The translations under genes and the position numbers were made by a program. From a virus, in IMG/VR virus record IMGVR_UViG_3300042691_007191, positions 1 through 38,570 of that record: a stretch of 38,570 bases of DNA, one strand, 5' to 3'. Under the pieces are notes generated by a model, which saw nothing but the letters and a program-made list of their open reading frames with translations, was not told the origin of the DNA and ran no database searches. Each line of letters opens with the position of its first letter. Position 1 is the first letter of the stretch. Positions 1-38,570 of this stretch are shown in pieces.

Positions 1-1
1 A

Positions 2-196
2 ATTGGCTTTGTAATCAACTACATAGCGAACCTGATTATATTGCCACTGTTCGGGTTACATGTAACGCTTTTAGAGAACTTCTACATTGGACTTCTTTAT
101 ACCGTTATATCCGTAGCACGTAGTTACATTGTGCGTCGATGGTTTGATGAACGAATTCACAAAGCTGCGCTAAAATTAGCTAAGGAAACAAAGTGA
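2..196 (+). CDS. Small phage membrane protein, DUF7220-like (5' end missing)
   Basis: The reading frame is open from the window edge and ends in TGA at 194-196; the start codon lies outside the window. The visible 64 residues begin IGFVINYIANLIILPLFG, continue with a second hydrophobic stretch (NFYIGLLYTVISVARSYIVRRW) and end in a basic tail. This matches from memory a short two-helix membrane protein common in prophages and phages (DUF7220), typically about 75 residues, so only roughly ten residues are missing. The function is unknown. Its stop overlaps the GTG start of the next gene (GTGA), which suggests translational coupling. The family assignment is by recall of the sequence pattern and was not searched. 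Confidence 0.7.
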   Translation: MGFVINYIANLIILPLFGLHVTLLENFYIGLLYTVISVARSYIVRRWFDERIHKAALKLAKETK

Positions 197-408
197 GGTT
201 TGTTAAATGGTCAGGGACGATCTTATGTTTAGTAGGTATTGGGCTTACCAGTTTCAATATCTATCCCGCAAACATATTCCTAAGTTTGATTGGTAGCGGA
301 CTTTGGACATACGCTGGCTATAAACAATCTGACTTTGCCCTATTCTTGGTGGAACTGGTTGCAGTTCTTTTTTATTTGGTAGGTGCATTTACTTGGGCAT
401 TGAAATGA
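193..408 (+). CDS. Small hydrophobic membrane protein
   Basis: A 71-residue protein with about three hydrophobic segments (roughly residues 7-23, 25-43 and 49-70) and almost no charged residues between them, so an inner-membrane location is likely. The start is GTG at 193, overlapping the previous stop and preceded by AAGGA six bases upstream; no in-frame ATG gives a better start. It resembles small membrane proteins such as the DUF6552 group, but that is a weak recollection. It could be a superinfection or host-membrane modulator, but nothing in the sequence proves this. Its TGA overlaps the ATG of the next gene (ATGA). Confidence 0.65.
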   Translation: MRFVKWSGTILCLVGIGLTSFNIYPANIFLSLIGSGLWTYAGYKQSDFALFLVELVAVLFYLVGAFTWALK

Positions 409-599
409 TTGATTACGCAGAACACGCATTACGCATTAAAAAGTTAGAGAAAGAAATTCATAACTTAGTTTTAAAAAGAAAATACCAAGAAGCAGAATCA
501 CTGGCAGGTGAATTATTAATTGATGTAAGACAACTATGGATTTGGTTAATCCACGCACAGGAGAGCATTAATGAGTCGAATAGTAACGTTAGACTTTGA
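405..599 (+). CDS. Small charged helical protein, function unknown
   Basis: A 64-residue protein, predicted to be almost entirely helical with an alternating Lys/Glu pattern (ALRIKKLEKEIHNLVLKRK), consistent with a short coiled coil. The ATG at 405 overlaps the preceding TGA (ATGA), which is a better start than the upstream in-frame TTG at 393. The 3' end overlaps the DNA polymerase gene by 29 bases, and the polymerase ribosome-binding site (CAGGAG) lies inside it. No family is recognised. Its position suggests it is co-translated with the polymerase; a role as a replication accessory is only a guess. Confidence 0.6.
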   Translation: MIDYAEHALRIKKLEKEIHNLVLKRKYQEAESLAGELLIDVRQLWIWLIHAQESINESNSNVRL

Positions 600-2421
600 G
601 ACTTACTACGACAAAGACTATAGCCTCAAGAAACTAACAACCGAGTCTTATATAAGAGACGAACGGTTTGAAGTTATTGGTGTCACAGTTAAAGTAGATG
701 ACTATCCAACCGACTGGTTTAGCGGAACGATGGCAGAAACAAAAAATTGGCTAAGCGCTTTGTCGTGGGATGAGTATTACCTTCTTTGTCATAACACTGC
801 ATTTGACGGGGCTATTTTAAATTGGCACTTTGACATTAAACCAAAGTTTTATTTGGATACCTTATCCATGTCAAGACCAATTACAGGGCAGTCAGTTGGC
901 GGATCTCTGGCCGCACTAGCAAAGCAATACAACATCGGGCAAAAAGGTACAGAGGTTATCACTGCACTTGGTAAAAGACGTAGTGACTTCACCGAGTTAG
1001 AGCTACTACAGTACGGTGACTACTGTAAAAACGATACAGAACTTACATACAAGCTATTTAATATTCTTAAGGCTGAGATCCCCCGCAAGGAACTGTACAT
1101 CATTGACTTGATGGTTCGGATGTTTACTGACCCCGTACTGGAGCTTAATACGGAAACATTAGAGAAACATCTTGTTGCAGTGCAGAAGAAAAAAGACCTA
1201 CTTATGGAACGGATTGACCAATCTATCGGTCGGGATGCCCTCATGTCAAATCCAAAGTTTGCTGAGGTTTTAAAGAAGCTAGGTGTAGAACCGCCTACAA
1301 AGATTAGTCTACGGACAGGAAAGGAATCCTATGCGTTTGGCAAGACGGACTCTGCATTCAAGGCGCTTCTCGATCACAACGATGAGAGAGTTCAAGCAGT
1401 TGTGTCGGCCCGATTGGGAATCAAGAGTACTTTGGAAGAAACTAGAACGGCTTCGTTTATCGGAATATCGAAGAGGGGTGCGCTTCCAATCATGCTCAAT
1501 TACTATGGGGCACACACTGGTCGGGCATCAGGCGGAGACAAGATCAATCTTCAAAATCTCCCACGTGGGGGAGAACTACGAAAAAGTATTAAAGCACCCA
1601 AGGGGCACTTACTTGTGGCATCTGATTCGGCGCAAATCGAAGCTAGGGTGGTTGCGTGGTTGGCGGGAGAAAAAGATCTTGTTGAAGACTTTAAGCAGAA
1701 TGTAGATATCTATTCTAAATTTGCGACGGAGGTATATGGTTACCAAATTCAGAAGGCTTCGCATCCAACGGAGAGGTTCGTGGGTAAGACCTGCATTTTG
1801 GGTCTCGGTTACGGAATGGGTGCGGAAAAGTTTAAAGGCACTCTCAAAATAGGTATGGCGGGTATGTCCGTGGACATCCCATTATCTGAGGCTCAGCGTG
1901 TAGTTAAGTTGTATCGAGGTATGTACCCGTTCATTGAAAAGCTTTGGAAGCAGGGTCAAGAAGCCCTTGAAGCCATGATCGCAGGACATGAGTATGACCT
2001 AGGTGTGGCTATAAAACTTAAGTGCAAAGACAACAAAATTTACTTACCCAACGGTATGTATGTAAGCTACCCAAACTTGCGTAAATCAGGCAATGAGTTC
2101 TTATATGATTCCCGCTACGGCCCAAACAAAATCTACGGCGGTAAAGTTATAGAGAACGTAGTGCAAGCACTGGCTCGTATTGTAGTGTTCGATCAGATGG
2201 CTAAGATTGACCAAAAATTTAGGAAACTTGATACCCCTGCACGGCGACATAAAGTTTGCTTAACTGTCCATGACGAGATCGTAGCGGTTGTACCCAAAGA
2301 TTATGTAGAAGAAGCAGTACATTTTATGGGTAAGATGATGTTACAGACTCCATCGTGGTGTCCTGATTTACCCGTATCGTTCGAAGCTGATTCAGGCGAG
2401 AGTTATGGGGATTGCAAATAA
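571..2421 (+). CDS. polA: Family A DNA polymerase with 3'-5' exonuclease
   Basis: A 616-residue replicative DNA polymerase without the 5' nuclease domain of bacterial Pol I. The N-terminal DEDD proofreading exonuclease shows D8-F-E10, D79 in HNTAFDG, and D155 in the YCKND block. The polymerase domain shows motif A with D352 (DSAQIEAR, a variant of the usual DYSQIELR), motif B K406-x7-Y414-G and motif C H567-D568-E569. The residue equivalent to E. coli Phe762 is Leu410, the 'Leu762' class described in viroplankton polymerases. The ATG at 571 follows CAGGAG. It opens the replication module and is followed by nuclease and helicase genes. Both active sites look intact. Confidence 0.97.
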   Translation: MSRIVTLDFETYYDKDYSLKKLTTESYIRDERFEVIGVTVKVDDYPTDWFSGTMAETKNWLSALSWDEYYLLCHNTAFDGAILNWHFDIKPKFYLDTLSMSRPITGQSVGGSLAALAKQYNIGQKGTEVITALGKRRSDFTELELLQYGDYCKNDTELTYKLFNILKAEIPRKELYIIDLMVRMFTDPVLELNTETLEKHLVAVQKKKDLLMERIDQSIGRDALMSNPKFAEVLKKLGVEPPTKISLRTGKESYAFGKTDSAFKALLDHNDERVQAVVSARLGIKSTLEETRTASFIGISKRGALPIMLNYYGAHTGRASGGDKINLQNLPRGGELRKSIKAPKGHLLVASDSAQIEARVVAWLAGEKDLVEDFKQNVDIYSKFATEVYGYQIQKASHPTERFVGKTCILGLGYGMGAEKFKGTLKIGMAGMSVDIPLSEAQRVVKLYRGMYPFIEKLWKQGQEALEAMIAGHEYDLGVAIKLKCKDNKIYLPNGMYVSYPNLRKSGNEFLYDSRYGPNKIYGGKVIENVVQALARIVVFDQMAKIDQKFRKLDTPARRHKVCLTVHDEIVAVVPKDYVEEAVHFMGKMMLQTPSWCPDLPVSFEADSGESYGDCK

Positions 2422-2486
2422 TATAAATAGGAGTAAGATAGACACACCGCAAAACATGATTTGTGGCGATACTCATTGGAGAAAAC

Positions 2487-3140
2487 ATGGCACTTCCATC
2501 AGCTTGGACTTTCTCAGGCTTAGAAAAGTTTGAGACTTGCCCTCGACAGTTTTACCATGTCAGGGTTAAACGAGATATAAAAGAACCCCCTACTGAAGCA
2601 ACGAAGTGGGGTGAGCGTGTGCATCAGGCACTAGAACTTAGAGTCACGCAAGGATTTAAACTACCCGAAGGTATGGAACAGTGGGAAGGTTTAGCGGCAA
2701 AGTTAGCCGAAGTACCTGGAAAAAAGTTAGCTGAATATAAGCTAGCCGTAAACGACAATTTTGAAGCCTGCGAGTGGACTGAGGCATGGAGCCGTGGTAT
2801 CGCAGACTTGATAATTGTTGCGGGTAAGAAAGCAATCAATCTTGATTACAAAACAGGAAAGCGCAAACCCACCGAGCAGTTGGCATTGTATGCAGGATAT
2901 ACATTCGCTAACTTCCCTGAGGTTGAAGAAGTTGAAACAGGCTTCGTTTGGCTCAAAGATAAAAAGATTGATAAAGAGAAATTCACACGGGAAGATATAC
3001 CTAAAATATGGCAGGAGTTCTTACCAAGAGTGATAAAATTAGAGTCAGCCTATGAACGGGATTCTTGGCCTTGCAAACCATCAGGTTTATGTAAAGGCTG
3101 GTGTCCAGTAAAAACTTGCGATTATTACAAGGACAAGTGA
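2487..3140 (+). CDS. PD-(D/E)XK nuclease, Cas4/RecB-like, with cysteine cluster
   Basis: A 217-residue nuclease of the PDDEXK_1 (RecB/AddB/Cas4) superfamily. The core is visible as G-I-A-D107 followed by L-D120-Y-K122-T-G-K and a QLALYAGY helix (QxxxY motif). Cys18 in ETCPRQF and Cys196, 202, 206 and 211 at the C-terminus match the arrangement that holds a 4Fe-4S cluster in AddB and Cas4 proteins. The chosen ATG at 2487 has GGAG six bases upstream; an in-frame GTG at 2463 lacks such a site. It probably processes DNA ends or recombination intermediates during phage replication. In other phages a comparable nuclease (DUF2800) sits in the same kind of replication cluster. Confidence 0.88.
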   Translation: MALPSAWTFSGLEKFETCPRQFYHVRVKRDIKEPPTEATKWGERVHQALELRVTQGFKLPEGMEQWEGLAAKLAEVPGKKLAEYKLAVNDNFEACEWTEAWSRGIADLIIVAGKKAINLDYKTGKRKPTEQLALYAGYTFANFPEVEEVETGFVWLKDKKIDKEKFTREDIPKIWQEFLPRVIKLESAYERDSWPCKPSGLCKGWCPVKTCDYYKDK

Positions 3141-3144
3141 TACT

Positions 3145-3480
3145 ATGGCTCAAACCCCTGAAGGTAAAGTAAAAGACGCAATTAAGAAAGTCTTAGATTC
3201 ATATGGGTTTTGGCGGGCAGGAACTGCAAAGCCAGCCAAAGTAGAAGGATGGTATTACATGCCAGTATCAAATGGTATGGGTGTACATGGTATACCTGAC
3301 TTTGTTTGTTGCTGGAAAGGTAAGTTCTTCTGCATCGAAGCAAAAGCCACGGGAGGCAAGACAACGGCAAATCAAGAGGCACGACATGATGAAATTCGTG
3401 CGGCTAAAGGATGGGTGTTAGTTGTTGATAATAAAGAAGTATTAGTGGAGTTTTTAGAAAATGCCCGACATAGTAGATAA
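3145..3480 (+). CDS. VRR-NUC domain nuclease
   Basis: A 111-residue stand-alone VRR-NUC domain (PD-(D/E)XK fold). The signature runs H-G-I-P-D52-F, then E65-A-K67, then N-Q77 on the following helix, matching the D...ExK...Q pattern of the family. Phage VRR-NUC proteins act as structure-specific nucleases, often next to SNF2-type helicases and primases, as here. It starts four bases after the preceding stop and its end overlaps the next gene by 20 bases. The length is normal for the small phage version of the domain. Confidence 0.93.
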   Translation: MAQTPEGKVKDAIKKVLDSYGFWRAGTAKPAKVEGWYYMPVSNGMGVHGIPDFVCCWKGKFFCIEAKATGGKTTANQEARHDEIRAAKGWVLVVDNKEVLVEFLENARHSR

Positions 3481-3658
3481 GGCGAATGATTTGGTATCGC
3501 TCAGTGAAGAACTGGCTCTCAAAGAAATTCGATCCATGAAACCCGAAGCCGTATATACAGGCGAATGCTTGTTGTGCGGTGAGGAACTTGAGCCACCAAA
3601 AAGATGGTGCGATGCTGAGCATCGTGACCGTTGGGAACTTGAAAGGAAACGTAAATGA
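3461..3658 (+). CDS. Small zinc-finger protein
   Basis: A 65-residue protein with a helical N-terminal half and a C-terminal zinc-binding motif CLLCGEEL-x5-RWCDAEH (C-x2-C-x11-C-x3-H). The arrangement recalls the zinc fingers of DksA/TraR-type and DUF2116-like small phage proteins, but the DksA coiled-coil tip residues are not evident. It overlaps the upstream VRR-NUC gene by 20 bases, and its TGA overlaps the next ATG (AATGA). It probably binds DNA or RNA polymerase; the exact role is not known. Confidence 0.7.
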   Translation: MPDIVDKANDLVSLSEELALKEIRSMKPEAVYTGECLLCGEELEPPKRWCDAEHRDRWELERKRK

Positions 3659-3918
3659 ATAAAGGCGGAGCAACTAAAGCTGCCTACGATAAAGCATACA
3701 ATGCTAAGCCCGATCAACTTAAGAAAAGGGCGGCTCGTAATGCGGCTCGTCGTGAGTTAATGGCAGAAGGCAAAGTAAGTAAAGGTGACGGCAAAGATGT
3801 AGACCACAAAAAGCCACTCAAAAACGGAGGCACGAACGCTAAAGGTAACTTAAAAGTTACTAGCCAAACTGCAAACCGTGGATGGAGAAAAGGCAAAAGT
3901 GGCTACTCGGTTGATTAG
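3655..3918 (+). CDS. HNH-like endonuclease domain protein
   Basis: An 87-residue, very basic protein. The C-terminal half carries the HNH-type block D50-H51-KKPL-x-NGGTN61-x3-N65-L-x-V...N74-R75, the usual ββα-metal core pattern (DH, then N, then NR) of short phage HNH proteins. The canonical cysteine zinc knuckles are absent. The N-terminus is a lysine/arginine-rich helix likely to contact DNA. Such proteins serve as nicking or packaging-associated endonucleases in other phages; here, lying in the replication operon, a role in DNA metabolism is inferred. It starts at an ATG overlapping the previous stop. Confidence 0.72.
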   Translation: MNKGGATKAAYDKAYNAKPDQLKKRAARNAARRELMAEGKVSKGDGKDVDHKKPLKNGGTNAKGNLKVTSQTANRGWRKGKSGYSVD

Positions 3919-4150
3919 GCGAATCAATACCACTTATTTAGCAAGAATACTTGGTGTTGATTGCGTCGAAGAGACGTATTTCCCCTGCGAATTTGAAGTA
4001 GGGTATGTTTGTATCACCGAAGGTAAAGAAGTATGCAGTATGAAGTTTAGCGATTACACACCATTAGAAGACCGAATAACGGCGATGTTGGTGACTATAA
4101 GGATAGAACATGGCAACAATAGTGAAGGAAAAGGAGGCGGTACTCCTTAG
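3899..4150 (+). CDS. Unknown small protein upstream of the helicase
   Basis: About 83 residues with no recognised family. A GTG at 3899 preceded by GGAGAAAAGG looks better than the in-frame ATG at 3878, which has no ribosome-binding site and lies deeper inside the HNH gene; both starts remain possible. The protein has a basic N-terminus (TRLIRR), one cysteine in GVDCVEE and two more spread through the middle. Its end overlaps the helicase start by 41 bases, an unusually long overlap that suggests coupled translation. Confidence 0.5.
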   Translation: MATRLIRRINTTYLARILGVDCVEETYFPCEFEVGYVCITEGKEVCSMKFSDYTPLEDRITAMLVTIRIEHGNNSEGKGGGTP

Positions 4151-5675
4151 GCTACGCAACCCCTCAAGGGTTACATCGGTCATACCGACCGCTAAAAAGA
4201 TAGTACATAAAGGACAGGAACTTGTAGCCGTTCCACATCGGCCTGACGAGGCTCGCATCCTAAAGATGCTGGGTTACGACACACCCGACCCCATGAAGCT
4301 ACATTACGATTGGCCTAAGGCAGGCGGTAGGTTTTTACCATTTGCCGCACAGATTGAGACTGCCAACTTCGTAACTATGCACAGTAGGTGTTTCATTCTA
4401 AATAGCATGGGCACAGGCAAGACAGTTAGTTCACTGTGGGCGTACGACTACATGCGTAGCCGCAATCAAGTTAAAAAAGCATTGATCGTTTGTCCGTTAA
4501 GTACGATGGAGCGCACCTGGGCAGACGAAGTGTTCAAGACATTTCCTCATTTAGACGCTCAGGTATTGTATGGCAGTCGTGAGCGCAGACGTAAGTTATT
4601 GAAAGAAGAAGCGCATTTATACATTATAAACACTGACGGGTTAAAGACTATCGAGGAAGACCTCAAGAACCGCCCCGACATTGATCTGCTTATTATTGAC
4701 GAAGTGGCTATGTTTAGGAACGGCAGTACAAACCGTTGGAAGACCATGAACACGATAGCCAACAAACAGTGCGCTCGACGTATATGGGCATTGACTGGTA
4801 TGCCAACACCTAATGCACCAACCGATGCATGGGCACAGTGCAAGCTAGTTAATCCCAACAGTACAACCGTACCAAGTTACTTTACAAAAGCACGGGATGC
4901 TCTCATGCGTCAGATCAGTCCATTCAAGTGGGTGGCACGAGATAACGCTAACGATATTGTCAAAGAGTGGATGCAACCTGCTATTCGGTTTAGCCTTGAC
5001 GACTGTACAGATTTGCCCGAGCAGATTCATATGTCACGGCAGGTTGAGATGTCTGACGAGCAGAAGAAAGCCTACAAAGAAATGTTCGGTAAGCTAAAAA
5101 CCGAGTTTGAAGGCGGCGAGATCTTGGCAGTTAATGAAGCAGTTAAAGCCAACAAGCTTGTACAGATTGCTTGTGGTGTGGCATACGGGCTAAACGGTGA
5201 GCCAATTATTCTGCCTGCGGCGGCAAGACTTGAAACTTTACAAGAAGTTATCGAAGAATCCGAAGGTAAAGTAATTGTGTTTGTACCACTTACGGCAGTT
5301 CTAGAACATGTGGCTGAGCATCTTAGCAAGAACTGGGAAGTAGCCATTGTCCACGGAGAGACCTCAAAGACTGACCGTGATGAGATATTTAGGGCTTTTC
5401 AGCACTCGCCAAATCCACATGTATTGGTAGCTAACCCTGGAACTATGAGCCACGGGTTAACCCTAACTGAAGCTACAACCATAGTTTGGTATGCGCCTGT
5501 ACATTCTAACGACACTTACGAGCAGGCTTGTGCAAGGGTACGCAGACCTGGTCAAACAAGAACAACAGTGATTGTGCATATCGCTGGTTCTGAGATCGAG
5601 CGTAGGATCTACGAGCGGTTGAAGACGAAACAAAAAATGCAAGGATTGCTTTTGGACATGATGAAAGAAATATAG
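4110..5675 (+). CDS. SNF2-family (SF2) DNA helicase/translocase
   Basis: A 521-residue superfamily 2 ATPase of the SNF2/DEAD-like type. Motif I is MGTGK104T, motif II is D197-E198-V-A (variant of DEAH), motif III is ALTGMPTPN, and motif VI is R476-V-R-R479-P-G-Q, which places the arginine finger. RecA-like domain 1 spans roughly residues 75-240 and domain 2 roughly 350-500. SNF2-type proteins in phages remodel or translocate along dsDNA during replication or recombination and are typically encoded near VRR-NUC nucleases, as here. The ATG follows AAGGA. The catalytic motifs look intact. Confidence 0.92.
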   Translation: MATIVKEKEAVLLRLRNPSRVTSVIPTAKKIVHKGQELVAVPHRPDEARILKMLGYDTPDPMKLHYDWPKAGGRFLPFAAQIETANFVTMHSRCFILNSMGTGKTVSSLWAYDYMRSRNQVKKALIVCPLSTMERTWADEVFKTFPHLDAQVLYGSRERRRKLLKEEAHLYIINTDGLKTIEEDLKNRPDIDLLIIDEVAMFRNGSTNRWKTMNTIANKQCARRIWALTGMPTPNAPTDAWAQCKLVNPNSTTVPSYFTKARDALMRQISPFKWVARDNANDIVKEWMQPAIRFSLDDCTDLPEQIHMSRQVEMSDEQKKAYKEMFGKLKTEFEGGEILAVNEAVKANKLVQIACGVAYGLNGEPIILPAAARLETLQEVIEESEGKVIVFVPLTAVLEHVAEHLSKNWEVAIVHGETSKTDRDEIFRAFQHSPNPHVLVANPGTMSHGLTLTEATTIVWYAPVHSNDTYEQACARVRRPGQTRTTVIVHIAGSEIERRIYERLKTKQKMQGLLLDMMKEI

Positions 5676-5735
5676 GGAAAACACCTATATAACATACACA
5701 CGTTTAAGAGTACAGTTGTAACCATAGGAGGTAGT

Positions 5736-6116
5736 ATGAAACTTAGTGACTTAGTAGCAAAGTACATCGAGCTTCGAGACAAGAAATATGAATTGAAGCA
5801 TCAGTACGAATTTAAATCAGCCCAAATTGATGAAGTATTGGACAAGATAGAAGCAAAGCTTTTGGAGACATTTGACAGTGCTGGTATGGACTCATGTAAG
5901 ACCGAGTTCGGCACTGCGTATGCATCCACGAGAAGTACTGCTAGCGTGGCAGATCCCGAGAGTTTTATGAAGTTCGTGGTTGAAAACGAGGAGTGGTCAT
6001 TGCTTGAGAAGCGTGTGGCAAAAAGCGCAGTAGAGCAATTTAAAGTAGCAAATGGCGACATACCCCCAGGAGTAAATTATCGTGAGGAACGTGTTGTCAA
6101 TATTCGCAGATCGTAG
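5736..6116 (+). CDS. Conserved phage protein with N-terminal coiled coil
   Basis: A 126-residue protein. Residues 1-45 form a charged helix (KLSDLVAKYIELRDKKYELK) likely to be a coiled coil; the C-terminal half has an ESFMKFVVENEEWSLLEKR helix and ends PPGVNYREERVVNIRRS. The pattern is familiar from hypothetical proteins beside SNF2 helicases and SSB-like genes in aquatic phages, but no function is known to me. It is preceded by a strong site (AGGAGG) seven bases before ATG and by a 60-base gap, so it may start a new translational block. It could be a partner of the helicase or of the SSB-like protein next to it. Confidence 0.65.
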   Translation: MKLSDLVAKYIELRDKKYELKHQYEFKSAQIDEVLDKIEAKLLETFDSAGMDSCKTEFGTAYASTRSTASVADPESFMKFVVENEEWSLLEKRVAKSAVEQFKVANGDIPPGVNYREERVVNIRRS

Positions 6117-6148
6117 TAACCTAGTAACCCAACAGGAGAGTATCAACA

Positions 6149-7066
6149 ATGACTAATATAGTCCCATTTGAGTCGGGTAATTTACCCGCTTACATTAAAG
6201 CAGCAAATGTTTCTGAATTAAATCAAGACCTTACATCCCACGCAAGTAGTGGTTTCCCAATTATGAGTATTAAAGGAAAGCTATTTACTGTAGTTCGTGG
6301 TGATGATCGTAAGGTATTACCTAATCCAAAAGACCCCGATAGCCCAGCCACAGCGATTGATGTAATTATTGTCAAGGCAAACAAGGGTACATCAAAAGTA
6401 TTTTACGCAAGCGGTTATTCCGAAGGCGGTGAAGCTAAGAAGCCTGACTGCTTTTCAAACCACGGTGATAAGCCTGATCCAAGTTCTAAATCCCCGCAAG
6501 CCAAGTCTTGTGCAGTATGCCCACATAATCAGTGGGGTAGCAAGATTGGTGATAATGGCGGTAAGGGTAAAGCTTGCCAAGACTCAGTGCGTATTGCAAT
6601 CTCTTCGCCTAGCTTGATTAACGACCCAATGTTACTGCGTGTACCACCTGCATCTATCCGTTCGCTCGGTGAATTAGGTCAAGCATGCGCTAAGCGTGGT
6701 GTGTCATACAACATGGTAGTTACGAAGATTGCGTTTGAGTTGGAGTCGCCAACACCGAAGCTGACATTTAAACCAATTGGTTTATTATCTGAGGAAGCAT
6801 TTGCTCAGGTTGCACAAGTTGCCAACAGTGATGTAGTCAAGAACATTCTTGGCCCTGGATTTACAACTGATCCTGCTGAACCTGCAGAGAAAGCTATTGA
6901 ACAAGCTAAGGCAAGTAGCAAGGAAGCATATCCTGCTATTAAACCAAAGCCTGAACAAATTGCCGAAGTTGAAGAAAAACCAGCACCTAAGGCAAAACCA
7001 AAAGCGGCGGTCGCAGAAGTTGATATTAGCGGTTTGAATCTAGACGATTTAAATTTCGACGATTAA
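6149..7066 (+). CDS. Probable ssDNA-binding protein with cysteine cluster and acidic tail
   Basis: A 305-residue protein. Residues 30-240 form a probable β-rich core; Cys101, Cys121, Cys124 (in SCAVCPH) and Cys143 make a likely zinc or Fe-S site. Residues 245-290 are a flexible Pro/Lys/Ala linker, and the C-terminus is a short acidic-hydrophobic tail (LNLDDLNFDD). An OB-like core with an acidic tail is the hallmark of SSB proteins (bacterial SSB, T7 gp2.5, T4 gp32), and gp32 also has a zinc site. The assignment is therefore by architecture and by its place between helicase and primase, not by sequence homology. The ATG follows CAGGAG. Confidence 0.6.
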   Translation: MTNIVPFESGNLPAYIKAANVSELNQDLTSHASSGFPIMSIKGKLFTVVRGDDRKVLPNPKDPDSPATAIDVIIVKANKGTSKVFYASGYSEGGEAKKPDCFSNHGDKPDPSSKSPQAKSCAVCPHNQWGSKIGDNGGKGKACQDSVRIAISSPSLINDPMLLRVPPASIRSLGELGQACAKRGVSYNMVVTKIAFELESPTPKLTFKPIGLLSEEAFAQVAQVANSDVVKNILGPGFTTDPAEPAEKAIEQAKASSKEAYPAIKPKPEQIAEVEEKPAPKAKPKAAVAEVDISGLNLDDLNFDD

Positions 7067-7084
7067 TTTCATAGCCTCTTGCAG

Positions 7085-7190
7085 ATGGGTGGGGCGCAGC
7101 AGCCCCTTATGTCCTCCTCCCTTCACGGGAACTAGCCTTAACGTCAAAGGTAATCTGCTCAAGACGTGACATTCGGGAGAGACCGAAACT
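7085..7190 (+). other. Hairpin-rich non-coding region (candidate structured RNA or leader)
   Basis: The gap between the SSB-like gene and the next gene holds several perfect short inverted repeats. GGGGC 7091-7095 pairs with GCCCC 7102-7106 (six-base loop), TCCC 7118-7121 pairs with GGGA 7127-7130, ACGTC 7141-7145 pairs with GACGT 7163-7167, and TTCGG 7172-7176 pairs with CCGAA 7183-7187 (six-base loop). There is no T-run, so an ordinary terminator is unlikely. The region sits directly before the ribosome-binding site (AGGAG) of the following gene. A leader RNA, processing site or small RNA is possible; no known riboswitch is recognised. Confidence 0.4.
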
Positions 7191-7205
7191 AACTAGGAGC
7201 TACAA

Positions 7206-7460
7206 ATGAATGTACCAATAGAACAAAGAAAAGTTGCTGGAGTAGTTATTGAAGCCAGCCAAATATTAGCAGATAAGGGATTTAATCGTGGAGAGATCCT
7301 CCTAGGTTTATCAGAATTAATTGGCAGATTAATTGTTGATTCAGTTGAGAACACAATTCAAGCGGAAGAATTAACAAAGATTGTCGGTAACCACATTTCA
7401 AAGACAATCGAAATCGGAGTCCAAGCAACCCAAAAGCGTATCGTAACTCCAGGAGGTTAA
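7206..7460 (+). CDS. Unknown small helical protein before the primase
   Basis: An 84-residue protein predicted to be helical throughout, with ILADKGFNRGEILLGLSELI followed by a second helix (DSVENTIQAEELTKIV). No family is recognised. The ATG follows AGGAG eight bases upstream, and the end of the gene contains the AGGAGG site for the primase-helicase, whose ATG begins directly after the stop. Tight linkage suggests a replication accessory, for example a loader or regulator, but this is inference only. Confidence 0.6.
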   Translation: MNVPIEQRKVAGVVIEASQILADKGFNRGEILLGLSELIGRLIVDSVENTIQAEELTKIVGNHISKTIEIGVQATQKRIVTPGG

Positions 7461-10397
7461 ATGAACACCCTTGAGTTTTTCAAGGCGATATTGCCCGCCG
7501 AGGGAGTTCACTTCCTCGCAATATTTAAGCCAAGTTCCAAGGCGCCAACCCACAAGGCTTTTGATAGTCTTGAGGATATGGCTCAGGCCGTGGCTGATAT
7601 TGAGCAAAAGCATCCCGAATGGACTACCTATCATGCATGTGCCGCATACAAAGAATCGTTTGTTGAAGTCGACGGCAAGAAAAAATATCGTGTTAAGGAT
7701 AATTGGAAATCCGCACAATCTTTCTGGTGTGATATAGATTGTGGTCAAGATAAAGCAGACGAAGGCAAAGGCTATGCAACCAAGCGGTTAGCGGCTGAAG
7801 CTTTAGTTAATTTCTGCAAGACCACTGGCTTTCCAACTCCCATGTTTATCGACTCGGGTAACGGTATCCACTGCTACTGGCCTTTGACCAAGGCTATTCC
7901 TGCTACTGCATGGCAGACTATGGCTACTGAAATCAAGGCTATCTTTGACGCACACGGACTTCTTGTAGACCCATCGAGGACTGCAGACTTTGCGTCTATC
8001 TTGCGACCAGTAGGTTCATTCCATAAAAAGGGTGAGCCCAAAGAAGTTATTTGCAAAAAAGTTATTGAGGCTATCAATCCAAGTGAACTGCTTGCCAAGA
8101 TTAAAGAGTTGTCGGTAATTCCTAAGAAAGAAGTTGCCCCGACTTACGGTGCAGATAATGATGACCTCATCGGTCATGCTCCAGTAAATCTACCATCATC
8201 AGGCGCTGAGATTGCTAAGAAGTGTAATCAGGTTGCACAGATGCGTGACTCACAAGGTAACGTGGACTACGAACACTGGAGAAGTGTTATTGGTATTCTT
8301 AAATATTGCTCAGATGGAGATGAACTTGTTCATCAGTGGAGTTCAGGACATCCTGAATATAGCTACGCTGATACCCAACAGAAGCTAGAAAGCTGGAATA
8401 CACCCCCAACATTGTGTACACGGTTTAGCCAAGTTAATCCAAACGGATGCGAAGGTTGCCCACACAAAGGTAAGATCAACACACCCATGGTTCTTGGTCG
8501 TATCGTTGAGCAACAGAAGGATTTAGTCATTGAAGCCAGCGTCGATGGTAAAACTATGGATGTTCAGATTCCTGAGTTTCCTGAGAACTTCAAGTTTGAG
8601 AGCGGGCAAATGGTTCGCTATATGCAAGACAAAGACGAGATATGGCATGCATTTCCGTTTGCACCTAATTTGTTTTACCCCATCCACCGTATTAAGAAAG
8701 AAGACGGTACATTTAGTTTAGGCATCAGGATGCATTTACCTGACCATCGTACTCGTGACTTTAGTATTGATACTAAGTTAATTGCTTCCCCTCAAAAGCT
8801 GCTCGACGGATTGGGTGATTATGAGTTATTTGCTTTAACCACAAAAGATGCATCAAATCATATGACCGCTTACCTACGACACTACTTAGAAAAGCTAAAA
8901 GCAGAAGCCGAAGAACTAAATACCATGACTGCTTTTGGTTGGAAAGACGACTTGCAATCGTTCTTGATCGGCGACCGCTTGTACTGCAGAGACGGCACAA
9001 TTCGTAAAGTCCTGACTGGCGGCTATGCTAAAGATAAAGAGTCTTCATTTCCATCACCAAGAGGCACGGTACAAGGTTATGCTAAAGCTCTAAACTTTTT
9101 GTACAACCGACCAGGTCTTGAATATCGTCAATATGCGATTGCCTCAGGGTTTGGTTCGATCCTGACACCATTCGGCGATTCCTTGTACAAAGGCTTACTG
9201 TTTGCTCTGACTGGTGCAAATACATCAAAAGGTAAGACCACGCTTTGCCGAGCCGCATTGTATGCATTTGGTGATGCTGACAAGATGACTATTAAAACCG
9301 AGAAAGGTGCTACATTAAACGCACGAAATGCTCGGATGGGTACATACAATAACATTCCCTTCTTGTTTGATGAACTTACCCATATTGACGCAGAAGAGTT
9401 TTCTCAGCTTGCATACACCGTATCATTAGGCGAAGAGAAAGATCGTCTGACTATCAGCCGTGGCAACAACGGAACTCGTATGGCTGCTTCAGGTACTTGG
9501 GCTATGAGTCCGTATGTAACAGCAAATACAGACTTACATTCGATTCTTGCCACTAGAGGTGACACGCAGGCAGAAGCAGTTCGTTTGATTCAGATTCGTA
9601 TGGATCAGTACCAAATGAGCGACCTTAAGGGTAGCGAAGTCACCGCAGCTATGAAACAAATTGAACTGAATATGGGTTCTGCGGGCGAGGAGTTTGTTAA
9701 ATATGTGGTTACGCACATTGAAGACGTTCTTGAAATAATGGCTAAGTGGGGTAAACGGGTAGAGCAGGACATCCCTGACCTCAAGTATCGTTTGTACAGA
9801 GCCCATGCCGTATGCTCAATGACTGCTATGGAAATAACTAGTCAGCTAAAGATCACGGAGTTTAACCTGGAAAGCTTGTATAAGTTTGCCATTGGGTTGT
9901 TCCACGAGTTAGCTGAGACTATTACCGAGCAGAACACTATTAGTCCTGAGGAAGCTCTTAACCGTATGGTCACCGATATGTCGCCACGAGTTATTACCAC
10001 TGTCGAGTATCGAGATGCACGTGACGGCAGGGGCCCGGAAGATGTAAGGTACAGTTCAAGCCACGCACCAGTTGGGCGTTACATTACAGGTAATAGCAAT
10101 ACCAAAGACAGCCAGCTTTCAGGTAAGTTGTTCTTATGTCGCAAGGACGTGCTGACTTGGTGTGACGAGCATCGTGTGGATTTCAAAAACATGATGACTT
10201 TTGCCCATCAGTCTGGCGTGCTGATCGACTGGAAAGACAAATTTACTATCGGCAGGGGTACTAAGATAGCGACAGGAAACACACGTTGTATAGTCTTGGA
10301 CTACGAAAAGATGCAGTCTGGGAGTGCTTCCGTACCTAAATTAGTAGTACACACCTCAAAGCCAGTGCAGTCTGGTGACACAGTTGCCAATAATTAG
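7461..10397 (+). CDS. Primase-helicase: AEP-like primase fused to DUF927-type ATPase
   Basis: A 978-residue fusion. The N-terminus looks like an archaeo-eukaryotic-type primase: D91-I-D93 in FWCDIDCG supplies the metal-binding acidic pair, followed by SGNGIH137CYW (the sxH motif). A PriCT-like segment follows (about 265-335), with a cysteine cluster C319-x10-C330-x2-C333-x-H335. The C-terminal half is a superfamily 3-like/DUF927 ATPase, with Walker A G585ANTSKGKTT and Walker B FLFDEL at about 634-639. It would synthesise primers and unwind DNA at the fork. ATG directly follows the preceding stop with AGGAGG upstream. It is the last + strand gene before the terminator. Confidence 0.88.
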   Translation: MNTLEFFKAILPAEGVHFLAIFKPSSKAPTHKAFDSLEDMAQAVADIEQKHPEWTTYHACAAYKESFVEVDGKKKYRVKDNWKSAQSFWCDIDCGQDKADEGKGYATKRLAAEALVNFCKTTGFPTPMFIDSGNGIHCYWPLTKAIPATAWQTMATEIKAIFDAHGLLVDPSRTADFASILRPVGSFHKKGEPKEVICKKVIEAINPSELLAKIKELSVIPKKEVAPTYGADNDDLIGHAPVNLPSSGAEIAKKCNQVAQMRDSQGNVDYEHWRSVIGILKYCSDGDELVHQWSSGHPEYSYADTQQKLESWNTPPTLCTRFSQVNPNGCEGCPHKGKINTPMVLGRIVEQQKDLVIEASVDGKTMDVQIPEFPENFKFESGQMVRYMQDKDEIWHAFPFAPNLFYPIHRIKKEDGTFSLGIRMHLPDHRTRDFSIDTKLIASPQKLLDGLGDYELFALTTKDASNHMTAYLRHYLEKLKAEAEELNTMTAFGWKDDLQSFLIGDRLYCRDGTIRKVLTGGYAKDKESSFPSPRGTVQGYAKALNFLYNRPGLEYRQYAIASGFGSILTPFGDSLYKGLLFALTGANTSKGKTTLCRAALYAFGDADKMTIKTEKGATLNARNARMGTYNNIPFLFDELTHIDAEEFSQLAYTVSLGEEKDRLTISRGNNGTRMAASGTWAMSPYVTANTDLHSILATRGDTQAEAVRLIQIRMDQYQMSDLKGSEVTAAMKQIELNMGSAGEEFVKYVVTHIEDVLEIMAKWGKRVEQDIPDLKYRLYRAHAVCSMTAMEITSQLKITEFNLESLYKFAIGLFHELAETITEQNTISPEEALNRMVTDMSPRVITTVEYRDARDGRGPEDVRYSSSHAPVGRYITGNSNTKDSQLSGKLFLCRKDVLTWCDEHRVDFKNMMTFAHQSGVLIDWKDKFTIGRGTKIATGNTRCIVLDYEKMQSGSASVPKLVVHTSKPVQSGDTVANN

Positions 10398-10411
10398 GTT
10401 ACTATATGGGT

Positions 10412-10431
10412 ACTAACACTGCCATGTTAGT
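10412..10431 (+). other. Hairpin just after the primase gene
   Basis: A perfect 7-base inverted repeat, ACTAACA (10412-10418) and TGTTAGT (10425-10431), around the loop CTGCCA. It lies between the primase stop and the GC-rich terminator. It has no T-run of its own and may assist termination, protect the 3' end of the message or be a protein-binding site. Confidence 0.4.
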
Positions 10432-10450
10432 CTCCTGTGGTAAAACACTA

Positions 10451-10477
10451 ACCCCCGCTTCGGCGGGGGTCTTTTAT
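10451..10477 (+). terminator. Rho-independent terminator between convergent operons
   Basis: A strong hairpin of eight perfect base pairs, ACCCCCGC (10451-10458) with GCGGGGGT (10463-10470) around a TTCG tetraloop, followed by CTTTTATTTA. It ends the + strand replication operon. On the other strand the hairpin is followed by TAGTGTTTTA, so it could also stop transcription of the - strand late operon, whose last gene ends at 10478. Confidence 0.9.
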
Positions 10478-10600
10478 TTAATACTCAATAAATATTCGGA
10501 GTATTCCTAGGTCAAACACTATATTTCTACCATAGTCTTCAGTATCGACCATCTCAAATCCCACCATAAAACCTTTAATAAAATACAGATTGATTGACAT
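10478..10600 (-). CDS. 40-residue small phage protein at the end of the late operon
   Basis: A short gene running from ATG at 10600 to TAA at 10478. The product starts MSINLYFIKGFMVGFEMVD and ends LGILRIFIEY; it is mostly β-like and hydrophobic with an acidic centre (DTEDYGRN). AGGAG lies about eight bases before the ATG. The G-F-E-x-V/D...D-L-x-I-x-R-I pattern resembles small unnamed proteins in other phages and prophages, recalled rather than searched. The stop is eight bases from the terminator stem. Confidence 0.65.
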   Translation of the reverse strand: MSINLYFIKGFMVGFEMVDTEDYGRNIVFDLGILRIFIEY

Positions 10601-10610
10601 ATATAGCTCC

Positions 10611-10814
10611 TTAAATAGCTTCTGCGGCTTCAAGGGCTACAATCTTAGCCCGCAATCTTTCGATCTCAGCATCACGCTCTTCTAGCTTTCTAATCAAGCT
10701 AGTATTCATATCTGCCCACATCTGCAGACCTTCCATACGCTCTTTGTGATCTTCAAACATCACTTTAAACATGCGCTCTGACGCTTGAATCTGCTGCTCA
10801 ATAAAATCAATCAT
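10611..10814 (-). CDS. Small coiled-coil protein
   Basis: A 67-residue, highly charged helical protein. Residues 40-66 (SLIRKLEERDAEIERLRAKI) show a heptad pattern, so it probably forms a coiled coil; the N-terminal half (FIEQQIQASERMFKVMFEDH) is amphipathic. It is preceded by AGGAGAAACC and an ATG. No enzyme motif is visible. It belongs to the group of small genes at the 3' end of the late operon, behind the giant virion protein; its role is unknown. Confidence 0.65.
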   Translation of the reverse strand: MIDFIEQQIQASERMFKVMFEDHKERMEGLQMWADMNTSLIRKLEERDAEIERLRAKIVALEAAEAI

Positions 10815-10822
10815 GGTTTCTC

Positions 10823-11056
10823 CTAGCGGTATCTTGCTGTTTTTGCTGCAATCTTCTTTGGCTGGGCTACAAATTGTTTGCCCTTGGCTTTGCCTTCTCG
10901 TTTTGCTTTTGTAGTTGCAGCATATTCTGACGGAGACAAGGCTTTAATTGCCTTCTCGGGTAAATATCTTTCACCCGTCTTACTTGATGGTTTACCTGAT
11001 TTGGTTCGCCATTTCTGATCGCCCCAGTCTTTTAGTGATTTCTGAGGAGCTTTCAA
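10823..11056 (-). CDS. Small basic protein, DUF5872-like
   Basis: A 77-residue, lysine-rich protein. The block KSGKPSSKTGERYLPEKAI followed by an LSPSEYAATTKAKREG helix and a basic C-terminal tail ending AAKTARYR matches from memory the DUF5872 proteins of aquatic phages. The start is a TTG overlapping the upstream TGA (TTGA), preceded by GGGGGA; no ATG is available near the N-terminus. DNA or RNA binding is plausible from the charge, but the family has no established function. Confidence 0.7.
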   Translation of the reverse strand: MKAPQKSLKDWGDQKWRTKSGKPSSKTGERYLPEKAIKALSPSEYAATTKAKREGKAKGKQFVAQPKKIAAKTARYR

Positions 11057-11241
11057 TCTTTATATCCCCCACCAGCTTCTTTATATTTCTTAGCAACCAA
11101 CTGTGCCTTACGTGCCGACCATTGACCGGCAGCTGTGCCGTGAGTAGCAGATGCTTTTACTTGGGCTACGATTCGTTTACGTAGTGCAGGCTTAGTGTAG
11201 TTACCAGCCGCATTAACCTTTGACTTTGGTTTAGTAGCCAT
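11053..11241 (-). CDS. Small basic protein, unknown function
   Basis: A 62-residue protein starting MATKPKSKVNAAGNYTKP and ending YKEAGGGYKD, strongly basic. The same layout, with 'KVNAAGNYTKP...QWSARKAQ', is familiar from small genes in uncultured aquatic phages that neighbour DUF6321 genes. ATG at 11241 overlaps the preceding TAA (TAATG), better than the upstream in-frame GTG at 11253. There is no enzyme motif. Possible roles are DNA condensation or a minor packaged protein. Confidence 0.68.
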   Translation of the reverse strand: MATKPKSKVNAAGNYTKPALRKRIVAQVKASATHGTAAGQWSARKAQLVAKKYKEAGGGYKD

Positions 11242-11510
11242 TAGCAGTCCCACTTTTTTAAGGACAAAGCTTTACGAGTTGGGCGGCCCTTCTCGTCTTT
11301 CATCGGCCCTGGCATACCGCCCATACGAGCACAGAATGACTTGCGACGTGCGGCAGATTTAGGTGACTTGGCTGCTTCTTTGGCAGATACCGGTGGCTTG
11401 AGCCCAGGCTTGCCTGGATTTGCTGCGTTATAACTTGCACGACCTTTAGCGTTTAGTCCGCCTTCAGGATTTTTGCCTTCTTTACGAGTCCATGCTGGAG
11501 TCTTTGCCAT
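11241..11510 (-). CDS. Small basic protein, DUF6321-like
   Basis: An 89-residue protein with the blocks AWTRKEGKNPEGGLNAKGRASY, RRKSFCARMGGMPGP and ALSLKKWDC at the very end. This closely fits what I recall as DUF6321, a basic protein frequent in marine and freshwater phages. The two cysteines (in SFCARM and the last residue) are typical of the family. The function is unknown; charge and position behind the virion genes suggest nucleic acid binding. The next gene starts at its stop codon. Confidence 0.75.
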   Translation of the reverse strand: MAKTPAWTRKEGKNPEGGLNAKGRASYNAANPGKPGLKPPVSAKEAAKSPKSAARRKSFCARMGGMPGPMKDEKGRPTRKALSLKKWDC

Positions 11511-11512
11511 GA

Positions 11513-11872
11513 TTATTTCCTTTTCGTGGTACGTTTTTTAGCCGCTACTGCGGTACGAGTTGATACTGTAGTCTTTTTTGGCTTAGCCATCAAGTACTTG
11601 AGTAACTCGGGGTTGTCCCCCAGAAGTGCATAAAGTGCAGTTCCCATGCCGCAGACTTGCTTCTCAGACATATTCAACTGCATACAGTAGTCGATAGCAT
11701 GAATGGCTTCGTGCAATAAGGTATCTCTTTCTAAGTCATGAGCCATACCGGGGGAGATTTTAATCTCTTGTTTATTATCATCGCACTGCCCACAATCGTC
11801 GATCATGGGGGTTTCAGTCTGGATTATTGCGTAGTTCTTTCCGACAATCCGTAATACTTTTGGCAAGTTCAT
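11513..11872 (-). CDS. Small zinc metallopeptidase-like protein with basic tail
   Basis: A 119-residue protein. H54-E55-A-I-H58 gives a canonical HExxH zincin motif, and a glutamate about 12 residues later (E70 in MSEKQV) may be the third ligand; the helix after it and the DNPELLKYL end resemble SprT-like or ImmA-like phage peptidases. A Cys pair (C27, C30) sits in an early loop (DDCGQCDD). The last 23 residues are a basic Thr/Lys/Arg tail similar in style to the neighbouring basic proteins, perhaps for DNA binding. ATG at 11872 abuts the stop of the giant virion gene. It could mature or clip virion proteins. Confidence 0.7.
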   Translation of the reverse strand: MNLPKVLRIVGKNYAIIQTETPMIDDCGQCDDNKQEIKISPGMAHDLERDTLLHEAIHAIDYCMQLNMSEKQVCGMGTALYALLGDNPELLKYLMAKPKKTTVSTRTAVAAKKRTTKRK

Positions 11873-14800
11873 TTATAGCTCCGATGTTTGGCGAACAAAG
11901 CCACGATTAGCCCTGTTAGTTTGTACTCCGCCAACTACACTTCTTTCACGTTTAGTTTGTTCTTGTGGAGCTTTTAATAAAGTTGAGAGAGGCTGTCTTG
12001 TATATCCGTTACGAACCCTGGATTGCTGCAGTTTTTCCCACTCTTGTCTTGCTTCTGCTAGGCTTGCTCCATCTCCGCTTCTATACGCACGTGCATACGC
12101 ACGTTTGATTTCGCTGGCCTTTTCATTATAAAACTGATCGTACTCAAACTTGGCACTTTGTAAAAATTGTTTGTCGGTAAGCTGTTTTGTGGGCAGTCCA
12201 ATACCCACCATAAATGCCTCGGCAAAGCTGATTTCATCAGGAGAGATAAGTACATCGTCTGTACGTGATGTAACCCCTTCAGTAGCGAATCTATAGCCTT
12301 TCATGGCGTTGGCTACACCGGTAGGCATAAGCTGCTCTAAGCCCTTGTAATAGTTACCCTGGCCCATTAGGGAGATACCGTCAGCGGCTTTTAGGGTTAG
12401 ACCACCAAACGGGCCGGTCATTAGGGCATAACCTGCTTCTGCGATACCCCGGCGGCTAAAATCAATATCTGTATATGGCAGGATTGAGAGCATTTGACCC
12501 ATACCAATCTTGCCCGAAACATCCACACCTAAAGCGGCAGGGACACCCTTAACAATAAGATCGGCAAGAGCATCGTCACCAATAGCCCTACGCATAGCCA
12601 ACTCTGGATTGTCAGGCTCATCCTCATCTCCAAATACTAGACCGTACAAGAAGGCTAGAGCCGCAAACCCAGGTAATCCCATTACACCGCCCATAGCTGC
12701 GGTATGTCCGATTGTGAACATCAGGGCGCGGCGACCGATTCTGCGAGTGTCTTCATCTTGACCCGCAAATGCATCATTAAACAACCGAGCCATCAGGCTT
12801 AGCTGGATAAGCTGGAACTTACGGAACTGGGTAGCCAAACGACCTAGACCCTTACGGCTGATACGTGGTGCATTAAATCCACTGTAATCACCATGAGTTC
12901 TGTAAATTACAGTGTCAGCGTAGTTAATAGCGTTGGCTTTATTGTTATTTCTAGACTCAAGACGGTACGCTGCTACTGCAGTAGCTACACGGTTAATTGC
13001 TTCAATGTCTTGTGCCATACCACGGAGGAACTCAGCGGCACGCCCAAACTTGTCAAACTTAGAATCCTCAGTAGATCTCCAGCGGCCTAAGTCCTGCTCC
13101 AGACTAATATCAATACGACCACGATTTACGAGTTCTTCAACAACATCTCTAACGTCTTGTGGTAGCTTGCTATAGCTATCTTCGCCAATACCATGCTTAC
13201 GAATAACGCTAGCAATATCCGAGTACGCACGAGTAAATTCCTTCCATGATCTGTCGTAACCATGCTTAGCACCCACCAGCGGCAACGACATCATGAATGG
13301 CTGGGTCATGTTCTGCAAATAGTAGGATGGGTTTGTTAACAGCATCCAGACAGAAGTCGTATTTAAAGCCTTATCAATAAACGGCGATGGCTCGTAGTCT
13401 AAGCCCATCACATGACGCTTCATAAACTCGTTGTAATACCGGCTACGTTCTGCACGAGTACCTTCTGTGCCTTTTCTAGCCTCTTGCTTCATGTCACGTA
13501 AAGTGTCATAAATGTCTTCAGAGTTCTCAAGCGATGAGATAAAGTGGGCTGTAGCCCGACCCTGTGTAGCAAATGCACGCATCATATCTTTTTCAGCACC
13601 AGCAATCTTACGGCGGCGCTTTTCAGACTGGCGAGCAGACTGCTCAGACAACAGGCTTAAATGAAGATCGGATAGTAAGCGATTAATCGTTCGTTCAGAT
13701 TTGTCAGAAAGGTTGCTGTCTTGGGATTCTTCGACCATATTACGTAGGCGATAGAATAAACCTTGAACGTCGGCTCCTCCAAATAGAGCGCCACGTGACG
13801 AGTCTTTTTCAAATGGCTCAACAAGCGCATAGTTTGTCTCCTCATCCCGAGCGATAGCCTTGGCTTCACCCATGGTTTCAGCAAATTGAACGAAATAATG
13901 ATCTTGGTTTTTCTCCATCTCACGGAGCTTTTTATTAGCCTCAGCCACTTGGTCAGGTGCGGACTTAGGATTATCCCTAATGTTTTCCTGATCTAAGTAA
14001 GCTTGTGAGCGGCCTACAACTACATAGTTACCAAAACGTTTTAATGGAGCATAAGGCCCTTTATTGCCCATACGCATCAAAGTTCTGTATTCAGATAACG
14101 AGTTAGCTTTTTTCTTGGTCAATTCAGCTACTTCGTTGACATCACCAGCTTTCTGCGCTGCAGCAATTAATGCATCGTACTCGGTGTTGATATTGTTAAT
14201 TACGGCATCCTGCATAGCTTTAAGAGTCTTAACTCCATGGTCAAATACCGCACGAATAATATTCTGTGCAGGAGCAGGCATTGCGTCAAATCGTTTCTTT
14301 AACTCTGGGTCTATCTTAGCGCCCTTGATATTAGGATCGTAGCCCCACTCACCCTTCATGGTTGAGTCTTTAATAAATGCGTTTACGCTGTTCTCGCCAA
14401 CACCTTTGACTTCATTTGGCAAAGCGTCATACTGCTGAAGAATTTGGTCAATACGGCGCTCAAGAGAAGTTCTAATTGCTTGCTGGGCTTTAACCAACTG
14501 AACATACTTCTTAGCCGATGGCAAATACTTACCAGCTAGATCAGCCAAATCTTCGGTAAATGCAGCAAACGGCAGACCTTTCTTAGCAAACTCAATAATG
14601 TTATCCGTGATTTCTTGTAATGGGCCACGGATTGGTTTGGGTAACTTGGCTACTTGCTTAGCTGCAGTCTGACGAGCTTGGTTTAAACGAGCCTTAGAAA
14701 ATTGAATTCTCTCAGGTTCAGCACCAACTAACGAAGCCACACGGAAGATGTCTTCATCGTTAAACATAACGATGTTTTTAGTAATATTCTTTAGATTTTC

Positions 14801-17800
14801 TTTTACTTTTTCAATCTGTTCTTTGAGATCTTCAATAGACGCTCTTACATCTTTAGAAAGCTTATCTTTAGTTTCTTGGTCAATATCGGTTCTTGCTTGT
14901 ATTTTGCGTAAAGCATCTTGATTAACTTCAATTTGCTCTTCTAAAAATTTTGTCTCTAAAGGAAGATTCCGAGTTACTTGATCAAGATACTGATTGCCTT
15001 TAATACCTTGCTCATACAAAAACTGAGACACTACTCGTTGAGCTTGTTGCCCAGAGGCTAGTACTTCTTTGTCTTTTACAGCTTTAACTAACCATCGTGG
15101 ATCACCTAAAGCAAGAGCTTTTATACCAAAATAAAGATCATATCCCGTCATTTGGTCTAAAAATATCATTTCATTACCTAGCACGGCTTGAAGTACATTT
15201 TCTGCGTCGCCTTTAAGATTTTCAAGAATATTAAAAATATAAGGCTGATCTTTAATTTTTTTATCAAGATCAAGAAGTTCTTCTGGGCGAGCGTTAATAT
15301 CCACGCGCATTAAATTACCTTCAATGCCTTTTGGAGGTGGCCCAAAATCAGACTCTTTCATTTTAGATGCTGCTGCTATTTTTCTTTTTATAGCATTTAT
15401 TGCAACATCATTTACAGGTTGAACGACTACAGATTGAGTATAGTCATCCCACACTGGTAAATCGTTGCTCATTTGGAGTATTTTCTTTTCATACTCAACG
15501 TATCCATCAATTTGGGCTTGAGTAATTTGAGATTTTGCTCCGTTTACAAAAGATTCATTATCAACTATTGAACGAGCAGCTTGATATTCTGCATATTTTT
15601 CCGGATCAGTTTGCTCTGCATCAAGCATTGCCCTTTGTAACTGGTCACGATTCATGCCTTTGTAAGTGGCAGTTGTAGTTGGAAATCTATTTCTATTTTT
15701 TACATCAGCCTCAAAGTATCCCTTAGCAATACCTGGTCTCTGGGCAAGATAGACACCCCAACCAAAAGCCTGATTGCCTTCGCCAGTACCCATAAAATCG
15801 GTATTAAATCTACGGAAGTCAGCGGCTGTACCGTGCCATGTGCCTGCAATCTCTAAGCGAGCGGCTCCGTAAGCAAGGTTAATAACATCTACCGCAGACA
15901 TTTTGTCTGGATTAAACAAATTCAAACGGCGTAAAGCGGTCTTAAATGCTGCCCACAAACTACGGAACCAACGACCAATAGGTGTTTTTAAATCAATAGC
16001 AGTTGGGTTAACCCCAGCTAAAATAGCTTCTTCAATAAAGTAAGCAATTAATTCTGTATTAGCTTGTTCATCAGATACACCGGCAGCACGCTGTAAGGCT
16101 TTTATCGCAATTATAGATTCACGAGAACCATCATTTTTAGCCGCCCACGAAGTAACTGTATCTACTAAATTATCAAATTGTTTCTCAGTTAGCATCTTCT
16201 GCAGACCCAAATGAGAACCAACTTCGTGCATAAATACTGCCCGACCTGCACCCTCTGGAATGTTATCGGCAATTAAATATGCTTTGTTTCTTAAGATGAA
16301 TCCTTGATCGCCAGCCGTTGGATTTACAATAGCCCGAATATTTAAGGGGATGTCTTTAATGCTTTGATAAATTTCTAAACGACGCTGGTTTTCTGCCCCA
16401 ATAAAATCTTTTAGTTCTTTACGTAATGCTTCAGCGTTAGAACCTTTAGCTCTTTGAGCTCCTTTAGAAAACTGAGGTTTCTCTTCTTTAGCAGCTAATT
16501 GCTGAGCACCACGGCCTTCTGCTTTAGGAGCAGGAGTAGTTACTTCTGTAAATGTAGGCTCAACATATTGAGCAAGAGTATCCTGCGCATCAGGAATTAC
16601 TACAACACCGGCATTATCCATTTCGCCGATGCGTGGCAATACTTTATTAATAAAGAAGTCTGGGCTGGTATTAATACAACCAAAAGAAATCTTTTTGTCT
16701 TTTAAATCTTGAGACAGTAGTTTACCTAGACGGTTTTCTTTTGCATCGCCTACATACACAGAGTGAATGGCTAAGCCGCCTAAATAACCTTGTTTGTCAT
16801 ACATATGCAGTGTATAACCACCATCATATTCTGGGCTATTAACTACACGTAGTGTAAACGTTCCAGCGGGGGTAACTTTGTCAGTGCTTGACATAGCCGT
16901 TAATGGCTTAGTACGTTGTTCGTCAGTTAGACGATCTCCAGCTTGTTGCCCATATAAAGAATCACTGGATGCAATGTGCTTTCCAGAGCCATCAAATAAA
17001 TGGATCTTGCCGTTTGGTTTATCGGCAATAAAGAATGTTTGTTTTGCTTTTACAAAAGCAGGAGCAGATACTTCGTATGCTTTAGCAGCCACAGGGGACA
17101 TCTCTGCCACACCAGGAGCCGGCATTGTAACTGCTCTTGTTTCCTTTACAAAAAGTGGGAAGTCAAAGTCTGTAGTAGTTAGCTGAGCTGGGTTAAATAC
17201 AACTGCAAGAGCCATCATGCCATTGGCAATAGACTTAATAATGCTGCGGATTGCAGCATCTACTGCTTGAGCGCCTTTATTAATGTAAGCGGCTACATCA
17301 TTTTTAATCTTAATTAAGAACTCATTAGACTCACGGCTATTACCGTAGTGCTCTTCTAATGCTGCAAGCTCAGTAGTTTTAAGCTCGTCAATTTGCTCAT
17401 TAAGCTTTTCGTCAGCTTCTGTAATAGCACCCTGGTTATTCTCAAACACAGTTTGCATGTCACGAGGAGTAGTATTGCCGGTCTCAACAGAATCTTTCCA
17501 ATCTTGCTGGGCCTCTTCAGGCAACGCATCATAAACAAATAACCCTAACTTTTCAGCATTAGTATTCCATGCTTGAGCAGCTTCTTCGTCTAGCGTCCTC
17601 GCGCTGACTTCTTCATCGGCTTGTTCAGCTTCTGTGGCAGCTTCATCCCTTTTGGCGTCTTCGCTTGAAACTCTTTTGCTAGTTTCGGCTTGTTTGCGTA
17701 CAGAAACCCTTTTTGTGCTTCGCTTTTGAACGGCATTCTCTTCTCCTTTAGCAATACGAATCTCTTCGCGTCGATTAATTTCCTTAACAATGGCTTCAAT

Positions 17801-20380
17801 TTCTGCAAGCTCAGTAATACGTTCATCAATAGCTAAGTTGTTAAGCTCAAAGTCTTTTAGAGCCTGTAAGCCTTTTTTCTTATACTTCTGATAAGTTCTA
17901 TTTCTGGCTGAAGCATCTTCTAGCTCAGTGGCTCCACTTTCTTGTGGATTAAATACTCTAAACCCAGATGCGCCACCGCCTTCTTTCTCACCAGTTTCTT
18001 CACGACCTAAAGTCTGTTCACCTTCAGTAGCAGCCGTTGCAGCTTCTTCAGCCATCGTGGGGCCAGCCTCATCCGACACAGCTGCTTCACGAGCAGCTAC
18101 AGCTTCAAAGTCTAAATCTTCTTCAGTAAGCGTTTCAGTCTCAGTCGCAGTTTCGCTAGTAGCTACAACCAATAAGTTATAAATATCGTCTTTTGTATAA
18201 CCTAAACGTTTAGCCGCTGCAAAAATACGAGCACCCCAAGTCTTTTGAGCTGCAGGCCCAGCAATCTGAGCAATACGTGCGTCTGATACACCATACTCAT
18301 TAGCAATTTGAACAGAGGTTTTTTCCCCTGTAAGGTATTCCATGACGATGTTGCCATCACGAGTACCAAAAGCAGAATTCACAATAGTGCGAATTTGCTC
18401 GATTGCTTCTGCACGGTCATCAGGTATTACTTGCGCTTCAGTAATTGGGACAGTTATACCCGGAATTGCTCCTACTACTAGCGTTTTTTGCTCTTGCCTA
18501 GCACTGGGAATGGCATTATCGCTCCCACTGGCACTGGGCTCAACCCGTGTTCGTACACTTCCTTGTCCGTCATCTTGGACTGTATCCGGGAGAATAAGGT
18601 TGCTTCCTGTCCCGATGGGTCGAACTTGGTCGGGTCGTACAGGCCCAACGAATTTACCGCTTGTTTCTGCTGCTCTTCCTTGCTCTGATACTGCTCCCAC
18701 CCCGGTAGGGGTCTGCACTCGCAATTGCTTTTGTCCATCTTTTGCTCCTTTAGTTGTAGTTTGAGATGCTAATTCCTGAAGGGCTACAAAAGCTGGTGCA
18801 TCTCTACCAGTTAAAGCCTTATAAAAATTGTTAAGTTCATCAGCTTCTTTTAAAGCTTTTGGGCCTTCTAAAGTACCAATAAGTACATCTGCACGCTCTG
18901 CAGCTTCTGTTTTATCTGCGGAACTATCGATACCCCATTCAGATAAAAACTTAACTGCAGCAGCATTAACTGATTTAGCCGTAGACTTTAACGGAACTTT
19001 GACAGCGCCAGAAGACAATACTGCACCTACAATAGACTTTTGCTCTGGGGTTTTATTTTTATTAAGTGTGTCTAAGTCAGCTAAAAACTTTGTAGCATCA
19101 GCTTGGCTAAATAATGTCTTACCAGCTACGGTGTAACGCCCAGCTACTGAGGTTGGCTGTACACCATAAGTAGAGGCAATAGAATCAAATGCAGCTTGTG
19201 CTTCTGCTTGTTTTTGCTGAGCTTGAGCTTGAGCCTGAGCCGCAGCTATGGCAGCTGTTTGTTGTGCACTTGGTACAGGTGGGCCAACTTGTTCTGGAGG
19301 CTGCGGGCCAACTAATGCTTCTCTTGGGGGTGGCCCTACTAGAATCTCTGAGCTATTTAAGTCAATAGCTTTGTTGATTGCATTTTCATCAGGAGTTCTA
19401 CCTTCGCCGGTTCCTAGGTTTGTAGAGCCTCCTAATAAACTATTTGGGGCTGTAGCACGATTTAAAGTACCAACGACTGCACCTGTTCCACCACCTAATA
19501 ATCCACCAAGAGTAGCTGAACCAACAACACCGGTTAGTGGCTGAATACTTGGGGCTTCTGCACCTGCGGCTAAGTTAGCCGATAGTTTTGTAGCACCTTC
19601 TTCAATAAACTCTGAACCTGCTTCAGCAAGAGTTGTCTTTAGGATGCTCTTTGTACCAGCGGCAAATGCTTTATCAGCACCAACTAAACCAGATGCTGCA
19701 CCAATAACAAAAGGAAGTGGAGTTGCTTTTCTAGCAGCACGAGTGGCAAGTTCCGCACGCTCTTCAATAGGCATGTCCTGTAATTCAGGAGCATCCATAA
19801 CCATTTGATACGCATCACCAGCGGCATCACCACCAGCTAACACAGAGCCAGCAGCACTACCGCCAGCGATACCAGCACGGGCAACACCTTTTTCGGTTAA
19901 ACCGAGGGCGCCACCTATCATCCTTCCGCCTTTGATTGCAAAGCCTGGGCCGACAAAACTACCAACGGCTTGAGATGCAGCTAATAAAGGATTTTCTTTT
20001 ACATAACGTAAAGCACCTGCGGCTTGCTCGCCCAAATCTTCAGACTGCATAGACCGACCAAGCTGAAACTTAGCTTCGGCTGCGCTAAGGGATTGTTTCT
20101 TTTCACCTTCTTCAATAAAGCGACCGATAGCAGCAGATGCTTCTGTGCCTGGCTTTACTATGTCTAATGCAGCTTTTGGCAGGGATGCTACGGCATTTGC
20201 AAACTCAATAGCATAATCATTTGCTGCCCCTAATACACCTCGTTTTTCCGATACGCCTAAATAACCTGCTACTTCCATAGGTGAGAGGCCGGTTAGTTCG
20301 ACCCCTTTATCGATGATCTGGCGATCACTTAGGTCTTTAGCCCATGGTGCTGCTTGGCGAATTTCGTCAAACAAAGACAT
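11873..20380 (-). CDS. Giant polyvalent internal virion / ejection protein
   Basis: A 2835-residue protein, far larger than typical internal virion proteins. In order: an Ala/Gly-rich hydrophobic region (about 135-315); a Gln/Ala-rich stretch (375-400); an HTH segment (about 665-730, IANEYGVSDARIAQI); a helical region (830-885); a YkuD L,D-transpeptidase domain (about 1115-1265, H1206 and C1235 in SFGCIN); a metallopeptidase-like module H1385-E-x3-H with a downstream TELIAYFIEEA helix; an ART-PolyVal ADP-ribosyltransferase-like domain (about 1510-1875, WH1516G, GWGVYLA at 1540) with a coiled-coil insert (about 1803-1865); and an LPD38-like C-terminus (PLKRFGNYVV near 2109, FRKFQLIQL near 2519, hydrophobic helices about 2552-2583). 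It is inferred to be ejected with the DNA, acting on the cell wall and host proteins. ATG follows AAAGGA. Confidence 0.88.
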   Translation of the reverse strand: MSLFDEIRQAAPWAKDLSDRQIIDKGVELTGLSPMEVAGYLGVSEKRGVLGAANDYAIEFANAVASLPKAALDIVKPGTEASAAIGRFIEEGEKKQSLSAAEAKFQLGRSMQSEDLGEQAAGALRYVKENPLLAASQAVGSFVGPGFAIKGGRMIGGALGLTEKGVARAGIAGGSAAGSVLAGGDAAGDAYQMVMDAPELQDMPIEERAELATRAARKATPLPFVIGAASGLVGADKAFAAGTKSILKTTLAEAGSEFIEEGATKLSANLAAGAEAPSIQPLTGVVGSATLGGLLGGGTGAVVGTLNRATAPNSLLGGSTNLGTGEGRTPDENAINKAIDLNSSEILVGPPPREALVGPQPPEQVGPPVPSAQQTAAIAAAQAQAQAQQKQAEAQAAFDSIASTYGVQPTSVAGRYTVAGKTLFSQADATKFLADLDTLNKNKTPEQKSIVGAVLSSGAVKVPLKSTAKSVNAAAVKFLSEWGIDSSADKTEAAERADVLIGTLEGPKALKEADELNNFYKALTGRDAPAFVALQELASQTTTKGAKDGQKQLRVQTPTGVGAVSEQGRAAETSGKFVGPVRPDQVRPIGTGSNLILPDTVQDDGQGSVRTRVEPSASGSDNAIPSARQEQKTLVVGAIPGITVPITEAQVIPDDRAEAIEQIRTIVNSAFGTRDGNIVMEYLTGEKTSVQIANEYGVSDARIAQIAGPAAQKTWGARIFAAAKRLGYTKDDIYNLLVVATSETATETETLTEEDLDFEAVAAREAAVSDEAGPTMAEEAATAATEGEQTLGREETGEKEGGGASGFRVFNPQESGATELEDASARNRTYQKYKKKGLQALKDFELNNLAIDERITELAEIEAIVKEINRREEIRIAKGEENAVQKRSTKRVSVRKQAETSKRVSSEDAKRDEAATEAEQADEEVSARTLDEEAAQAWNTNAEKLGLFVYDALPEEAQQDWKDSVETGNTTPRDMQTVFENNQGAITEADEKLNEQIDELKTTELAALEEHYGNSRESNEFLIKIKNDVAAYINKGAQAVDAAIRSIIKSIANGMMALAVVFNPAQLTTTDFDFPLFVKETRAVTMPAPGVAEMSPVAAKAYEVSAPAFVKAKQTFFIADKPNGKIHLFDGSGKHIASSDSLYGQQAGDRLTDEQRTKPLTAMSSTDKVTPAGTFTLRVVNSPEYDGGYTLHMYDKQGYLGGLAIHSVYVGDAKENRLGKLLSQDLKDKKISFGCINTSPDFFINKVLPRIGEMDNAGVVVIPDAQDTLAQYVEPTFTEVTTPAPKAEGRGAQQLAAKEEKPQFSKGAQRAKGSNAEALRKELKDFIGAENQRRLEIYQSIKDIPLNIRAIVNPTAGDQGFILRNKAYLIADNIPEGAGRAVFMHEVGSHLGLQKMLTEKQFDNLVDTVTSWAAKNDGSRESIIAIKALQRAAGVSDEQANTELIAYFIEEAILAGVNPTAIDLKTPIGRWFRSLWAAFKTALRRLNLFNPDKMSAVDVINLAYGAARLEIAGTWHGTAADFRRFNTDFMGTGEGNQAFGWGVYLAQRPGIAKGYFEADVKNRNRFPTTTATYKGMNRDQLQRAMLDAEQTDPEKYAEYQAARSIVDNESFVNGAKSQITQAQIDGYVEYEKKILQMSNDLPVWDDYTQSVVVQPVNDVAINAIKRKIAAASKMKESDFGPPPKGIEGNLMRVDINARPEELLDLDKKIKDQPYIFNILENLKGDAENVLQAVLGNEMIFLDQMTGYDLYFGIKALALGDPRWLVKAVKDKEVLASGQQAQRVVSQFLYEQGIKGNQYLDQVTRNLPLETKFLEEQIEVNQDALRKIQARTDIDQETKDKLSKDVRASIEDLKEQIEKVKENLKNITKNIVMFNDEDIFRVASLVGAEPERIQFSKARLNQARQTAAKQVAKLPKPIRGPLQEITDNIIEFAKKGLPFAAFTEDLADLAGKYLPSAKKYVQLVKAQQAIRTSLERRIDQILQQYDALPNEVKGVGENSVNAFIKDSTMKGEWGYDPNIKGAKIDPELKKRFDAMPAPAQNIIRAVFDHGVKTLKAMQDAVINNINTEYDALIAAAQKAGDVNEVAELTKKKANSLSEYRTLMRMGNKGPYAPLKRFGNYVVVGRSQAYLDQENIRDNPKSAPDQVAEANKKLREMEKNQDHYFVQFAETMGEAKAIARDEETNYALVEPFEKDSSRGALFGGADVQGLFYRLRNMVEESQDSNLSDKSERTINRLLSDLHLSLLSEQSARQSEKRRRKIAGAEKDMMRAFATQGRATAHFISSLENSEDIYDTLRDMKQEARKGTEGTRAERSRYYNEFMKRHVMGLDYEPSPFIDKALNTTSVWMLLTNPSYYLQNMTQPFMMSLPLVGAKHGYDRSWKEFTRAYSDIASVIRKHGIGEDSYSKLPQDVRDVVEELVNRGRIDISLEQDLGRWRSTEDSKFDKFGRAAEFLRGMAQDIEAINRVATAVAAYRLESRNNNKANAINYADTVIYRTHGDYSGFNAPRISRKGLGRLATQFRKFQLIQLSLMARLFNDAFAGQDEDTRRIGRRALMFTIGHTAAMGGVMGLPGFAALAFLYGLVFGDEDEPDNPELAMRRAIGDDALADLIVKGVPAALGVDVSGKIGMGQMLSILPYTDIDFSRRGIAEAGYALMTGPFGGLTLKAADGISLMGQGNYYKGLEQLMPTGVANAMKGYRFATEGVTSRTDDVLISPDEISFAEAFMVGIGLPTKQLTDKQFLQSAKFEYDQFYNEKASEIKRAYARAYRSGDGASLAEARQEWEKLQQSRVRNGYTRQPLSTLLKAPQEQTKRERSVVGGVQTNRANRGFVRQTSEL
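17590..17736 (-). CDS. Overprinted gene inside the giant ORF: MPFKSEAQ-type small phage protein
   Basis: A 48-residue reading frame lying wholly inside the giant gene, on the same strand but shifted by one base. It starts MPFKSEAQKGFLYANKPKL and continues with AKEFQAKTPKG and a basic end. This layout (MPFKS-x-AQ-x2-FL...P-x-LAKE-x3-TP) is that of a small basic protein usually encoded as its own gene in many phages. ATG at 17736 has a perfect AAAGGAG (17743-17749) exactly six bases upstream. In the giant frame the same DNA (residues about 882-931) encodes a low-complexity linker rich in Lys, Arg, Glu, Ala and Ser. The function is unknown; charge suggests DNA binding. Confidence 0.75.
   Translation of the reverse strand: MPFKSEAQKGFLYANKPKLAKEFQAKTPKGMKLPQKLNKPMKKSARGR
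18478..18738 (-). CDS. Overprinted gene inside the giant ORF: 86-residue protein
   Basis: A second complete reading frame inside the giant gene, in the same shifted frame as the one at 17590-17736. The product starts MDKSNCECRPLPGWEQYQSK, has a varied natural composition (FSRIQSKMTDKEVYEHGL) and ends PVPVGAIMPFPVLGKSKKR. A perfect AAAGGAG (18745-18751) lies exactly six bases before the ATG. In the giant frame this DNA (residues about 548-635) gives a Gly/Ser/Val/Pro-rich linker with no clear fold. No family is recognised with confidence. The unbiased composition and the ribosome-binding site argue that it is expressed. Confidence 0.68.
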   Translation of the reverse strand: MDKSNCECRPLPGWEQYQSKEEQQKQAVNSLGLYDPTKFDPSGQEATLFSRIQSKMTDKEVYEHGLSPVPVGAIMPFPVLGKSKKR

Positions 20381-20394
20381 ATTGTATTAATCCT

Positions 20395-21756
20395 TTAGGG
20401 TGCTACGTAGTTTCCGTCTGTATCATCTCTTACTGCTTTAGGTGGTAATGCTGATTTTACAGCAGGTCTACCACCTGGGGGGTTACCATTAAAGTTTTTA
20501 AAAGCCGAAACTACAGGGTTTTCTGCTCCACCTGGTAAACCACGGGCAGGAATAAAAACACCTGGCTTATTAGGATCTGGTACAAATAACTGACCACCTG
20601 AAGTTACCGATCCATCAGGGTTAACTGTTATACCTTTAGTCTCAGGGGCTTTTAGCACTAAACCAATAGCAAACTTCTTAGCTTCTGCGGCAGTGTATGG
20701 CTTACCTGTCTTAGGATTAGTTTCACCAGATTCAACAAGTAAATCAGCATATTCTTCAGCACGAGCTTTAGCACTATCAGACTTTGTTTTACCACCGCTG
20801 CGAAGATAATCGCCATATGCCTGGTAATACGCTCCTTTATCAACAGCTTCTCTTTCTTTAACTCCAACTTCTCTTTCTTTAAGCCCAATTTGGCGTTCAG
20901 CTTGCATATAGTTAATAACTTTATCTGGAGAACCTAAAAGGCTAACAGACTCAGTCATAAAACGATTCATAGCAGCTTGTGAGAGTTTGTCCATAGCAGT
21001 GTTAATATCACCAACTGTTTCAAGCACATCACCCTTTGGGCCAAGAACTTGAATACGGCTACCTACACCGTTTTTACCTTCTACATATTTTACTTTTAAG
21101 CCTTCTTTAGCAGCGGCATCTGCCAAGCCTTTTAAACCTTGAGATTCACCTACACCACGAATACGAGCTAAAGTATCATTTAATTCATCGCGCTTTTTAA
21201 AGAACTTATCTTCATTCTCATCTTGGCGCATAACTTGTTTTAGTTGAATAGCTTCTAATGTACCTTTACGGCTAATTTGACCAGCAGCTTTTACATAATC
21301 TTCCATGCCTTGAGCTTTTGTGTATTCCTTTGGGCTCATTACAGGAAGAGCTGCTTCAGGCCTTCTTACCCCTTCCGCTGGCGCTTCAAATTCATATTTT
21401 CCAGCTTTTTTGTAAGCAGCGTTTTCACGCATAGCACCAGCAGCAGCTTCAGCAGACGCACGCTCAAACGCTTGATCTTCGGCAGTAGCGCCAGGTAAGG
21501 CACCTTGGTTAGAAAGCATCTGAGCTTGTTGCGTGCCAATATTGCTACCGGTTTTAAGGGCTTGAGTATAGTCATCTGTTTGTCCAACACGGGCTTGAGA
21601 TTGTCTCCAAGCTTGATCTAAAGCTTCTTTTTCGGCAATTTCTTTGCGTAACTGCTCACGCTGCATTGCGCGTAATTGTTCTTCTCCAAGTCGCTCGTAA
21701 GTATTAAGACCCGTAGTTACTGCTGCGCCTAAAGCTGCGCCTAAATTAATAGCCAT
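20395..21756 (-). CDS. Internal virion protein (long helical)
   Basis: A 453-residue, mostly helical, charged protein. The N-terminus starts with an Ala/Gly-rich stretch (INLGAALGAAVTTGLNTYERLG) followed by long Glu/Arg/Gln-rich helices (residues 20-110). There is a mid-region with GLKEREVGVKEREAVDK repeats and a disordered Pro/Gly-rich C-terminus. It lies between the giant ejection protein and a second Ala-rich internal protein, the same place as T7 gp14-gp15-gp16-like ejection proteins, so a virion core or ejection role is inferred from position and composition. ATG follows GGAGGAAAATAAATT. Confidence 0.68.
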   Translation of the reverse strand: MAINLGAALGAAVTTGLNTYERLGEEQLRAMQREQLRKEIAEKEALDQAWRQSQARVGQTDDYTQALKTGSNIGTQQAQMLSNQGALPGATAEDQAFERASAEAAAGAMRENAAYKKAGKYEFEAPAEGVRRPEAALPVMSPKEYTKAQGMEDYVKAAGQISRKGTLEAIQLKQVMRQDENEDKFFKKRDELNDTLARIRGVGESQGLKGLADAAAKEGLKVKYVEGKNGVGSRIQVLGPKGDVLETVGDINTAMDKLSQAAMNRFMTESVSLLGSPDKVINYMQAERQIGLKEREVGVKEREAVDKGAYYQAYGDYLRSGGKTKSDSAKARAEEYADLLVESGETNPKTGKPYTAAEAKKFAIGLVLKAPETKGITVNPDGSVTSGGQLFVPDPNKPGVFIPARGLPGGAENPVVSAFKNFNGNPPGGRPAVKSALPPKAVRDDTDGNYVAP

Positions 21757-21759
21757 AAT

Positions 21760-22725
21760 TTATTTTCCTCCAAGAGCTACAGCAGCTGGGCCACCTAAGG
21801 CATATCTCAAACCGATACCGGCTAAACCGCCAACGGCGCTACCAAAACCGGCAGAACTAGTAGCTTTTGCTTGTTGTTGAGCAGCATATGCGTTAACGTC
21901 AGCATTGTATTTTTGTACACCAATTTGGCCAATTTGATTCCAACCTTGCATAGCACCACCATATGCACTACCCATAGAACTACCCATAGCTCCATAATTA
22001 GCCATAGGTACTTGGCCTGCCTGCAATGCTTGATTACCTGCGCTTAAGGCAAGACCTGTAGATGTTGCTTGGTTACCAAACTGACCTTGCGATAGAGCGA
22101 TAGCGTCCATTTTCTTAGCCCAGCCAAGCTGTTCAGCAGCAGTACGGGCACGGTTAGCGGCAGCAGAACCAACTGCAGCTTCCATAATTGCATTAGCATT
22201 TGCTGTAGATGTAGAACGGCCGGAAGCAGGATTAATACCAAAACTTTCTAAACGACGTTGTTCGTCTGCAGCTTTAATACCAAAAGCTGACTTTACATCA
22301 CCAAGAGCTTCTGCAGCCAAGCGTTCACGGTTAGCAGCAGTGTCGTATTCTTGAGCTGCTTTGTAAACACTTTCCCTCATTGGCCTACCATACTGATCGT
22401 ATTCAACCATGGCTTTTTGTGCAGATTCAATTTGCATGGTTTGCAGTTGTTTATCTAACGCAAATTGCTCATCAGCGCGCATTTCTTGCTTAGCCGCTGC
22501 TTCTTTCATTTGTGGCCAGACTTCGTTCTTCCAAGAATTAAGATACTCTTCAGAAATCTCAGCCATTTTTTGCTGGGCTTTGCCAATATTTGGATCTGGA
22601 GATGGGGCTGAACCGCCGCCGCCTTTGCCGCCGCCCTCTAAAGTCATACCATAGCTAAAAGGCCCACGGCCCCCGCGAGGCGAGAACGCCCGGATGGGCA
22701 GCATATCATCGTATCCAAGTCTCAT
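21760..22725 (-). CDS. Ala/Gln-rich internal virion protein
   Basis: A 321-residue protein. After a Gly/Pro-rich N-terminus (residues 1-45) it has long Ala/Gln/Glu-rich helices (KAQQKMAEISEEYLNSWKNE), an SxGFGSAVGGLAGIGLRYALGG hydrophobic end that could insert in a membrane, and a GMAQ-type low-complexity stretch. This pattern is typical of the small internal core or ejection protein upstream of the larger ones in podoviruses (T7 gp14-like by analogy only). The ATG follows TGGAGATTAGACA and overlaps the end of the GNAT gene by four bases. Confidence 0.68.
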   Translation of the reverse strand: MRLGYDDMLPIRAFSPRGGRGPFSYGMTLEGGGKGGGGSAPSPDPNIGKAQQKMAEISEEYLNSWKNEVWPQMKEAAAKQEMRADEQFALDKQLQTMQIESAQKAMVEYDQYGRPMRESVYKAAQEYDTAANRERLAAEALGDVKSAFGIKAADEQRRLESFGINPASGRSTSTANANAIMEAAVGSAAANRARTAAEQLGWAKKMDAIALSQGQFGNQATSTGLALSAGNQALQAGQVPMANYGAMGSSMGSAYGGAMQGWNQIGQIGVQKYNADVNAYAAQQQAKATSSAGFGSAVGGLAGIGLRYALGGPAAVALGGK

Positions 22726-23144
22726 TGTCTAATCTCCAGCCATCGGCATTCTTCTTTTAACATGCCATATAAAATTAAATTACTTTCATCAGCCGCACCT
22801 TTTCTAATAAGTCCTTCTCGTTTAAACCCAAGATGCTCGTCAAAACGTTGTGCGTCTAAGTTGTCTTCCCGGACTAGTCCGGTAATTCTGTTACATTTAG
22901 CTTGTATAAAAGGGTAAGCAAAACAACGATATAGATAATCTCTAGTCATCCACCGCCTACCTGGTACTGCTGCTACATGCATACAAATTGATGGCCCGGT
23001 GTACCAATTAAATACAACACCTGCAATCAACTCACCATCTTCTTCAAGCCCAATTGAAACAGCATTACCAAAGTCATCCTCATCGATCCTCTGACCGACC
23101 CAAGGTATTACTCTGTTGTCTTGTCCGTAAATGACTGTTTTCAT
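22722..23144 (-). CDS. GNAT-family acetyltransferase-like protein
   Basis: A 140-residue protein with the GNAT layout: β-strands GNAVSIGLEEDGELIAGVVFNWY, a helix after MTRDYLYRCFAYPFIQ (the usual acetyl-CoA pyrophosphate-binding helix region), NRITGLVREDNLDAQRFDEHLGFKREGLIRK (the NxxAxxxyeklGF block) and a final strand. This form is common in podovirus genomes between tail and internal virion genes, where its target is unknown. Its acetylation substrate could be a host or virion protein. The ribosome-binding site before ATG is weak, and the gene is preceded by a 26-base gap. Confidence 0.8.
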   Translation of the reverse strand: MKTVIYGQDNRVIPWVGQRIDEDDFGNAVSIGLEEDGELIAGVVFNWYTGPSICMHVAAVPGRRWMTRDYLYRCFAYPFIQAKCNRITGLVREDNLDAQRFDEHLGFKREGLIRKGAADESNLILYGMLKEECRWLEIRQ

Positions 23145-23170
23145 TGGTTATTACTATAATGTATACCACA

Positions 23171-23371
23171 TTAGCCAGAAACATTCAATTTGGCAATTAT
23201 CTCATTAATTTTACTTATTAGATCGTCAAATGTCGAAGTATTAAGTAAAGGTCTAATTTCTCCGCCACGGGCTCCTGTAATAATTTCTACGTTTTCTTTT
23301 AGCGCAGAAATAGCCTGAGAAACGGCAGTGTCTGGAGAATTAACTGCTGGAATAGCTGGTTTTTTAGCCAT
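23171..23371 (-). CDS. Small conserved structural-region protein
   Basis: A 66-residue protein starting MAKKPAIPAVNSPDTAVSQA, with ENVEIITGARGGEIRPL in the middle and a C-terminal helix (DDLISKINEIIAKLN). The N-terminal MAKKPAIPxV and the VEIITGxRGG block are familiar from small proteins next to tail stabilisation genes of many phages. It is probably a minor virion or assembly protein; no function is established. ATG overlaps the preceding stop (TAATG). Confidence 0.7.
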   Translation of the reverse strand: MAKKPAIPAVNSPDTAVSQAISALKENVEIITGARGGEIRPLLNTSTFDDLISKINEIIAKLNVSG

Positions 23372-25191
23372 TAAGTAGTTAACTCCCTAAGTTCAGCTAT
23401 TGAGCTAGCTATACACACCATACGAACAGGGGTGTTACCTGAAATAATAACCTCATACACATACCCTTTTTTAGCAGCAGGCATCCTAATTGGTTCTTGG
23501 TTTAGGACATCTTCTGCAAATATTTGCTGGCCATCAGCATAAACAATCAATGTAATGTATCTATTTGTACCAAACTCAGGTAAGTCTTTAAGCAAGCTAC
23601 CATTAATTGTCAAAGTGTGGATTGGCGTAGTATTTAAATCACCAAGAACTTTTCCACTTGTGGCTGTAAAAATGGCTATGTTTTCATCTTTGATAGCCTG
23701 TACATACGCATTGTAGGCATCAATATCGTCCATGAATTCGTAGTCAGCTTGTACTTTTACCGCGCCAAAATTGAGCGGGTTTGGCATAACAAACTTTTTA
23801 GACTTCCATTCATAAACAGTAAAGTTAACTGTAGACGAATCTAATTGATATACCTTGTTGTCTAAATTAGAAATAGCATAAATGTTACTAGTACTACGAT
23901 CCACAAATAATGAACGGGTTGGGAAGTTTAGTTTTACTAATGGTGGAATATCGCCACGGGCAATAACAAAACCTTCAATAACACCATTAATGGTAGTAAA
24001 CCCCATATACAAGTTGTTGTACACCGCTGCAACCATTGAGGCTGGATTTAATGCTTGCCATTCATCACGGGTATACAAAGGCACGGTTACTACATCTTGA
24101 GTACCTTGTCCTAAAGAAACTAATCCGTTAGGAGATGCATATAAAACACCATACTGGTCAGAAGTAATAGACCGTTTAGATACGCATGGTTGCGGAATTG
24201 GCAGCTTTTGCTGCGACATAGATGTTGGCGAAACACCCGAAATAAGATACGGAAATCTCGTAGTCAATACTACTAAGTTTGTTTCGTAAACACCCAAACC
24301 TACAATAGGATAATCTACTGTAAGCATGTAGCTTTCTGGCCAGGCATGCGGGTAATACGGTTCACTAAACCATACTTGGTTTCCAATAAAACCAGCTAAA
24401 ATGCCGTTAGGCATAGCCACCAAACCTTTTAAGTTGTTAGGTGGAGGCGTCCAGAATAAAGTTTGAAGCTCAGCCCCCAACTGGGTAACTGATAAATTAT
24501 CTACAAAACTAGTAGTAGCAAGAGGGATCTCAGCTACAAAACTATAAACAACGTTTGTCGCACCAGTAATAGTTCTGTAAATCCGACGATGAGTAATATT
24601 GTAGCCAGTCGTGGGAGCAGTAGAAAAACCTGAAACAGTAACCGTAGTTCCGGCAGCAGTGCTAACTAAAACTGTACCTGCAGGGCTTGGCGCAGATTCT
24701 TCTTTTACTGTACCAAAAGTGCTTACGTACGTATAAACGTACGCTCTGTTTTCAGTTGGAGCAGTACTACTAGATGGGGTTAAAGTCGGCGCACCTACAG
24801 GAGCAGGAACACCCATATTTAAGTAAGCAATAGGATATGGTTGAGGCCCAATACCATTACCCGTAGCCATTGCATAATTTGTCTTTTTTGGTACTCCATC
24901 ACCGGTGTAGTAATAACGGAACTCATTTACGTCCGCAACTGGGCCAGGAACCATGTCAACATCAGTAGCCCACTCAAGCCAATATTTATCACCAGATGGA
25001 CTATCAATACTATAAATAGTCTGTACGTTAGGTGTAGTAGGGGTGTACTCTAAAGTAGCTTCTGACCAAGACCGCAGCTCTCTGGATTGCAGTTTTACAT
25101 TATTTGCAACCTGAGCTTGATTAGGTTCGAGCTGGGTAGGGCCTGTCCTAGGAACAATTCCTGAGAAGTCTTCCAGTTTAATAAATGGCAT
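23371..25191 (-). CDS. Phage stabilisation / tail protein, β-propeller-like
   Basis: A 606-residue β-rich protein. It begins with a conserved phage N-terminus (FIKLEDFSGIVPRTGPTQLEPNQAQ), has a fibronectin-like region (residues about 130-230, with an SAPSPAG block), then a repeat-rich part with LVAMPNGILAGFIGNQVWFSEPYYPHAW, which resembles tail hub or stabilisation proteins (P22 gp10-like by analogy) found in many podoviruses. It probably closes the tail or nozzle beneath the connector. The ATG follows AAAGGTAGGG. The exact structural rank in the tail cannot be decided from sequence. Confidence 0.72.
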   Translation of the reverse strand: MPFIKLEDFSGIVPRTGPTQLEPNQAQVANNVKLQSRELRSWSEATLEYTPTTPNVQTIYSIDSPSGDKYWLEWATDVDMVPGPVADVNEFRYYYTGDGVPKKTNYAMATGNGIGPQPYPIAYLNMGVPAPVGAPTLTPSSSTAPTENRAYVYTYVSTFGTVKEESAPSPAGTVLVSTAAGTTVTVSGFSTAPTTGYNITHRRIYRTITGATNVVYSFVAEIPLATTSFVDNLSVTQLGAELQTLFWTPPPNNLKGLVAMPNGILAGFIGNQVWFSEPYYPHAWPESYMLTVDYPIVGLGVYETNLVVLTTRFPYLISGVSPTSMSQQKLPIPQPCVSKRSITSDQYGVLYASPNGLVSLGQGTQDVVTVPLYTRDEWQALNPASMVAAVYNNLYMGFTTINGVIEGFVIARGDIPPLVKLNFPTRSLFVDRSTSNIYAISNLDNKVYQLDSSTVNFTVYEWKSKKFVMPNPLNFGAVKVQADYEFMDDIDAYNAYVQAIKDENIAIFTATSGKVLGDLNTTPIHTLTINGSLLKDLPEFGTNRYITLIVYADGQQIFAEDVLNQEPIRMPAAKKGYVYEVIISGNTPVRMVCIASSIAELRELTT

Positions 25192-25206
25192 AGCCCTACC
25201 TTTATA

Positions 25207-25425
25207 TTACTCGGCTGCTTCGTCGGCTTCTTTTTTAGCCTTTTTAGCAGCTTTGGGTTTATTCAAAGCTTCAAGCATTTCTTTACCTTCTGCGGTAACC
25301 TCAAAAATGCCGTCTTCGTTTGTCTTACCGACAAATACTCGATTTTCTAAAATGCCGCAAATTAAATTACCTGCAACAATTTCTGCGTTTAACTTCTGTT
25401 GTACTTCGTCAAATGTATATGCCAT
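25207..25425 (-). CDS. Small protein with basic/acidic C-terminal tail
   Basis: A 72-residue protein starting MAYTFDEVQQKLNAEIVAG, with a short β/helix domain (GILENRVFVGKTNEDGIFEVTAEGKEM) resembling a winged-helix-like fold, and a Lys/Ala/Glu-rich tail. ATG at 25425 is chosen because AAGGAG lies seven bases upstream; an in-frame ATG at 25479 would start within the endolysin gene. No known family is recognised. It sits between the lysis cassette and the stabilisation protein. Confidence 0.6.
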   Translation of the reverse strand: MAYTFDEVQQKLNAEIVAGNLICGILENRVFVGKTNEDGIFEVTAEGKEMLEALNKPKAAKKAKKEADEAAE

Positions 25426-25447
25426 GCTTTTCTCCTTGTAAAAACTA

Positions 25448-25900
25448 CTAACTAAATATTCTAGTGCCTTTAGAATCAATAATCAACGCACTTCTACGGG
25501 CTTTACCATCGGCTGAATTTGGTACAGAAATATGCGTCCAACCGCCTGGTTTGCCTTCTTCATAAAATTCTTGTATTAACTGGTCAAACGGGACACCCCT
25601 AGCAATAACAAGTTTGCATACATCTCTAGGAGTCATTCCAGGGACTCTAATATCTGCAGCACACCCTAAACGATGTTGGCTTGTGTCTTTTGACCCGATT
25701 GCGTCATTCACTCTTTTAGATCTAAAAGCAGAATTAACAATAATAGGCACACCCAAAGCATCTCTTACCATTTCTAGTAAATGAGCTAAACGAGTTAAGT
25801 TTTGTATTTCTGCTTGATTTGGAGTGTTATCCCACCCGTTTCTAGAAGCTATGTCTGAAACAGTCAGTTCTTCAAGAGTAAAGTGAGGGGTTAATTTCAT
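25448..25900 (-). CDS. Endolysin: M15 peptidase (D-Ala-D-Ala carboxypeptidase-like)
   Basis: A 150-residue M15-type (Peptidase_M15_3) enzyme. The zinc site is visible as H76 in SQHRLGCAADI with D83, and as H123 in GGWTHIS; the FRS60-61 region and a downstream glutamate (E111) also fit. It cleaves peptide cross-links of peptidoglycan and so should lyse the host, or act as a wall-degrading virion enzyme. There is no signal peptide, so access depends on the holin encoded just upstream. ATG overlaps the holin stop by four bases (ATGA). Confidence 0.92.
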   Translation of the reverse strand: MKLTPHFTLEELTVSDIASRNGWDNTPNQAEIQNLTRLAHLLEMVRDALGVPIIVNSAFRSKRVNDAIGSKDTSQHRLGCAADIRVPGMTPRDVCKLVIARGVPFDQLIQEFYEEGKPGGWTHISVPNSADGKARRSALIIDSKGTRIFS

Positions 25901-26265
25901 TTTTTTAAGTTAGCCACAATACGGGCTCCGAATAGAAAACCAAAAGCAATATTAGCTGCCTCTAAACCAATACGCTGAACATATGCGTCAACAGGCAAAA
26001 AGAGAGTCGATAAACCAACACCTATCACCGTCAAAGCCCCAATATAACGAGATGATGCACGTAAATCTACTACCCATTGACTGGGAGTTCCGTAAGGATT
26101 ATCTAATTTAGCAAGCGCCTCAATACGGGCAATCTCACTTTGGTCTAGTTTGATTTGGTCTTCAATCGTAATGGCTTTTACGCCACCGGTAAACTTACCA
26201 ATTAATTGTTTAATACCTTCTGCAGCGACAGGTACTAAAGCACCAACAATAGTTTCAATAATCAT
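25897..26265 (-). CDS. Holin, GTA-type (three-helix)
   Basis: A 122-residue protein with an N-terminal amphipathic helix (IVGALVPVAAEGIKQLIGKF), a charged central region with RASSRYIG (the conserved R-x-S-x-R-Y/P motif of GTA holins), and two hydrophobic segments (about residues 74-92 and 100-118). The layout fits the GTA_holin_3TM group. It should form inner-membrane lesions that release the M15 endolysin, whose ATG overlaps its stop. The ATG follows AGGTGG. Confidence 0.8.
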   Translation of the reverse strand: MIIETIVGALVPVAAEGIKQLIGKFTGGVKAITIEDQIKLDQSEIARIEALAKLDNPYGTPSQWVVDLRASSRYIGALTVIGVGLSTLFLPVDAYVQRIGLEAANIAFGFLFGARIVANLKK

Positions 26266-26469
26266 TTAGCCACCTATTTTGATGTGGCCTACACCTGCAA
26301 AATAAGTTACCAAACTAATAGCTGCTAGGCCAACTACCCAAAAGAATTTTTTCACAATGGATTCACCCACTGAGATGTATACGTTCTGAATAACTCTTTC
26401 GGTAACTCGTTCAACTAGATGTTCTAGCTGTTCATCAGTCAGTGGTAACGGGGGCTTCTGGCTGGACAT
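26266..26469 (-). CDS. One-TM membrane protein of the lysis cassette
   Basis: A 67-residue protein. Residues 13-35 are a charged amphipathic helix (EQLEHLVERVTERVIQNVYI) and residues 45-62 a single transmembrane segment (FFWVVGLAAISLVTYFAGVG). Such proteins commonly sit directly before the holin gene in phages and may be an antiholin or lysis regulator, although none of this is shown in the sequence. It is not clearly a spanin: there is no lipobox and the periplasmic part is too short. ATG follows AGGTG. Confidence 0.7.
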   Translation of the reverse strand: MSSQKPPLPLTDEQLEHLVERVTERVIQNVYISVGESIVKKFFWVVGLAAISLVTYFAGVGHIKIGG

Positions 26470-26477
26470 CTTTGCAC

Positions 26478-26840
26478 CTATTTTAAGTTACGTAATTTAT
26501 AAAGAGTAGACAAATAAGTTTCCAACGCAGTATCAATAAGATTCTGAATAGGTGTGTCTGTCTTCTCAACCGCAGTATATCTTAGCTTCTCGATCATTCC
26601 AAGATGTTTCTCAAGGATATCAGCGATATCACCAGTATCGGATTCAGTTAGCATGGGGATCTTTCCAATTAAACCATGGCGACCTTGATATGCTTCTGCA
26701 ATAGAGTCAGCGTTGTCAATAATTGTGTCATAAAAAGAGCCTAAAGCCACATGTTGTGCGTATGACTTAGTGTTTAAATGCTCACGATGCGCTACTTCTC
26801 GGCTTAGAAATAATATGGCTATTAAACGTGCAATCATCAT
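26478..26840 (-). CDS. DUF5856-like protein
   Basis: A 120-residue helical protein. The block SREVAHREHLNTKSYAQHVALGSFY followed by SIAEAYQGRHGLI matches the DUF5856 family of phage proteins, as recalled. Its His/Glu pattern (HREH, QHVALGSFYD) recalls ferritin-like four-helix (Dps-like) proteins, which could bind metal, but this is inference. The start at 26840 overlaps the previous stop (ATGA) with GGGGGT before it; a longer ATG start at 26849 exists. Its function in the fibre/lysis region is unknown. Confidence 0.7.
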   Translation of the reverse strand: MMIARLIAILFLSREVAHREHLNTKSYAQHVALGSFYDTIIDNADSIAEAYQGRHGLIGKIPMLTESDTGDIADILEKHLGMIEKLRYTAVEKTDTPIQNLIDTALETYLSTLYKLRNLK

Positions 26841-27217
26841 GACCCCCATTGAGCGGTAGGTTTAACAGGCCAAACAGGATCAGCCACCGGATTTACAGCT
26901 AACTTACGCAAAGCATTACGATAAGTAATAAAAGCTTCAGTATTTACTAAGAAAGGATTTGACTTTGATGGGTCAGACACATCAGGAATAGTAGTCCAGT
27001 CAGTTTCATATAACAAAGTACTAGCCTGCTTTTTACATGCATCTAAAGGGGCTTGTTGCTTATCAACTGTAATTTGCTGATCTACTTGCTCTTGAGTTGG
27101 TTTTGGAATATCTGTTGAAAACCATTGAATATCAGCATAATTGTTGCTAAGTAAGTTCCACTGCGCACCTGGCGCAAGCGTCATTAGCGCTTTTGTAATT
27201 TCAACATTAGTCGCCAT
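26837..27217 (-). CDS. Tail fibre assembly / tail assembly chaperone-like protein
   Basis: A 126-residue protein. The C-terminal half has ASTLLYETDWTTIPDVSDP followed by FITYRNALRKL and PVADPVWPVKPT, the pattern seen in XkdW-like and DUF4376-type tail fibre assembly chaperones (R-x3-L...TDW...D...YR-x-ALR). It directly follows the fibre genes in transcription order, as expected for a chaperone that helps fold or trimerise fibres. The ATG overlaps the preceding stop and follows GGAGAT. Confidence 0.75.
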   Translation of the reverse strand: MATNVEITKALMTLAPGAQWNLLSNNYADIQWFSTDIPKPTQEQVDQQITVDKQQAPLDACKKQASTLLYETDWTTIPDVSDPSKSNPFLVNTEAFITYRNALRKLAVNPVADPVWPVKPTAQWGS

Positions 27218-28095
27218 TATAGGATCTCCAAGAGAATTAAGTTAGCTATTGAATTAGGGAAGCCAAAGTTATATAAAGCATTACTATTAGTATTACGGTA
27301 ATAAACAGCATATGTCAAAGCACTTGTTGAGGCAGGCGCATCTAATAAGCTAATAGAGCTTGAAGCATAAATACTTCCGTAGTAACCAACGTTTACGTTA
27401 CCCATAATACCTGTACCACCGGCTAAGTTAGTTCCGTTTCTAAAAATAGAAATCATGGAGTTAGCGACAGGTGCGTTGTCTTGGGTTTGGGCTAAAGTAC
27501 CACTTTGCAAAACTAGAATTTTGCTAGATACACTAGTTGGGGTAATAGTTGCTTGATGCCCAGTTGATACAAAAGAGCTAGAAGTTGTAGACACAGTGCT
27601 TGTGTATTGATTAGTAATTGCTTGAATAATCCTACCGCTTGTTGGGGGTATCGCTGCAATAGCAGCAGTAATTGCCGCATTTGTATAAGCCGTCGAAGCA
27701 GCTTTTGTAGAAGAATCTACTGTAGCTACAGTGGGTACAGTAATAGTCCCAGTAAAGTCGTTAATTCCAGAAAGAATGCTGTTGCCATCTAACTGAACAA
27801 AATTGTTTAAGTTACCAGCGGTGAGCCGCTGAGCAACTCCGTCGCCAATAGCAAAGTTTTGTGGGGCTGTGCCTTCTTGACCTCGAACTACTGTCAAAGT
27901 GTCAGTTACTCTAGCAGTACATTTTACGATCTCATAGTTACCAAGTGAGTCATAAATCGTAGCAAGAAAATAAGAAGAGCCCGTAGGAGTAGGAAATAAT
28001 GCGCCTAATCCTGAATTAAGGACGATCGTCGTAGTACTAGAGTTAATACTAACTGCTAGTGTTGCTGTCGCATTGTTTTTAAATAAAGCTGGCAT
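27217..28095 (-). CDS. Tail fibre protein (distal)
   Basis: A 292-residue β-rich Ser/Thr/Ala-rich protein. It begins MPALFKNNATATLAVSINSS, followed by ITVVRGQEGTAPQNFAIGDGV, an N-terminal domain commonly found in phage fibre proteins. A Thr/Ala repeat region (about 115-160) is followed by a globular C-terminus (ISIFRNGTNLAGG...), probably the receptor-contact part. It lies immediately before the assembly chaperone gene. ATG follows AAGGAT. Confidence 0.72.
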   Translation of the reverse strand: MPALFKNNATATLAVSINSSTTTIVLNSGLGALFPTPTGSSYFLATIYDSLGNYEIVKCTARVTDTLTVVRGQEGTAPQNFAIGDGVAQRLTAGNLNNFVQLDGNSILSGINDFTGTITVPTVATVDSSTKAASTAYTNAAITAAIAAIPPTSGRIIQAITNQYTSTVSTTSSSFVSTGHQATITPTSVSSKILVLQSGTLAQTQDNAPVANSMISIFRNGTNLAGGTGIMGNVNVGYYGSIYASSSISLLDAPASTSALTYAVYYRNTNSNALYNFGFPNSIANLILLEIL

Positions 28096-28096
28096 A

Positions 28097-28156
28097 TATC
28101 TATCCTTAAGCTGTATATGTTCCTGAAGATGTGAATGTGTGGATGGTGTATCCGCC
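28097..28156. repeat. Direct repeat, copy 1 (adhesin 3' end)
   Basis: About 60 bases covering the intergenic ribosome-binding site and the 3' end of adhesin paralogue 1. Very similar sequence is found at 30415-30474 (paralogue 3), and the last 30 bases (28127-28156) are identical at 32199-32228 (paralogue 4). Such blocks could allow recombination or adhesin exchange. Confidence 0.7.
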
Positions 28157-29077
28157 AGATGAGGTAACTGTACCGCCAGTGCCGCGTTGGGATCCTAGGT
28201 AGCTAATAATTACAACTCCAGAACCGCCGTTACCACCATTAATTACAGATCCTGGGCTAGTTGGCATAGTGCTGCTATCACCACCATTACCACTATTTGC
28301 GGTAGCATTTGTTGGTGATGCTTGCCCTTGATTTCCCCCACGTGCATAAGTTACTGCAGATCCAGAAATTGAATTTGAAGTGCCACTACCGCCTGCATTA
28401 AGATTACCTCCACCTGCAGTTGTTCCAGCGCCTCCAGAACCTCCGCCCCCACCTGCATATCCACTACCAACTACGTTGGCTGTTCCTCCAGCATTGCCTT
28501 GACCAGCTGTTCCAGAGCCACCTAAACCAACAGAACCAGAAGCGCCTTGTGCACCGCCGCCGCCCGATCCACCAGCTAAGCCAGTAGACTTTGCGGCTGT
28601 TGCATTATTTCCAGATGTAGCTCCACCGCCGCCGCCGCCAAACGCAGTTGCTATAGATGTAATCGATGAGTTGGTACCAGTAGTACCTGCTGTAGCACCA
28701 GATCCGCCATTTGTTGTTGAGCTTGTGCCAACGGCGCCTCCAGCGCCTATCGTAATTGCGTAAGAAGTACCACCAGTAAATGTAGCGGTGTTTGATAAAT
28801 ATCCACCAGCGCCGCCGCCAGCACCATTCCATCCATCACCAACAGAGCCTCCTGCTCCACCTCCTCCAGCGATTACGAGATAACTTGCCGAGTACGTTTG
28901 ACTTGTAATCCCGATCCAAGCAACACCTGAGTAAACCTCAGTCTGATTGGTTGTTGTGTTGTAGCCAATCGTGCCGAGAGCTGGGCTAGCAGGACGAGTC
29001 GCAGTAGTCCATTGGGGTGGGGTTAATCCACCTCCTGAAAGAACTCTAGCTAAAAGCGATGCGTTACTCGTGGTCAT
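28106..29077 (-). CDS. Glycine-rich tail adhesin, paralogue 1
   Basis: A 323-residue protein. A short head domain (ATRPASPALGTIGYNTTTNQTEVYSG) and SYLVIAGGGGAGG lead into a glycine-rich core (about residues 70-285) with runs such as GGGGGATSGNN. It ends GGYTIHTFTSSGTYTA. It shares head and end with three neighbours (29484-30413, 30424-32181, 32178-33182). Glycine-rich cores of this kind form polyglycine-II sandwiches in phage S16 gp38-type receptor-binding adhesins; the same role is inferred here. ATG follows AAAGGA. Confidence 0.75.
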   Translation of the reverse strand: MTTSNASLLARVLSGGGLTPPQWTTATRPASPALGTIGYNTTTNQTEVYSGVAWIGITSQTYSASYLVIAGGGGAGGSVGDGWNGAGGGAGGYLSNTATFTGGTSYAITIGAGGAVGTSSTTNGGSGATAGTTGTNSSITSIATAFGGGGGGATSGNNATAAKSTGLAGGSGGGGAQGASGSVGLGGSGTAGQGNAGGTANVVGSGYAGGGGGSGGAGTTAGGGNLNAGGSGTSNSISGSAVTYARGGNQGQASPTNATANSGNGGDSSTMPTSPGSVINGGNGGSGVVIISYLGSQRGTGGTVTSSGGYTIHTFTSSGTYTA

Positions 29078-29087
29078 TTAGATCCTT

Positions 29088-29468
29088 TTACTCTGTTACT
29101 AATTGTACCCAGCTTTGTGTAGCTTCATCCCATTGGTATGGGCCGCCTTCAGTTGGCATCGGTACTGGAGCATTCCAGAGACCTGTATCTTCATCAAGAA
29201 TCCAGCTTGGATATGGTTTTGGCGGAATGAACGCATCAAGCGTTGTATCATAGCTATAACCAATACCTGCGAAGTTCTTGCGAAGAGACTTAGATTGGTC
29301 AGGCGATGGGGTATCGCTATTTGGTTCGTAATGGATGCCGCCTCGAGTATTGTACGAAGTCTTGATCCATTGACCAGGTGACGAATCTACGAATGTTTGG
29401 AAAAAATCTTCCTTAGCAACAATAACCTGAGTTACTTTGCCGTCTACTACTTTTGCATAATGGCCCAT
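29088..29468 (-). CDS. Fibre-region accessory protein, conserved in aquatic phages
   Basis: A 126-residue protein starting MGHYAKVVDGKVTQVIVAKE, with SYNTRGGIHYEPN, KNFAGIGYSYDTTLDAFIPPKPYPSW and YQWDEATQSWVQL. These blocks are well known in cyanophage and SAR11-type phage genomes beside fibre genes. The short WxxxxxxW-type layout suggests a β-rich fold. It may be a fibre-tip or assembly protein, but no function is established. It is placed between two glycine-rich adhesins. ATG follows AAAGGAGA. Confidence 0.75.
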   Translation of the reverse strand: MGHYAKVVDGKVTQVIVAKEDFFQTFVDSSPGQWIKTSYNTRGGIHYEPNSDTPSPDQSKSLRKNFAGIGYSYDTTLDAFIPPKPYPSWILDEDTGLWNAPVPMPTEGGPYQWDEATQSWVQLVTE

Positions 29469-29483
29469 GAAAATCTCCTTTGT

Positions 29484-30413
29484 TTAAGCCGTATAAGTAC
29501 CACTAGATGTGAACGTAATAATTGTATTTGAACCGTAAGTTGTAATCGTTGGACTTCCTGTGGTGTTACCTGAGTAATTTGCTGTAGGTACAGAAAGAAT
29601 AACTACACCAGAAGCACCACTATTACCTGTTCCTCCACCACCGTTACCAGTGTTTGCGGTATTTGGCGCTCCGTCCGCACCAGCTCCTCTTGCATAGGTG
29701 ACAGCAGAGCCAGTTATAGAATTAGAAGTTCCTGCTCCTCCATTACCGTAAGCACCGCCACTCGCATTTCCTCCGACACCGCCAGAACCACCTCCGCCTC
29801 CTGCATAGCCATTCACACCGCCGTTACCGCCAGCATATCCTTGACCTGCTGTGCCAGATCCACCAGATCCACCTGCACTAGTGCCTCCACCGCCGCCGCC
29901 TCCTGACCCTCCTGAAGCGCCATTGCCACCAGTACCACTAGGATTACCTGTACCGCCAGCCCCCCCTCCAACCGCAGTTGCAATACTTCCGCTTATTACA
30001 GAGTTATTACCATTAACTTGTACATTAGGAGTAGCTACATACGCCCCTCCAGCACCGACAGTAATTGTGTAATTAGTTCCACCAGTTAATGTGGTTGTGC
30101 CGGATAATAATCCACCTGCACCTCCATAACCGCCAGAATACCCTCCGGAACCGAGTGTATAAGCACCGCCACCAGCAACCACCAGATAGGACGCTGAATA
30201 GTTTTGACTTGTAATCCCAACCCAAGCATTGCCACTATATATTTCAGTTTGATTGGTTGTAGTGTTATATCTAACTTGGCCAGCTGCGGGGCTAGTAGGT
30301 CTTTGTGCTGTAGTCCCTCTAGGTACGTTAAAACCGCCTGTTGCAGAACTGAAGTCAATTACTCCTTCTGCATTAGTTGAAACCATCGAGCCTGGGATTT
30401 TTGTTAATGCCAT
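29484..30413 (-). CDS. Glycine-rich tail adhesin, paralogue 2
   Basis: A 309-residue protein. The head domain (GTTAQRPTSPAAGQVRYNTTTN and NAWVGITSQNYSASYLVVAGGG) and most of the glycine-rich core (about residues 75-265) match paralogue 1. Its end, ITTYGSNTIITFTSSGTYTA, is a variant of the shared C-terminal motif. On the opposite strand the core gives proline-rich frames that are shadows. Inferred role: alternative receptor-binding tip, like its paralogues. ATG follows AAGGATAG. Confidence 0.75.
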   Translation of the reverse strand: MALTKIPGSMVSTNAEGVIDFSSATGGFNVPRGTTAQRPTSPAAGQVRYNTTTNQTEIYSGNAWVGITSQNYSASYLVVAGGGAYTLGSGGYSGGYGGAGGLLSGTTTLTGGTNYTITVGAGGAYVATPNVQVNGNNSVISGSIATAVGGGAGGTGNPSGTGGNGASGGSGGGGGGGTSAGGSGGSGTAGQGYAGGNGGVNGYAGGGGGSGGVGGNASGGAYGNGGAGTSNSITGSAVTYARGAGADGAPNTANTGNGGGGTGNSGASGVVILSVPTANYSGNTTGSPTITTYGSNTIITFTSSGTYTA

Positions 30414-30414
30414 T

Positions 30415-30474
30415 TATCTATCCTTAAGCTGTGTATGTACCGCTAGATGTGAATGTATGGATTGTGTATCCGCC
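30415..30474. repeat. Direct repeat, copy 2 (adhesin 3' end)
   Basis: Corresponds to copy 1 at 28097-28156, including the shared CTATCCTTAAGCTGT stretch, with a few differences; the 30-base core at 30445-30474 differs from the others at two bases. It spans the end of paralogue 3 and the ribosome-binding site of paralogue 2. Confidence 0.7.
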
Positions 30475-32181
30475 TGCAGTTGTTACAGTACCACCAGTGC
30501 CTTTTTGTGATCCAAGGTACGAAATAATAACTACTCCAGAGCCTCCTGAAGCGCCACCTGGATAAGAAGGTGAACCAGACGAATAACCAGATCCGCCTCC
30601 TCCGCCGCCAGTGTTTACGGTTCCGGCAGCACCAACTCCACCATTTGATGCGCTCCCATTACCTCCGCCACCTGACCCTCCTAAACCAGCAATCGCAGCA
30701 GGACTAGACGCATAGTACCCACCGCCACCGCCTCCACCAGCACGGGTAACAGCAGATCCTGAAATAGATGAAGATGTGCCATTACCGCCGCTTCCAGAAA
30801 CATTTGAAACAGCATTTCCACCTGCGTTAGCTGCGCCGCCGCCACCCCCAGTCGTATAGGGAGATGAAGAAATGTTATTTATACCATTTCCACCTGCAAA
30901 ACCTTGGCCAGATGTTCCAGCGCCACCAACAAACTGTCGTGCGCTACTTGAATCAGCAGATCCACCGCCGCCTCCAGAGCCACCAGAACCGCCATCAGCA
31001 TTAGCAACAGCTGTACCGCCATAAGTACCACTAAAACCGCCACCAATAGCAGTAATCGCTAAACCACTAATACTGCTATTTGCGCCGCTATTACCATTTG
31101 CTGGCCCACCAGTACTAGCGCCAGCGCCCCCAGCGCCAACGGTCACTGTGTAAGTAGTGCCTGGAACAAAATTGGCAGTTCCCTCCAGATACCCGCCACC
31201 GCCACCGCCACCAGACAATCCAGAACCAGAACCCCCTCCACCGCCTACTACTAAATAAGCAGCAGTGTAAGGCCCAATTGACGCACCTTGTGAATAACAA
31301 ATCCAGCCTTGTGTTGCGTCGATATAGACGATTGCTACTGCTTGTCCGCTTGTATTTAACGTTACATTGGATGTGCTGCCTTGAATTTTTAACCCGTTTG
31401 GATTCAGTGTGACTGGGTTAGTGCCCCAAGTCCTTGCATAGTCAGTGAACTGAATAAAATCTCCAGCTGCGGGAGCTGCGGGCAACGTTACTGTGATTGC
31501 CGCTGATGTCGTGTTAACTGCATAACCTTTGCTTTTAACAGCAGTGAAATTCGATGTCTGCACTGCCTGCCACTCTGCTCCTCCACCGCCGCCAGCAGCT
31601 ACCCATGCTCCGTCACCACGTAAAAACGTAGATGCTGATGCAGTACCAGTAGCATTGATATTCGAAATCTGTACTGAGCCAGGTGTATTTGGGATAGCGT
31701 TGTAAACTGACGAGATATAAAAAATCTCGACGGCAATAAGGTCACCTGCAGTGGCGCCAATATCTAAAACTACGGTGGTTCCATTCGTAGCAGTGTAATC
31801 CCCGCTGCCTAGCATTACGCCGTTTTGGTAGACACTGATAAATCCAACTGGATATGAAGGCACAGAAAAAGTTGTCTGGCCTGAAGTTGCTGTGTATTCA
31901 GCATAGGTGCGATACGCCTGCGTGGTTACTCCTGATGCAGGAATACCAAGGTGACGCACCGAGATATTGTTAGTCCCCGCTGGGGGAGCTTCTGAGAATG
32001 TCAGGGTCGTACCTGAGATTCCGTAAGTGCTTGGGTCTTGCAGTACGCCAGCAATCGATACCAGAGCAGCCGTCGATCCACCTGGCGCTACGGACATCGT
32101 AAACGCCGTGGTAGAGCCGTTACCTGAGAAGGTATCGGTTACGAACGCTTGGTACTGCGGTTGATTGCCGATATAACTCAT
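30424..32181 (-). CDS. Large tail fibre with glycine-rich adhesin end, paralogue 3
   Basis: A 585-residue protein. Residues 1-190 form an N-terminal virion-anchoring region with a fibre-like start (SYIGNQPQYQAFVTDTFSGN) and a second domain (TPGSVQISNINATGTASAS). Residues 205-300 hold a β-rich domain (AEWQAVQTSNFTAVKSKGYAV). A glycine-rich core follows (about 305-555), ending GGYTIHTFTSSGTYTA. Only this paralogue carries the long anchoring part, so it may be the one that attaches the others or be the main fibre. It overlaps the next gene downstream in transcription order by no bases and the one upstream by four (ATGA). Confidence 0.75.
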   Translation of the reverse strand: MSYIGNQPQYQAFVTDTFSGNGSTTAFTMSVAPGGSTAALVSIAGVLQDPSTYGISGTTLTFSEAPPAGTNNISVRHLGIPASGVTTQAYRTYAEYTATSGQTTFSVPSYPVGFISVYQNGVMLGSGDYTATNGTTVVLDIGATAGDLIAVEIFYISSVYNAIPNTPGSVQISNINATGTASASTFLRGDGAWVAAGGGGGAEWQAVQTSNFTAVKSKGYAVNTTSAAITVTLPAAPAAGDFIQFTDYARTWGTNPVTLNPNGLKIQGSTSNVTLNTSGQAVAIVYIDATQGWICYSQGASIGPYTAAYLVVGGGGGSGSGLSGGGGGGGYLEGTANFVPGTTYTVTVGAGGAGASTGGPANGNSGANSSISGLAITAIGGGFSGTYGGTAVANADGGSGGSGGGGGSADSSSARQFVGGAGTSGQGFAGGNGINNISSSPYTTGGGGGAANAGGNAVSNVSGSGGNGTSSSISGSAVTRAGGGGGGGYYASSPAAIAGLGGSGGGGNGSASNGGVGAAGTVNTGGGGGGSGYSSGSPSYPGGASGGSGVVIISYLGSQKGTGGTVTTAGGYTIHTFTSSGTYTA

Positions 32182-33182
32182 GCAACGAAGGTTCCGCTAG
32201 ATGTGAATGTGTGGATGGTGTATCCGCCAACCTGTGTAATAGTTCCGCCAGATGCACGAGGGGTTCCAAGGTAACGAACAATAATAATTCCTGAACCACC
32301 GTTACCGCCTGCTTGTGCAGTGCCCCCAGAATTATTGCCACCGCCAGCGCCTCCGCCACCCGTATTAGAAGCTCCAGCGTTACCACTACCACCATAAAGG
32401 CCAGAGCCACCGCCGCCAGATCCGCCAGACCCACCACCAGACACATAAGGAGATTGAGCGCAGCCGCCACCGCCACCGCCACCGCCGTAGAAAACTGTGC
32501 TTCCAGAAGTTGTATGACTTACACCAGCACCGCCGTTACCAGATTGTGTTCCACCGCCGTTTCCATTACTACCAGCACTTCCAGCTCCACCGCCACCTCC
32601 AGCAGCCATTGAACTATTACCAGAAGAATTATAAATACCAGTACCGCCAATATTTCCTTGGCCTGCTGTAGCGGCTCCAGGGGATAAACTACCGTTTGCA
32701 AAATAAGACGCACCACCAGACGAACCTCCAGCAAGTGTTTGTGCGCCTCCATAACCTCCGCCGCCACCACCACCAATAGCTGAAGTTGCAAAAGCTACAG
32801 AATTAACTCCGTTATTACCTAAAGCACTGCCACCAGGTGCCCCCGTGCCTCCTGCACCAACAGTCATGGAGTAAGAAACGCCTGTTGTAACTGGAGAAGC
32901 GGCTACATAAATAACACCGCCTCCGCCACCACCTGAACCAGCATATACAGATCCACCTCCGCCACCACCAGCAACTACTAAATAGTCCACCGTATAAGAA
33001 GCGCTGGCAGTTGAAACCCAAGCTCCGTTTACATATGACTCAACCACGTTGGTTTCAGTGTTGTAACGCATAAAGCCGTTTGCGGCGCTTGAGGGTCGTT
33101 GCGCAGTAGATCCAGCAGGTAAGCCTAAGGCACCTGTTCCTGTATCTCTAAAACCGTTTATTCCGTCAAAAATTAGTGCCAT
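32178..33182 (-). CDS. Glycine-rich tail adhesin, paralogue 4
   Basis: A 334-residue protein with the shared head (LPAGSTAQRPSSAANGFMRY), VDYLVVAGGGGGG, a glycine-rich core (about residues 75-300) and a C-terminus GGYTIHTFTSSGTFVA. It starts after a strong AAAGGAGACC site and its end overlaps the paralogue 3 start. It is inferred to be a receptor-contact protein. The core is low in hydrophobic residues and rich in Gly, Ser and Asn, consistent with a polyglycine-II structure. Confidence 0.75.
   Translation of the reverse strand: MALIFDGINGFRDTGTGALGLPAGSTAQRPSSAANGFMRYNTETNVVESYVNGAWVSTASASYTVDYLVVAGGGGGGSVYAGSGGGGGGVIYVAASPVTTGVSYSMTVGAGGTGAPGGSALGNNGVNSVAFATSAIGGGGGGGYGGAQTLAGGSSGGASYFANGSLSPGAATAGQGNIGGTGIYNSSGNSSMAAGGGGGAGSAGSNGNGGGTQSGNGGAGVSHTTSGSTVFYGGGGGGGGCAQSPYVSGGGSGGSGGGGSGLYGGSGNAGASNTGGGGAGGGNNSGGTAQAGGNGGSGIIIVRYLGTPRASGGTITQVGGYTIHTFTSSGTFVA
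32191..32228. repeat. Direct repeat, copy 3 (adhesin 3' end)
   Basis: The end of paralogue 4. Its last 30 bases (32199-32228) are identical to 28127-28156, encoding the shared GGYTIHTFTSSGT C-terminus. The ribosome-binding part of copies 1 and 2 is missing here. Confidence 0.68.
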
Positions 33183-33196
33183 TGAAATGGTCTCCT

Positions 33197-33562
33197 TTAG
33201 ATTACTTTCCAGGTACTACCAGCAACGATAGTGACCGTGTTTGAACTTTGAGTGATTGGGCCAGCCGACATATAATTGTTTCCTGCGACTGACGTAAAGT
33301 CTTCAGTAATAGCATTAGCGTTTGCATAGAAAATTCCTGCTTCAGCACCACCTCCTCCGCCGATCGCGCCCCACTCACCACCTGCGTATCCTTCGAATGA
33401 AGCAGTCTCACTGTTGTAACGAAGAGCTCCATTAGCTACAGAGCCGGGGCGTTGAGTAGTATTACCTGACGGAACACTAAACGAACCAGTTGAAGTATTT
33501 GGTTGATCCGATACTTGTGCCGGTGTTGGATTACTTAGGGGGCTATTACCAATAAATGCCAT
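33197..33562 (-). CDS. Small fibre-like protein
   Basis: A 121-residue protein. It starts MAFIGNSPLSNPTPAQ, has the same head motif as the adhesins (SGNTTQRPGSVANGALRYNSE and YAGGEWGAIGGGGG) but then ends in a short β-rich segment (SSNTVTIVAGSTWKVI) instead of a long glycine core. It is probably a short fibre or spacer protein of the same assembly. ATG follows GGAGATTAACTA. Confidence 0.7.
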   Translation of the reverse strand: MAFIGNSPLSNPTPAQVSDQPNTSTGSFSVPSGNTTQRPGSVANGALRYNSETASFEGYAGGEWGAIGGGGGAEAGIFYANANAITEDFTSVAGNNYMSAGPITQSSNTVTIVAGSTWKVI

Positions 33563-33888
33563 TAGTTAATCTCCAACACACTAAGGACAGCATCTAATGA
33601 AGTCGCGGCAGAAGATATAACTTTTACTGCATCTGCTGCTTCTAAAACGACTTTTTGGTCACCGCCAACAATTACCAAAGCACCGCCGTTAGGAACTGTT
33701 GCGCCTTTTACTAAATAATAATCAACACCTCCTGAAGTAACATAGGCACTACATGTGACAGGAGAGTTAGTCGTATTTGCCGCAGAAAATCCAATTACAG
33801 TAGATTGAGTAGCTGCAGGGGCAGTGTAGACTGTAGAAGGTGATGTTCCTACGTCTTTGCTAAAAAAGTTTTTGAATGTATTTGCCAT
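33562..33888 (-). CDS. Small virion protein of the fibre region
   Basis: A 108-residue β-rich protein: FKNFFSKDVGTSPSTVYTAPA, then STVIGFSAANTTNSPVTCSAYV and a C-terminal VLEAADAVKVISSAATSLDAV. This layout (strands around a NT-x4-V-x-V block, then 'G-x-L-x-V-x-x-GDQK-x-VLEAAD') recurs in small virion proteins beside fibres, but the function is not known. Its stop overlaps the ATG of the next gene. ATG follows TAGGATAAGAA. Confidence 0.68.
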   Translation of the reverse strand: MANTFKNFFSKDVGTSPSTVYTAPAATQSTVIGFSAANTTNSPVTCSAYVTSGGVDYYLVKGATVPNGGALVIVGGDQKVVLEAADAVKVISSAATSLDAVLSVLEIN

Positions 33889-33891
33889 TTC

Positions 33892-34938
33892 TTATCCTAG
33901 AGCAATAGCTAATGCAACTGCTGTTCCAGCAGGATCAGCATATGTATTAATATTAGACGTAGTTATTACAGAAGAATCTACAGCAACAGTTACAGAACCA
34001 CCGGTTGTCTCAGTAATGCTAATACCTGCACCGTCAGTTAGGTTTATATTTTTCCAATACTGATTGGTCTGGTCATAAGCTAATAAATTACCGCCTGTTG
34101 GGGTAGTAATTAAAACATTATGTAACTCATCAAGCTCCCAGCCATTATTAATATGAGTAAACACTTCACCTGACGAAGCATTTACTTTTATTACCCAACC
34201 CAAAAAGACAGTATGTGCTGGTGCTGCAGGCCTTGTTGCTGTAAATTGACCGGCAGTTTGAGATAAGTATATTGGGGCACCTGCTGAAAAACCACTTGTG
34301 TTAATTCCTCGAATTACACCAAAAGTAGTAACAAATCCTTCTGCGCCAGCCGCTATATCTTCGGTAGCAATACCTAATGTGGCGGCAGATAATGGCTCAG
34401 AATCAGCGTCAGCCAAGACTACAGCAGGGCGCTGGCCTTGTGCGCCATTTACAGCAACTACGCTACCATTTGTTATGGTTGATGCGGAATTGTTATATAC
34501 CTTAACAATATTTTCTTGACCGAGCTGTAATGATACGTCAGCGTCTAAAACTACAGAAGGTGTACCATCGCCAGTGTCCCACGACATGGTTCCAACCGCT
34601 GCAGGGACACCTGTGGGGGTAGTATCAAAAGTAATTGCATTAACAGCACCCAAAGTGCCATTATCATCTTGAGTAACTACACCGTTTTGTACGAGTTTTC
34701 CGGTTGTACCATCAAAACGAACTAATGCATTATCTGTTGCTGATGCAGGGCCAGAAACAGCATTTGGATTTGCTGATACGCTTAAATTACGGGAAGACCC
34801 CGTGCCGGTAATAGTTACAGAAGAATCAGTCGATGTAAGAGTTTCGATCTTAGCATCGTTTAGATTTGTAAAATTGGCATCAACCTCGTTATTGGTTAAC
34901 GGAGAGCCTTTACCAGCACGTGTGACAATGGTAGTCAA
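33892..34938 (-). CDS. Tail fibre protein with GKGSPLT N-terminus
   Basis: A 348-residue β-rich protein. It begins TTIVTRAGKGSPLTNNEVDANFTNLN, a very common start of phage tail fibre and spike proteins. Two further domains follow: TLTSTDSSVTITGTGSSRNL and, at about 170-290, a globular region (VLADADSEPLSAATLGIATED). The start codon is TTG, set by GAGGGTAG upstream and by the family's usual N-terminus; no ATG fits. It probably forms part of the host-contact apparatus. Confidence 0.75.
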   Translation of the reverse strand: MTTIVTRAGKGSPLTNNEVDANFTNLNDAKIETLTSTDSSVTITGTGSSRNLSVSANPNAVSGPASATDNALVRFDGTTGKLVQNGVVTQDDNGTLGAVNAITFDTTPTGVPAAVGTMSWDTGDGTPSVVLDADVSLQLGQENIVKVYNNSASTITNGSVVAVNGAQGQRPAVVLADADSEPLSAATLGIATEDIAAGAEGFVTTFGVIRGINTSGFSAGAPIYLSQTAGQFTATRPAAPAHTVFLGWVIKVNASSGEVFTHINNGWELDELHNVLITTPTGGNLLAYDQTNQYWKNINLTDGAGISITETTGGSVTVAVDSSVITTSNINTYADPAGTAVALAIALG

Positions 34939-34954
34939 AGTCTACCCTCTTCTA

Positions 34955-35398
34955 TTAAGAAATGGTGATTGTCCAGGTAACGCTCATAGCATCGTTTGCG
35001 CCCTTGTTAACAACGGCAAAAACTGTACGGCAAAGCATTGTTCCTGCAACGGCTGCATTAAAAATACCTGCTTCTACAACAGCGCCAGTTCCTGTACCTG
35101 CTGGAAAGCTTGCTGTATAAGTAACTACGTTAGCGGCAGCAGTAGAAGAAGCTAAAGCTACTCGTCCTAGTTCAGAACCAAGGGCAGTATCGCCAGCTGC
35201 TGCTGGGGTGCTATCTGCTCCAATAGCCATGTGGCTCATAACGCTGGAAGAGGTTCCAACCATACGAGAAGCAACAAAATCTTTTCCGGTAGTAACTACC
35301 AGATTTTTAAATAAATGATCTTCTTTAACCTTGCCATCAGGGCCAGTAACTACGACTCGTAAAGAGCCTGTGGCTTTAAGTTGTTCGTTTGTGTTCAT
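34955..35398 (-). CDS. Virion / tail protein of unknown role
   Basis: A 147-residue β-rich protein with VVVTGPDGKVKEDHLFKNLVVTTGKDFVASRM, SSVMSHMAIGADSTPA and a C-terminal AVVEAGIFNAAVAGTMLCRTVF. This form is a familiar small virion protein in tail and fibre clusters of phages; it likely forms a β-sandwich. The function is unknown. ATG follows AAGGAGC. It is placed between the long repeat protein and the GKGSPLT fibre. Confidence 0.7.
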   Translation of the reverse strand: MNTNEQLKATGSLRVVVTGPDGKVKEDHLFKNLVVTTGKDFVASRMVGTSSSVMSHMAIGADSTPAAAGDTALGSELGRVALASSTAAANVVTYTASFPAGTGTGAVVEAGIFNAAVAGTMLCRTVFAVVNKGANDAMSVTWTITIS

Positions 35399-35407
35399 AA
35401 CAGCTCC

Positions 35408-36313
35408 TTATGTAAATGTGCGGGATGTACCGACATAATCTTCTAAAAAATAGGTTATATCGCAGTAATCCTGCATGAGCAAGGTTCCACTGCTTGATAA
35501 TAACATATTATCTGACTTATTTAATGCAAAATCAACTGCTTGGGCATCAGACGTAACCAGCAGTTCACTAATTAATTTGACGAAGGCATACTCAATGTCC
35601 CCGTCCATATTATCCAAAAGGATAAGGGTTTCAGATACACCTTTGTTAGAAACTACTGAACTATCGTCAACAAAAGACAAAACATCTAACTTATCTAAGG
35701 CAGTGTCTAATACTGTTTGATCTGTCGCACTAGCGGTATCTGTAAAATTACGTATGTATATTAAAGTTGTAGTTACAAAATCAGTAAAGGTTGTAGAGTC
35801 AGCAAGCGCTTTCTGAATACTGTAAGCTACTGAATCTGTTGATATATTTGCTATATCAGCTATTTGTTTTACTATGGCTAACGAAGCTAAGTCTGCCGTA
35901 GGTACGCTATCAAAGAACTCTTTAATAACATTAAAAGAAGCTTGGTCGGCAAGAGTTTGGGTATCAGCCAGTATTTTTGATAGTGCGACCTGAGCGCTAT
36001 CTACAGAAGTAATTGAATCTGCTGAAGTTTTACTAAAAGTCTTAAGAATAGAGTCCAGAAAACCGGGATACGTATCTGAAAACGATTTTTGTGTAGTAAG
36101 TGCTACAAGATCGGTTGGGGTTACAACATCAACTGCCAATACGTCTGGCATAGTAACCGCAGCAAATACCTGAACATCAATGTAATTAGCCTTAAAAATA
36201 GGCTGTATATACGAATAAGCTGCTTCAGCGTCTATATAGCTAACAGCAAAGGTAGGGTTTACATATGAAACCTCAACTCTTACTTCTTGATTGGGGTTTA
36301 CCCTAATGCCCAT
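35408..36313 (-). CDS. Repeat-containing fibre or tape-like virion protein
   Basis: A 301-residue protein. The N-terminus (VNPNQEVRVEVSYVNPTF) is β-rich with repeated SYIQP/NYIDV units. The middle (residues 70-260) is a string of Ser/Thr/Asp/Ala-rich repeats with phase about 28-30 residues (KSFSDTYPGFLDSIL, KILADTQTLADQASF, KALADSTTFTDFVTT). It ends with YCDITYFLEDYVGTSRTFT. It is probably a helical-repeat virion fibre of the tail. The ATG overlaps the upstream stop (TAATG). Confidence 0.65.
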   Translation of the reverse strand: MGIRVNPNQEVRVEVSYVNPTFAVSYIDAEAAYSYIQPIFKANYIDVQVFAAVTMPDVLAVDVVTPTDLVALTTQKSFSDTYPGFLDSILKTFSKTSADSITSVDSAQVALSKILADTQTLADQASFNVIKEFFDSVPTADLASLAIVKQIADIANISTDSVAYSIQKALADSTTFTDFVTTTLIYIRNFTDTASATDQTVLDTALDKLDVLSFVDDSSVVSNKGVSETLILLDNMDGDIEYAFVKLISELLVTSDAQAVDFALNKSDNMLLSSSGTLLMQDYCDITYFLEDYVGTSRTFT

Positions 36314-36639
36314 TAGAAATCTGCTCTTAGCGTAAACTCAAGCAAATCAAAAGCAGTCAAAATCTGACCGTTAAAATTCATCTCAATTTCACCTTGGTAT
36401 TGTCCGGCAGGCACATCTAATGTGTTTCCTGGAAATCCAAAACGTACGATTCCATTAGCTCCATCAATCTTTGAGCAAGGTAAAGTAGATAAAACTGTAG
36501 TTCCACCAAGGGCTCGAAATTTAACTACTACAGTAGTAGTGGCCGCAGATAAATCAATTGGGTCACCAGTTTGACGGTCTGTAAGAGTTAATGTTACCTC
36601 TGGTAAATTATCATTTTGTACAATTTTTATAGTGCTCAT
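36313..36639 (-). CDS. Small β-rich tail/baseplate protein
   Basis: A 108-residue protein with STIKIVQNDNLPEVTLTLTDRQTG, an Ig-like run of strands, and a C-terminal GEIEMNFNGQILTAFDLLEF. The layout 'ND-x2-P-x-V-x-L-T...DLS-A...G-x2-RF...PAG-x-Y-x-GEIE' resembles the N-terminal domain of baseplate upper proteins (BppU-like). ATG at 36639 overlaps the previous stop (ATGA) with AGAGG before it; a GTG at 36645 is in frame but weaker. The role as a tail-tip component is inferred. Confidence 0.65.
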   Translation of the reverse strand: MSTIKIVQNDNLPEVTLTLTDRQTGDPIDLSAATTTVVVKFRALGGTTVLSTLPCSKIDGANGIVRFGFPGNTLDVPAGQYQGEIEMNFNGQILTAFDLLEFTLRADF

Positions 36640-37298
36640 GCCCACCTCTGGAATTCAGTTCTTGTAGACCCACGAGTCAATCCCTTATTCATCTGGATTC
36701 TGGCTCTGTTAATATGAAAGTTAAACATCTTAGCAGCTTCAATTGAACCTGCTTTATCTGTGTAATCTTGCCGTGGTTGGGCTAATAAACGTGCTCTAGC
36801 GCCCCAAGCAATTGCTTCTGCCCATTGCTCATATATCTCTGAATCAATCTCATTTGAGTCTTGGGTTGGAGCTAAAGCAGTCCGTACATACAATGAAGAA
36901 GGTAAAGTTACATAAGGAATAGGAACTAAAGTAACTTCAGGTTTAATAATTCTAGTAATGTATTGGGGAGAACCTTGTAACTGATCCCAAGCACCCATAC
37001 GGTAAATATCGGCCAATTCGTCAGGGCTTTTTGGAATTAATAGCAAAGTATTAAAGTAAGCTTGAACAGGGCCAACTAATTTAGTGTCCGCTGGCGTTTG
37101 TATAACATATTGTGCTTGCCCGTTTACTACAGTAATAGCAGGCGCTTCGTACTGCCAAATATAGGTTCTTTCACAAAACTCAATGCATGCTTGTCTAATT
37201 GCGTCAACCGCAATAAATTCAGAAGCATCAGGCACATACTGTAGTACCCTAGGCAAAAATTCTTCGTAAGAAACAGTATATCCGTATGACTGGGTCAT
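36636..37298 (-). CDS. Head-tail connector / adaptor protein
   Basis: A 220-residue protein: VSYEEFLPRVLQYVPDASEFI, IRQACIEFCERTYIWQYE, a β-rich centre (QYVIQTPADTKLVGPVQAYFN) and a helical C-terminus (IYEQWAEAIAWGARARLLAQP...HINRARIQMNKG). This is the typical layout of small adaptor proteins of podovirus-like phages that dock below the portal (T7 gp11-like by analogy only). The gene overlaps its neighbours by four bases on both sides. No enzyme motif is visible. Confidence 0.72.
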   Translation of the reverse strand: MTQSYGYTVSYEEFLPRVLQYVPDASEFIAVDAIRQACIEFCERTYIWQYEAPAITVVNGQAQYVIQTPADTKLVGPVQAYFNTLLLIPKSPDELADIYRMGAWDQLQGSPQYITRIIKPEVTLVPIPYVTLPSSLYVRTALAPTQDSNEIDSEIYEQWAEAIAWGARARLLAQPRQDYTDKAGSIEAAKMFNFHINRARIQMNKGLTRGSTRTEFQRWA

Positions 37299-37981
37299 GA
37301 CTCAGATCCTGGTTTATTGGGGTCTTTTGGTGTGAACTGCTGATTTGGGTTATTAGACAATTCAGAAGTTTGTTTAATACCGCAAGAAGCCATAAATGTT
37401 TGTAAGTATCCTTGTGCCAAAGCCAAGCCAGGTGCGTATTCTGCATCTTTGCTGCAAGCTCTGTAAAGAATGTAATCCAATAATGCCGGCTCAAAAGTAT
37501 CGCTAATTGAGATAACTGTAGCTTCTGAAGTAATCATCGGCGGAACTGGAGAATAATTTAACTGTACGTATCCTGAACCATTATTAGGAGGATAAACATA
37601 AAAAACAGTTTGATCCTGTGGATCAAATACATAATGCTTAGGTACTGGAGATTTAGTATCAGAATGCCAGTCTGGATTAAATGAATCAATTAACTCTCTA
37701 GAAGTTAAACGAATTGCCCGACCTGGTTTCGTACCATCTGTACCCATATAACGAATAAGCTCAAGTAGTAACCAGCCATCCGACGGAATAGTCTGTCTTG
37801 TGCCAGCTACTAATTGAACAGTTGATACTTTATTTGTTGCATTAGGAGCTAAAAGAACAATTTGTTTTTGACCTTGATTAAGCCAAGATAAAAGCTCAGC
37901 TCTTGTCCAACGGGTATTGCCGATGTCAGTAAGCTGAATCGCTGCTTTATTCAGAATGGCTTGAGCGGTAATTGTTCCCAT
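37295..37981 (-). CDS. Phage adaptor protein, DUF6682-like
   Basis: A 228-residue protein. ILNKAAIQLTDIGNTRWTRAELLSWLNQGQKQIVLL is the hallmark N-terminus of phage adaptor proteins (DUF6682), followed by a β-rich centre (HYVFDPQDQTVFYVYPP) and a C-terminal helix (ALLDYILYRACSKDAEYAPG). It probably lines the connector between portal and tail. ATG follows TAGGAT, and the gene overlaps the next by four bases (ATGA). The two connector genes lie before all fibres, as in most podoviruses. Confidence 0.82.
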   Translation of the reverse strand: MGTITAQAILNKAAIQLTDIGNTRWTRAELLSWLNQGQKQIVLLAPNATNKVSTVQLVAGTRQTIPSDGWLLLELIRYMGTDGTKPGRAIRLTSRELIDSFNPDWHSDTKSPVPKHYVFDPQDQTVFYVYPPNNGSGYVQLNYSPVPPMITSEATVISISDTFEPALLDYILYRACSKDAEYAPGLALAQGYLQTFMASCGIKQTSELSNNPNQQFTPKDPNKPGSES

Positions 37982-38022
37982 ATCCTAATTATAGTAGAGA
38001 GGAGCCGAAGCTCCTCGGTTTA

Positions 38023-38541
38023 TTACGATGCAGTAACAGTTACTGTGGATGGTGCACTATTTGTAGTCCCGTCATTTACTACTAAGCTAGCTACATATGA
38101 GCCTGCTATATCAGCGGTAAAGGTCGGACTTACAGTCGTAGCACCAGCTAAAGTAGCCGTACTTCCTGCAGGGATGCTAGTTAAAGTCCAAGCGTAGGTA
38201 AGCGAATCACCGTTAGGATCATAACTACCTGCACCAGTTAAAGTTACTAAAACTGGAGAAACTACAGTTTGAGCTGGGCCGGCATTAGCAACTGGAGCAT
38301 CATTAACTGCTAAAGCTGCCACAATCGCAGGAACCTGAGTCCCAAACCACAAACCATCGACTACTAGTTGATTTGAAGTAATACTACCCGCATTCAAAGC
38401 CGCAATATCTGTAGCTTGAGTCGAAGAAAAACCAGCCACTACTAAATCTGTAGTAGTAGCAGTACCTACGTTAAATCCAACTACTGCTTGCGCTTGTGGG
38501 ATGGAAAATCCGCTAGCAACTAAATCATCAATAACAGCCAT
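38023..38541 (-). CDS. Virion protein: short repeats plus a PKD-like domain
   Basis: A 172-residue protein. The N-terminal 75 residues contain three repeats of about 25 (DLVASGFSIPQAQAVVGFN, DLVVAGFSSTQATDIAALN, QLVVDGLWFGTQVPAIVAAL). The C-terminal 90 residues form a PKD/Ig-like domain (VANAGPAQTVVSPVLVTLTG...DPNGDSLTYAWTL...YVASLVVNDG). Such domains decorate phage heads and tails and bind cell-surface sugars or other virion proteins. Start at 38541 is set by AAGGAG seven bases upstream; the frame continues to 38562. It is the most upstream late gene visible in the window. Confidence 0.75.
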   Translation of the reverse strand: MAVIDDLVASGFSIPQAQAVVGFNVGTATTTDLVVAGFSSTQATDIAALNAGSITSNQLVVDGLWFGTQVPAIVAALAVNDAPVANAGPAQTVVSPVLVTLTGAGSYDPNGDSLTYAWTLTSIPAGSTATLAGATTVSPTFTADIAGSYVASLVVNDGTTNSAPSTVTVTAS

Positions 38542-38570
38542 TTGATACTCCTTAAAAATCAAAGTGGGGG

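Follow-up and report, generated by a model that had tools for sequence, protein, structure and literature searches.

A small phage gene family very probably nested in the +1 frame of DarB-like giant genes, within a swap-prone linker

Introduction

The stretch of viral DNA analysed here, 38,570 bases in length and referred to as the window, carries on its minus strand a 48-codon open reading frame (ORF) that lies wholly inside a 2835-codon gene for a DarB-like giant protein. Judged from sequence comparisons, this ORF is very probably a genuine, long-conserved gene of the MPF family, nested in frame +1 of the giant gene, started internally and located within a linker prone to swapping. The initial annotation had described the ORF on the same strand as the giant gene and in a shifted frame, with AAAGGAG six bases before the ATG, and all of this is borne out; it had named no strand. 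It had also reported a single nested gene, which stands as nested gene 1, and had overlooked another one farther upstream in the same giant, nested gene 2 (Table 1).

Table 1. Coordinates of the giant gene, its nested genes and neighbours in the window, and of HWK-type nested genes in DarB giants of isolated phages (the HWK list is partial; others exist)
Feature	Sequence	Position	Strand	Remarks
Host gene: giant DarB-like/polyvalent protein, 2835 aa	window	11873..20380	-	phrog_10089 DarB-like match
Nested gene 1 (MPF family, phrog_1375)	window	17590..17736	-	48 codons + stop, giant frame +1
SD AAAGGAG of nested gene 1	window	17743..17749	-	6-nt spacer AAGAGA before ATG
Nested gene 2 (LPGWEQYQSK family)	window	18478..18738	-	86 codons + stop, frame +1, giant residues about 549-635
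SD AAAGGAG of nested gene 2	window	18745..18751	-	6-nt spacer
Further gene	window	20395-21756	-	directly before giant
Virion structural protein	window	21760-22725	-	upstream of giant
Acyltransferase	window	22722-23144	-	upstream of giant
HWK nested gene	L204	2019-2336		inside DarB giant, isolated phage
HWK nested gene	L207	5249-5572		inside DarB giant, isolated phage
HWK nested gene	L212	1501-1815		inside DarB giant, isolated phage
HWK nested gene	L214	1501-1815		inside DarB giant, isolated phage
HWK nested gene	L215	1501-1827		inside DarB giant, isolated phage

The host giant and its nested genes

In a profile search, the C-terminal part of the giant (residues 1855-2809) matches phrog_10089 (DarB-like) with an E-value of 2.2e-55, and its scores against ART-PolyVal (19.7 bits; cut-off 31.2) and LPD39 (19.1 bits; cut-off 27) are sub-threshold. 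The gene is surrounded by late virion genes on the same strand, including those for a virion structural protein (phrog_8003), an internal virion protein (phrog_511) and tail fibres, and the same structural module also contains an endolysin gene. The order of acyltransferase, virion structural protein, further gene and giant resembles that of acetyltransferase, virion-associated proteins and DarB in the Bcep22-like podovirus JC1, whose DarB-like gp69 has been found in virions by MS (PMC9144972). In size, late virion-gene neighbourhood and DarB-like C-terminal part, the window giant likewise conforms to the DarB-like/polyvalent giants of Iyer et al. 2017, members of a class predicted to be injected (PMC5512222); nested genes are unmentioned in the portions of that paper reached by keyword search, whereas the window giant hosts two. 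By analogy with these proteins, and on the grounds of synteny and homologues, the window giant is probably virion-borne. Its residues of about 1150-1290 (minus strand) resemble, by eye, a YkuD-type L,D-transpeptidase with an SFGCIN motif, with no Pfam match at threshold.

Nested gene 1, present as a single copy in the window, encodes a strongly basic product of 48 residues, MPFKSEAQKGFLYANKPKLAKEFQAKTPKGMKLPQKLNKPMKKSARGR, and overlaps giant residues 882-930, where the giant reads NAVQKRSTKRVSVRKQAETSKRVSSEDAKRDEAATEAEQADEEVSARTL. The predicted structure is a two-helix hairpin, with pLDDT 87-95 across residues 1-30 and low confidence for the basic tail. A PDB sequence search and a fold search with the product found no relative, the latter giving one meaningless match, and Pfam and PDB searches for a function gave nothing useful. 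Nested gene 2, about 330 codons upstream, is conserved in frame +1 of nine giants, with 41-92% identity to the window copy, and among the groups tested is restricted to the window's giant group. Within it, 76/42/37 substitutions fall at positions 1/2/3 of the giant codons, a periodicity shifted as in MPF. Its product has no match among PHROGs or phage records, and its structure prediction is of low confidence.

Start signals and selection

The combination of an ORF with an SD does not by itself set nested gene 1 apart: among 126 giants, 13 ORFs that begin with ATG, reach 48 aa or more and have an SD of 6 nt or longer were found outside the recognised patterns, 3-4 of them being divergent family members themselves, and the chance of such a combination is about 5-10% per giant. 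Nested gene 1 is far beyond chance because of its homology and conservation. A viral-contig scan recovered 249 relatives of the small protein, of which 80 were kept, and in about a third of these the MPF gene lies inside a long same-strand open frame of up to 2857 codons. Altogether, 60 distinct nested cores are available, every one of them in giant frame +1, starting with ATG (49) or GTG (11); 55 of the 60 are preceded by an SD of 5 nt or more, as are 2.9% of the 7096 frame +1 ATGs used as controls. A further scan yielded 25 MPF and 9 MPLKKG nested cores in the same frame, partly from the same contigs as the 60.

Purifying selection acts in the nested MPF frame. Across 17 pairs of giants, positions 1/2/3 of the giant codons have 209/123/104 substitutions within the MPF overlap and 6516/4800/12649 outside it, and position 1 exceeds position 3 within the overlap in all 17 pairs, compared with 0 of 5000 random samples. 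The position-3 share is 0.252, against a resampling mean of 0.535 and a minimum of 0.454. In each of the 17 pairs, the overlap substitutions track the wobble position of the small gene, and conservation there is higher in the small protein than in the giant. A sliding periodicity scan of the window's giant group places the strongest reversal at residues 536-645 and 876-935, thereby singling out solely nested genes 1 and 2; in two further groups of giants, only the MPF gene is singled out. The initial annotation would have been undermined by a small protein without stand-alone homologues, by relatives lacking its start or SD while retaining the giant's linker, or by constraint in the giant frame only. 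None of the three was encountered: stand-alone homologues were found, nested relatives retain the start and, as counted above, mostly the SD, and the codon-position test puts the constraint in the small frame.

Distribution among related giants

MPF-bearing giants fall into at least three divergent groups, and only the C-terminal part of the window giant aligns with the other groups, at about 22-26% identity. In the longer giants, the nested MPF gene is found at residues of about 580-1170. In an independent retrieval, giants were fetched by the giant sequence alone and then searched for the small gene. This gave 81 non-redundant giants with 2000 codons or more, 52 with MPF, 5 with MPLKKG and 24 with neither, the MPF-carrying fraction being biased upwards because the query giants were themselves nested-positive; counted among the 24 are L177, whose divergent MPF escaped the model, and two giants with the LPGWEQ gene only, L093 and L101. 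Each tested record with a nested MPF holds one MPF copy only. No other copy was found in the records of two close giants without MPF, L131 and L164 (several records being fragments), and the MPF gene is therefore not strictly essential. Candidate nested ORFs with an SD were also seen in distant giants, at residues of about 732 in L121 (HWK family-like), 673 in L110 and 230 in L104. L007, considered as a split giant, was set aside, no similarity to other giants having been found.

Free-standing members of the family

Residues 3-44 of the window protein match the phrog_1375 profile (E 5.4e-4), as does the L066 copy (E 3e-6), and the N-terminal MPFKSEAQ and a TP-G--LP motif are common to the window protein and the free copies. 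The product matches sequences in phages P-RSP2, C75C1, S-CBS2 and 023Pt_psg01, where they do not lie inside a giant gene, and stand-alone members are present both in IMG/VR contigs and in isolates. The profile match and these free-standing copies uphold the earlier proposal that the product belongs to a small phage family normally encoded as a separate gene. Free copies, where examined, form genes of their own within structural modules, whereas the window copy sits inside a giant gene and is preceded by a strong SD of its own. In L072, the order is TerL-MPF-portal; in L062, TerL adjoins the gene; other free copies lie near portal or tail-sheath genes. An SD is absent in 36 of 52 free copies, and in several of them (e.g., L045, L041 and L050) the end of the preceding gene overlies the MPF start codon, suggesting translational coupling. 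An MPF-like motif also occurs inside longer open frames of 147-268 codons (L016, L056, L076, L080 and L081), and it may also be usable as a fused module. Phage C75C1 was considered as an un-nested state having both a free MPF and a giant, and was rejected: its giant lacks BLAST similarity to the giants described here.

Exchange at the slot

Seven giants hold, in place of MPF, a 58-61-codon ORF (MPLKKGSSNK..., phrog_2423) that likewise encodes a small basic protein at the same slot and in the same frame but is unrelated to MPF in sequence, and the two begin at an identical alignment column. On the giant tree, MPLKKG requires at least 5 changes, all forced by supported branches; because this tree was built quickly and has long branches, reliance is placed on the supported interspersion, such as L167 beside L133-L135 and L136 beside L125, L190 and L123, and not on the deep order. 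Loss can be followed in L124 and L164, giants 93-94% identical, whose identity breaks at the nested start codon and resumes past the nested stop; in L164, AAAGAAG replaces AAAGGAG and there is no nested gene. MPLKKG is also known as a free gene, lying directly after the portal gene in phage DSL-LC04, and in one scan, 79 of 88 distinct copies were un-nested in any long ORF. On these alignments, the linker region is a nested-gene site, filled in related giants by MPF, MPLKKG or nothing. An account in which the polar linker is stop-poor in +1 through a lack of NTN codons was not retained; NTN is only a little less frequent near the slot (0.20 vs 0.25), and stop density there is 0.047, equal to that elsewhere.

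HWK-type nested genes in isolated phages

DarB giants of isolated phages carry another nested family, HWK (MNLNNWV..HWK...), a frame +1 ORF of about 100-130 codons. Its carriers include phages of Klebsiella (LASTA/SopranoGao), Erwinia (PEp14/Stean/Pavtok), Pseudomonas (Itty13), Vibrio (VvAW1), Agrobacterium (Atu_ph08), Ochrobactrum (POI1126) and Microcystis (Mwe-JY07), and the copies of other genera are 49-73% identical to the Klebsiella copy. The periodicity is again shifted, with 190/127/146 substitutions at positions 1/2/3 inside and 1193/1092/2031 outside, and HWK-related sequence forms the C-terminal end of phrog_938 proteins. In the isolate records read, the HWK ORF is not annotated as a separate gene.

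Origin and alternative explanations

A small frame open by accident, its conservation a shadow of the giant's, would draw on the openness of frame +1, in which 391 candidate ORFs occur in the 126 giants, compared with 20 in +2. Accidental ORFs, however, form no comparable family, and the codon-position test and the stand-alone homologues together leave such an origin with virtually no probability; it may be regarded as already refuted. Programmed frameshifting, by which the small frame would be the C-terminal tail of a shortened giant without an independent start, could draw on Sinorhizobium phage PBC5, where the HWK family is in frame with an N-terminal giant part. Yet MPF copies keep ATG or GTG at the residue where the free genes also start, together with a strong SD, and several DarB giants have a small-frame stop 2-5 codons before the ATG, making frameshifting very unlikely. 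Internal SDs are able to slow ribosomes, and the SD and ORF could accordingly have pausing or regulation of the giant's translation as their main task, with the peptide as a by-product. This is highly improbable, since it is the peptide sequence that is conserved and has homologues among free genes, and since the slot also takes another protein family with its own start.

The initial annotation had proposed that the giant took up a free-standing gene, which was afterwards read through in a second frame. A recent absorption into the giant's linker would suit a family common as a separate gene and a variable slot at which nested genes are gained, lost and swapped, but the reading frames speak against it: the frame used by the giants is stop-free in only 1 of 52 free copies, with a mean of 2.65 stops, and the nested copies are confined to it, whereas the alternative frame is open in 48% of free copies and used by 0 of 60 nested ones. 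Codon choice differs as well. At Ser5, nested copies have AGC, TCG or TCA and never AGT or TCT, either of which would create TGA in the giant frame, whereas AGT or TCT occurs in 28 of 52 free copies. Moreover, the nesting is common to giants that are under about 26% identical over part of their length only. Recent absorption is thus unlikely. Given the stops in free copies, the nesting common to very divergent giants and the giant-suited codons, frame-compatible exchange between giants fits better than repeated absorption of free genes. The uniform frame was discounted as proof of a single origin, being weak evidence because frame +1 is intrinsically more open. The origin of the nesting is old.

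According to the favoured reading of MPF as a nested gene with an internal start, some ribosomes would initiate at its own AAAGGAG...ATG within the giant mRNA, while others would read the same bases through as the giant's polar linker, so that MPF and giant would be expressed simultaneously and late. Since free MPF copies adjoin TerL, portal or tail-sheath genes, the small protein is perhaps a late virion-assembly or packaging factor made with the giant, for which the chance seems somewhat short of even. A broader proposal, more doubtful and offered tentatively, is that DarB-like giants have a dedicated nested-gene site at which MPF, MPLKKG and, in other lineages, HWK would be exchanged as frame-compatible cassettes, with products that would aid the giant in packaging or ejection and whose synthesis would be tied to its mRNA.

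Significance

Nested genes in phages are already known. Embedded Rz1-type spanin genes, for instance in phage JC1 (PMC9144972), are also complete genes inside another phage gene in a different frame, but Rz/Rz1 constitute one functional pair, whereas unrelated small families alternate in the giant-gene slot. A literature search found no report of a giant-gene site hosting several unrelated small genes in alternation and nothing relevant on motifs or nested genes in such giants, within a coverage that mostly excludes subscription journals.

The sequences show coding, conservation, start signals and swapping, and the nesting itself is repeated in dozens of phages that are only distantly related. 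At the nested site, most of the isolate records examined annotate nothing but the giant, and annotation of such giants thus systematically overlooks a class of small phage genes. The motif DAVQERS..., which looks conserved in the giant, is a side effect of the nested gene and serves as a warning for domain annotation. Natural swaps and losses provide test material for the role of common small families, and the nested site offers a clean system for the mutual accommodation of two coding frames.
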